Shown here: piece after piece, positions 1 to 64,000 of the stretch
Position numbering within the stretch: position 1 is the first letter of the stretch
Layout of the letters: each line of letters begins with the position of its first letter
NCBI GenBank assembly: GCA_000310025.1
Contig: FN649742.1
Span: 3,044,431 to 3,108,430, forward strand
Source: Ectocarpus siliculosus
Taxonomy: Eukaryota; Sar; Phaeophyceae; Ectocarpales; Ectocarpaceae
Direction: 5' to 3'
DNA length: 64,000 nucleotides
Notes under the pieces: model-generated
The model's database searches: none
What the model was told of the DNA's origin: nothing
The model's input: only the letters and a program-made list of their open reading frames with translations
Position numbers and translations under genes: made by a program

Positions 1-307
1 CCGTTGGTGAACGGTTATTCACCACTTCAGGGACCTTTGCTCATAACGGAGCAAGGGTATTCTCATCTCTGATGCTTATGAAACACCAGTCACCGTGTCG
101 AAATACGCTAAATAGCCCCAAAACGGTAGGATCGTGCAGGTCGTGGCAATCCTTCACTCTATGCATATTGTTTCAATCATCGCCCCCGTTGCATCGTACC
201 AATCGCGCATCGTACAGATCGTAGTCGGATCGCACAGATAGTACATACAAATTTTGGAACATTTCCAAGGAACGACGCGCACAATCGCAAAAACGTTTGT
301 CGCTCAC

Positions 308-3300
308 GTTCTGGGAAGGGTGTCCTTCTCCTCCTCCTCCTCTTCCTCCTTCCCCTGCCATGGGCACTAGCTTGACGAAGAGCACCACCTCCACGTCCCC
401 ATCCACCCGAAGACCGACGGCAAGAGAATCTTCCACCTCCGGCACCATCTCCGTCTGCATGACAGAAGGACAAGAAATATCCATGTAAAACTAAGCCGTG
501 CCAAAGAGCGCCAGCTACGGTTGCGGTCGGCGCTGTTGTCGGCGACTTTGAAAGACGCCGCAGAAACTCGAAGACGATATCTGGAGGAGCTGGATATAAG
601 AATGTACTCAACTAGACTATGAAGCGCATCACCGAGCACAGAAGAATGAACAGCGCGACAATAAACACGCCATCTTTGTTGTTCGAGTCTCTTCTTTTTG
701 TTGTCACCCTCACGCTTACCAACCACACCAGAATAGTGTGTCTGCAGCAGTACAACATCTGCACTCACTACACGTGACCCACCCAGCGTTATCATTAACA
801 AGGTTAGTTCACGCTTGTGTAAAACTGACTGGAGCTAGCCTTAACCTCACCTGTCTGTAAATCTCGGCCGTGCCAATGCGAACGCCTCCGGGATTAAGCA
901 CAGCGTCGCTTCGCCCTGAGATAACAACGCCGCCCTCTTCGGTTATCTGACACCCGCACCGAAAAGGGTTGAAGTTATCAAGTGGCCTTAAGCTGACCAC
1001 GGGTTGTTGAGCTGTATCCTGCATCGGCTGCTTTGGTTGTTGCATATTTTTCGTACCTTCACCTTGCATGTTCACGTGACAGTGGCATCAAGCAGAGTCC
1101 ACTTCGACTGTACCAGGTACCAGCAAGCTTGGAATAGAGGAAAATCGTCCCTCTTTCCTCATCACGCGGCATAGAAAGCACAGCTATTTCATGCGGGAGA
1201 CACAAACGCTTTGAGGCTCAAGGCGAAAACGACAAAACGGTGGACGTGAAGCTTTCCTCGCACGTAAATGCACGTGTTCAACATATATTTAGGGCATAGC
1301 ACAGTGTGAGACGCAATATTTGTAATAGACGTTGATCGTCAAAGCAACACTAGCTTCCGCTATCTGAGCATATTACAGTTAAGTCGCGAAGAGTCTGTTG
1401 CACCTTGATATAGTCCCCGTGCGCCCACACGTCCTCTCCCTTGAAAGCCTCGAAGTACGCGGACCGGTACTTGGAACCGTCTGAGTCGCCCCAGAAGCTA
1501 ACCGGCATCGAAGGGAACGGTGTTCTGCGTGCGTTACATACCGCCACATCCGGGATGGGAAGATGCGCGTCATTTACAGCAGACCCACCGCGGAATCACA
1601 GCACACCCAACATTTGGAAAGGGTGAAAGACGTGCAATAGCGGAGCCGATGGCCACGAAGAACACGTATTTTTGAACGTGTGTTGATGCGCCGGATTTCA
1701 AGATATTCGTGGGAGACAAACAAGCGGTGCGATCTACGATTGACGATTGATATGATTGATATGACAAAAAAACTACCTTTGTAGCGTTCCCTGTACACAT
1801 CGACCATCGTCCATGGAAAGGGTCCTCACCTACACACGAGCTCCCCCATCTCCCCCCTTGCTGCTTCCCTTGACGGAGGCTTCAGTGCCGCGGCTACTGC
1901 TCCTGGTGCTGTTGCTACCACAGGGTGGTCAACACGATCTCTGTCAACCTCGCCGCCGCTACCGCCGGGTTCACCGACCGCCTCCTGACTCCCGTCGCCG
2001 CCGTACGCACAGACATCCATGCCCAGTCCGAGGCACTGCAAGTGCCCGGCCCGGACCGGAAGGGTCGGGTTTCCGAGGGCGAAGCATCCCAGGATGTCCG
2101 TACCGCCCGAAATGGAGGCCAGGTGGACGTCACCTTTCACGGCCTGGTCGACACACCGGTGTTGAGAGTTGGCGTTAGGGGGGGGCGGGGGGTGCTCATA
2201 GTCGTGCATGCCGTAGCCGTTTGACCATGGACCTCGCATCCCTACAAAGCAGGGACGGAGCACGCCGGGTTCTCACTGGACCAGGCACTCATACTTGGTG
2301 GCGCCGTGAGGTAGCCGGCGAGTCGCATGGAGGGTGCGCTGCATCCTGCTAAGGGTGTTCGGCATCTTGTGCTTACTTCCTTGCATACGGAGGACAGCGG
2401 CGAATGACTTAATTTATTTTCTGGTGCTTTCACTTCCAAAGACAGATATAAGCAGTGTGTAACTGCCTCGAGGGTGCTTGACCAATTTATCACAACGTGG
2501 TGCGATAATCCCCTTTGCGCGGGGTGAGGGTTCTCGACCCCGCACAACATCGACCACCATTATGGTTACCGCAAAAAAATAAACAAGGGCAGCAAAAAAA
2601 GCGGTAATCTGGTCGTCGAGCTCAGGAGGCGATCGGCTTGATTCACAACGTCGTGGCCAAGCGACGAAAACCCAACCCCGAAGGCAAACACCGTGGGGGG
2701 CGGCTTGTTTTACAACGTCATTGCCAAGCGACGAAAACTCAACCACGATGGCAAACACCGGGGGGGGGGGGGGTACTCATAGTCGTGCATGCCGTAGTCG
2801 TTAGACCATTGACCTCGCATCCCTACAAAGCCGGGACGGAGCACGCCGGGTTCTCACCGGACCAGGCTCTCACATCACCAAGCGCGAAGCGCCGTGAGGT
2901 ATTCGGCGAGTCGCATGAAGGGTGCGCTGCATCCTGCTAAGGGTGTTCGGCATCTTGTGCTTACTTCCTTGCGTACGGATGACAGCTGCCTGTGACTTAA
3001 TTCATTTTCTGGTGCTTTCACTTCCAAAGGTAGTTGTAAGCACTGTGTACTGTGTAACTGCCTCGAGGATGCTTGACCATTTTAACACAACGTGGTGCGA
3101 TCATTCCCGTTGCGCGGAGTGAGGGTTCTCGACCCCGCACAACATGATTGTTCCGTTTTTTTGCGCATACACATCATGCACACGATCCCTTTGAATCAGC
3201 TTTTTTGTGCAAAACAAAAAGCGCACCCCAATACGGGCCACTCTTCTCGCAAAAAAAACTATTAAAATCCGTATTTTTCGTGATTGAAGGTTTCGAAGCA

Positions 3301-6300
3301 CGTTCACAAAGTCCCAACTTTACTCTACCAAGCTATTGACCACACAACTCGTTTCTTGCGGTTTGAACACGTACGGAAGACAAGGAAGTCGGGAAAAGGT
3401 AAATATGTGCGTAAAGACAACCGGAACAACAAGCGAGAACAACAACCCCCGCACCGCTTGTACGCTACGTGTGTATCACACCTGGTAAATCCACTGAAAG
3501 TGTTCCGGCAACAACGGAGAACCTGTCGACAGGATCGTGCGAAGCTTCTTGAGACCGTCGCTCCCGGATGCCGCGCAGTCAACCCCAGGAACAACGCCCT
3601 TTTGCTTGCACGCGCCGAAGTACCTTCGGCGGATGGCAAGGACGCCAAAGCGATGAAGAAGCCGGATTAAAAACGACATGGGCAAGGAAGAAAGACGGAA
3701 GTATTCCCTCTCGAGAAGAACAGGGCACACCCAAACTGATATTACCGGATAATTGTTGTGCGAGTCGAAACATGCCACGGCGCGGTATGCAAGACGTATC
3801 ACAAAAAAACATACCATATGTTCCGTACATTGGCGTCTAGGCGCAACGACGAATGGGGCCATATCACCACATGGTCCGAAGCGTAGTGTTGAACATCCAT
3901 ACCGTCTGCTAACGATGGGTTGTGTTTAACACTCCGACGGACAAAACCTCATGCCTGACACCTATCCAGAGTGACAACCATTAGACAGATACAAGAAGAG
4001 TGATCCGCATCCCATCACCCCCGCAATGAGTTAGCTGCGTGTAACGTCTTCAACCCCCCCCCTCCCCACCTCGCGTCTTGGTCTAAACCCTCTCGAAAAT
4101 CGCTGCGAGTGAACGAAACAGTGTATCCGTCTTACTTTGGGCTAGCCCCCAGGTGAGTCACGCCTTCTTCGGCAGAAACCTTCCACAATGCCGCGAGGTC
4201 CGGGTGCCCGGGGCTCCCATCGAACGACACGAGCGAAGCCCCCTCGATTGACAGGACGGCGGCCGCCCAGTTCCACATCATCTGTGCATACACGAAGACG
4301 AGCGACGACGTCAACACAAAGGGAGCAATACATGCACTATTTACCAGAGATATCACTAAATCAGAAAATTAATTAGAAACCTATTTACGTGATAGTATTA
4401 TCTTGAAGTGTGAAAGCAGAACTGTAAGCGGCAAAACAGCTGCAGTACGTTGTAGCAGCATGGCAAACACGCTTGGAGCATGTCAAAGCTGCGGGCGCCA
4501 ACTAGTGTTGCTCGGCGACGTTAGTGCAGCTGCCTGTGGTCGCGTCCGTTCGCTTTGATAAAAGCACACGTGATTTAGATTGTCGCTTCAATACCTCAAG
4601 CAGCTGGAAACCCTCATCCCGCGCGTAGAAGTGCGTGCTCAGATTGTTATATTTTGGAGCAGATGGTGCGACCTTCGCATTTTGGAAGTTGGGACAAGAC
4701 AACAAGAGCCACACACCAAACCACCCAACTACAGTCGCCGCGCACGACGGCCGACATTCCGTCTGTAACGCCAAGCGAAGAACCAGGGGAGCGCTGCCAA
4801 AATAAACACAAACGAGAACGAGTGGTACTGCTGTACCTATAACAAACCCAATGAGGTATACAGAAGATTGGAGTGAGTTCGTCAAAGCAGCGGACCCGCA
4901 CCAAAGGGCAACAACTTCCGTCTCCTTACTCACCCAACCCAGCGTAGAGAAGAAAAGGAGTCGATCGCCGCGCTGGATGTCGCAGTGTAGCTCCAGTTCC
5001 TTCTTCTGTTGGAGAAGTGTGCCTGCCCGATAGAGAGCGTACACCCCCGCGGGGGGACGAGCGCCGATGGATCGGGAATTTGTAGATCGGCCAGGTGACA
5101 AAAATAGCGGCGCTTTTTCGACCGGCGCGCGCTATCTACGACGTCAACAGCGTCAGCTCGTTCCAAGCACCGGAATGAGTGCCGGATGGTCGTAAGCAGA
5201 GGGAGCGACGTGTGGGGGAAGGGAGAGAAGAAGGGGGGGACAAAAACGGCCAAGCTGCCATACACACGCCCAGCAGCAGACAACCTCGTAGTTGCAAACA
5301 CAGGCCGTGGAATTCAGGCGGCTAGGTTCGCCTCGGGAAGAACCAAACCGCACACGCACGAGCGATTGTTTTTGTGTGCCCATCTCGACAATTACGGCCG
5401 ACACAAACAAACGACGCCAACCCGCTTACCCCCAGCCCCGTGTACCATGCACTTGGGCAGCCCAGTGGTACCCGACGAAAACATGATGAACACCGGGTGG
5501 TCGAACGCGGTGGGCTCAAACTCGATCTCGGTCGCACTGCCGCTGAGAAACTCTTCGAACGGCACGAGAGGCGCCGGGAGATCAGAGACGGACAGAGGGT
5601 CCGGATAGCTTCTGCTGTCACCGCCGACGTCGGCGCGGTTGACGCTGCCGCCTCCTTCGTCGCCCAAGGTGGTCCAGTACGGCACACCTACTCCCAAGGG
5701 AGGCCCTTGCTCAGTATCTGGAGCACGTGGGAAAAGGCAGCGGTCCTTCGCTGGTTGGTGGAGGGGTTCAACTGCTGCTGTCGTTCGGGTGGGTCCTACT
5801 ACATTCTTGGTCTGGGAAGGCTGCAGCAGGTATCTATCTCTTGGTTGCGTGAGGCTACGGTTTATGGTGGGATATTCACAAGTCGTGTAGCAGACAAGCT
5901 GCTCTTCTTGATCAGGTCTGGTTGAGGCATAAGCGAGGTCAAGTTTCTTCTACTACTGTATGCTGTTCATGTATACATTGAATGAGCCATCTAGGGCAGT
6001 ATGTTCGTCGGGAACTTGCGTTTCGCCTAAAACGTGGGCTAAGAGAAGTGGCGCCGATTCGACACGGCCGCGGCCTCCTACAAAGAGGGAAACGAGACGC
6101 CCCTAGGAGAAGGGGCAGACTCGTCGGCAACGAACGGAAAGCCACATCATGGCTCCCCAAGCAGTTCCGATTGTAGCAGACAAACACGATGCAAGTTGCG
6201 TACTAGAAGGCCCACGCACAGGCCGAACACTACGTGCACACATTTCACTTTCTTCAAGACACGACAGGCAGACACACAATGCAAATAAACCTTTGTCGCC

Positions 6301-8387
6301 TTTGGACTCAAAACATGTGACACAGATACAGAACAAACGGCGAAAAGGGCACTGCATCACACCGGGCAGTCGCGACAGCACGTCCTTGGCCAGGCCCCGG
6401 CAGTCGTGCCACCGCCCGCCGTACAAGTAGCCGAGGCTGAAGAACACCAGCTTCGGCGAGATCTGACCTAGGCGGTCGGACACCCCGCCCACCCCGAAGT
6501 CTGGGGAACAGGAGCTTGGAGCCAAGTTGGGCGAAAAATGAAAACGAGAGAGAGAGCGGGGCGATCGGTTGGGAGGGGGTAAGGACAGCAAAGTTCTCAC
6601 AAGGGACAATGTAGACAACAAGATGGCATGTTTTGGCAAGGTCGGGTGTGGGGAAAGCGGAGCCCTTCCCCACCCCTCCTCGCACCCGCCCACCCGTGGC
6701 ACACGTGGACCCGACGTTGTTGTTAAGCGTGAGGTGAGGCCCCTCGAACAAGAGACAAACACACCCGATGCAGGCATGTGCGCACGCACGCACGCGCACA
6801 CTCACACACGCACGAACACGCCTGGCTTGGCGAGGCAACAACCAGCGAACGACACGAATCAGCGTGGATGGGACGGCAGTCATACGCGGAAAACTGGCCG
6901 ACAAAACAAGATATGATCGTCCACACGCTTCTCGAACAGGAACAAGTGCTTAGCGTCGACCTCACCTCCACACAGCTCCAATCGCCGTCACCCCCAGCAT
7001 GCATACCAGAGCTTCCTGGGAGTTGACTAGCACACCCGCCACCCTGTCTCCTTTGCGAACACCGGCCGACCGCAATGCCCGCGCGCATCTGCCGAGTGGA
7101 AAAATGCGAGAGAACAGGGAGAGAGAGAGAGAGCATGAAGAGTCGAACAATGGAAGAACAGAGTGTGTTCCCGCATCATGACAACTTCGCGTGAAGTACA
7201 CACAGTGCTTGCTCGGCTCACCTCGCCACCAACACATGAAGCTCCTTGCCGGTGAGCCTTCTCGACGCCAGTTCGGCTGACTCCGAAACGGACACGATGA
7301 CCTGTTGCCGAAATAACGATAGACATCGAGGGCGTGCGATAAGGCTGGCATCTGACGGGGTGCACGAGACCCATGGGCGGGCTCCCGCCAGCAAGTGGGA
7401 TTTTTCGGGTGAAAGGGGCGTGCCAAAATGAATCGCCGAGGTCAAACAAGCCGTTGAACTCGATCGTCGTTGCTGGTGTCTTCAAAAACTTAATTTTTTC
7501 TGACCCCCCAGCCTTCTTCTTGCTGTCTGATTTTTGAGGTTAGAAGCTAGCTCGAAAAAGGTAGAACGCATACAAAAAAAACAAAGGAGTTCCACCATTC
7601 GCGAAGAAAGGAAAGCTCTAAAACATATCACAACAATTGGCGAAAGAGAAAGTCGCACCACTATAAGTGACACCCATTGTTCCATGTGAAAGCTGGGTCG
7701 CAAAGATGATAGGTTACACCAGCAGCTACACAGGTCGTTTCCTGCGGAACTTTCACGAAAACATGAGGAGCGGGGCCAAAACCTTCAGCTGGGAATAGAC
7801 CAAACTTCTTGAGGATCATAACTTGGACGAAATACATCTCCAAACTCTTGAACATCATGAACAAAGTGCAGAATCCAGCTGCTAGCTCCTACAGTAATGA
7901 CAAGGATATTGTTGATTGGAGATGCCAGATGTGTTGCGTCCCAGAACTGGGATGCACGAGGAGGGAGTCGCACCCGATGCCAATGGCGATCATGTCCGAA
8001 GGCACTACGCCACCAATCACCACAATCAGAGAACAATACCTGTGAGGTCATTGTGTTGGAGCGCGGGACGCTATAAAACTAACACCAAACCGACACGACG
8101 GACACACCTCATCATCTGTCGGGAGCGGCATTAGGTTGTGCGCGAAGTTAAGCTTGGCACCCTCGAACCACAGAGCATCCGTCATCGCACCACCCCGCTC
8201 CTGACCCCGATCTCGCACTCCCCTTTGTCCCATTTCCGTTCCCCCCACGCCCGGCTTCGGAGAAGGACGAGGAGGAGTGTACGCGGATCCGATCCCGCGG
8301 TCGAGCCATTTTATGCCGCAGAAATCTGACACCGTCTGCCAAAACTCCCCCACCTCGGAAACGGACCATCGGTGGAGGTCAGGCCAG
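308..8387 (-). CDS. AACS: Acetoacetyl-CoA synthetase (partial, 12 exons seen)
   Basis: Activates acetoacetate to acetoacetyl-CoA with ATP and CoA; a member of the ANL adenylating family, expected in the cytosol and feeding lipid or sterol synthesis. Exons in transcript order: 8387-8108, 7301-7222, 7088-6966, 6514-6363, 5690-5430, 5022-4934, 4281-4136, 3623-3482, 2143-1830, 1524-1404, 946-851, 454-308; every join keeps phase. Visible family motifs are DLHRWSV and [13 protein letters not shown] near the N-terminus, [27 protein letters not shown], the P-loop [23 protein letters not shown] split across an intron, [24 protein letters not shown] and [21 protein letters not shown]. The last about 90 residues, including the catalytic-lysine region, lie beyond position 1. 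The first exon, about 40 residues in relatives, was not found between 8.4 and 12.6 kb. Two inserts are longer than usual: about 18 residues in the first exon seen, and about 45 Gly/Ala-rich residues before GELVC. Identity is very secure; exact splice sites are hand-called. Confidence 0.95.
2178..2550 (-). repeat. Short interspersed element, family A, full-length copy 1
   Basis: An element of about 370 bp bounded on the plus strand by a G-rich run (2178-2192) and by a terminus reading GACCCCGCACAACAT. It lies in the AACS intron between exons 3623-3482 and 2143-1830. The same unit recurs at 2759-3147 and 61303-61687. By comparison with the LINE tail at 30.84 kb, the transcript-like sense is the minus strand and the C-run is its 3' end. 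No open reading frame of note. Confidence 0.85.
2634..2767. repeat. 67-bp imperfect tandem duplication
   Basis: Two adjacent copies, about 2634-2700 and 2701-2767, begin CGGCTTG and share CCAAGCGACGAAAAC and GGCAAACACCG with a few substitutions. The second copy runs directly into the G-run of the next interspersed element. It lies in an AACS intron. Confidence 0.8.
2759..3147 (-). repeat. Short interspersed element, family A, full-length copy 2
   Basis: A second near-complete copy only about 200 bp from copy 1 and in the same orientation. It begins with a run of about 13 G (2759-2772), continues TACTCATAGTCGTGCATGCC, and ends GACCCCGCACAACAT. It differs from copy 1 by scattered substitutions and small indels, including a CACATCACCAAGCGCGAAG segment that copy 1 lacks and copy 3 has. 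Confidence 0.85.
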
Positions 8388-10551
8388 CTAATTTGGTGAA
8401 TCGGCACGTTGCGGAACGGGGATAGAGAGCACAGGACAACGGAAATCGGGGGGTTAAGTTCCCACTAAGCGTACAGAGTATGTTTTTCCGGAAAAACGGC
8501 GTTTGGTCCATTACTTTCGATATCACAATTGACGGCTGATAAAGGCTGCAACCCAACACAATTCAGAACACTCATGCAGTTCGTCCTGGTTAGCGCCAAG
8601 CCGAGATACAGCCGATCACACCGACCACCGGACGATCCCCCATGCCCCTGCACGCGGATCGCGAGATATCCGTCCAGGCACACCATGGGTTGAGGATGAC
8701 ACACTTATGTGCCGCAGTCGTCGAGAGGACAACCCCGAACCGAGATAAAGGTCTTGTCTGTGTTTCTTGCCTGCGAAATCATGATAACGTGCCTTTGTTT
8801 GTAAAGTACCACTCGATGAGAATGGAGCAAACCATCTACACACACCGCTGCGAGGCTTGGGGCAACGAGCTGGAATTTGTCAGCCTGCCGTTTCGGTCAA
8901 GCCTTTGTTAGTCTACACCACCAACCGGTGTACACCGGTGCTCGTCGCATGTTGCCACCAGTTGCCACCAGCAACCTCTACATCTGGTGCCGCTTCCAGA
9001 TGTGAATAATTTAATTCGCACGGCGAAATTCGTGTGGTGCACAGCGGACAGTAGACATCCATCTCATGCATCTTAAGCTACTGCTGTAGTTCGTGAGAGA
9101 GGTCACACGAACGCCCTCTTGGTCCTGAGACCGGTCTAAAAGTGCCTGTGGAACGTGACCAAAGGTCGTGTAGGTGTGTGGGACATATCCGCCCAGCCAA
9201 TCAGGTGTCGGGTGTGAGCAATCGCTCTGTAAAGCTACTTTAAGGTTCAGTTCGCTTCGCTCGCTCTGGTGGTGGCAATAACCGGTCGAACGGGGAGGAG
9301 CAGGGCAGAACAACGCCGATGCCCATCAATTTTTCTACTGGCTTTTATCGGAACTGGCTGAGGGTTCAACGATGCACAGGATGCTGGAGCATTTTGACGA
9401 TGGCACTTGTGCTATCGTGGCAGGTAACGATGTTCTTCAGAGTAAGATGCAAAGACGCAGGACCCACGCGGACGGACTCGTTCAAAGTGTTGGAAGAACC
9501 GATCCTTAGAAGCGTTCCGAGAAAACACAGATATTCTACTTGAATATATGTCCCTTGCTGGCGTGAGCGGGCGGACGGACCACGTGTGGCACCCCCCATG
9601 CTCACTCTCTTTCTGGGCCCTCTCTCTGCGCGAAAAGATCAACGGAGAAAACTTGCCCGCCCTCCGTAGCCGGCTACAAGCTACGCACCTTACCCGGAGC
9701 TCGGAACCCTTCTTCTATCATAGCAGATCCAATAATATGATTTGGTGCACGTACCGGTTCAGATGCACGAGAAAGATATCTATATCCTGGCGCAGGGTAC
9801 AACATGTCAACAAGATGAGATTAAACGCGCCCTGGCGGTTGATATCCATAAGTACTGCGGCAAGTACCATCCGTAGGTTGGCGTCTAACGAAATGGAGAA
9901 AAAAAGATTGACTGCTACCAGCTGGGGACGGGCAAGTTCAAGGAGGGCTGTCTGTCTTCCTGTTGTGGCATGGCTTGCCGCACAACCAAAGTATGCTGAT
10001 TATATCCTGCGACCCAATTACTGGACTAGACTATATCTTATTTACCCCGTCGTCCCCGTCTTCACCCGACCTTCTAAGGTCTCGTCCGCTCCGCTCGCCC
10101 GCCAGCCTAGCGAACGCATCCATGCGGCTGTCCCTGATCCGCTGTTGAGAGGGAGACCACATCACTTGACCGACATCAACTTGACGTTGTGATGTGGTGG
10201 TTGTCTTTGATCCTCGCCGTATGTCTATTCGAGCGAAGGAAGACCTGTTCTGAAGCATGGACGAAACAGATCGCCTCATAGTTTCTCCAGAAGTGAAGGC
10301 AGGAGAGAGACAGACAGAGACAGACAGAGAGACAGGCAGACAGACACGCGCCTTGGGACAAGGGAGTCGGCCCAGGGGATCCGCAGATAGGGAAGAACCA
10401 TTGTTCCGTTGGTGGGTGGGGGGGGCAGGGGAACATGTCAAGATCCATCATGCATGACAGCTGACATGCTGATACATGATTTTAAAAGACTCGAAATAAG
10501 TCCAGTACCCAGCCGGTTTCCCTCCACTCACTGAAAAGACTCCACCACATC

Positions 10552-10625
10552 CCGTTCGACTGTGGGTATATCTCGAATGGGTAGTCTTTCTGTGTGTGTT
10601 TTTATTGTTCCTTAATGATGGCGCC
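10552..10625. repeat. Dispersed ~70-bp repeat, copy 1
   Basis: The sequence starting CCGTTCGACTGTGGGTA and containing GGGTAGTCTTTCTGTGTGTG is repeated at 35655-35738 in the same orientation, with a 3-bp insertion and a few substitutions. The element boundaries are unknown. Confidence 0.75.
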
Positions 10626-11330
10626 ACCGTAGATTCTCCGCGAACGCGGTTGCATACTGCACACAAGAGGCCTGGGTGAACATGGATAAATATCAGGGAT
10701 GTTTGGTCTGGGTCGATCCTCTCCAAAAGTGTGAATACTATGAACTTGGCTTGTGATCTTGTCATCTGTCTCAATCCAAGATATGCATGCATAGAAATGC
10801 AAATGAACAACGATCCGGCTTTCGGAGTCCCGACTTGAACACCAGTTCCAGCGTGGAAAACGTCATGGAGGAGTGGTATGGGCGTTGGCACGAAGATTTG
10901 GTGCTGGGGCCGCGTTTTCGAAGGTTGTAGGTGCGCGGTCCGAAAAGCCCGCACATCTGGGTCCAAACTACAACATGGCAGTATGTACACTGATGATGCT
11001 GAACCCGCCGCGTCACAGACCAATCCGGCCCGTCGCTGTAGTACGTGATACGCTCTGGAGACTTTCCTTTTGCACCGCAGCGTTGGATCGCCCGCCGACT
11101 CCATCAAGTTCCATCCCGATGACGACGCCGTCGGCCGTGTAGCCTGGCTGCCTGTAGACACACTGGCCTCGAGGACTTCAAGCTCAAGCCACTCCAGAAA
11201 ACGCAGTCGCCCAACTGGTGGACCGTCGTTACACTGCCACATTGCAGACCTTCCAGAAGCAGAGTGCCGTGCAGCTGGAGGCCTCCCTGCGTCGTGCCAC
11301 GTCTTTGTCTGACTCCCCTGCTAACGGGTC

Positions 11331-11647
11331 CCGGGACTCCTCTCGCTCTGGGTTTCACAGGTTCCGCTCGTGGGACAACCCAGCGTCAAGGCCGCGCGGA
11401 ATCACAGCTGATCCTGAAGAACATGGTGGTCAAGGGCTGCTCTTCCTTGGCCCGGCATCAAGGCCACGGTCACTTCGATCGGAGTTATGGCGACCTTGGT
11501 GCCGGGCCGAGGAAGAGCGGCCCCGTGGTTTCTCTTCGTTGAGAACGTCCTGACGATCATTTTCTTCAGGATCAGGATCGAAGAGAGCAGCTGTGACTGG
11601 AAGCCAGCAGAACCTGTGTTCAACCCGGAGCGAGAGGACTCTCCGGA
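11331..11647. repeat. Fold-back (inverted) repeat, ~145-bp arms
   Basis: The left arm, about 11331-11473, is matched by the reverse complement of the right arm, about 11480-11647. Diagnostic pairs are CTCCTCTCGCTCTGGG/CCCGGAGCGAGAGGA, CTGATCCTGAAGAA/TTCTTCAGGATCAG and CTCTTCCTTGGCCCGGCA/TGCCGGGCCGAGGAAGAG. The right arm has about 25 extra bases. The spacer is only a few bases, so the transcript could form one long hairpin. Confidence 0.8.
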
Positions 11648-12606
11648 CACCTGCACTACACTACGCACGCCCACGATCACATTCTTCACGATACGGTTTG
11701 GGCTCCTCCTCAGGTTTTGAACAACGTGGACCGCCTCGTTCATCGCGAAATCAACATCTGTACTTCTATAAGGTTGAAGAACATACACCGCGCAAATGAC
11801 ATGCTGTTGGCGCTGATGTTTCACGGGCGGGTGTCTTGGGTGTACAGTAGTTTGTTTGTTGTGTCCCTGTAAGGTGGTTTCTGCGTTTCTCGACCATATT
11901 TTGGACAAGGTCAGAGTCTGTTGCCTTACTGCTGTGCGACCAAGACATTTTTCCCAATTAGTCCCCGACGGCCCTGGCCGCAGGCGAGGAGGCGGAGGCT
12001 GCTGGAGAAGCCATGCGTCCCATGAACAGCAGCCGGCTCGGTTGCTGGGCGGGCGGCGACGGATGACTACGGCGAATGCGGGCGCTGGCGGACGTGGGCA
12101 ATGGAGATACGTTGAAAAGACGACTCGCGTCCGCGGGGAGACTGGGGCACACCCCCGCTGGGGGGATCCTACGTTTCGGAGAGGTGATGCGAGGCAGAAC
12201 GTCAGAAGTGCTTGCACTACGATGCCCGCTGGGTCAGTACTGACGTTGTTGGCTGAACAAGCCTCGTGAACGCAAGAGAAAGAAAACACCACGTGCTATC
12301 TAATAATGATACACCAAACTCACAACTAAGTCTATGAAAGTATATACTAGAATCCCGACACTACATAGAATCCGGACACTGCTTGTTCTGCCGCAAAGCC
12401 CATGGAGACAACCAATTTGATAACGCACGCCAAGGGTAGCGTCGTGCATCCAGTCATCCGGGCCTCCATCAAACACAAGGTCGCCCGCGTAAAATCGGGA
12501 ACCTCAAATCAAAAAGCTCCCGTCCCAAGGCCACTTGCCCCTGCATGTGTACTTGTATCCGAAACGAGGAACTCCGTTGTAGCTGCATGCACCTCTCCAT
12601 CTGACT

Positions 12607-15600
12607 CTATGCACCGAAGTCGTCAAAAAAAAAACCGTCGTCTCCATCCTCATCCTCCCCTTCCTCCCACCCCCCGGGGTGCTGCGAATCTGCGTACCCC
12701 GACGCGAAGATCTCTTCCCCGAAAATCCTGCCCCCGATGTGGGCCTGCTCGAGGGGGAGCTCTCCCTCCCCATCTCCCAGGATGGGGGGACCTTCTCTCC
12801 AGCCGAACCCGGCGTTGTTCTTCTGTATCTCCCTCGCGATGTCCTCCTGGTTGAGCTCCCTGCTGTTGGCCTCCTTCTGCCCGGTCCAGCGGTTGGTCAC
12901 GCGGCTCTCGTCGAAGAGCTTGCGGGCGCGGCTCGTCTCCCCGCCATCGACCACGGTATCGAGGAGAAGCTTGTACTCGTCGATCGTGATGTGCGTGTCC
13001 CCGCCCTTCGGGAGGTTGATTCTGCTCGAGGCAGAGCGGGGTGAGCGGGGGTGTAGGTCCGAACATCAAACCTAGTGTTAAGGAGCGGATCATGGGCCAG
13101 CTCTTGTCCTGGAAAGAGTCACTTGAAACACATAATCATAAGGGGGTGCTATTTGTGTGGAGAGCAGCGGTGAAACTTAGGGTTGATGAGTCCGGAAGGT
13201 GGATTGGTACGTTGGGATCCAGCGTTTTGAAATGGGTTGGGTTGGGGTGGTTGACAACACGTGTCAACCAGAATCTTGGAAGACGACGACAAAGTTGTGA
13301 ATACGCGTGAGGACGCGGTACAGGATTCGGGCAAAACCTGTGCCCAGGTTCAACGTGAATATTTCGGCCTCGAACTACGATCTTTTCCATGCAAACACGC
13401 ATGGACACAATCCTTTCGTGCGAGCCAGGCCTACCAGCAAGTGACACGTGGCACTTGAGCATTACCGCGTGATCGAGCAATGTACGCGAGCCGCTCCAGA
13501 TCGTGGTTCTGGGAGTGGCATCCCACCGATACATGGCCGTTCACCAACCAGGCCGACAAAGCAAGCAAGCCGTCAGTGACGCTCACTTTTGTGCGGCGCA
13601 AGCCTGGAAAAGATCCGGCAGAGGGATGTCCAGGTCGAACGACAGGTCTTCCAGGGAGTCGTCGAGGTAATTATCTCGAACCTTGTTTGGAGACGATGCC
13701 AGTCAACGGACCCAAGAGCGAAGAGCAAGAAAAGGCGAGCGCAAGGAAGACAACGAAATGATCTCGCGTGTACCTCACTGAAATCTCCAAGTAAAGAAGT
13801 ACAAAAAATGGGTATTGTGGTAGCTGTTGTGACTCACCCGTATTATTAGGCTCCCTCGACAATATGTATAAACTGTCGTATTCTCTCTGTTTGCCTGCTC
13901 CCACTAAACTCTCTAACGCTTGTCTCATGCGCCCTTGTCTCTTGTCTCCCTCTCTCGGTACTCCCCGTCCCTCGCATCTCTGTCTATCTGTTCCTCTCTC
14001 GATTGCCTCTTGCCGCCACTACTTTAGGCTTACATCCGCAGCATCCAAGCCCGTGAGAGCTTCGCAAAGTGCCGCCGCCTGCTCCGCGTCGATCATATCC
14101 CCCAGCCGACGGTCTTGATTGATCGGCAGGGTAACTCCCCACCTTCGGCAAACACAGCAGAAATACAACAGCAATATGGAAAAGGGGGGGGTGCGAAACC
14201 GTCCACGTGGCTTAAATGACCCCATAGTGTTTGGTGTCTATGGGGCCAAACAATCGCCTCGCCAAGCTGAGTTACAGCTGCATTGTGGTTGTGTTTCCGC
14301 GCCCGATTTTTCTCAGCCACAGCAAAGGGTCTCAGTAACGATGACGTCCTTTGCCATTCGCAGCACCTCTTGAGAGGAGAACGGGCTCTTTGTGGCATCG
14401 TATATACCTGCAGAGCATGTCGAGGAAGAATTCCACCGGAAAACCATATTCGAAGACCGCGTTGTTGATGGAGGTATCCATGAGACTGCCCGTGTCCTGC
14501 GCATTCTCGCCGCCAGCCTTGCCCTCGAAGAGCATGTCCCCAAACGGCACGTCGTTGTAGTAGAGTTCCTGCCATCCGCGTGCGGTGGGCATTGTTTATT
14601 GTTGGAAAGGCCGAACGGAGCAGAATCCACGAAATTGGGAAGCATGCCACGTACATCGGAATGTGGGACGGAACACCCCGTTGATGCTCTCCCAGTCACC
14701 CTCTCAAAGTGTGCAGCAGTTTCACTATCACGCCGTCGAGCCCATCGTCAGGAATTCCTCGTTTCGTGCGTCGGGGTTAATGCGAAGCTGTCAGCTACAT
14801 CGCGCCCTACTAATACCAACTAAGGACAAAAACCTCCAAAAACAGCAGTAACAACATAGCCCGCTCGGCACGCCCTCAAATTTCGAAGCGCTTCATTCAC
14901 AAACAAAATGTGATACTCAAGTACCATTTACCTCTTCCTTGAGGCGATCCCGTTCTCTCTGAGTGCCGAACGTGTCGTCCTCATCCGGATCGAAGAAATC
15001 GTTCACGGGTTTGCCGTCTTCGTCGACGTCTCCCGACTCTTTGAGCATGTCGATCAGGTATTCCGGGATGGGAGAGTCGTCCATCTTCAAGCTGGTTTCA
15101 CATTTGTTTTGTTGTGTGAGGAGGGGGTGATGGCACGGTGTGGAACACGGGGGGGTTGTTCTATGAGACCAGCTGCGGAGGCGCTGGCCCCCTGTATGAC
15201 GACAACGCGAAACGACGTCAACAGAGCGAGACAGCGTGACTGAATTCCGTCAAACAAGTTGAGGACTTTACACCGTAAACATACGAACATGTAGAAGGTT
15301 CCATTCTTTCTGACAATATCAGGTAGGTTATTGCATGTGGGGTCCTGCAATCCATTCATGTCAACATTGGACGCGCCTGGTGCGACGCGTTCGCAGCAGT
15401 GGCATACGGCTTGGACGGCGCAAGGATGCGGTCAGGTCAGCAGCCACGAACACCTTACAGCAATCACATCCAGTGAAGCCAACAGCGAGCGCGACGCAGC
15501 ATTCTGGACCAACACCGCCCTGGTTTCACCACGCTTGCCTCGTACTTCTTACTATCATTGTACCAGTATTGCAGTGGCGAGCGGCAGCGCCTTCGCAACG

Positions 15601-15995
15601 GTGATATCGAGCTGTGGGCCCTTGTTGAGGCGGTTAGGAAGTTGCTGCCGGAGCCAACCAGAATACGCACCAAGTTCAACGATGTACACGAACCCTCACA
15701 CTCACCGTGGCATAGCCTTCTTTTTCCCTTTCTCGTCGCCCTCCTTCGCTTCCTGGCCAGCTGCTTCCCAGGGATCACGTGGCGCTACCGCTGCTGCTAT
15801 TGCTGCTCTCGCTCGGGTATGTTGGGATGGCCGAGCTGAAGCCACCCGAGCCGCACGAGACCATGGTGTAGCTCTCGCTGCCGCAGAGGTCAAACCGGGG
15901 TTCAGAGTGGCAACGGGGTTCCACCCTTGGCTGAACCTCAAGCAGCAGCATGTCGTTGCCGCTGCTGCAAGGGCGCAAGGTCTACACCGACGCAT
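12607..15995 (-). CDS. Unrecognised protein with organelle-type leader, ~409 aa
   Basis: Not recognised by family. Six exons fit in phase: 15995-15706, 15091-14932, 14568-14408, 14142-14034, 13681-13587 and 13021-12607 (stop TAG). The first exon starts MRRCRPCALAAAATTCCCLR and is rich in Arg, Ala and Ser with no acidic residue for about 80 positions, as in mitochondrial presequences; a plastid leader is the alternative. The mature part opens with an acidic stretch (PIPEYLIDMLKESGDVDEDG), then ELYYNDVPFGDMLF, YGFPVEFFLDMLCRWGV, RLGDMIDAEQAAALCEAL and SLEDLSFDLDIPLPDLFQAC, and ends in a strongly acidic, Phe-rich tail (GDDGFFFDDFGA). There is no membrane segment after the leader. The ATG at 15993-15995 is chosen because it opens the leader; a start at the internal ATG at 15082-15084 would remove it. 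Divergent from the FAM98-like gene. Coding is well supported by six matching phases; function is unknown. Confidence 0.8.
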
Positions 15996-16198
15996 GTTTG
16001 GTGGAAAGGAGAGAGAGACCAAGCTGCTCTGGAAGCAACGCGATAGACGTGACTTGCCACGGGACTGTCAGTTTCAACGGGGGGACGCGAAGGGGACATG
16101 CACACCATCCAACCGGCGTCTTCACTCCGCCTTCATTTTGCTTGGTCTCCTCGAACACACAGCAGGCAGGTCGTCCACCCCCGCGTCTCTCGCGTGCA
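15996..16198. promoter_or_regulatory. Short divergent intergenic region, likely bidirectional promoter
   Basis: Only about 200 bp separates the start codons of the minus-strand leader-bearing gene (ATG at 15995) and the plus-strand FAM98-like gene (ATG at 16199). No TATA-like motif is obvious. Shared promoter use is inferred from spacing only. Confidence 0.5.
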
Positions 16199-18884
16199 AT
16201 GGACGTCGCTCTGGAAGATGTTAATTTTCTCCTGTCCGACCTTGATCTTGGCGTGGTCGGGCATCAGGATGGCGAGGACAACTTAAAAAAATCCTCCGTC
16301 GTGGTAACAGAGCAAGTACGGGCTCTCGAGGCAGCTTTAGCTCGGCAGCAGGATGGCCGGCCGGAAGAGGCGGATGATACTGGGGGCGGAGCGGGGATCG
16401 TGAATGTTGCGATAGCACGCGGTATGCCGAGACCAGACGGAAACACCGATGATTCAACGTCAAGGTACTGAATATATCATCGTATATCCATTTCGTCTGT
16501 CAATCGGTGTTGAGCTGCTGCTGGTATGCACAGCAGTAGCGCAAACACTGCAAGCTTCATGTTGCCAATCTACTGCGGCACACGACACCAGACCTGCACC
16601 GCGCTATTTATTACGTCCCCACTGCATATCGTGCACACGTAGATAGGCGCAGAGCATAGGAGAGATTTACCTTTCCCGAAAAGATGAGGTTGTGCGAGGA
16701 TACCAACAGCGCAAAAGGGAAGGATTTGGGTATCTGTACCTGGAGCGCCCTGCGGAGTGCCCTAGAGCAGTGGTTCCTACACAAAGAGTGTGTGTCTTTT
16801 GATGTGTGCACGGCAATGATGCGCCTGCCTCTAGGTTGGGAACCTTGCCGTGTAATTGAGGGTTAGGTTTACTGTACACATGGACAGTATTAGGTGTGAG
16901 GTCCGCAAGAGGACATCCTATTTACCACACATGGATACACCGTTCACCGCAGAGGTTGATTTTGAAGAGGCTCACCAAGAGCATCAAAGTTCCCTTGTGT
17001 GCTCTGTGTCTGCGTGTCTTCCCTTTCATTGCTGTTTTGCCCCTTTCGTCCCTAAACTCGCTCGCTCGCTGTGCGATTCGTTTTCCTATTGTACCCGTTC
17101 TTCTAGGGCTGAGGCACTGAACTTCATGCGCTCCGAACTTCAGCTCCTGTGCATAGAAGCGCATCGGAGACGTAAAGAGGTGAGAAACGCGAAACACCCA
17201 CGCAAGCCTCCTCCTTCTGTGCGGTGCAAGGGAAAGTTGATCAGGAACCAGTGTTTCGTGGTGCGCTGAAAAACGTGCAGAAACGGCACGCGGTGTGATA
17301 CACTGCGTACATGTATGCAAGGTTTTCTGCAGTAGACTAGTAGAGCACCGCCAACGTAAACCTGGCTCTCACGAGGTGAAACTCCCCACGGCGTTCCGTT
17401 TCCTCGTGGCAAAAGGAATACTGATATTCGACAGCAACAGCATGCGCGTCACAACGCCCGCACGCTCGCCCCCCCCTGATCCGCCCCCATACCCACACAT
17501 CCACCCGACCTCGAAAGAGCAAGCCCCTGCTCGACGGACTGGAACTGACGGCCGCACAGAAGCAGACGGTGGACAGAGTTCACGCGGCCATCGCCGCGGA
17601 CTTCGCCCTCCGACGGCTCATGCTGCTAAGGCGCTGTGACGTGACCGTGCGGTCCTTCCTGCGTGACAGCATCAGCGGCGGCAGCGGTGTCGGAGAAAGA
17701 AAGCACGGTGGAGAGAGCGCAGGGGGGAAGGGGGGACAAGGAGAGGCAGGAGGAGCTGCGGATAGTGGTGGTGGTGGCGACGAAGAGAAGTTTGCCGACC
17801 TTCCGCCCGCCTTGAGAGTGAGAGACGACCCCTGTATGTTGAGATGGGAAGGATCATTGTATTCGCAGAGCAGTGTGGAGGTCAGGATATGGAGATTCAG
17901 GAAGCACAGACGCACGTACACTCAACAGTAGTGGTAATTGTTTCATGTACAATAATATTCTCTCAAGTGTTTGGTACAATGGTTGTGTGCGATCGATTAA
18001 CAGTAGCACCCCCTGTCTAACGATTGTTCAAGTTGACGTTGCAAGAAGACGATACATGTATGTGATCGTGATGGTTGCCCCCCCACTGGTGACGCTTCGC
18101 AATCCTTTGCAGACAAAGCGACAGGCGCTCTTGGACAAGCCTCGGGAAATCACGGTAGATGACGCGCTGATCGCTCCGACTTCGGTGGCTCGGCAGCATA
18201 CCCACAAGACAGCAGAAGTGAGTACGCTATATTTTTCTATGTGCTACCATCCACTATTTTGATCTGATTTCGCTCATTCAATCAGCGCTCTAGTCCCATA
18301 AGGGCGACAAGGATATCCCTTCTCTGTCATACATCTGCCCCCCGCTTTGTTTTCCCCCTCTCTCCATGCCCCCCCACCTGACACTTGTTTCCGGTTTTTG
18401 TATTTTAACCCAAAAGGAATACGACGGCGACGGTGGCGGCCACGGCGAGCATTCCACGAAGACAAAGAAGGCTGTCTTACCAACCGCCGACATCGCCGAG
18501 GTTTCTGATCGTGGCGGGCGCGTGAGCGATGCCCGCGGCGGGCCGGTCTGGAAGACCCGTAAGGAATTCGACAAAGCTGCCGCTGCTGCTGCTTTCTCAG
18601 GGAAAAGGGGTGGCGGTCGTGGCGGCGGGCGCGGCAGCGGTGGCAAGCGAGGCGAGAAAAAAGGAGGCGGCGGCGGTGGAAGAGGTGCGGGCGAGGAGCA
18701 AGGGAAAAAGGAGCGTGGTAACCGTCGTGGCGGTGGCGGTGGTGGTGGCGGCGGGGGGGGTGGGGGTGGGGGTGGGGGAGGGGGAGGGGGAGGGGGAGGG
18801 AGAGGTGGTGGTGAAGAGCGGGGTGGAGGGAACAAGAGGAAGTGGGGAGGGCGTGGAGACCGGGCACCGGGTCAGCGCAGATAA
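16199..18884 (+). CDS. FAM98-like protein
   Basis: Resembles FAM98, which in animals belongs to the tRNA-splicing ligase (RTCB-DDX1) complex. Exons, all phase-compatible: 16199-16464, 17107-17179, 17518-17817, 18113-18217 and 18417-18884 (stop TAA), giving about 403 aa. Family features are FMRSELQLLCIEA, then SKPLLDGLELTAAQKQTVDR and ALRRLMLLRRCDVTVRSF (the RRxxLLxRxDVTVQSF core), then DRGGR followed by GPVWKTRKEF, and finally a Gly/Arg-rich tail with poly-Gly, as in animal FAM98A/B. The N-terminal exon (MDVALEDVNFLLSDLDLG) fits the family start only loosely. The stretch between the second and third exons is about 50-60 residues shorter than in animals, so a small exon could be missing between 17180 and 17517. 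Convergent with the PWWP-region gene. The core and tail assignment is secure; a ligase-complex role is inferred from animals. Confidence 0.85.
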
Positions 18885-21192
18885 ACCAGTTGCGGTGTCC
18901 GTGTAGTTTTCCGGGCGGCCCAACTGTATCACATGGACGTTGTGTCCAATCTTCTGTCGAGAATTCGAGCAGCGAAACAAAAGAGCTTTATGTATGTAGT
19001 ACGAGCTTCTCGGGTGCACCTGATGGATGGGATACTCACCCCGTCCTTTTCTTGTGACATGCACAAACTGTCATGTTCGTGCAGGCTCGAGCAGACAAGT
19101 TGTAGTTGTACGGTTGTGTGTTGTTTGTCATGGCAGTAATATCACATGAGTTTTGTTTATTGAGCGGTGTCTCATTGGAACGGCGAACCGGACCAGCTGT
19201 GCACTCTTTCCAGGGCTCGTTCCCGCTGCTCCTTACCGTTTGTTTCCTTCGCGGGGTTAGCATCCGGCGAAAGGAGTGTCAACCGAGTAAACCCCTCCCT
19301 CAGAGCTTCGGTGGAGTTGCGCGTCGTGCCATGCAGTCCCGGTCTTCCCATAGAGAAGAGCACTCGCAAGCTCTAGAAAGTCGCGTACAAGTGCGAGGGA
19401 GGGCTACAGAGTACGCGCGGAGACGCCAGGGCAGAAGCGGTTCGCTTACGTCGTGTGGTGGATACCCCACAACAGCTCCAGTGTACATGTATTGGAGACC
19501 GGGAGACGGACGGTGTTCGAGCTCACGTTATGCGCGGTGCTTGGCACTCACCTCGTGGCTCGGGAGAAGTTTGTGCTCTCTCTCTCTCTCTCTCCCTGTC
19601 TGGTGTGTCTTGCCGACAGCACAAACTATTGCAGTTCCAGATGAACCCGATGAAATCCCAGATACTCATCACGTTGTACGCGGTTGCATCGTGGCACAAC
19701 AGGAGTGCCGGTTTCCTCGCAGCCGCGCGATCTTTTGGGACTTCACACACCACATGCAGACTGCCATTCTTACAAAACTACCCACCAGACCCGAGGGACA
19801 CACGTCAATACAGAAATATCACGCACTGCTGCTGTGGATAACGTGTGCAAAGTTGCTGCAACAACGCGAAAAAATACCCAAACCCCATCGAAGTACCGCC
19901 CCAAATAGAGTCGCCTCGTGTGGAGGGTGTCGTATCCTTTGAGTTTAGCCCAGAGGGCGTTTGAACATTCCAGGCGAGATACGACAGTAATTTCGCAAGA
20001 TCGCGCATTCGGGGTGCAAATACCTCGCGGGGGGCAGTCTCTTCTTCCTATACCACAAACAATCACGAACGTACACTTTTAGCATATGCTGGAATGACGT
20101 TCAATTTTTCAACAAATCAACAATAACAAAACATGTTTGCCGAGGAGAAGGCAGCGGGTTCTCTTGATGCATCGAGAACGGCTACACAAACGAAAGCGGC
20201 AGACTCCAACGCCTCTAACTCCCTGGCGCTGGCTCCCCTTCAGCGGTTTTGTTACTTTGTTGAACTTTACAGGAAACTTTGGAAACACAATCAGGTGCAG
20301 AATGAAGGCTGACCACAGGCCAAGGAGCCCCTAAAGACATAAAGGCCGCATGTCTCCAAAGCTAAGCCCCACTCCAACGTTTTCCCTAGAATCTGTCACT
20401 GCCACACACGCAAGTACCACAGTTTGAAAATGGTTTGAATCTCCTCCCAGGTAGACATTTTTCCCATCCGTCTTAGTTGAAGCTAGCCCGAAGACGTGCG
20501 GCGGAGGCCAATCCGGCGTGGTCAATGCCATGTCATTGTCTGTCCTTGATTTCCCGATTCCTGCCACTCCGGACGGCGTCTCGCCATAAGATCGGCTGGG
20601 TTATCGCGGCGGACCTGTGAATCTGAAGGGACCACCTCCCTTGCTGCTGGCGGGATCATTGCGACCATCCCTTTGGGTGGTGGTTGCTATTCAGATGGAC
20701 GGGAACTTTTGTCCTTCGGTGTACTACTGTAGAGCTGACAAAGGGTATGTTGATGGGTGCATATTGAAGGAGGGGCAAGCGGGGGTTCCATACTTCAATA
20801 CGCAGGCATGGGCCGGCTGATTAAACGTATCGACTTCGATGACTTACAACGTACTATTTCGAACACACATCGTTAAGAACCTACACGAAAACGACACTTT
20901 ATAATAGGGGCATTTCACCCCAGTGGTGCTACATGGAGACCGAAAACGGAGCACTCTATCCGCTCGAATTAACTCGAACCTTCCCGGATGCTCTGCATGC
21001 AATTGATTGTCAATCGATCATATCGGCGATGCATGATTCAGTCCCAAGTGTCCAGGGAAGCAGCACCTCGGTACTCACTATAAGGTGCACCAAACATCGT
21101 GGCACTGATTTCTACATATGCACTACGGCCTCGCGACGCAGTGGTTTTTCGTAGGGAGGGTGGGGTAGGGGGATACTCACGGTGACTTCTCG
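18885..21192. other. Convergent intergenic region, no secure gene
   Basis: 2.3 kb between the stop codons of the plus-strand FAM98-like gene (18884) and the minus-strand PWWP-region gene (21193), probably holding both 3' untranslated regions. A plus-strand open frame at 19106-19942 (278 aa) has no domain, spans a (CT)n run and has no good intron context, so it is not called. Confidence 0.5.
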
Positions 21193-24100
21193 TTAACTCC
21201 CTATTGGAATGGTCGGCGTCCCATCCCGCCATTGCCAACCTTGGACGTTCCAGCGGTCGCACACACTCTTGTCACTACCCTTGCGCACAACCTTGTTCAC
21301 CGTTGTCGCATGCACAGCGTGCTCTTCTTCATCGTCAGATTCAAATATTCGTCTTTTCCGACCTAAGGTTGTCGCCTTCAGCGTTGAGCTTGCAACCCGC
21401 GGTTGACGGCCATTCTCTTCGTCCCGTTCATATTCAATTTGCCGTCGCTTCCAACACGAGGTCGCTATCTTCATCGTCATCTTCGGTTTCGCCGAGTTGG
21501 CGTGTTTCTTGGCCTCCCGGTCTTCAGACTCCGATCGTACCCGTCGCTCACGATCTGTGAGGGTCACCTTCGTCGTCGCTGGGGTAGTTGTAGGTCTCTC
21601 GGTGGCCGGTCCCATGTTTTTCTTCTTTCCGGCGCCGGCAGAAGCGTCCGCGTGGCCCCACCCTTGAATCTTCCGCCGTACTTTCGTCGAAGCACAGGCA
21701 CGTCTTCCGCCACCGTCCCCTTGTTGTGGTGCCGCCACATTCCTACCTCGCTTCGCTTCTCCGTTACGCTTGTTGAACTTGGCGCACCCGGTCGGCTTCA
21801 CAACTGTGGCCCCGGAACCATCCCGAGGTCCGTCGCGGTTGCTGCGGGCGTTGGCGTTGGCGCCGTTACTTTTCCTTGCTCTGCCACCATCTTTTTTCGT
21901 GGAGTTTGACCGCGCACAAGGTAGGGATCTCGGCAGCAGCATATTGGTGCTTACATGCCCCGTGCCGTCCGTAAGCGGAGTGGCGGCGGCGGGACGTGTA
22001 GCGCAGACTACAGCAGCGCCCTCTGTGGCACCGCCGCCACCGCTCGTCAACCCTTTTCTATGCTGCTGTGATCGCCATGTCAGAGTCTTGGTGGGTTGTG
22101 TTGATCTAGCGGAGGAGGGCGATGAGGGAGTCGAGGATAAAGACCGTTCGCTTCTTTCAAAACGAGATGGGGGCAGGGGGCGGCGGAATGTTGTTGTGGA
22201 TCTACGAGAAAGTGCGTTCGAGATCGCCAGAGTTGGCTGAGAAAGGATGCACTTCTGGTCTGATTCGCGTAGTTTGGGAACACCTAATAATATATTCCAT
22301 CAACCAAGGAGGTGTGCTCACGAGTGTCGATGTTACCCATCAGACAGCGCGTGAACCAGCACTCGTCCGAAGCCGTTGCCACCATGCCAATGTCTTTGCC
22401 ACCACCAAAGCATAATTTTCATGAGTCAACGGCACTATTTAATCGACCCCTTCGTGAACACAGAAGCCAACGGGCCAGAACGCATAAGAGAGAAAAGAGG
22501 GTGCATTACCTTTTCGGAGAACCGTTGATCCAGTTCTCAACCTCCTGGTAGACGTAGCGTAGGTTCTGGCAAAGCGAGCCCACACTTGTGTCCCCCAGAT
22601 TCACGATCAGCCGGAGCCTCTCCCACGATCTCCACGTGTCAGGGGTCATGGCCCACCGGTCTTGACGTGCCATCAACTTCCGCAAGCGTTTCTTCGGGAA
22701 GAGGGGTAAACAGGAAGAGGGAGAAGGCGCGAGGAAGGTCGTGCAATCTGTTGGACATCGCATCGAAGATCTACTTCTAGTTGACAATAGCGGTAGCTTC
22801 AGGCAAAGCACCAGATGTGGACCCAAAAGACACGAGCATTACGACGACCGCCACGACACCACCAACACCTACAATCATATCAACGACATGCTGCTGCTAC
22901 CGGGAACGACAAAACGTCAAAACAATAACGACAACCTCTGAACAACACACCAACCAACCCTCCACAAGTATGTGTTCCCACTTCCTCACCCTTCCGTTTT
23001 GGGCACCCTCCGCCGTAAGCCCTAAATCGTCGAGAGGAACACCATCGAGCACGTTTACCATGTTGGCGTCGTTGCCCCAGGCGTAAACCACGCAAAGGTG
23101 CACCGCGTGGTCGATAGCAAGCTGAAGTACCTGTTGATAAACAAGAAGCGACACAGGCTATTACCAGAGGGGTCGAGGTCAGGTTAACAAAACAACGGTA
23201 AATAGATAGACCATGGCACACGCCGTGTAGAACTATTATATGTTGCGGTTTGCACCCACCCGGACATTTTCAAATGGGATCATGCCCGTCGCCGAAACCC
23301 TAGCACTGTCTCCCCGCGCTTGCCCAACTAAGTAGGGTCAATCCTATCTAATTTTCATGTGACTCATGGCTGGATACTGAGCTGCAGGTTATGCGAGGAT
23401 CACAAAATGTGGCCTAGACAAACACAAGGGGAGCTCGCGTTGATACATTGAGCTGAACTTTGGAAATTTTCGATTGTTTACTTGACAACGTGGCATGTTT
23501 TTTTCTCGAGGAATTGTGTGATTGGAGCCGCCTTCAGGCGCCTTCCTATTTGTCCAAGTGAACCTAGCAAGGTGTACTTGGTCGAATTCGCTCCAGGGCG
23601 GCGCGCAATGTATGCATTCCTGGAACTAGGCCTTAGCCCTGGCATGGATATGTGCTAGGGATAGAGCGGGGACGGAAACAAAGCGGAGGGGGGGGGGGGG
23701 GGGCGTACCCTAATGTTTTTTCACGCCTTAGCGGTTAGACGATTGACCACGCGTCCTCGAGAGGACGGAGCATTGTTCCCACAGGATCGATCATCAAAGC
23801 GGAGGGGGCGGGAAAAAAATCCGGAGATGGCAGGATTGCCATGCCTTCTGCCATGCTGCTCTTAAGTAGGTCGTGAAGGCCAGGCGGTAGGCCTTTTCTT
23901 TCGCAGGAGAAGTGCGGCGACTACCCTGAAGCACGTCCCGCGCCCTGCGGCCGTCGTCTGCCTGACGAGCGCACAACCCCCTCCTCCTCTCCATTCTTTT
24001 CTCACACAGGTCCACGAACAGGCTTTCACACAAATGTTCACCGTGGTTTCTGCCACATAGAATGTCCCCGTGTACGGCAGTGAACATTGAACGAACCAAA

Positions 24101-25702
24101 ACATCCAAAATGACCCGGTGCTGCTGCCGCTGGCACAAGACTCAAGAACATTGTAGAGGAGCAAACTCCTTCACAGCATCAACTGTTTTCACAATGCTCA
24201 ACAGAAAATCAATGTCAGCGACGAGAACGCAACAACCACAGCCTGACCCCATCAAGGGATCACAAACACGTCGGTCATCGTGATACGTTGTTGTACCTGG
24301 CGTTCTTTGTTGGCGAGGAGCGAAAACTCGTCACGGACATGAGCTCGCTTAGCCTTCTTCTCTGTGCTCTCGGGCGGTCGTTTCAGCTTCTCCTTCAGCG
24401 CCATTAGTGGGACCCCCCCCGGAAACTGAAGAAGTGAAGATGACATCACTTCTTTTACAGAAAATGCAGGTTCGGTGGGAGAAGAGGAACCCCTAGTCTG
24501 CCTGACCACTGGACCAAGGTGTACGACGGTCCACTTGTCGTACCCAACCTTTTGCCGGATTAACGAAGGCCACAGCTCTGCGAAAAGATGTGGGGGGGGC
24601 GAGGGCGGTGTTGTTCTGGCGGGAACGTAGGCGCCAAGACATCCGTATGGGAAAGTAGCGGCAACACCAAAGAAGCAGAATCTATCGTGCCAAACCATAA
24701 AGCAAGCAGGAGCATGAGCATCTGCACATCCTACCCTCAGGTGTGGGCCAACAAGAGACCCAAGCACAAGAAAAAAAAGGATATACTTGGTGGGTCGTAA
24801 CGAAGAAGAGCCAATCAAGAGGTACCCTGACTACACTCACCGGCGCCACGTTTAGCCCACACCACCAATCCAGGGGTCGGTTTTTCAACTCGTCCCCCCC
24901 TGGCATATTCAGCCGACACCGTGTTCTCTCCTCCCGTACCGGCAGCGGTGGCAGCGGCGGCAACACCATTGTGCGCGCTCGCAGGTGATGGGGGTATTGT
25001 AGGCGGAGGCGGTGGGGCCGATTTAACTTCGGCGCCATCGGTGCTGCCGGCGATTGGATCGTGCACTGCGCTGGCGCGGGGCTCGCTCAATGGTGACGGC
25101 GGTAGCGGTGACATAGCAGAGTCGCTCTCCTCCTCCGTTGACGACGACGTGTATCCCAGATCTAAAGCTTTCGCCTTGAAAACCCCAAGAGTACAGTAGC
25201 AGTACAGGCGGTAGTTTCGAGACGAAGACAGCGATGATTACCACAACATACAGATAGCTTATTTGCTGGTAGCCATCCATCAAGGTTATAATCCTCGAAA
25301 ACATCGGCCTCTTTTCACAGCTGCTACTACCGCTGCTTCTCTGCCTTGTCTTCACCTGCGCCTGTGCCAAACGTTTGGACGTAGCCGTCGCGGCATTCGC
25401 TGTTTTCAGCTGACGAGCCAGCGCCCCCGTGGTCATGCTGAGCGATCGCATGGCCGCCACGCGGTACCTGTTTCCTGCCCAACAACAACGACGACACCGA
25501 CGAGCAACAATAAAGAGAGGAAGACAACAGTTCCGCGAAAGAAACGTAGCCGGAAATGAAAGTAGGTCAGACCCAACCCCTTCGAGACGACGGTGCTTTC
25601 TTACCCAGCGACAACGGTGTCAAGCGAGCGGTGTCTGATTCCGCATCAAGAATTGTATAGGCCAGACCGTCATATAGTAGTGCATGTAGGGGCGCGTCGA
25701 TG
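21193..25702 (-). CDS. PWWP-like domain protein, basic C-terminus (5' end not fixed)
   Basis: Probable chromatin-associated protein. Exons, all in phase: 25702-25605, 25474-25242, 25174-24841, 24577-24297, 23130-22990, 22691-22510 and 22057-21193 (stop TAA). A PWWP-like core spans the third and fourth exons: PGLVVWAKRGA, joined across the intron to ELWPSLIRQKVGYDKWTVVHLG; the pattern of aromatic and Trp-Pro residues fits the PWWP barrel that reads methylated histone or DNA. It is followed by helical, charged sequence (LKEKLKRPPESTEKKAKRAH) and a conserved-looking module (LRLIVNLGDTSVGSLCQNL). The last exon is about 288 residues, rich in Lys/Arg/Ser, with nuclear-signal-like clusters (GRKRRIFESDDEEE). 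The first exon begins with one base, so an upstream exon must exist; the OTU gene's last exon ends in the compatible phase (see findings). The domain call rests on motif spacing by eye. Confidence 0.75.
23690..23800 (-). repeat. LINE-tail copy (family B)
   Basis: A plus-strand run of about 18 G followed by CGTACCC, GCCTTAGCGGTTAGACGATTG, CGTCCTCGAGAGGACGGAGC and CCCACAGGATCGATCATC. It matches the 3' tail of the LINE at 30.84 kb, so it reads as a 5'-truncated LINE insertion in minus sense. It lies in an intron of the PWWP-region gene. Confidence 0.75.
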
Positions 25703-26155
25703 CTTGCGTGCCCGCATACGCACAGACGGTGAAAGTGCGGGAAGCTTATAGTACAACGCACGAGGTGCATAAGGTAATACTATCTAGCCATGGGAACACA
25801 CCTTACCGACCAACAGGCCTAAAGGGGAGGACAGGTTCCCTCCGAACACGATATTGTTCTCTCAATCATTTTTAGACTAAGTAACGGAAATTCGTCCATC
25901 CGAACTCCTGGTGAAGAGCTGTGTGCCGGCAACGAGGAAATTGTGGAGATCTCCCAACGTCTGCCGAGCACGATTCCCTCTTGTATTACACAATCATTCA
26001 AACGATCGTGACAACTAAAAACCTCGTGAGAAAGTATGCAAAACCAAGAATAGCCGCACGTAAAAGCGAAGCGGTCTCACCAAAAGAAACGTCGAAATTC
26101 TATGTATTGTCAAACCGTTAGTCAAGTCAGGCCATTGTCCGATTCCAGAGCCAAG

Positions 26156-26199
26156 TTTGCCCGGAATTTCCAGGTTTGACTTTGGTTATCTTGTCATGA
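26156..26199. repeat. Dispersed 44-bp repeat, copy 1
   Basis: The sequence around CCCGGAATTTCCAGGTTTGA is repeated almost exactly at 27565-27607 in the same orientation. The parent element is unknown. Both copies lie in the 2.6 kb between the OTU and PWWP exons. Confidence 0.7.
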
Positions 26200-27564
26200 T
26201 ATAGCAACTCGACAGCTGTCGTCGGCGTTGCCTGTCTAAATTTTTCCTTTTTTTTTCACGGGAAGCCGCAACAGCTTAGAGAGTAACACTCTCGAGCATG
26301 GGACACAGAAAGAACGAAGGAAGAAAATTGTTCTAGCAAGCCAATAATATCGGCATTGCTAGTTCCAAGCTCGCTTTCTTGTTTCTTATACGCAGGACAC
26401 CTCATACGGTGCTATTTTTCAAGGATCCCTTTTTGGTTGGCCCTCCACAACCTTCCAGACCCAACAAAGATGTATGTGCACAACGAAGACCTTGGAACCA
26501 TGGTGCCGACGATGACGAGCTACAAAAGAAGTAACAATGTACACGCGACAGAACCCCAAAGAAAACTGGCGATGACAAGATACAATACAAGTAAACGCGA
26601 GGAAAAGCCTCAAGCAGTTCTCTCCGACGGGTTGACAGAAAACCTGACATAAGGTGGTCCTTTCACGACTGGGTTGGACCGGATGGGCTGGATGGGTCAG
26701 TTGAGTAGGTGTTGGTGGTCCGTCCTGATGGGCTCATATCTCGGTCGTGAGGTTGATAGAAGTCCGCAGGTAGACCAGCATGTACTCGTGGGATGCATAC
26801 CAGGTAGGATCGCAGTCGTCAAAAGAGGTTGTAAGGCCGCCATGGAGGCAATTAATCGTGTTTGTGCCACCAACCCCTTGACCGCATCTACGTGACAAAG
26901 TAGTTACGGGACCCGCCGCCAACAATTTTGGTTGTCCACATGCAATCCGTGTATCGGTCGACTGACGGTCATAGTTTTACATCAACTGCCCCTCACAAGA
27001 GGTCGTTAATTTTCGCTTATATTGGGGATGCCGTCTTAGACTCCTTCCCCCCCCGTATCCTGAGATCTTACCAGAAGACGACAGGACGTCCTGGATGATA
27101 CGCAAAACACTACTTCCGCGATCAGTCTTAGGTACCCAACAGTAATATGGCTAGGCAAAAACAAGGCGGTGAAAGGGAGCATCTCTCAACACCTTCTTCT
27201 TGATCCACAAAGGTGACGTTGGGCATTAGTGCCTCCCCGACCCTCAGACGCCCGACTTATCAAGCAAATATCACGAGCCTACCACCGCACGTGGGTCAGA
27301 CTCTCCACGGTACTTTCTATCGGTAGCTTCATGCTGCGAGTATCCCGGTCTTGGTCGAGGTGGAACGGTATTCACACGATGGCGGGCACGCTGCTGAGAC
27401 TGCCGAATAATGTTGTACTCTTGGCCTAAGATAATTCAATGTAAGTATTGAATTTTGGATGAGGCCTCCACCTCCGGCCTGTGGTCCCACCCATACTTTC
27501 TTTGTCGTGTTTTCCCCTTGGCCACTGACCTGGAGCTTGGTTGAGTCACCCGAACTTTTGTGTA

Positions 27565-27607
27565 TTTTACCCGGAATTTCCAGGTTTGACTTTGTTTATC
27601 TTGTCAT
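27565..27607. repeat. Dispersed 44-bp repeat, copy 2
   Basis: Second copy of the repeat at 26156-26199; both continue TTTATCTTGTCAT or TTGGTTATCTTGTCAT. Confidence 0.7.
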
Positions 27608-28313
27608 CAAGTATAAATGACTTCAAGTCAAGCAACACAAGCAATCTTACCGTCTCTATGATGATAATCACATGACGTCATGTACATCCACAAAGCGTAC
27701 TTCTCAGGTTGGGGGCTTCTCACGGTCGGGGATGGGATGCCATACCTGTAGATATCAGTACATCGTAAAAATAAGGAGCAAAAGGTTCGGTGCACAAATA
27801 CACCTCTGCGTGGCGCGACATCAGTCAGTGGCCATCGAGGCAGACAACTTCAAAGTGCGTACCTGTGCTCGTTCGTTCAAAAATTGTCAACTGTGAAAAT
27901 TAGTGACCCGTGTTCCCTTTGCTGTCTAAAACGTTGGCGTTTCGACAACAGGGCGTTCGTTTGGAAGTAACAGGCGGCGGGGCTGGGTACGGCTTCCCAA
28001 TGCTGTTCCCAGACTGGCAACGAAGCAACGATACCACACGCACAGTTCGTCCTGCGAAGAGCGCGCCCCTCCCCCGTCTAAAATCCAAACCGGCGAAACT
28101 TTCTAGTCACTCCCGGGGTCGACGTGCGTCACCGTTCACAGCTATCCTTCATGCTACATAGTCAAGAGAGGACTAGCAGGCAACATCGACAAATACCCAA
28201 ACTACATACGCTAAGGTCGACATGCTACAGCAACAGCAGTGCCACGTTATTAATCCCCTGTCCGCCCCCAGCATGCCACCGATACCGGGCCACTTCAACC
28301 CAACGATGCTTAC

Positions 28314-30643
28314 CTAACGGGCAAGTTTTTTCCGTGCTCGTCTACCAAGGGAAGATATTTCAGCTGCTTGGACATCCCGACGAGAGGAGAAAAGTGGCCA
28401 GCCCTACCGACAACGGGGCAGGTGTAAGCCACCGCAATCGCTGACTTGTAGCACTTGTCTTGGTGCTGCAAAGTCGGGAGGTAGATCCTGCCAGTTTTGA
28501 TGTGGGGGTCGGGGGCAGGAAACTTGATGCTCAAAAGCGTTGTTTGAAGGAGGGGGGCGAATGTACATCTATTGATACCTTCAAGAGGTAGTTCATGACA
28601 TTCAACCTGGTTCTGCACCTTTTGGTCTCGGTTGCAATTTTCTTCGGTTTTCGTGCCGGCAAGGAACCGCGGACCTCGCGCCTGTTTCTCGGCACGGAAC
28701 ACTGACGTGCGGTGAGGGTTGCGAGGTTGACATTCAACGAAGAGGCAAAAACGAACAAGACCAAAAAAAAGCTCGTTTTTCGTACACCCCCGCGCACGCT
28801 CACGCTTGGAGGATACATGGAGGTGTACTTATTTAGACGTTGACCACGTATCCTCCAAGCGTGAGCGTGCGCGGGGGTGTACGAAAAACGAGCTTTTTTA
28901 TGGTCTTGTTCGTTTTTGCCTCTTCGTTGAATGTCAACCTCGCAACCCTCACCGCACGTCAGTGTGTCGTGCCGAGACTTCTTGTAAAGAGGCGCGAGGT
29001 CCGCAGTTCCTCCTCCTGGGCAGGCGCGGTGTTGTTATTTCCTCCACCCGGCCACGCGGCAAGGGGTGTCGTCTTCTTTCACCTCTCACCCCCCTCGCCT
29101 CCCCCTCCCTGCTCGAACCAAATGGCGAGAATGTTAACTATCTCTCACTTACCCGGGCATGTCAGACGGAACAAACGCCTCGCTGTTGTTGGCACCGTAA
29201 ACATATGTTTCCCCGTAGACCACTATCGGGCGTCGTAGGACGTGGGCGAACACGAAGACGTGGAAAGAGGAGAGGTGGGCTGACGGCGTCTTGACTGCCT
29301 CCATGAGCATGCGCCATTCCGCCTGCAACTGCTCGAGGAAAGGGTAGCGGTAACGTGTCCGGTTAGCGTAAGGGAGACAGCTTGGTTTGTATCACTACCA
29401 AGTTCAATGTGGAGGGTTTCTGTCTACTGGCTGACACGCCACCCCCTCACAATGGTAACACCCCCCAATGTGATAGATTGGCATTTCTCCAGAAAATGTA
29501 ACCGCTGACCTCGCCGGCTGTCATTTTGATGGAGGCGCTTCCTCCGGCCGCCTCGTTTACCCGCTTTTGCTCCTTGCACCAAACGGAAAACAAGATAGCC
29601 TCGCTGGGCCTGTCCTGGAAGACTTCCTTCAACAACGACCGTAGTACCTGGTACAGCGGACGGAGGGAATTCAGGAGAGATTGACGAGGTGTAGGCCTCC
29701 TACATAGCACGCAAAGCCACACAGACGCGGGCCCGCAACAAGCTTCCTGGCACAGGAAGCCATGCACAGGAAGCCATGGCGTGACGTGACAAGCGAAAGT
29801 AGGCTTGTAGAGTAGAATGGGGAAAGGTGCCAACACCTGTTGTCTCTCGGTAGGTGGGCGTAGTCAAACGGTCTCCCAACTGAGACAAACAACGGATGAT
29901 CAGTTCTCCATTCCCTCTCCGCACATCTCGATGAACACACCGCTCACCAGCGTGTTGTCTCCATGGCCCCACAGCGACAGTGAAACAGCGTGAGGCAGAC
30001 AGTTCCCATCTCCCTTTGCCCTCATCGCGAACAGCCTTGTCTTCAAAGGGCGGAGCCCTCTGTACGCGCGTGGGTCGGCCCGGAGCGAGGGGCTACGGTT
30101 GGGACAAAACAAAGCGGTGTTCCTCTCTTGCGAGCGCCACAACTCGTGAGCACCGAGTCAAGCCGAACAAGGGCACGGAAAAACACCCGCACCTTGTTAG
30201 AGGCTCAGAGCCGGGCGGCGACCAGTCGATTTGCTTCAACAGCCGTCTGTTGACCTCCTCGTCCAGCGGCAAGAACTCGCGGGTTCCAGCGTCCACCACA
30301 GGCAGCTGAAAGGTGCTCTGCGATTTCAAACGTATGGCCGAAGACGGAACAGAGGCGCGCAAAAAATCTTGGACGTAATCTGCGGCACACCTACCTTGGC
30401 TGAGGACATACCCCACGGCCGGAGCAGGCTGAGATGGGTTTTGTCACGACGGAACGGGCCGTGCATCTCTGGGTTTAATGAGGATTGAAGTAGTGCTACG
30501 TGAGAAAACAACTCTATCGTCAGACTCACCTGTGCCATCCCTTTAGGGATCAGCAGCTGTAAGATCAGGGGGCTGGTCGGCGGTTTCGCCTCCTTAGCTT
30601 TCTTCATCTGGTCTAGTATCGGCTGCTTGGTTTCGAGGACCAT
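28314..30643 (-). CDS. OTU-family deubiquitinase, A20/TRABID type (3' end not fixed)
   Basis: Cysteine protease predicted to cleave ubiquitin chains. Exons, all in phase: 30643-30530, 30428-30193, 30059-29948, 29647-29510, 29331-29153 and 28487-28314. The catalytic Cys motif is AKGDGNCLPHAVSLSLWG in the third exon; the helix with HVFVFAHVLRRPIVVYG, as in TRABID and A20, is in the fifth; IYLPTLQ and the catalytic His motif GRAGHFSPLVGM, followed by YLPLVD, are in the sixth. The Cys and His needed for activity are both present. The start at ATG 30641-30643 is a guess: a possible acceptor just upstream (GTGGAG/GTGAGGGAG) would instead join the first exon to exons above the LINE. The sixth exon ends at a good donor (GTTAG/GTAAGC), so the protein continues; the next coding exon in phase on this strand is at 25702. 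Domain identity is secure. Confidence 0.88.
28662..29012. repeat. Near-perfect large palindrome, ~155-bp arms, 31-bp loop
   Basis: The left arm 28662-28816 is the reverse complement of the right arm 28848-29012; the match runs through GACGTGCGGTGAGGGTTGCG, the A-rich core and CGCGCACGCTCACGCTTGGA. Differences are few: one or two bases in the A/T run and an insertion of about 9 bases in the right arm. Because of the symmetry both strands encode the same peptide stretch (LVLFVFASSLNVNLATLTAR or MVLFV... on the other strand). It lies in the OTU intron between exons 29331-29153 and 28487-28314. Confidence 0.92.
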
Positions 30644-30841
30644 CTTCTCCCTCACCTCCACCCACCACGCCCGACGCCCAAGAACAGAATCAATGATGCA
30701 TAGGTCATGAAGAACAGCGAAAAGGTGGCATTTAGTACACAAGGGCGGAGACAAGCACGACAACAAACTTTTGTCAAAAAGAAATTGAAGCTGACAATAG
30801 CAAGGGATGAACACATGTATTTCGCGCGCGGGGAAAGGTGG

Positions 30842-32426
30842 GGGGGGGGCGTACACATGTTTTGAATGCCTCAGTTGTTAGAGGTTAGGAGACGGAGCAT
30901 TGTTGCCACAGGACCGATCATCGATGGTCAATCGTTCCTTCCTACTTTGCCAAAAGGTGGCTAAAAACATATTCCCTATCCTACGTATCCTATCGGCATC
31001 ATTTCCGGCATCTTCAGCCCACTTGTAAATGTCTCCAGTCCTAAATTTGACCTCCAGCTTCTTCCTTGCACCCATTGGTCCATACTGTACGTACTCCTTG
31101 AACATTCCGTATACTTCTAGACCCCCCTTTTCCATAGTTTCTTTCAGTAGATTCCATTCTTCTCTCTCGGTAACAGCAACTGATGTGTCTCTCCTGAACC
31201 CCTCTAGGCTTTCAGTTTTCAAACTACGTATCAGATTCGTCAATTTCGAACCCCGTCCATATTTTCTTCACATCATCAGCCCACTCTGTGGGTTGTCTAC
31301 CCCTTGTCTTGTTTTGCCACTCGTCCTCCCAAACTATTTGCGGCAACCCTTCATCTCCTATATCGTGCACACGACACTGCCATTCTATCTTCCTTGCGTC
31401 TCTTCCGTTTCATATTGTAGGGATTGGATCCCACTTTTGCCCCTACTGCTTTATAATCGTGACCTGCTGCATTACTGGTGCGCTTGGAGCATCCTAGGAT
31501 CGTTTTGACTGTTCATCTATGCCACCTCGAGCTCTTTTCTAGTTTCCTCCCCATACTTCTCCGGTGTACTCAAGCGGCGGGACGATTACGCTCTTCAAAA
31601 TTGTCAATTTGATGTATTTACCCTGGTGCCGGTTTGCGAGTAGTGGGTGCAATTTCCCTGCTAGCTCTTTACCCTTTTCCGCTTCTCTAATCATGCGTGC
31701 ATTCCATGTGCAGTTTTTCGCGGTCTCTACTCCGAGATGTGTCTACTGGTCCAAGCTTACGTAACGCTTTCTATCGTGTTCAATAGTGTGATCCCCCTAC
31801 AGTTTCCAGGGTCAGTCTTATCTCCGTTCTCAAATAAGTTCACAACCACCCCTCCCCTCCATCTACTCGCTGTATTCCTTGTCCACACCCAATTGTGCAG
31901 CAGCACCATCATCCGGACCACCCCTTTCCACCCAAGCTTTGTAAATCGGTCAACTATCCCATACGCCCCTGCTGCTTTATGACACTGCAGGTTGTTCACA
32001 TAACTCTCAATCTCGTTCTCAGTGCATTCCTCCTCTAGCTCTACGTCTAAGTGCCCAACCTCTGCCTTCGATGCCTCTTCTTCTCCCGGGGCCCATGTGT
32101 CCATCTTTCCCTAGAAAAATTGGTCAAACGCTTAATTTTCCGACGGTACTCCAAGTCCCCTATATCGTCCTATCAGTTCCTCCCTCTTTCCCTTCTCACT
32201 GCTGACGAGTCTACCGTCCACATCTCGCATTGTTGCTACCGCTGTATCACGGCCTCGCGCACTCTGCTTACCATGCCACAAATCCCTTGCCGTATCTGCT
32301 TCAAGTTTCTCTCCAGGCCTCCCTTGCCTTCTGCACTGTTTCATCCCAATGCATTTCTTCTTCTTGCTAATCTTTTCACCTGTCTGTTTTCTCTTGATCC
32401 TAACTTTTTCCAACCCCCCTTACGCC
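30842..32426 (-). pseudogene. Degraded LINE (non-LTR retrotransposon) with internal deletion
   Basis: Minus-strand fragments of a LINE ORF2. A pre-RT region at 32413-32132 contains TMRDVDGRLVSSEKGKREEL. An RT N-terminal block at 32104-31757 contains CHKAAGAYGIVDRF, GVVVNLFENGDKTDPGNCRG and ITLLNT. After only about 40 bases this jumps to the post-RT region near 31733-31560 (HLGVETAKNCTWN, GKLHPLLANR, PPLEYTGEVWGGN) and on to 31430-31250 (IEWQCRVHD, KTRGRQPTEWADDVKK). The RT palm with the catalytic Asp pair is missing, and frameshifts and stops separate the blocks, so it is dead. The 3' end (30842-30930, minus sense) ends in a C-run; this tail recurs elsewhere in the window. No endonuclease domain was seen. 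It may sit inside an intron of the flanking minus-strand gene. Confidence 0.88.
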
Positions 32427-33090
32427 GTTTTTTATGGGAGCATAAGTTGCGGCAAAAGTTAACTTTTGGTCGGGAACTTTAGTCGAAAAGACTTTTGTCA
32501 CAAGCTCACTATCGGGCGAAGAAATTTTTCATCACGGGGCTGGTGGAATGCGAAGGTGTGATCATTTATTGTTCGTTCAGTAACGGCGAGAAGCAGGCAC
32601 ACCCCTTCATACCACACCGCGAACAGACCAGAGCGAGCAACAAAAGCTGGGGAAACGAGTTTGTCGTATAAAACCTGGCTTGTGCGTTCCAATCGAAGCT
32701 CGGAAGACCTTAGACTCTACTATCTATAGTCTACGTGTCCTACACAGGTGCCGCCATCACGGACAATTCCAACTCGTCGTTCGTTGGGTCGTTCATCTGT
32801 CGCGTGGATCGTGCGCGCGTGTGTGGTGGGAGAAGGTCTACGTGTGTGGTAGGGGCAGGTGCTTGACGTGGATTGGCGGAAGTCTCGCCGCGGAACTTTT
32901 GTTCGACACATTTATCTCGAGAAACAATTGCAAAATCTTGCTCCAGATCGCGCGATTACTGTCAATAGCAAACGTTTCCAAACTTTTCGCGCAACTTTTT
33001 GTTCCCATAATAGAGTCCATGAGAAAAGTTGCCAGAAAAAAATGCAAACTTTAACTTTTCTCGCAACTTTGCACTCTCATAAAAAGCAGT
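32424..33090. mobile_element. Candidate MITE-like element with ~42-bp terminal inverted repeats
   Basis: The left end (about 32427-32470) reads TTTTTTATGGGAGCATAAGT and on to GGCAAAAGTTAACTTTTG. The right end (about 33043-33090), reverse-complemented, reads CTTTTTATGAGAGTGCAAAG and on to GAGAAAAGTTAAAGTTTG. That is roughly 80 percent identity over 42 bases. There is no transposase. The element abuts the 5' side of the LINE remnant. Target-site duplications are not evident. Confidence 0.55.
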
Positions 33091-33453
33091 GTTGGACTCA
33101 TCACTCAAGTTTGTCTAAAGACTTCTCCATGTTCCACTCTTTCCTCTTTCAGCTCGTAATCCTACCAATTCGTCGATACATTCTTCAACGCTGCTCATCA
33201 ATTTCCTGAGCTGCACTACCAGCCAGTCCCTTTCTGAATTCAACACGTGCCCCCTCGCCTTCCAAACGCTCTACTCTCCAATGGAATACTTTTTCCTAGT
33301 TCGGTCGGTGACTACCCTTGAGAGGAAGTGGTCAGTTGAGTCTAAATCTATCGCACTTACATGATGTTTTGCGCGCGGAGGGGGGTGCGGAAGGTGATTG
33401 GGGGATTGACATGTTCAGCCTCGAGGGGCGGGGGGAGGCGTCTCGTTCGTAAC

Positions 33454-35319
33454 CTCATTCGCCACCACATGACACCCCAAAATGTTGTGCATATGCAAGT
33501 GACGCGGAAACGAGGACTGCCAAACCACCTACCACGCAACGGTGTAGAAAGGAAATGTATTAAAGACTCAAGACGACGGTTGCACTCACTTTGTCCGCGT
33601 CGCGCTCGTCGTCGTCGTGCATCGAGAACATTCTTGGGGGCGTTGGTGAAGGGGGAAGTGCATCAAGGGACGTGCAGACAAAGGGGGTGGGTTACTAAAA
33701 CGGGGAGGCGTTCACAACAGGGTGGCGAATTGCGGGTGGAAACGTTGGCGTTCCTCCCTTTCGGATAGCAAGACCTTGAGATATTGATTCTCCAAAGTCA
33801 TGTCGTGAAAGGGGCTCGAAGCCTTGTGGCGAGGTATTTCATGCGAAACCCACCGTGGTAGTCTTCACGCCACAAAAGCAGCTTAACACATTTCCTTAGT
33901 GGTTCCTCTCTCTTGCTCAAGGACCCCATGAAGGAGCACTCACATGCCATTGTCTTCCGGTCCACCCAGCATGTAGCCCACGCACCGGCCGACTTGGTTC
34001 GCAGGGTTTCGAATCAATCCAACGGTTTTCTCACCACCGATGCCATCGCCTTCTGTCCTGCCTCCAATAATCCCGACTTCGTCGCGTCCCGTTCGTCCCA
34101 ATTTTCGAGCCATGCCACCGCCCCAGGTACGAGTTGGATCCGGTGGCCCGTCGGAAGGTGGCGTTACGGTTGCGTCAGGACGGGTCATGAGTGGAGGACG
34201 GATCACGAATGGTGCAGTAGCGGGGGCGGCGGCGGTAGTAGCAGTGGACGCGGCAGAAGTGGCCGCGGCAGCAGCGGTAGCGGCCGCGGCGGCAGCGGCT
34301 GCAGCAGTGGTGGCAATGGCGGTAGCTGTAGCGGCGGCGGCGGTAGCGACGGCAGCGGTAGAAGCAGCAGCGGCGGGGGCACCACCACTGCGTTGGCTTG
34401 GTTGGCGCTGCTGTCGGCAGAGGGCCGAGGCCGCACCATCGTTGATGGCGCATTGCGCCTCTGCTTGGCTGTGAGGGTCCAGGTGCGAACCATCACCGAC
34501 ACAAGCAAACGTTAGGGAGTGGCGGAGGTTTAGCACGATATCGGCGTCGGGCGGAGTCCTTAAGACGTTCGACGCCTTCCTAGATTACCCACAAGTTGCT
34601 CAGCGCGATCAACCTTAGAGATTAGACCCTCCAGATATATGGTAGACAAGAATGTGGATCAGAGCAGGGTGCCTCAACGATCAAAGCTCCCTAATTCTAC
34701 TCTACGGTACGTCGTGCCCACCTCTCAGAAATTGTATCGTTCACCGCAATCGCAATAGGGAGGCTGGGAATAAAGAGATTCCTTCCGTCGACATGGTTAG
34801 GAGAGTGTACCATGACATCAACTTCCTCAGATTCTGCGGCCTGGCCACTTCTGCAATCGGTAAGCGTTGCGAGGGCGAAAGAGGGAGGTTCAAAGCGGGG
34901 GAGGTGGCGTAGGGCGGGACGGGTGGGCCAAGCGGTTGCGCGATTGACATCTGTCTTCGGCAAGGTGGTAGGATACATGCCAGCGGCCAACATATCTATT
35001 ATCTTGTTCTGGTCCTGCTTATGTTTGTCCTGTCCAAGGCCATCAGCCCCACCAACCGTGACTTATACGAATACCACACACCTACCAGCACCATCACCAA
35101 GAAACAACGCAAACCAATTCCAGTATCAACGCCAACACCAGTTCTACACACCAACTCAAACAGCCCCCTACAATATGCTCTACGTGGAAACTTGCCTAGC
35201 GTGATCTTCATTGCCGCCGGTGGGACTGCACTGGCCTTGTGTTCGGTCCATCTTACTCCGCCTCCAGGATAATCATGCAGCACTGCCAACGAAGTAGACA
35301 TTTGGAAAGCGGTCTTCAT
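33454..35319 (-). CDS. Unrecognised protein with long poly-Ala/Thr tract (partial)
   Basis: Five phase-compatible exons: 35319-35192, 34850-34722, 34579-33944, 33632-33590 and 33516-33454. The first carries HDYPGGGVRWTEHKASAVPP, the second ESEEVDVMVHSPNHVDGRN, and the third LRTPPDADIVLNLRHSL followed by about 60 residues of almost pure Ala/Thr (minus strand of 34210-34390) and a Gly-rich stretch ending GRCVGYMLGGPEDNG. The last exons give FSMHDDDERDADK and FPRHLHMHNILGCHVVANE. No family recognised. The donor of the first exon (GGCAA/GTTTCC) is poor. The last exon ends in phase 0 with no stop, so coding continues downstream, possibly across the LINE into the OTU exons. The poly-Ala tract could expand or contract by slippage. 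Each exon is weak alone; the phase agreement is the main support. Confidence 0.5.
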
Positions 35320-35654
35320 GAGAGGGCGGCCGCTTTTCACACCAACAAACCCATGCTGTCGATTCGTGATATGCAGCGCTAAAAGTGATCCAAGTACTTT
35401 AGTGCGTCATCAGGAATCTCTTCGTTATGCGGCACACCAAGCTGCTACATGAGGCATAGCTCCAGCAGGTGCTACTCAACCCTTTTACTGAAAAACATTT
35501 TCAACGCCCCCCTCTGAGCGAGTTGACTCGAACGGGTAGACTAGGCAATTTGTGTATTGAGTATAGAAGACAGGAATCCTGCCTGGGTCACCTGTATGTC
35601 GTTTTACCCAGCCCTGCTATGTGAGGCACGACCTTGAGAATCTGCACTGTAGCA

Positions 35655-35738
35655 CCGTTCGACTGTGGGTAGACTATATCTCGAACGGGTAGTCTTTCTG
35701 TGTGTGTATTTATTTTTCCGAATACATACATGGCACCA
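35655..35738. repeat. Dispersed ~70-bp repeat, copy 2
   Basis: Direct-orientation copy of 10552-10625, sharing CCGTTCGACTGTGGGTA and GGGTAGTCTTTCTGTGTGTG, with an extra GAC before the TATATCTCGAA segment. Confidence 0.75.
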
Positions 35739-36732
35739 CAGATGCGAAGATATCATACCATCATCGCCCCGTCGGGGTCGCGACTAGATGGCCCTGGTGC
35801 CTCAGCAAGATGAGGCGACGGGTGTTGGGCGACAACTCGGCGATCCACTTTTCAGCGTCATCTGGACTCTACGTTGTAGTCTACTTGTTGTTGTCTCTTC
35901 TATGCCGTAGTTGTACAGGGTACAAGAGATTTTACATATCCATACCCTGTGGACCGGTGGAGCCAAACATGTTTCGACCCTGCAGCAGCAGCCCAAGCCG
36001 CAGGCAGCGACTCCAACTGCAACCTGCTCATGGAACTAGCAGCGGCATCTCCTTCTGCCTGAACAAAGCTTAGCACGCACCCAAACCTCGGCACCCACAC
36101 GAGGGTGCCCTTGCACTTCCTCTAGCTGGCTCTCTGCACCTACGTATGAAGTTGACGTAGACTATGCATAGAAAGGCTACAAAGTAGCCGGCGGCACCGC
36201 CACCCGAGTTTTGGACCTACGACCCATGGTTGTCCCACGCCCACTCACGATGTTCTCTTCAAATCGACGCGTCGCAGTGGGTCCTGACACGCATGTTCCT
36301 CGATCGGGGTGGTGGACAGGGTGGATCTCGCTCCTACGTATGTGAGAATGGGGTTCGAAGTCAGAGCGAAATCGATGACACGGGCGGGTGTCATGGTGTC
36401 GTGGGTCGTGGGGTTTGAAGCCGAACCGTTACCCCGCCGCATAGTTCCGCCGCGTTTTTCTTATCTTTTTCTTGGAGTCCATGCCCCATGCCCCATGCCC
36501 CACGGGGGAGATACAACTGTTCCACAGGGGACATACAACTGCTTGCCTGTCTTTACTGAGTGAGCAAACTCACATTTTGTGAAACGGACGAATTTTGGGG
36601 AAACAAGGCTGCATGCAACGATTTCAACACACCCACTTCAACTTTCTGTGACTACTGTGTACAGTAGTTGTATGACCGGACAATGGATGGATGGAAGGCT
36701 AGCTGAGTAGACTATTTGGAAGAGAATCAGAT

Positions 36733-37102
36733 AGATGCAATTTCTCTGCACCTGGCGTGTCCTTGCCTCTCAAGGTAGTAAAAATTCCGCTGTTGGGGGT
36801 GGAGGATCCCCAGACACTTGAACCAATTGAGGTTTCCCAATGCTCCCAGGTTCATTCAAAGGATTAGGGGCCTGTCGTGATATTGCTTGGACGCGGGCAT
36901 AGAATGAAAAGCGACAGAGTAGATGCAATTCCTCTGCACCTGGCGTGTCCTTGCCTCTCAAGGTAGTATTAATTCCGCTGTGGGGGGTGGAGGGCCCCCA
37001 GACACTTGAACCAATTGAGGTTTCCCAATGCTCCCAGGTTCAACAGAGTAGGGGACTGTCGTGATATTGCTTGGACGCGCGCATAGAATGAAAAGCGACA
37101 GT
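36733..37102. repeat. ~185-bp tandem duplication, two copies
   Basis: Copy 1 is 36733-36920 and copy 2 is 36921-37102. Both start AGATGCAATT and contain CTCTGCACCTGGCGTGTCCT, CCCAGACACTTGAACCAATT and GTCGTGATATTGCTTGGACG. They differ by few substitutions and short indels, suggesting a recent duplication. Confidence 0.92.
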
Positions 37103-39597
37103 AGCGGGAACTCTGTTGTTCTTTTAACACTCCACGATGGCTCGCTGATCACGATTCCTTCGTTCCAAGGGTCGGTTTCTGTTTTGATGGCCAAGACAAA
37201 GCATTACCTGAATCCCTCTCAAAAGAATGCCAGCCTTTCGTAACCAAGATCCACAACTCGTTGTTTTCTGTTACGCATTTCGCCATTACATCACTGCCGA
37301 CCATCGCTTGCCACTTCGCCTCTTCGCACCAACAGACATGGATGAATGTTGCGGCAAACATCACCGCCCTAGCCCTGCGCACCACCTGAATATAACTGTT
37401 GCGCACCTATTTAAAACACATGGACACAAAATCACCCCTCCACTGGAAGCACGATATAACGACGCCAAAATACGTGCGCGGAGTTTCATCGAGCCTCCGA
37501 AATTTCCTGCCACCCCCCCCCTGTTCATCACTTATCTTGACGCAGTGCCTACTTTCTACATATACGTGCTGCCTATACTTCTCTCCTCGCTCTCTACAAA
37601 GGTCTTCGCTATATATATCGGTATACCAATATATTCTCACTCGTCTGCGTAGCAACAAAAACAGAGGGGGAGGGAAAAGTCCGCCAATAAATGGCAACCT
37701 GTTCGGGAACTCCGCCCTGTCGAGCGGCTGGTCAGTCATGCCGCCAGCAAGAAGTTTTGTGCCCCTTTGTGTTCGCACTCCGCTGTCAAAACTGTCTTCC
37801 TGCCACCACCCAATATCCTAGTCGTTTCGTTATGCAAGAACAAGGAGGGTATGGAGGACAGAAAAGAAACACAACTCCTAAAAGTGAGAGTATTACGTTG
37901 CCTTAACGTGTGCCCTCTCCACCCTCCACCGTATCATCTAATCACCACATTCCGATTATGACACTGGACGTGTAGGCAACGTCGGTTTCCATCCAAAAGG
38001 AAACAATCGGAAAACCTCCACGTGCACACCCTCGCTCCAGGTCTATTTCGTCATCCTGCAGCCAACACTTGTTGACTGCCCCCGACAATTTCCGTACGCC
38101 GCAGACACATTTCCAGGCAACTCGTCTCCCAAGGCATCGGTACAAGCTAGCCCTAGATGCGAGTTCGCACTCAAACATACACACACACTCTCTCGACACG
38201 CCGACAAGCGAGACACACGGTGGCCGTCCACACCCAACCAGAGCCAGTTTCCGCACAAACGCACCGTACACAAACAACGCTATCGCTCTTGTTCCGGAGA
38301 ACAGCAACCCGATTCCGAGATAAGGGCATCTTGAAAGCAACACCCTACAGTCTTCGGCCGCGAACGCAGCGCAACTTTTCCACTTTGGCAGCGTTGGCCA
38401 TCGAACGGCTATGATTGTTCCTCGAAATCGTACTCCGCCAAACACTTGCTGCGCCAGCCAACACGACCAAACGACGTGAGCGTAGCCCAACAAACCACTC
38501 GGCCGGGTGAAGCAAACGCAAGTCCACACCGCGCGTTCATTGTCAATTAATTTTATCTGGTATGTGTCCAGTTCTTTGCTTGTGCGCGGCGGAACTCGTG
38601 TGTCCCATTGACGCTTGGTGCGGCGCAACCCTTCAACACGGCGTGCCTAAATACGAACAGGGAAAATCGAGAAGCGACTCTTGTTTTCAAACAATGCACA
38701 CCAGCATGCACCCGTCAAAAGCAATGGTCTGTGAGACGCTTCCTGCCGTCTATGACGCAAGGAGAAGAGATTGGAGGAAAAGAGAGACCCATAAACAATG
38801 AAGAACCACCATCTATCGGCGTTCTTGTTCTAGCGGAGATCGACGAGCAATCCGCGCTTGTGCCCACGGTATGTCGGGGCCATCAAGTGGTGCTCTTCAC
38901 CAATTGGCAGGCAGGAGGACCAGAGAGACAAGAGACGACCCAAAGTCTCGCCACGCGCTCCTGACGAGTCATCCGAACGAATGTTACTTGGACAACCCGG
39001 GCGCTATCTGAAGCTATCGATGGTCGGAGCAATGTCGGCCGCGCTCTTGCCCCCCATTTCCAAGCCGGACATGACGTCGAAGAAAACCTAACAGAACGGA
39101 CGGAACCAAACCAAAAGCAGCGGAGCATTTCATCATCTGCTTGGCCTCGAGGATTTCACCGGTCGGTTGTGACACATGGACACCCTCATACACACACCTA
39201 ATATGGGGCACCAGTCGTTCGTCGAAAAAACCGAGCTTGCAGGCGTCAAACTATGGTCAGAGGAGCCTTGACAACATCGAGTCGGCATTGTAATGCTAGC
39301 TATCATAGCACTGTCCCAGCTCTTACGGGAAAAAATGGGCTTCAGATCCTGAGCCAATTTTGAGACGCGATACATCTGAGGACAGACATCGCAATAGACA
39401 ATCTAAACTCCATGCAGGAGCGCAAGCCAGCACGGTGGAACCTGCTTTTAGCCGAAAACGTAAAACAGAGTCAAAACTGCTGTGGAAATGTGATTGGAAC
39501 GCCCCGCTCCTTCCTCTCCCTAACAAAAAACAGTTGTCATTTCCAACTGTTGGGGAAGCTCGCTTCACAGTAAGAACGAAGAGATACCAATGATCAT

Positions 39598-42500
39598 TCA
39601 ACAACACAGGAGAGCGGCAAACGGGCACACCCTCCCACCGCCTCTCATCGCGTCCAGCAGGCCACCGCACACGCAAACCTCAACCACGCCCACCTTCAAG
39701 TCGTCCGGGGCGACGTTGGCGAGTCGCTTGAGAGAGTCGTACAGGAAGAACTGCAGCGCGATGTTGAGGGCCGACTTGGCCGCCCTCGGGAGAGCCCCCT
39801 TGTAGAACGCCGCCGCCCCACCCTCGTTGTACACCTGTTTGACCGTTTCGATGATGCCGACGCTACCTCCCTCCTTGTCGCTGACTTCGACGAAGACGGT
39901 GTCCGACGGCTGAGAGACCAACGACGCCGCCACTCCAGCTTCACAAAGGCAAAAAGAAGAAGAAAAAAAAAGCGGCAAAAAGAAAAAACGAGAAAAAAAG
40001 AGAGGATCAAAAAACATACAACACCAGCAGAAAACAGCAGAAAACCTACATATGTATGCATACGTACGCCGAATAGGAGTACTTCAACATTGCAGAGTCA
40101 CGGAGTGTGCGTCGTCGACCATCGCACGAACGAAGGCCACCAACAAAAACGAGGAGACCTCAACCCCCACCGGCATCTACCCCGCACACACGGGCCACGC
40201 CGCGCAAGGCCGCAACTCACCGACCATGCCGCTGATGAGGGAGATCGCCAGAGACGCCGCCACGGACTCGTTCGCCTGCGGGAAGACGTTGTAGGCCAGC
40301 TTGGAGAAGGCATCGAACACGGCGAACTTGGCCATCATGAAGGGGATCTCGGCCAGCAGCAAGACCGGGACACCTGCACGATGAAAGCGCGCACGTTCGT
40401 GACACATGGCGCGTTCTACGAGGTTTAAACATAAAGACGCGTGCGGCGCAAAAGAGGGCAAAGATTTTTCCCCCCGTGCGGAAGATGCGCCTCGAGTACG
40501 TACGCTTTCATTGCGCCTGCCAAGGGGATATGTTGATTGATCTGAAAAAGGTAACACGGGTCGCAAGCCGTGGCGAACTCGGTCGTCGCGAACGGGAGCT
40601 TGGCCAGCGGCTGCACCTCCACCGACTACAATAACAACAGCAACACCTGGGCAGACTGCTATCAAGTGCACAGCGACGAAAGAACCAAGCGCACTCGCGA
40701 AAAAAAAACATCAGGCGGCTGTCCCAGACCACGACACAACCACAAGGTTTGGCACTTCGGACCTCCTTCTTCTGCGAAGCGCAGGCTAGCTCGAGGCCTT
40801 GTTTGCGTGCATGTGCAAGGATTTGCCCACTCTATGTACACGTTTACCATCAATTTGCAACCAATACGCCCTGGGGGCGGAAAGGGGGGTAATAACGCCC
40901 TTTACCTAGTAACATCGCATATGAAATCGAATCAATGGACACATGGGGCGTTTTTTTTCGTCCGACGCACCTGCAATGAGGTCTCCAGCGCGGCCCGTGG
41001 ACACCATCTCCGACATCGCACCCGCCAGGGTCTTGGGGAAGTTGGGAACCGTGACGGTCTTGATGCGGAGGGTCTCGAACGGGGTGACGGCTGTGGCCGC
41101 GAAGCAGGCGGATACGGCGCTGCCAATAGCAACAACAATAACAACAACAACAACAACAACAAAAGCAGCAACAGCAACAGCAACCACAGGAGCGGGGGCA
41201 TCAACACACCAAACACGATAAACAACAACCACGCAACAAAACAGACAGCAGCAGCAAGAGAGTGGTTTCACGCAGGGACCAAACCAAGCATTCGCTCAGT
41301 GATGTTCAGCTGGAATGGACGCGCAACATCCGCTGGCCCTCGTTCCCCCCGCCCGCGCACACCCCGACATACCTCCCCCCCCTTGCGCTTCACCCCCGCC
41401 CTGCATACACACCTTGCGCCCAGTAGAATTGGAATGGGGTACAGCGCCGCCAAGTCCGGGCCCGCCAGCTCAACGAAGCGCCGCTTGAGGAACTCCGTGA
41501 GCCCGAAAGAAAAGCCCCCGTAAAATACGTACCCCACGATCGTCGCCCCCGTCCCGAGCAAGAAAGCCTCGACGCCCTGGATTAACATAGGAAACCCCGA
41601 GTAAATTGAAACGATGGAACGTGACGACATACCAACAGTGGTAGCAAAGCGGCGGCGGCGGCGGCGGCGGCGGAGTAGTGGATGCATGAAAACGGAAAGG
41701 TAGAAAGCGAGCAACAGCACGGCCGCCGTCGTAGCAGCAACAACAGCAGCAGTGGTAGGTGCATGGGAACGAAGAAGGGTGAGCGTTATTCAACTATCGT
41801 TTTGTAACACCCCAGCATGTACGACGACCTTGTTGGAGTAAAAACACAAACGTAAATCGTCTCAAAAAGGATCGAAGCACGTGGCGCTAGCCCGTAGTTG
41901 CAGCACTTCGCACATCACGCGCTTCGAGCAGAATCGTGATCGGAGACAGGGAAGGTCATGCCCGAACGGCCCTCCTCTCCCCCAACCACGTAGCTACAGT
42001 AGCTCGCGGATGGTGGGCCGAGCGTGGGTACGCTCGCTGGGAAACGAGATGTAGCAAACAAACTCACACCCGACCCTCTGCGTCTACCCTGACACATTTC
42101 CCAGCGACTAACGCGCACGTCGTACGATCTGACCAGGCACTAAATGCATGCACACAAGTACTCGCATTCACACACAACGCGCTATCGCAGCACCCTCCCT
42201 TTCCCCGTCGCCCCCCTTCCCGGTGCCCCCTTAGAACCTTCATCCAGACACTGTTGCATACTAACCTCAGTCTCTCTTTTTATATGCATAAATGTGTATC
42301 TCTCTCTCAATCCCCCCCCCCTAGCCTGGTCCGGTGAGAACCCGGCGTGCTCCGTCCCGGCTTTGTAGGGATGCGAGGTCAATGGTCTAACGACTACGGC
42401 ATGCACGACTATGAGTACCCCCCCCCCCCCCCTCTCTCCTGTATCTCTCCCTCCCATTCTCTTCCTCTACCGCTCTCTTGAGAGCGAGATGCCAGACACA

Positions 42501-45500
42501 CGCGCAAACGCACGAAGGCGTGCACGCAACACACGCACCTCCTCCTTCACGAGCGTCCTGAACGTGGACATGGTGTCCGGGTACCTCTTGGGTTCCGACT
42601 GCATCCTCGTCTTCACCACGTCGATCGGGATCAGGAAGGCGTGCGCGGTGGACCCACAGGCGGCCCCGCACGCGGCGAAGCGCAGGAACACCGAGGCGTC
42701 CAGCGAGCGTTCCTTCTCCACCGGGTATCTGAGGTGGGAAATAAAGAAATTTCCAGGAAATTTTCGGTGGTCCCGTAAGAGTTAGGTCGCGGCTGTTGGT
42801 GGCGTGGTCGGGATGTTTGGTAGCTTGGCATGCGTGTACATGTCTGCCGCTGTGGCCGTCGTTGTTGGTCGAGTGGAGACACTGCTTTTGCCTTGACGAC
42901 ATACAATACACCTGTGACCCCTGTGTGTTTCTTTACTCTGTGCGGTGGAGTGGGATGGGGGAGTGTAATGTGCGTTCCCGTCTGTGCGTCCCCCTTGCAA
43001 CGAAACCCTATCGTGTGCCGGGGTAGGGGAGCACCGCAGCGCCCGCCGGCAGTTAGTTCTTTGTCAAAGAGGTCTTTTATCAAAAAGGTGGCTAAGACTG
43101 TTTTCGAAGGAACCGTACGTTCACAAGCCGAGGCTCGTGTTCGTCCCAGGCATAACAGCAGGTGTGATTTCAAGAGGCGAGCAAACAATACTATCAGCAA
43201 CAGCAAAATCAGCAACAGGCAACGTACCGGTTGGTTTCATCTAGAGAATGCGCCAATACAGCAGTAGCTTTGATATGGCAAGGAGAACCCGAGGCTGTTG
43301 CGCCAAAGTCACACGAGCGTTTCTCAACAAAACAAAACAGGCACCCCGCCTCGTGTGCGATTCATCCCGAAATTGAAGACATAGCTTCCGATTGGTGTTC
43401 AGGCAACTGGTTCCGCCTTGAACAGGACATGATGCGCCCGCCGAGCTCGAGGCTTTCCGTCGCACGTTCTTCTCTCCAATGGTGCAACGCTTCATTTTCG
43501 TTGTTTTACATTCTTGCTCCCTGGCACTCTTACCTTGTACGGGGCCCATCGAGGAAGGAGAAATACCTAGCCAGCTTTTGGCTGGGGTAAACCTGACGCG
43601 AGGTACGGGATAAAAAGGAGGCATGAAAATCAGCCAGCGTTGGGGGTGGGATTGGGGTTAGCTTAACAGCTGCGTAGATAACCAATGTACCGCAATGGAA
43701 ATCCTGGAAGGGGTTGGGGGACGACGGCAGCATAACGAGACGACGGCAACAAGAAATGGGCAAATCAAAAGTTGTCGCCGGTGTCGTCAAAAAAAAAAAA
43801 AAACGCAGCAGCAGCTCCTGGCTTTGTTTGCGCTGCTCTCACACCTGAAACTCGGAATTGTCGAAGTAGACGCAGTAGTTGGGGTCCGCCACGTCGATGG
43901 GGGAGAGGTAGAACTTGGCCAGGCAGGGGTCCAGCATGGGCACGAGGTTGTCCGGGAGCAGCTCGGTCACCTCCCTCCGCAGCTGCTGCGGGGGCAGCCA
44001 CGACCTCAAGACCTCCTTCTCCGGAGGCGGCGAGAGCACCGCTTGGGCCTCCGCGCTAGCCCCGGGGACAGCGTATTCTACCTGCGATAGAGATGAGAGG
44101 CACAAGAAGAGAGAAAGAGGGGGGGGGGGGGGGGGCAGAGAGGGGGGAAACAGGGACAAAACGTTCGAGGGAGAGGGCTATAGAGAAAATTTCCTCGACC
44201 CAAAACCTATGCCTCAACTAAAGCCAGCAAACCTACGAGCTGGTTTATATGAAACAAAACTACCGACAAAACTGGATTTTTCTTTATTGCGTTTTCGTCA
44301 AACGCAGCCTGTGCTAGATCGCGCGTATTTCGGGCACCACGTTGAGGAGGGCGGGAAAGTGGGTTCAAGGAACGAACAGGATCCCTCTGGAGTGCGGCAC
44401 ATGAGATCACAGCACTGCCATCAAGGGGGGTGATGCAAGACGAACCAAAAGCAGCAGCAGAACCAGCCCACAGCTGGCTGCCGGCGATGACGTTTCCCAA
44501 GCTCAACAGCTCACACAGCCGATGACGTGTTTTTCTCCATAAAGAGCCCCGCGAACCTCATCTATATAAAGTCTTTAAAAAAAGGGCGCTACACGGAGGC
44601 ACGGTGGCATCAGAGTCTCACCCTCGGCGGCGGCGGGTCTATGGTAACCTTGGCCGGAAGAGGGCTCGCGTACCCGCTGCCCTTGTGCACGACCCGCACC
44701 TCCGACACCTGCCGCGGAAGAGCGAAAGGAAAGACAAGAGGAAAAAACAAGGCCAAGAGACAAACACATTACGCACGAAATGGGAAAGGGGTCGCGGGGA
44801 GGAGGCGACTGCGGGTCGAGGAACCATTTCTCCCCCTGTTGTTGCCTTCGACCAAAAACATGGAGACCCCCTTCACGTGAAGGGTACAATCTGAAGATCC
44901 CCTTCACAACGGGTTTACAATCTCCCCAGCGCCTGTCTGTCCAGGACTATTGATTATCTCTTTGTCACAAACAAAAACGTGATATTATCACTCGGCGTCT
45001 TCCACCGCTCCTTTGCGATGTCAAATGACACCGTATGATTCGTGCGTCGCTGACTTGTCGTGGTATATACCTCCATGTCCATGACAGCTACCGCGGCGGC
45101 GCAATTCATCCTCCCTTCGACGAAGCCGACCGCGTTGCCACCCGACTCAGCTTCGGGCTGGTCTATCATCACCCTCACATCGTCGTCCTAAGGTCGGCGC
45201 GCAACAGAAACGGTTAGGGTTTGCACGCAAGGCACAAGCGGAGTTACTGTCCGTCTTTGGATTTTTATGCCCGCACCTACAACATGGCATGATACATTTT
45301 CGTTTCATCTGCGTAGGGCTAGCTCAATACACCAGCAATTGCAGAAATCCACTGCTTATTCGGTGCTGCAGTTGGTGATGCTTTCTTCGCATTCTAATAT
45401 CTGGGTACCCCATTGCGTTTCTTCGACCCACTCTCTCGGCTCACACACGAAAATCAACCTCTGCACTGTGTAGGGAATGCTTGGCACAACATGTCGTGTA

Positions 45501-46137
45501 TCAACACGGCCCCGATTTCGCCTTCAGAGTTCCCTCAAACGCACGGCACACGACGACGTGCACCATCACCACCAACGCCCCTCGGGTCGAGTGTCGACGA
45601 GTGGGGTGCCAATGAATCCCACAAAGATAGTATCCAGGTGCAGTATCACTATCTACCATCTCGGTTGTGTCACAGAGTAGAGAGGGTACATTCGTCGCGC
45701 GGGGCGGACTTGAATATACACGCCACGTACGCGCCGGAACTATCGAGCTCACCTCGGAGTAGCCACTCCCTCCGTTCGTCACCACGATGCCAACGACCTT
45801 GCCCCCCTTGAGCGCCGCCACCGCAGTCGCAGTCACACCGTCCGGGTTCCTGTCGGCATGTGCCAAGGCCAGCGCGAACGGAAAATACACACTCGTAAGG
45901 TGCACAAACACCTCGCGCAGGGTCCGTGACACCGGCCGACAAGCTCGGGTATTGTGCGATCCCTGTTGGAGACACGAGAACGCTCTCGCCTCTCCTCGGC
46001 CTGTTGTGCTTAATCTCTGCCACATTCTAACTTTCGCTTCCGGATCTGCACGTAGATGCGTTGTCGTTCATCAGTCAACGGCGAACACAGCTATTTACCT
46101 ACACTCGTCTTTGTCTTTGCATATCACTGTCTGCCTG

Positions 46138-46193
<56 letters not shown>

Positions 46194-49100
46194 TTGCTCC
46201 CTCTTTCTGCCCTCTCTCACTCCCCTCCCTCCTTCTGTCGAGCAAGATGTCACGACGTTTAAAACTTCTACAGGTCAACAGTACTGCCAGCGCCAGCACC
46301 AATCACCGCCACCTCCCCGATACCCCCACCCCGGGTTTAAACGTCACGTGAAAACCTATGCACAGCACCCCCACCACAAAAACAGAAAAGAACCAAGCAC
46401 GCTGCCCCCGGCCCTGGGGTAACTCCCGAGCAGTCAACCACCCCAAACCCCACTGACGAACAACCACCACGACAGGAGGGCCGCACGCCGTCAAAACGTT
46501 CCACCTCCCCCGCGTTCGTAGCTCTCTTCCTAACCTTGGGGGCGATATCGTCACCGTCGGGGCCGTCTGGTACCCTTTCCCCGGCGACCGTAACGCCACC
46601 CTGAAGACGCTGCCCGACCGCCTCAGCGTCGCGGTCGCCCTCGCCGTGTCTGTCAGGTAGGGCGGCGCCTCGATCTTCACGGCCGGAGGGTGCCCCGCCT
46701 CGTACCCCCGGCCCCCGTTGGTCACTTTATAGCTGACCGCGCGTACGAAAGGGGAGGAGGAGGAAGAAGAAGAAGAAGAAGAAGGTCGAGCAGGTGGAGA
46801 GGATTCAGGTTTCCCGGTGCGGATCGTGCGGCAGGCGGATATGCGAGATGGCATGGGTTTAGGTTTATAGGGGGTGAACCGCAACCGTGTGGGGGGAGGG
46901 AGTAGGAGTGGCAAGTTTGTCGACAGCACGCCGTGTTTTGGGGGATGCCGTGGTCTACGCTGTGAGCCAACAGGATACTCTTTCCGCACCACATCGATCC
47001 ATACACTCCTCTGCCGTTTGCTTGGAATGCTACGCGTATGTGGTACGACGGATGTATAATTCTATCGCCTGCGCCAAAGGCTCGACGCCCTTCCCGGGCT
47101 GTTTAAAAAAAATGAGAAGTGAGAACATCACGCATGCACGAACGGACAGACCCACACCGTTTTTGTTCACGACTGCGCCTCCCCTTTCCCTCCTATGCCA
47201 CACACCTCCCCCGTTCCCTTCAAACCGTGTCTCCTCTCGTGGCGGTCACCCATTTAGAACGCCTGAAAATGGAAACCTCGCCGTAGGCATCGCGCCGACC
47301 CCGGTCCTTACCACTTTTGATGCTCTACGGGCTACCGCAAAAATTATCAGCTCGTTCCCGTGACACCAATAAAACGCCGACTTTTCAAGGCATGTTGTTC
47401 CGATTTTTTGTTCGGCCCCGCATTTAGCCCTTCTCAGCCCCTCGCCCCCCCTGCTTGCACTCCCGTTCCTTAGGCTTGCTTACCCCTTCTCCCCGAGCGT
47501 ACCGCACCAACAAAACTACCTCAAGATGGTCCCTCTCTCCCATGACCTACCTCAAGATGGAAGAGTTGTCCGTCTCCCCCATGAGGGCCTTGATGTTCTC
47601 CACCGGCTGGTCCGAGTCTAGCAGCGCAAACAGTAGCGCGATCTGCCGCTTCCCCGCGGTCTCCTCCCCGAACTCCTCCACCAGCAGCTTGAACAGCTTC
47701 TTGACCCCGGACTTGCCCCCGTACTTGCGCAGGCCGAAGTTCACGCTCGCCTAGTGGACAGGCGATCTCGTGGTTTCGGTTCCGTTGTTTCGTTCAGCGT
47801 GTGCGTGTTCGTGTGGCATGGTTGAGCCGGGGGGTCACAGGAGTGGTAGGGGGGGGGGTACTCTTATGTATTGCATGCCTAAGCGGTTAGACCATTGACC
47901 ACGCGTCCTCGAGAGGACGAAGCACTCATAGCCGTGCATGCCGTGGTCGTTAGACTATTGATCTCACATTCCTAGGGGAGACAAAAAACTTTCTTTTCCA
48001 ACCATACACCGAAGATTCATCTGAGTCCATGCACCCTTTCACCCAACTTCGCACGGCTCTTCCTCGGTGCACGCACTCATTTGTTACCACCGTCCCATTC
48101 TTCATTGGCTAGGAGAAGGTTGGCAAAAAACGCCGACAAACGAGCGCCTCGTTGACATAGCAGGAATCGTCGCTCTCGACCGATGTATCAACGTAAAACA
48201 CACAACCCACGCGAGCACGGTGCTCGTTGATGGCCACCTGTAGCTAGTACCGCACACACAAACAAGCGTTTCACTCCTCGTCCTTTTCCTTTCTTGGCCA
48301 ATCGGCAAGCGCGGTCCACGTAGCAAGGGCAGACATGGGTCACACCTACACGTCGAAACACCAAACCAGAAACATGCTGGGGGCTCATGGCTCCAGTCCC
48401 CCTCTCCCTAGCAGGGGACCCGCGGAGGACAATGCCACGCTCTCACGTTGTGGCTTTGTTGCCGCTACTGACTTTCAATTCACAGTCTCGGCCAGGCTGG
48501 TGGACACAAAGCAAGCAACACGCACAAGCACGCCCGCCAAGCCGTGCAACGAAGCCTTGACACTAAGAGACCGTTTCCATCCGAAGCGAATCGAATAGCC
48601 GAAGCGAATAGTCGAACCTTCCAAGCGAACCGAACCTTCGAATCGAACCGAAGAGAACTACGATTTTTACAACAATGCCACCGTCGGCTCGCAGGGTGCA
48701 CCAACCCCGCACCTCAAACTTTGCGAAGCCGATCTGCTGGTCCGCGATGGCCAGGCTAAATTCCTCCTCGTTCAGGGTCCCGTCGCCATCCAGATCGGAT
48801 GCCTTGAACACAGCCGCCGCCCCCTGCTCCACCAGTTTCTTGGCGAAGTCCTGCGCGCTCGCCTGGGAGACGGAAGTCTGCTGATTCCTCCACCAGTGCG
48901 CGCTCACGCTAAAAGGGTTGGGGGGGGGTAGCGAGGTGGAAGGTGACAGGGGGGGGCAATGTGTGTGGGCGAAGAGGCAAGGGAGGGGAGAAGGGGCATC
49001 CAAAGAAGGGGAACGCCTATCTGCTCCTGCTCCTCGTAGCTACTATGCTTTCACGAACATATCGCGGCAGGTAAGACGGCAAGTCGAACGCATGTTGCCT

Positions 49101-51130
49101 CCCGAGCGAAGCGTCGGTTGAGCTTCGAAGCGGGCCCGCACGCACACCAAACAAGCAACACATGACACGCCTGATTTGCAGTTCGCAATAGATCGCGCCT
49201 AAGCAGCATCTTCCTCTCGCGCGGCACAACAGCAGTAGCAGCGACGACATCGAGACCAGACAGAAAGAACAGCTCGTATTCCAATATGCACCTCCATGTG
49301 CTCCTTTGAAGGCGCAAGCGCAAAGATCCGCTGGACCAGTTCAACAAACGCACAATTGAAACCCTGCTGTGGCAACCTCCTCCTTCCTCTGTTGGTTGCT
49401 AATTCTTCGCCCGCAGGCAAACACAAGCGGTAGAACAACAGCAAAACTTGAGAGCCCGCTGCTGTGTCAGCCTCATCCGTCGTTACCCTCCTCCCGCGGA
49501 CAAAACACACGGTGCGCGCACCTGTCGTAGTTCACCAGGAATCGCGCGAGGTAGGCCACGAACCGCGGGGAGTACGTCTCCTGAGCGACCCCGGCGCTCT
49601 TCTCGAAGGTGGTGACCGACGTCCAGGTCATGTCTATGCTCTCCTCGAACGCGGAAAACGCCTTCTTCGGTGCCTGCAGAGGGCCAGCCGGCACGGCACG
49701 TTGGTGTGTCAAAGCCACCCTCCATCAAAACAGAAAATAACGTGGAAGTACGTATCTCCTCGCCATCACGGGAACGGAACGACCGCTGTTTTGCTTCTTA
49801 CCACGCAACACCGGTGTAGCGACATGGCGACGCAAGCTTGCGCTGTGTACAGCGGCGACGAAAACGGCCGACAGTGTACCCAAACGTTGCAGAACATTCG
49901 GCGATGGGAGGAGAACACCAAGAGGCCGCAAGAGTGAACGGCAGCACGGGTTGTACAACACCTTTCTACACGCGGCGTCCCGTGTAAGTTGAGTCGAAAC
50001 AGCTTCAATACTACTTCTCGGTGGTCGTCTACAACTGTCGCTGGGTCAAGGGCCGATAATTCAGGTAGCAGCGCAGCCTGACAAGGCGTTATGAGCAGAT
50101 GCCACGGGGGGGTAGAGTTGGTGGGGGAATCGAGGAAACTGCCTATTTAGCCGGGCGTCCGGTAGACTCCAAAACGCGCGTTTTTTCGACCAACTCATCT
50201 CCCGGGCCCGGACCTGCATACGGCTGTGAGTGGTAGGGTAGACTCTTTGTTTGCAACTCTTTTACGGACAAGCTCGATTACTTCCGCATCTGACTGGCCT
50301 CTACACCGAACGGCTTACCCATGGGAGGCACGGGCGCGCTGGTAGGTGCGGGCACCATACCTGCGGGCCATTCCCCCCCAAAGGTAAGCCGTTCGGTGCA
50401 GAGGCCAATCAGATGATCAAGTATGGTGTTCGTTAAAAGAGTTGCAGGAATTTCGTTGCCCACTACTGAAATGCAGGGCGGGGCCCGGGAGCCGGCGTCA
50501 TTAAGCCCTCGCCGCTGCCAAAAGGACTTCAAAAGCACCCGTTCGAGGCCGGTCTCAGGAGTGGCACTCTCCTCTGGCAATTCTACATTCATACCGTCGA
50601 AACGTGTTTCTCGAACTCCAGTCAACAGAGGCATCAAATTGCCTCGAATAATTAGAAAACACTGGAGGTGTACACATGCAATCACCGAAGGACTACGTAG
50701 ACGTTCAAGATAATCCCAGTCGAACGGATGTTGAAGTCTTGTTTTGACAGCGGGGAAATTACGTCACAGCACTGGCCAACAGCAACCAAAGCTCCTAAAA
50801 TAGCGCATCAACCAACATACAACATACCGCTGAGCACCAAGTTACTGCAAGTTGCGGGAGGGGAGTAACCAGCAGTGAATTTCCTGCTTGGTGTTGAGCT
50901 ACAGCAGTACAGCACATGCTTCCGAAATTACGATGCCAGCAACGTGCGTGCACGCTTTCTACTGAAAGACTGCTATCGTTTGGCTCCCTCGTCCGCTGTA
51001 CGCGTGTGCCCCAGAATCTTCAATTGATGCGCAACAGCCAGCAATTTGTACATGAAGCGCCATGTTTTGCAAGCTGTGAGAGAGACGACAGAAACAGAGT
51101 GAGTTGCATGCAGATGCGCAACACCGTGCT

Positions 51131-51171
<41 letters not shown>

Positions 51172-51820
51172 GCGCCCCCGCAGCTGTCTCTTGTCTTCAA
51201 AGGCAGTCCTTAATTACGGCGGTGTGTCGCCACATGTCATGCCGAGCAGGCAACCCGCCGGTTCTGTACCATCTCCGTCGCCATCGACGGGACGTCTACA
51301 AGTAACTCACCAGCGAGAGTGCCAGGACGGCTGCAGCCGAGCCTGCCGCGGTCTGCACAAAAGATGCTCGGGACAGGCCTCCGACGCGAGCCTCCTCTGC
51401 AATCTCGACACGGTTCTCCTTTGGCTCTCGCAGCTGCTGCAGTTGCTGTTGCTGTTGATCCTCATCGTCAACCGCTGCTGCCATCCTGCTGCCCAAAATT
51501 CCGCTCGGCCGTCGACGAAACCGACCGCGTTTTCTGTACAGGCTGCGGTCCTCGGCGTCCCTCGAGACGTGGAGGTGGTGGCGTTTTACATACTGGTGCT
51601 GAGCGGCGCGCCGGTCGTTTGCTCTTCCGGGCGCAACGCCACCGATGCTATGTCCACTCGCAACAAAAGCGGCAGTAGTAGCTCGTGCGGCACGTGCTGA
51701 CTTCGTGTTTGGTCCAGCATCAGCACGACGGCAAGTGGTTGCTTGGACATCCCCGATCAACACCAGTAGAGAAAGAAGAAACGCCCCACATTTACTGCTG
51801 TGATTTCCGCAGTGGTCCAT
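39598..51820 (-). CDS. Leader-EF-hand-GxGY-repeat-SLC25 carrier fusion, ~942 aa, 15 exons
   Basis: Exons, every join in phase: 51820-51311, 49673-49522, 48887-48713, 47750-47551, 46732-46535, 45849-45753, 45187-45071, 44708-44622, 44081-43845, 43592-43534, 42728-42539, 41576-41413, 41119-40971, 40373-40221, 39938-39598. The N-terminus (CGAFLLSLLVLIGDVQA) is an ER signal; near residues 140-170 ASFVQTAAGSAAAVLALSL is a second hydrophobic, Tat-like or anchor segment, as in complex-plastid leaders. Next come a helical module (FSAFEESIDMTW, SPRFVAYLARFLVNYD), an EF-hand loop DLDGDGTLNEEE, and a helical module with KKLFKLLVEEFGEE. Four GxGY motifs follow (NGGRGY, SPGKGY, NGGSGY, HKGSGY), each before PxVxI-like strands. 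The C-terminal 330 residues are a three-repeat carrier: IPIDVVKTRMQ, TPFETLRIKTV and QPSDTVFVEV signatures. The third lacks the basic residue, as in phosphate carriers, and IPFMMAKF resembles their IPYTMxKF. Substrate and location are inferred. The C-terminus is read to a TGA at 39598; a donor after DDLK could instead add an exon. Confidence 0.88.
42326..42438 (+). repeat. Truncated family A element, opposite orientation
   Basis: Reads CCTGGTCCGGTGAGAACCC through GTCAATGGTCTAACGACTAC and GACTATGAGTAC to a run of about 15 C. This is the 3' third of the 370-bp element in plus sense. It lies in the carrier-fusion intron between 42539 and 41576, between a short C-run and (CT)n sequence. Confidence 0.85.
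46136..46193. repeat. (CT)n microsatellite
   Basis: A CT-rich run with interspersed CTGTCT units, in a carrier-fusion intron. A similar (CT)n run is at 51135-51168. Confidence 0.85.
47849..47980 (-). repeat. Chimeric interspersed repeat (family B joined to family A)
   Basis: After a G-run, a family B tail (TGCATGCCTAAGCGGTTAGA through TCCTCGAGAGGACGAAGCA) runs straight into a family A tail (CTCATAGCCGTGCATGCCGT through CATTCCTA). The two related tails are in the same orientation. It lies in a carrier-fusion intron, about 100 bp upstream (in transcript sense) of the exon starting at 47750. Confidence 0.75.
50253..50445. repeat. Imperfect inverted repeat, ~70-bp arms
   Basis: The left arm 50253-50323 (GCAACTCTTTTACG through ACACCGAACGGCTTACC) pairs with the right arm 50378-50445 (GGTAAGCCGTTCGGTGCAGAG through CGTTAAAAGAGTTGC), with a spacer of about 54 bp. 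The outer and inner ends match best. It lies in the large first intron of the carrier-fusion gene. Confidence 0.85.
51135..51168. repeat. (CT)n microsatellite
   Basis: About 17 uninterrupted CT units in the first intron of the carrier-fusion gene, 140 bp downstream of its first exon in transcript sense. Confidence 0.9.
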
Positions 51821-52617
51821 GTCGATCTCGCTTGCCACACTCTGGTGAGCGGTGCGTGTATCTGTCCCGTGGCCTGCTCGACTGCATGGCTGCTCATGAT
51901 GATGCCGCTGGCCGGGCTCCGCGGAACGAACTTGAGGTACCCAAGGGTACCCAAGGGGCTCCGTGGCTGCATATGAGAGGAAAAACGCGCGCAATTAGCA
52001 ACGGTCACATTGTGCGCGAATCGGACAGGTATACGCCAAAGCTTGCACGGGCCGCCACCTGAGCAAGGGCGAGGGAAGGGCGTGCCATGTTTTCGTTTGG
52101 CCAACAAGAGGCGTTGGCGAAAACAGGAGGAGCGAATAAAAAGAAGCCGTCGAGGCGAATCTCTCTCGCAGATCGATCGCGCAATGACGAGAACGCCATG
52201 CCTCCCTTGACGCCGAGAGGACACCGGGGGCCCATGGGGAAGGGGCCACTTCAGAATCAGCAGGCTTTCCTCCAGGTGTGTGCGTAGAAACCGAACGTTG
52301 GTGTGAAGGGGACGTCTGTTGGGGACGGTCGCGAAAGTAGCGAATTAACCCTTACGGCACAACAATGGTTGGCAAGAATTTATTATCAGAGGTATCCGCC
52401 GGGTGAACCTCGGGTTGCCGGAAGCGATTGCCGCTATTTGCTGCTGCTGCTGCTGCTGCCTGCATCATAGCCTAGCACTTAGGATCGCTCTGCAAAGAAT
52501 AATGCTTCCCATAGGCGTGGGGGATGTTGGTAGCACTGCGTCCACGCAATCAATCCCAGACACATGTATCTCCCCTTTTTCGCCCGATTCTTCTGCGTTC
52601 ATGAAAACCAGACGGCG
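51821..52617. promoter_or_regulatory. Divergent promoter region between two large genes
   Basis: About 0.8 kb separates the start codons of the minus-strand carrier fusion (51820) and the plus-strand coiled-coil gene (52618, or 52564 if the upstream in-frame ATG is used). It should hold both promoters. A CTG run near 52440-52460 is the only repeat. No core motif is clear. Confidence 0.45.
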
Positions 52618-55600
52618 ATGCCTGCCGCCCCAGCGGCTTGCCCTGCGTCTACCTCTCCTTCTCGGCAAGGGGGCAGCGGCGGTGGCGGGCGAGGTGGAGG
52701 TGGAGGGTCCACCGCGACCCAGATGGTCAACCAAAACTTCGAGCTCAAACGCCGGCAGCAGGAGCTGGAGAGCATGGTTCAGAGCTCCGAGGCAGCGACT
52801 AGCCAGCTGCAGGAACGGAATAGCCAGCTGCAGGAGCAGAACCGTCAGCTGCGGGAACAGAACACCAGGGCGCGAGCCGAGCTGGAGGAGTCAAACGCAC
52901 GGGCAGACAGAGCTAGCGCGGAGGCAGAAGGATTGCGTGGCGAGGCAAAATCCAAGAGCACGGAGATAGCGGGCCTGCGTCGCGACGCCAAGATGGCGAG
53001 CACGGAGACGGCGAGCTTACGGCACGATGCCAAGACTGCCAGCGCGGAGATCGCGAGCCTGAAGCGCAAGGCCGAGACCGCGAAGGCGGAGTCAGCGAGC
53101 TTGCGGCGTGAGGCGACGACCGCAGTCGAAGAGGCCGCTAGCGCCCTCGCGCAGACCCGCGCCGAGGCCGAGGCGGCCACGGCGAGAGCCGAAGCGGCCG
53201 AGAAGCTCGGCGTGCAGCAGAGGGAGGCCGTCGCCCAAGCCGAAGATGCCGCTCGCAAGGCAACCAAAGCCCTCAAGGCAGAGGCCGCCAAGGCTGCCAA
53301 GGCTGCTGCGGCCGCCAAGGCTGCTACCCAGGCCGCTGCCACCGCAAAAGCCACCGCTGCTGCTGCTAATCAAGCGGCTGCAGCCGCCAGGGCTTCCGCC
53401 GCTGCTGACGTTGCCGCCGCCGCCTCCGCCGCTGCCGCCGCGGCTGCGCAACAAGCCGAGAGCGAAAACTCACTCCGCCGGCGGTCGGACGTGCTGTCCC
53501 TTGCGGCGAGCCTAGAGGCCCTCGCTGCAGGGGGCTCTGCCGCTCGGACGACGGACACCTCTTCCCAGCCGACCACGGGAAAGAAGAGGGGCCGGGGAAG
53601 CGCAACACCGGGAATCGGACCCCGAACAACCGCCGTGGAGCCAACGGACGAGGCTACGGCGCCGGCTGGAGCACAATGCCGCCGCGGAGGCGGCACGACC
53701 GGCGGCGTCGGAGGCTATGTGGAGCTGCCGGAGCTGACTAAAGGGTTCTGCGGGTTCCTGGCGGCCTACACGGCGCAAGGCCTGCCTCTGGACGCGCTGG
53801 TCGGGCTCATACAGACCACCCCTTCCGCGGGCGGGCGAGGAGGGGTGGATAACAGCGACGGAGTCGAGAGGGGCGATATGCCGCCGCCCCCGCGCGTTAC
53901 GGCCACCGAGAGGGCGAAGAAAAAATCGCGAGAGGCAACGGCTGTGAAGCTGGGAAAACCCACCGCCTTGGTCTTGCCTCCCCCTGCTGCCGCGACCGCC
54001 ACCCCTGCTCCTGCCCCCGATGGGGATTCACTATCCGCCGCCCCTGCCGATGCTGCAGCCGCTATGACGACCCCTCCCGAGTCGGTGGTGCCTACCGCAC
54101 GACCTACCACCACCCGCAGAGAGATGCTTAACGCTCGGCGTGCGGAGAAGGAGAGGGAAGCCAGGGAGAAGGAACGCATCCAGGAAGAGAAGGAGAGAGA
54201 GAGGGCGGAGCGCCAACGCGAGGCTAGGAAGAAGCGCAAGCAGGAGGCCGCTCTTCAGAAGGCCGCCGAAGCCGCTGCCCGTCAGCAGGCCGACGAGGCT
54301 AGGAAGAAGGCGGCCGAGACGGAAGCGGCTACCGCAGCGGCAGCAGTAGCGGCAGCCGCAGCAGCAACGGCACCGGCAGCGGTGTTGTCGTCACCTTCGG
54401 TGCCATCTCTATCGCAGGAGCAGGAGCAGGAGCAACGGGGGGAAACGAAACCGCTGAGAGCGCACAACACCAAGAGCAAGCGGGCCAAACCAGTCAAGCA
54501 AGCGCCGCTGCCACAGCAGCATGCGGGGCAACCGCACGGGCAGAAGCGGGCCGTGGGCGGTACTGAAGCAAGAAATAGGAAGCACTCCGTTAACGTCTCC
54601 TCCTCCTCTTCCGATGCCGCTCCCGCGGATAAGGCAGAACTCCCGAACGCAGCGTCGGTACATGCAGTGGCGGCAGCGGCGGCGACGACAGACCTTGACG
54701 AGGTGGGGGGAGCTGTCGTCGAAGAGGTACCCATGCCCGCGGGAGACATTGACGACGGATTTTTCTGCGCCGATGTAGGCGGTGTGGGCGGCAGCAACTC
54801 GGTCGGGCTTATCGTAGGCGGTGGCGGCGGCAGTGGCGGCGGCGACGGGTATGGCATGGTCGGGGCTTGGTCGCACCAGGCGGACGGCTCGATCGCGGCG
54901 GTTGGAAGCGGCAGCGGCGCGGCGTTGGACTCCGGTCCCGGCGAGAAAAAAAAGAGGGGCAAGGGCAGGTCGCGCAAGCCTGAAGCCGTCGTGGAGCCGT
55001 TGAACATGGGGGCACGGAGCGTCGAGGGCGGGGAGAGTGGCGACGAGGGGAGTGGCAAGGAATCGAAGAAGAAAAAGAGGAGGCGATCGATGAGGTGAGT
55101 GTTTCTTCCCCGTAGGAAGTGCTGATAGCGTGGGTGAGTAAAGAGCGCCGAGGGCAACAAACAATGATTTTTTCGTTGGTCCCTAATATCCTGCCTGTAT
55201 TCTTTCTGTACCGTCGCGCATATCCTGGTTGTCCTGTATTGTAGTTGCAGTTCTCCTCTTGCAATAGTTACGAACCATCTCCCCCTATCAGCCTTTTTGT
55301 CCTATGTCGAACTGTCCTTTGCGTGCCCCTAGGAGCATGGCCATCGGTAGTCACGTACCACCCCTTTTCTGGCGTGTTGTGTTGACCCGATCCGTACGTT
55401 GCCACCCTCTCGCTGGAATCTTGGCTCGCCCCGCTGGGTAGGCTGGTGAAGGCCCCGGTCAAATTCGGTGACGAAGAACCCGGAGCCGGCGGTCCCCTGA
55501 GCCCGGAGCCAAAGCTAGACCAGAGCAAGGGCCTAGCACCAAAGCTGGAACCAACACTTGCGGGCACCGCTGCGAGCGGGCAAGGCTCGGAAAGTTCCGG

Positions 55601-57031
55601 CCGGGATTCATGTTCCGTCGACAACGCTTCCGTTTCTCATGTCCCTTTCTCGGAGGGTGGTACCGCGGCTGCTGCGAAAGTGGCAACCTCCGCGGCTATC
55701 ATTCCGGCGGCTGCTTCTCAGGTTGCAGCCTCTGCCTCTGCCGAGACCGCCAAACCTACAGCGGAAGCGGTGGGGGGGGCTGGTGGTGCTGCTGCTGCGG
55801 CTCAACATCCGCGTGGTCGGACTACGGCCGACGCTACCGCCTCGCAGCAGCAAGCGCCGCCGTTCGCCAAGCGCAAGCCTGCGGCTCTTGCGAACTCGAC
55901 GAAGTGGATCAGAGCCAACCGCTTCCGTGGGGGGGCGACTGCTGCCACCTGTGCCACTGCTGCTGCTGCTGCTGCTGCTCCCCCGATTTCTCGTGAGAAT
56001 CATCCCAAGGCCACGAGCGATTTCTTGGTCGCCGCCGCCGCCGCCGCCGCTGAAGGGGCTGCCACCACGTCGCCGACGGATAGCATCTCCGCCACCGCCA
56101 CGGCGGCTAAAATGGCCGTAGACGACTTGTTCGACACCGCCGTTCTGCAGCTCTCGGCAGCTACGCCGCCGTCGCAACAGGCAGCGGCGACGAAGACGGC
56201 CGTAAGCGGCGGCGGCAGGGAGAAGGCCAGAGGGGGCTGCGCAGGGGAAGGGGTACCAACAGGGGGGGAACGAGCTTCCAAGGCGAAACCGAATGCTAGG
56301 GAGGCAGAGGTAGCGGTGACTGAGGCGGTGGTGGCGGAGCGTTTGCTGCCGTATGGGGCTGAGGTAACGGACGGTGTTACCGCGAAAGACATCTTTGAGG
56401 CGGCCTCCTCGAGGTCTTGGCTCGGTGACGGGGGCGGGGCGGACGGGGGCCCGCGGGGTGCGCTGACGGGAGTGCTAGCAACGGCGCGCGTCTTGATGCA
56501 GAAGGTGAACGTGGACAAATTTCAACGTCGAATGCACTTTTTGGCACGGTGATGTATGGTTGCGCTGAATACTGCTGTCTCCCAATCCTTCCCCCTCCGG
56601 CCGTCCCCCCCTACGCTGTTCTTAGACCCCCCAGGTGTTGCCAAAGTAAAGAAGTCGACTTGCCTGTGATTGATCGAAAATGCGAACGGATAAAGCGCGG
56701 ATATACCGAAGCGCGCACAACGTGCGCCCGCCCGCCACCGACCCATACCACCTGCCACGTTGCCAAAATCCAGCCGACAAGGAATATACCCTCTGAACGC
56801 GCCCCCGCCTCTGCGTACCCCCTGCTGTGCTTTGTGCTCTCTCGCTCGGCACGTCCAGGCGTCGGGGCCGGGGAGAGCATCTTCGTTGCAATCGGCGGTG
56901 CCGCCCGAAGCGATGCGGCAGTTCGAATCCTTCCTGACGGCGATAGTAGCGACGGAGGCGTGTGCCATGAAGCACGAGCTTCGGGCAGGAACGGAAGCGG
57001 GGGAAACGGTGCCGCCCTCAGCGGGGGCGGG

Positions 57032-57062
<31 letters not shown>

Positions 57063-57183
57063 AAGGCAGCCGGGGGAAAGAAGAAGAAGGGGGTGCGCTT
57101 CTGCGCTTTCGATCTGTCGACCGTCGACATGCCCACGGACGCCATCGAGGATTCCGACGCGGCAGGTAGGTTGTTGTTGCTGC

Positions 57184-57216
<33 letters not shown>

Positions 57217-60200
57217 GGTTGATAATGTAGATTTATTTTTTTACGTGCCGCTCGAAGCGTGATGTGGGGACGTGTTTGTGCCAGGATTAGCACTACATCT
57301 TGACCGCGGAAACGTAGGGACATTGTAGAGTACACAGCCAGAGCGAACACACGACAGCCCTGCCCGTTCTCGAAACGGGTGTCCGCCCTCTCCGATCGGC
57401 TGCGCCGAAAAGGTGGTTTTTCTCTCGTTATTCATCTAACTTCCACCCTTTCCCCCGCCCTTGGACGTGACCCGCGTCGCAGCCAAGGAAGTCGCGCAGT
57501 GTCTGGCACGCGTGGTCGCCTCGTCAAAGCTCCTCCAGGAGGGCATGCCGAAGCGCGCGAGCGGCGCCGGTGGGGCCGGGAAAGCGGCAGCGGTTGCGGA
57601 CGGCGGGATCGGCGGCGGGCTAGCGTCTGTCGTGAAGGCGTTCATGCGCGGGCTAAAAACGGTCGCGGGCGTCGCCGAGCCTGACTCGTGCCCCCTGGTC
57701 GCCAGCGCAAGAGGCGCGTGTCGCGAGCTCGGGACCGAGATCTCGACGGAGGTTGTCAAGCGGGCTGCGGCGCTGCTGCTAGAGTCGTTCGAGGCCCTGG
57801 AGGGAGGAGCCGAGGTACGCAGCTGGGAAAGGGTTGGCGGGCGGAGGGGGGGGCTGTCCGTCGTGGTAACTTAATGATGCAGAGTCTTGGCTTGCCCTTG
57901 TCGATGCCCCGCCGAAGGCTGTTGCCACGGAAGGGGGCGGCCGGAGAAACGTGCGTTAGTGGTAATGAACCAATTTGAAGTGAGCCTCGGGATGCGGTGG
58001 CTCGGCGATAAAGCTGTCGTTGTCTTGTAGATGATGTGATATGCATTGTGTTTCCGGTAAACCGTGTCATCCTGGCAGCTGGTGTTAGCGTGTTGTTCTT
58101 ATCTAGTCGGCCAACGCGACCTTTCTCTGGCCCTCCTCCCCTCGTCTAAACGCGTGCATCTTCGATCCCCCAACCTGTTGATCCCTCGGCAATTTTTTCC
58201 TCGGTCAGTCACTCATCGATGACGCGTGAAGGTTTGCTGCAGCGAATACTGTCTGAACTGAATAGCTGTGTCGCCGTCCTCAATAGTCAAAACGGTTCGG
58301 CCCTGTGGTGATGATGCAAACAGGTCGCCGCTACCAGGTGTCCGCTCAGGCAGAGGCTGGCCATCATGCTGTCGGCCCTCATCCGGTTCAACCTGAGGAC
58401 CCTGCTAAACCCCCCGCCTCACAAGTCCCTCTCGAGCCTCCACATCGCTGACAGCACCGATAAGCCCCGCAAGGTACTTTGTTTGTGTGGTTGGTGTATT
58501 GACGGGTGGACACTTCGAGACTCTCTTGAGTATTCTCCGGTGTCAGCGACGGTCGTGCATTTTGCTTAAAAGTCTTTCGGGCGTTCGGTTCCGCCGCCGT
58601 GTACTTGACGTAACGAACATTCGGAACACCCCGCTCTACTTTGATTCACGCGCACGGTACTTTACGAGCTGAAAACGGCAATCATTGTCCGTGGAATCAT
58701 AATTCATTTTCTGACGGAGTGTCATCTTGAAAACAAATGACTACCGAGAGCGGTCCGCACATCCACCATCCTCCCAAGAATAAGCAGCAGCCCCTGTGCC
58801 GACGTGCTTGCCATCGAATCGGCCAATGATTGATGGGGAAGCTTCTATCGAGAGCCCTTGCACTGCAGGGAAAGGGTAGATAGACGATGCTGACGCTCCG
58901 TACACCTTCACCTGTACACCACACACACACAGACACGACTGGTTGATTCGTTGTCGCTCGTTTGTCTTCTTGTATGGCGTGTGCATCGTGCGGTTGTCGG
59001 ACCTGGGCTGCTCCTCCGTCTTTCAAGAGGCAGGCATGATACAACAACGCTGGGATGATCTTATCTCCTGATTAATTTGCCAACCAACCACCACCCAACC
59101 CGCAGGGTGCTTGGTGGGATGGATCCATGAGTTGAGTTTCCCGTCCCGTTCCGTCGACCGTCGCCCCTGCATGCGCGTGTTTTTGTCCTTTTCCGTGGGT
59201 CCTGCGTCCCCAGAGCTGAAAACATAATACATAGAATAAATAATAACATGAACTCCCGAATTATGTCATTGCAGTCGTTTGTCTGTGTCAGTATCTCTCC
59301 GCTCTGTACGTATGAATGTACATAAAAATGTTAATATTCCGGCCGGGGTAACAACGAACGACATGGTGATCAGGTGCACGAGGTGATTCTGCTGGTGTCG
59401 GAGGAGAGCAAGCCCGCCAGCAAGAAGGATGCCTTCGACCCCACGAGGGACGGAGCCGCGTCCGCCGTCCTGTCGAGAGCCCTCCGACGGGTAAGGAAGG
59501 CCGTTTCGGGCCGAGCTAGATAGACTTGAAGGCCGTTTGGAGGCCTGTGTAGCTGTTGCTTCTACATAGCAATCCTTGCTTGTCAGACATACGGGCAACC
59601 GTTACGACGGTTTCGCCTTCCCGTCTGCTTCTTGCCCCTCACGTAGAAAACGCTTCGAGAGATTCTCTGTGTCGACAACAGCGAGAGGTTTCTTCGTTGG
59701 TGAGGAGAAGTGTCCCTGAACGTGGGTGGTGTTTTTTTTTTGTGACACAGCGTATGAACGAGGGCAGACGACGGCCTCTACAAGGGACCCGATGTGGAAA
59801 TTTCCAGAGTTTCGAGGGAGGGTGTCCCCGGAAACCCACGAGCGGTCCCCGCCGCGCCCGGCGCGGTAAAAAGAAATGCAAATAAATAGTTGAGACGGGC
59901 GCACCCGGGTGATGCCACCGAAGGGGGCGAAGCAACAATACAGCTACATACCACCGATGAACCAGGCATGTAAACGAGGTGAATCCTCAGACCACTCCCG
60001 ATCGGTCATGCTTGTCCTGACCGGCCCAAAGGATGCCCCCCCGCCCCCCCTGCCGTTCCCCGTCCCCCTCGCAAATCGGGCAATATGTGAAACGGCGGAA
60101 GTGGCGCCCCCCGTGCGGCAAGGGTGACGAGCAACAACGAGCCACGGCACTCCCGCTTGTTGGTTAGTTACAGTACCGTTCTTGCCTGACCTCTGCTCTC

Positions 60201-62750
60201 GACCCTGCTCCGCCTCTGCTGCCGTCGCCATTCTCGCTGGTATACTACGACCCCCCCAAAAAAACACGACCAACAACGGAAAAAAAAAATGCAGCTGTAC
60301 GAGTTTTCTGACGCGGTGGAGGTGATGTCTAGAGCGGAGGCATTCGTGGCCGACATGAAGGGCAAGAACCGCGATCTCTACGGCGACGAGGAGAAGGCTT
60401 CTCGGGCACGGCTGCATTCGCAAAGCACCGTGGACATCGTTGCAGGTGCCTTTCGTTTTGTAGGCTGGGTGCTGGTTGGTTGATTGAGACTGACTGCCCT
60501 CTGGCAGGGACGACCGTAGATCCCGTAGATCGTTAACGGACGGGTTTTTCTTCCGAGGAATCGCAAGACGATACGGGTGCTGTGTTGTAGGCTCCAGGCA
60601 CGGCGGTTGAGAGGCCATGGTGTTACTTTTAAGTTTTGGCGCCGTCGTTTTGGCGCCGTCTACTACAGATGGTATCGCACCGGGAACATTCCGCTATCGC
60701 CCGTACGGCAAGGTCAATGGTCCAAGACGTTGCGCAGCTGGTTAAGTAATTAATGACGCCAACGCCAACTACTAACACACAACACCTCTGTACAGCAGTA
60801 TCTCGTAATCGTTTGAAAGTATATACAATTGTGATTGTATTGTTATTTTTTGACACATGTTTCCGGTGCTTTCGGCGGCCTGTTTTCCTGCTGACTGATT
60901 TCTTTTTTCTTTTTTCTGCCGCTTTTTTTGGTGGCATCCAGCTATACGTGCGAGGAACTTCGTGCTGGAGCTGCTTGAGTTTCCGGGGGTGGAGCTGGCC
61001 GTGTCGCAAGCGCGGGGATGGGGCGAGTTGGAGAGGCTGTCGACGGAGCTGCGGAAGTGAGTACCCGAAGTCACAGCCAGAAGTTGTTTTCGTTCGTTTG
61101 ATGTGCTCTCTTGTTATCTTGAAAGTTCCGGGCGTGTCGTGTATTATTGTAGGGCGGATTGACCCTTGTCTGAGCTGTGGCGGGCGTGTAGAAGTCGCAG
61201 GGAAATATTGATCCGTGTTCTCTGTCTTCGTTTTATGCCGCAAATCTGATTGTGGGTGGACTGCATTGTGTTCCTAAAGTTACTCGGAGTGGTCAACACA
61301 GGGCGGGGGGTGTACTCATAGTCGTGCATGCCGTAGGGTCGTTTGACCGTTGACCTCGCATCCCTACAAAGCCGGGACGGAGCACGCCGGGCTCTCACCG
61401 GACCAGGGTCTCACATCACCAAGCGCGAAGCGCCGTGAGGTATTAGGCGAGTCGCATGAAGGGTGAGCTGCATCCTGCTAAGGGTGTTCGGCATCTTTGC
61501 TTGCTTCCTTGCATACGGATGACAGCTGCGAATGACTAAATTATTTTCTGGTGCGCTTTCCCTTCAAGAGACAGCAGTTATGAGCACTGTGTAACTGCCT
61601 CGAGGGTGCTTGACCAATTTAGATAACACAAACTGGTGCGGTTATCCCCTTTGCGCGGAGTGAGGGTTCTCGACCCCGCCAAACAACTTCCACTCGACCA
61701 CGACCACCATTGCAGGATCGGGGGGGGGGGTTGTTGGCGGTGGCAGAAGTCGGTCTCGCCCTTTTTTTTTTTGGGCGTCATGAGCCTTGCCACTCTGTAA
61801 CCGGGGGCTGCTTTCTCTAAATCAAAAAAAAAAAAAATTTCAGGGGGAAGGACTCCCAGGAAGGGGACCCCTCCCTCACCCTCCTGGCCAAGGTCCAAAG
61901 GCGGAAGGAGTGGTTCCCCCAAAAGTTCTTATGGCACCACGGCGACAGGGCCAAGGCTTTCTTTCCCCACCTGGAGGAGGTGTTGGTGGGGTGCGACAAA
62001 AAGGAGGCCAAGCGTCTTTCCCAGGTTTTTAGGCAGAAGAAAGGGGCGGGGGGGGGGGAGGTGACCACGTGTCCTTGAGAGGACGGAGCATAGGGAAGGG
62101 GAGGGTCGGAAAGGAGGGCGGGAGGGCGGGGTCCTCATTTGGTTCTGTCTTATTTCTTTTTTTTTGTTTGATGTTCGACCTCGCATTTCAGGAGATGAGG
62201 CGCGCCGTTCGTATGTGCTCTGCGAGTTTTGAGCGCTAATTGATGCGTGCCGCCTTGTGTACTTTTTGTGTGAGGTATGGAAGGGGTTGGAGATAGGGCA
62301 CACGTGTTTTTGCAGAGGGGGCAGGGGGAAGTGTCGAGAGAAGGCGGAGGCGCTCATCTCACCTTGAGTACCCTTAACAGCAGCAATCCCAGCGTTGCTG
62401 CGTGCTTGCGGGTCGAAGGCTTTGGGGGTGCCGGGCTTTGTTGTCGATACACGACCCTGCATCGAGACCTACCGACCGGCTTGCAGCAGAAGCTTGCCGC
62501 ACGCGCAACAATACTTGCGCGTTTGGTTCATCTAACAATAGATACCCTGGTATGCTTGAGGAAGGAAAAACAGCACCGGTACCCACGGTTTGGGCGTGTT
62601 GTTTTCCGTCTCGCGTACCACGCCTTCTCCTGCCCTCTTTTCTCCTGCCGTTGAACGCCTTCTACCTTGTACTCTCCCCCTCCCCTTTAGACCCCAGACT
62701 CCGTCTCCCCGGACCTAACGCTGATTCCCGTCTTCAACCCGTTCAATTGA
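52618..62750 (+). CDS. Large Ala-rich coiled-coil protein, ~1,660 aa, 10 exons
   Basis: Function not recognised. Exons, all in phase: 52618-55094, 55442-56548, 56876-57165, 57483-57814, 58324-58473, 59374-59490, 60295-60445, 60942-61056, 61844-62024 and 62691-62750 (stop TGA). Residues about 40-300 are a long coiled coil (FELKRRQQELESMVQ onward) with four exact-length 14-residue repeats and then almost pure Ala/Lys/Thr. A second charged helix (KEREAREKERIQEEKERERA) lies near residue 520, and Lys/Arg clusters (KKKKRRRS) suggest nuclear location. The C-terminal about 370 residues look globular and helical, with AKEVAQCLARVVASSKLLQ, LAIMLSALIRFNLRTLLN, LYEFSDAVEVMSRAEAF, FVLELLEFPGVELAVSQA, EWFPQKFLWHHGDRAKAFFP and DLTLIPVFNPFN. 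An in-frame ATG at 52564 would add 18 residues. The ninth-exon donor (CCCAG/GTTTTT) is weak; reading through instead gives a stop at 62076 within a repeat. Gene structure is well supported; identity is open. Confidence 0.85.
52957..53124 (+). repeat. Four 42-bp in-frame coding repeats (14-aa coiled-coil units)
   Basis: Units at 52957-52998, 52999-53040, 53041-53082 and 53083-53124 encode STEIAGLRRDAKMA, STETASLRHDAKTA, SAEIASLKRKAETA and KAESASLRREATTA. Each is two heptads long, so the register of the coil is kept. Confidence 0.9.
61303..61687 (-). repeat. Short interspersed element, family A, full-length copy 3
   Basis: From the G-run at about 61303 through TACTCATAGTCGTGCATGCC, CACATCACCAAGCGCGAAGC and TGAGGGTTCTCGACCCCGCC. 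It is near-complete and in the same orientation as copies 1 and 2. It lies in the coiled-coil gene's intron between 61056 and 61844. Confidence 0.88.
62044..62093 (-). repeat. Short LINE-tail fragment (family B)
   Basis: A G-run followed by GACCACGTGTCCTTGAGAGGACGGAGCATAG, here split: the diagnostic part is GTCCTTGAGAGGACGGAGCA. It starts 20 bp after the predicted end of the coiled-coil gene's ninth exon and contains the stop that would be used if that donor were skipped. Confidence 0.6.
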
Positions 62751-64000
62751 CCTCCACCTCTGTGCTGGCGGTACTGTACAGGAGGCTAGACGGAGAATGT
62801 GGTTTCCCAAGGTAAAGTCCCCCGAGCCGCTGGAGTAAACAGGAGGCGAGCCGTAAGGGCGGGGGTACGGTGGCAGCGGAAAAACGACTTTCACCGGGGG
62901 GGGTGCTCAAGTAATTACGGCGGAGGTTTTGTGGTCACTGGCTGGGCGGAGGAGAGGACGTTGTTCGGCGGCAGGGTGGGCGGACAGTTATATCCACAGG
63001 ATGCTGTTTTTTACGCCTTGTGGTTACGGTGCGTTAATTGTATTATAGAACACTCCTGTCGATTCCTTTTTCAAAACATCTCTCTTTAGTTAATAGGTTT
63101 CTGATCTTATATTGTGTCGTATTTTGAGAGGCCGAGGCAAATTGCCGTGTTGCAGCGATAGTAGCATGTGTCGATTTTTTTTTCCTGTTGGTGCTGAAGG
63201 AGACTGCGAAGGAGGAACACTGCTGTTCGGAATAGACTCCAAAGACGCTATTTGGACAAAGTGCGTTTCGGTGCCCAGCTGTGTAGGCGTACACACCGAT
63301 GTCGTAGGCTATCAAGAGAAGGAAGTCGGTCAACTCGATTGCATTCCTGTTTGAAAGTCGACGGCATTCTGTTTTGTTTTCTGGGAGGAGGTGGTCGTTC
63401 CAAAACGTCTCTCAAGATGCGTGAGTTGGGGGTTATTGTCATTCTCAAGCTACAAGGGCCAGAGAACACCCATCACCAAATCATGCTAGATACTGGGGTC
63501 GGGTGGAAACAGGGAGTAGGGGAGGGTGTTCGGTGCCATAACCCACATGTCCGTAGGCACGCTTTTGGTACTCTTGCTCTCCTTGCGCTTAAACTTGTTG
63601 GCTGTGCCAGACAGAAGTGGAAGGGCGTAGGGTAAAACCCGCCAAGTGAGCCTCATCATGGTAATTTATGTGAAAGTCACTCGTGAGTAAAGGGAGCATG
63701 GTACCTATAATTTTGCATGGGGGAGAGGGAGGCAGCGCAGGCCCGGGAGGTGCCACTCGGCAATAATTAGGGCGTAGGTCCTCGCCATCTAAAGTACATT
63801 GCCACAGCACTAGTTTTTGCGTGTACACGTATTAGTGGGGTGTGTACATGTTGTGAGAAAGTGCGCGTGCCGTTTGACATGCGAGGAAAGGACAGGGGGG
63901 GGGGGGGGGGGGGGGCAGCCTTCCTTTTTTGTTTGCCCGTGTCCTTTTGCCCTTTGCCCCCCCCCCCTTTTGGGGCGGGGCCCGGGGGGGGGGGGGGGGT
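62751..64000. other. No gene seen; homopolymer G at window end
   Basis: No open frame with a domain or splice context. Runs of about 20 G at 63896-63914, C/G runs at 63957-63990 and the very last bases look like low-quality sequence next to an assembly gap. Confidence 0.5.

Follow-up and report, generated by a model that had tools for sequence, protein, structure and literature searches.

The question raised by this locus is what kind of protein is encoded where an SLC25-type carrier follows a leader-like N-terminus, an EF-hand and four GxGY motifs, and in which membrane it would work. The window (the whole stretch analysed, 64,000 nucleotides of Ectocarpus siliculosus contig FN649742.1) comes from an organism with a red-lineage secondary plastid, and the exchange of solutes and phosphate over the four membranes of such plastids is still only partly understood.

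The gene was read on the minus strand from 51820 to 39004 as a splice-chain model of 16 exons, with GT-AG ends at all introns, no phase error, and a product of 945 residues. The preliminary description had given 15 exons ending at 39598; its phase-consistent single frame was retained, but the exon count and the end were replaced. The end at 39598 was dropped, since the frame there runs into the last intron, and the correct terminus is exon 16 (39004-39087), which encodes the C-terminal tail (VFFDVMSG...) and the stop, and is homologous (DDLKVFFDVMS versus DDLRVFLDVVA) to the end of a paralog in the same genome, named C26 after its contig, which crosses the corresponding join in one frame. The borders given earlier for the exons at 44081-43845 and 42728-42539 were exact, and a 59-base exon demanded by phase (43592-43534) sits between them. 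An alternative exon at about 47098-47034 was rejected by eye, as it has no phase-consistent donor and a second paralogous locus, C41, spans join 4-5.

GC3 was 0.77-0.94 in 14 of the 16 exons (0.63 in exon 10 and 0.56 in exon 1), and an unbroken homologous frame at another locus of the same genome covered nine of the 15 joins. With the GC3 bias of the downstream exons and the nine spanned joins, the exon chain is beyond chance. No spanning homologue was found at the other loci of this genome for joins 3-4, 6-7, 7-8, 8-9, 9-10 and 10-11. A match of a related carrier, L025, across joins 9-10 and 10-11 was not counted, because it passes through an intron stop.

The layout had been presented as unusual; it is real, but it is not a one-off, since C26 and C41 are sister genes in the same genome. 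C26 has the hydrophobic segment, the N-terminal domain (N-domain) and the carrier, with no GxGY motif and no intact EF-hand, and its parts are arranged as in the window gene: the hydrophobic segment first, then the N-domain, the linker and the carrier. In one-sequence BLAST comparisons 124/312 residues were identical between the two carriers (E 9e-66) and 50/162 between the N-domains (E 2e-12). C41 has the N-domain and GxGY motifs. In the whole-genome search single paralog pieces were weak (E 0.005 and 0.017 for the C26 N-domain; 2.3e-5, 0.05 and 0.13 for C41), and C41 was not recovered with the C26 N-domain as query. Paralog intron positions, compared by eye, were near but not identical, and were left out of the evidence. 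Searches of viral contigs (with the carrier and an N-domain alignment) and of genome contigs (with two alignments) gave no confirmed relative outside this genome; the collections held prokaryotes and viruses, and no eukaryote genomes as such, so this absence says little. No report of this architecture was found among the open-licence papers listed.

The halves of the protein could be separate, as two adjacent genes encoding an N-domain/GxGY protein and a carrier having its own start. The introns are large, joins 8-9, 9-10 and 10-11, by which the carrier is tied to the N-terminal half, are among those without a spanning homologue, and C41 carries the N-domain and GxGY motifs with no carrier match, though at least 5 kb downstream of it reads N and would hide any carrier. 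Against this, the N-domain stands before a carrier at two distant loci, on the same strand and in phase, and the stretch from the exon 11 acceptor to helix 1 has no Met. The KERSL end of the linker, common to the window gene and C26, also argues against it. Of the linker exons, exon 9 of the splice chain (43845-44081; LLPDNLVPMLD...) aligns with the C26 linker LLPEELRPRYD, and exon 10 (43534-43592; splice chain, GC3 0.63) keeps the phase between exons 9 and 11. Two genes are very unlikely; the gene is real and, with high confidence, a single fused one.

The complete three-repeat carrier of the preliminary description was matched by Pfam Mito_carr in three stretches (E 1.5e-41), and its signatures PIDVVK, PFETLR and PSDTVF place it in the SLC25 family. 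Its exons all follow from the splice chain. Exon 11 (42539-42728; Pfam, C26 homology) ends the KERSL linker and encodes helix 1 and signature 1; exon 12 (41413-41576; Pfam, contact-point columns) encodes helix 2 (GYVFYGGFSF) and the start of repeat 2; exon 13 (40971-41119; Pfam) encodes signature 2; exon 14 (40221-40373; contact-point columns) encodes helix 4 with AEIPFMMAKF and the start of repeat 3; and exon 15 (39694-39938; Pfam) encodes signature 3 and helix 6 (LQFFLYDSLK). In a tree of seven carriers only, all from this genome and with two long branches among the other carriers, the window carrier, C26, L029 and L025 were separated from the remaining three with support of 98/96, and the window carrier was joined to C26 at 91/97, short of the tool's star. 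Within the same seven-sequence set it showed 36% identity over 243 residues (E 5e-41) to L029, by its motifs presumably MIR1-like, and 27% (E 6e-12) to L028, presumably SAMC-like, which the tree places apart. At E<=1, the matches of the carrier in a PDB sequence search came to 11 distinct sequences, which were UCP1, UCP2, ADP/ATP carriers, a GTP/GDP carrier and MTCH2-UCP1 chimeras, with no phosphate carrier among them. The alignments and the tree argue strongly that the window carrier descends from phosphate carriers.

The binding site has departed from that ancestry. As the preliminary description had noted, the third signature lacks its basic residue, and Ala-Glu replaces Arg-Gln ahead of IPF. 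In phosphate carriers Val or Leu takes the place of Arg/Lys in signature 3, according to the available text of PMC9104175; the window carrier has Phe there, neither basic nor Val/Leu. Contact points were assigned by residue spacing rather than from a structure, and read with the accessible parts of PMC7611774 and PMC7226361. Contact point II is Ala-Glu in the window carrier, Lys-Gln in the MIR1-like carrier of the genome and Arg-Gln in C26. Relative to phosphate-type carriers, helix 2 shows Gln replaced by Tyr and Lys by Ser, and both helix 2 residues are lost in C26 as well. The helix 4 Lys (contact columns) and helix 6 Gln (alignment) are kept. The phosphate-binding residues as taken from the genome's phosphate-type carriers (helix 2 Gln/Lys, contact point II Lys-Gln) were thus not found, and with Tyr, Ser and Ala-Glu at the site the window carrier was not classed as a functional phosphate carrier. 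The solute is probably one other than, or besides, phosphate; whether the substrate has changed from phosphate we regard, from the residues, as an even question.

The carrier might still co-transport phosphate and a proton, giving net supply to the plastid. Its place in the phosphate-carrier clade, the retained helix 4 Lys and helix 6 Gln, and a signature 3 without Arg/Lys (Phe here, Val/Leu in the excerpted account of PMC9104175) would suit such an importer. Triose-phosphate translocators only exchange phosphate and, in the part of PMC7283521 available, give no net phosphate import in diatom plastids. The same part of that paper proposes PtPho4 and PtNapi1 instead. Against the role stand the altered contact point II and helix 2 of the window carrier; C26 would suit it better than the window gene, and phosphate import by the window carrier appears rather unlikely. 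Both genes are further candidate plastid transporters, C26 with a phosphate-type contact point and the window gene without.

Upstream of the carrier, the N-domain begins in exon 2 (49522-49673; ETYSPRFVAYLARFLVNYD), which is conserved in C26 and C41, with C41 spanning join 2-3. Exon 3 (48713-48908; splice chain) encodes the EF-hand noted previously, as one canonical loop at residues 259-270 (DLDGDGTLNEEE), with 12 residues and acidic side chains at positions 1, 3, 5 and 12. The Pfam EF-hand_1 match lay below its cut-off (E 0.0019; 18.1 bits versus 25.4). Exon 4 (47551-47750), the second half of the domain, is homologous in C26 and C41, and C41 spans join 4-5. Only DG....EEF of the loop is retained in C26, and C41 has none. 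NCBIfam gave three matches to the window N-domain, all below cut-off, and no match to that of C26. Control of the carrier by calcium through the predicted EF-hand is conceivable, and we propose it tentatively.

The four GxGY motifs were confirmed at residues 360, 404, 446 and 500. Exon 5 (46535-46732; splice chain, PHROG block matches, join 5-6 spanned by C41) holds repeats 1 and 2, exon 6 (45753-45849; splice chain, phage tblastn over the block) repeat 3, exon 7 (45071-45187; splice chain, GC3 0.77) the repeat between motifs 3 and 4, and exon 8 (44622-44708; splice chain, phage tblastn) repeat 4. By tblastn the block matched 343 of 50,697 phage records, 336 of them cyanophage-named, and the best 20 of the 343 had 30-32% identity across 84-98% of the block. 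Twenty PHROG families were matched at E<=1, the best a tail-fibre family (1.1e-14). A shuffled block matched none of the 50,697 phage records, the block itself matched none of 72,556 plasmids, and it had no match in NCBIfam and no solved structure by PDB sequence search. AlphaFold gave a poor model when exon 5 was folded by itself (mean pLDDT 53). By its similarities to phage records and PHROG families the block belongs with cyanophage-type virion repeats. The cyanophage likeness is absent from the preliminary description. How a phage-like repeat came into a membrane protein of a eukaryote is a question in its own right.

Exon 1 (51311-51820; splice chain, hydropathy; join 1-2 spanned by C26) contains the putative start ATG. 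By hydropathy the leader-like N-terminus and second hydrophobic segment described before are present, as a hydrophobic stretch at residues 12-30 followed by a basic/Gln-rich region, and as residues 152-170. The second segment had been called Tat-like, which was not borne out: it reads GGLSRASFVQ with no twin arginine, and RR occurs within the first 180 residues only at 31, 70 and 102. Exon 1 and the C26 leader both lack the GC3 bias, so confidence in the model is lowest for the leader and its start codon. Ochrophyte bipartite leaders consist of an ER signal and then a transit peptide, with Phe or another aromatic residue or Leu after the cleavage site. The probable site in the window leader is VQA/TT, with Thr, not Phe, at +1. 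The open C26 leader, with no Met close upstream, reads ATPPAF after its hydrophobic stretch, which we take to be a plastid-type site.

Were the leader MDHCGNHSSKCGAFLLSLLVLIGDVQA a plain ER signal, as the missing Phe at +1 would allow, the protein would be kept in the ER or vacuole. The long basic transit-like region that follows, the presumed plastid-type motif of C26 and the plastid EF-hand carriers and EF-hand fusions already known make this improbable. Equally improbable is a thylakoid location, in which the second segment would be a lumen-transfer signal that places the EF-hand and GxGY block in the lumen. In the window gene, as by eye in C26, an Ala-rich hydrophobic segment does precede the N-domain by about 30-45 residues, and the plant SLC25 member TAAC is thylakoidal in the available text of PMC5948301; yet the window copy has neither a twin arginine nor a clear AxA site, and brown algae and diatoms are reported, in the part of the source available, to be without TAAC homologues. 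A plastid-membrane location is favored, with reasonable though not firm confidence.

The still-leading and partly supported hypothesis is that of a plastid-membrane carrier with a putative calcium-binding ectodomain. An ER-type leader and transit-like region would direct the protein to the four-membrane plastid. Segment 152-170 would cross the membrane once and leave the N-domain on the same side as the two termini of the carrier. The N-domain, with its one canonical EF-hand loop, and the phage-like beta-repeat GxGY block form, by the sequence, an ectodomain before the six-helix carrier; the block may serve as a spacer or docking module, transport would proceed by the usual SLC25 alternating access, and calcium at the EF-hand might set its activity. 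Taken whole, a multidomain carrier of 945 residues in the plastid membrane of an ochrophyte, probably a brown alga, is somewhat favored. The fuller proposal, a plastid carrier with a non-phosphate site, EF-hand calcium gating and a cyanophage-type beta-repeat module gained from a cyanobacterium or its phage, is improbable as a whole.

Among known systems, Arabidopsis SAMTL (At2g35800) is close in plan, being an SLC25 carrier with a single EF-hand and a known plastid-envelope site, although the available parts of PMC4844381 and PMC6471148 disagree on the outer or inner envelope. It is a SAM-type carrier by name, whereas the window carrier groups with phosphate carriers, away from SAMC-like L028, and is not of the SAM type by its tree position; those same parts, compared by description, mention no GxGY block. 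The ATP-Mg/Pi carriers (APC/SCaMC) also place an N-terminal EF-hand domain ahead of the carrier, but in them the EF-hands number four and an amphipathic switch helix is present (excerpts of PMC7611780 and PMC7611774), and their carrier is from another clade; with one loop only, the window gene lacks the several-EF-hand regulatory domain of these and of aspartate/glutamate carriers. Brown-algal SjTic20-14 likewise has a leader and an EF-hand domain ahead of plastid inner-membrane helices (PMC6720183; also PMC5462543, both in part); its membrane domain is unrelated, and in those parts it has eight calcium-binding residues over two stretches and an EF-hand domain in the stroma. SAMTL and the ochrophyte EF-hand-Tic20 fusions, already known, make the window gene less surprising. 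SLC25A3/MIR1 resemble the carrier in tree grouping, in having no basic residue in signature 3 and in the helix 4 Lys; the window gene differs in its N-terminal extension of about 600 residues and leader-like N-terminus, in the loss of helix 2 Gln and Lys, and in Ala-Glu rather than Lys/Arg-Gln at contact point II. Cyanophage virion structural and baseplate wedge proteins share the GxGY repeats, which the window gene holds as a short four-repeat block within a eukaryotic membrane protein.

The gene at 51820-39004 (minus strand) was assembled by splice chain into 16 exons and one 945-residue frame with no phase error, and all 15 introns have GT-AG borders. The single phase-consistent frame of the preliminary description held, with 16 exons in place of its 15; the end proposed there, 39598, was replaced, as a further splice carries the frame into a final exon, 39087-39004. 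Phase also demands an exon of 59 bases (43592-43534) between two of the exons named earlier, and it was included. GC at third codon positions lay at 0.77-0.94 for 14 exons; exon 10 reached 0.63 and exon 1 was lowest at 0.56; the leader has codons without bias and its start codon is predicted. Long open frames antisense to carrier exons at 40555-41523 (+) and 39574-40428 (+) are probably a mere shadow of the GC3-rich codons. On the opposite strand, about 0.7 kb from exon 1, starts a stop-to-stop frame of 854 codons (52534-55098, +), Ala-rich and coiled-coil-like; GC is 63-65% at 52 to 58 kb of the window.

A join was counted as supported when a homologous frame at another locus crossed it without a stop there. 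Sister genes of the same genome (G000; 189 Mb, 492 contigs; window at C17:3044431-3108430) were taken in, and 9 of the 15 joins were supported. Joins 1-2 and 15-16 are spanned by a paralog on contig C26 (L024), the latter match terminating at the paralog's own stop codon; joins 2-3, 4-5 and 5-6 by a locus on C41 (L046); and joins 11-12, 12-13, 13-14 and 14-15 by other carriers. The C26 paralog also spans the last three of these, while at join 11-12 its matching frame begins within intron sequence. Among the loci of G000 no spanning homologous frame was found for joins 3-4, 6-7, 7-8, 8-9, 9-10 and 10-11. The N-terminal half and the carrier were linked across joins 8-9 to 10-11 because order, strand and phase are equal in two loci and a KERSL linker is aligned. 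The phase-perfect model and the paralogs are established, and a single transcript would run across all 16 exons.

The carrier family is likewise established, with three Mito_carr repeats in Pfam (E 1.5e-41). In a tree of seven carriers of G000, the window carrier, the C26 paralog, a MIR1-like phosphate carrier (L029) and a divergent phosphate-carrier-like gene (L025; C3:5743223-5745196, with a low-complexity insert ahead of the last helices) were split from three other carriers with support 98/96, so that the window carrier falls in the phosphate-carrier clade; the L029 row was cut short, L025 and L024 were hand-spliced and one L025 insert was omitted. The pairing of the window carrier with C26 (91/97) fell short of the tool's star, the remaining two inner forks were open, and two of the three other carriers lay on long branches. 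Signature 3 was described earlier as lacking its basic residue, as in phosphate carriers, and does so; the residue is Phe, whereas available text on phosphate carriers gives Val/Leu (PMC9104175).

Binding-site columns were assigned by spacing in the carrier alignment. On helix 2, where L029 and L025 have Gln and Lys, the window carrier has Tyr and Ser, and C26 has Tyr and Val. At contact point II (helix 4), the Ala-Glu noted earlier in place of Arg-Gln was confirmed; C26 has Arg-Gln, and L025 and L029 have Lys-Gln (the L029 row is shifted by one here and reads KQIPY by eye). This pair tells substrate classes apart, according to excerpts of PMC7611774, and the available text of PMC7226361 assigns G[IVLM] to nucleotide, R[QHNT] to carboxylate and R[DE] to amino-acid carriers; Ala-Glu fits none of these three. 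Judged from these motif changes, the window carrier may have a changed substrate.

The leader contains a hydrophobic stretch (residues 12-30), lacks Phe at the position following the probable cleavage site, and has a second hydrophobic segment (152-170) which, having no twin arginine, is not the Tat-like segment first suggested. Between this segment and the GxGY block lies an N-domain whose motif, FVAYLARFL..NYD ... QPV..IK.L, occurs at three loci of G000: the window, C26 and C41. Single pieces of the domain matched weakly genome-wide (C26, E 0.005 and 0.017; C41, 2.3e-5, 0.05 and 0.13); with the C26 domain as query the window was matched at 9e-4 and 0.012 and C41 was not found. Pfam gave nothing on the N-domain beyond a sub-cut-off EF-hand and a chance-level PGA_cap match (0.024), PHROGs gave no match and NCBIfam none above cut-off. 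The EF-hand loop, DLDGDGTLNEEE, is canonical. MAFFT aligned a remnant, DG....EEF, in C26, and C41 shows no EF-hand loop; the loop would thus either have been inserted in the window copy or have been lost from the other two. The C41 locus (C41:44941-48222) brings the family to three members and has both the N-domain and GxGY repeats; it is followed by at least 5 kb of N in which a carrier is unreadable.

Four GxGY motifs (residues 360, 404, 446 and 500) lie in a block spanning about 350-540, whose similarity to phage repeats is established. At E<=0.01 it matched 343 of 50,697 phage records, all below 60% identity, 336 of them named Synechococcus, Cyanophage or Prochlorococcus; a shuffled control matched 0/50,697 and the block matched 0/72,556 plasmids. 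Twenty PHROG families were matched at E<=1, the best a tail-fibre family (1.1e-14), and several were baseplate wedge and virion families. One C41 exon had hits at E<=1 in 15 families, a virion family scoring best (4.5e-7), and another, with one GxGY, matched none. Within G000 the block reached C41 with no better than E 0.014, and two further places matched at 0.16 and 0.23. Since phrog_5342 was also matched in 1 of 14 control genomes, that of Synechococcus elongatus, the source could equally be a cyanobacterium or a phage; convergence of a simple repeat is also possible. Solved structures yielded no relative of the block, and a predicted model of one of its exons was all-beta and unreliable.

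The carrier would reside in a plastid membrane, and one extra span would keep the ectodomain where the two ends of the carrier also lie; transport would be under calcium control, and the GxGY repeats might serve as a spacer or docking module. Elsewhere in G000, a SAM-carrier-like SLC25 gene (C1:3081039-3081806) with one long frame and a hydrophobic leader (MRVLAGCVAMVLLALPTSNA) is possibly another plastid-targeted carrier. Tic20 matches numbered ten. Two are on C49; the eight on C6 comprise six within 26 kb on both strands (C6:2821411-2847609) and two near 3.83 Mb. They recall the 14 tandem Tic20 genes of the kelp Saccharina japonica, as given in an excerpt of PMC6720183, and, taken with the size of the genome and its introns, point to a probable brown alga.

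No report of the window gene's architecture was found in the portion of the literature covered. In the available text of a diatom plastid-transporter atlas (PMC9546453), a single mitochondrial-carrier protein is predicted for the plastid, J46742, which could be related. Ochrophytes are known to have plastid membrane proteins fused to an EF-hand (PMC6720183, PMC5462543), and excerpts of PMC4844381 and PMC6471148 describe Arabidopsis SAMTL as a plastid-envelope carrier with one EF-hand, so that such a carrier is already known; the window gene also has one EF-hand.
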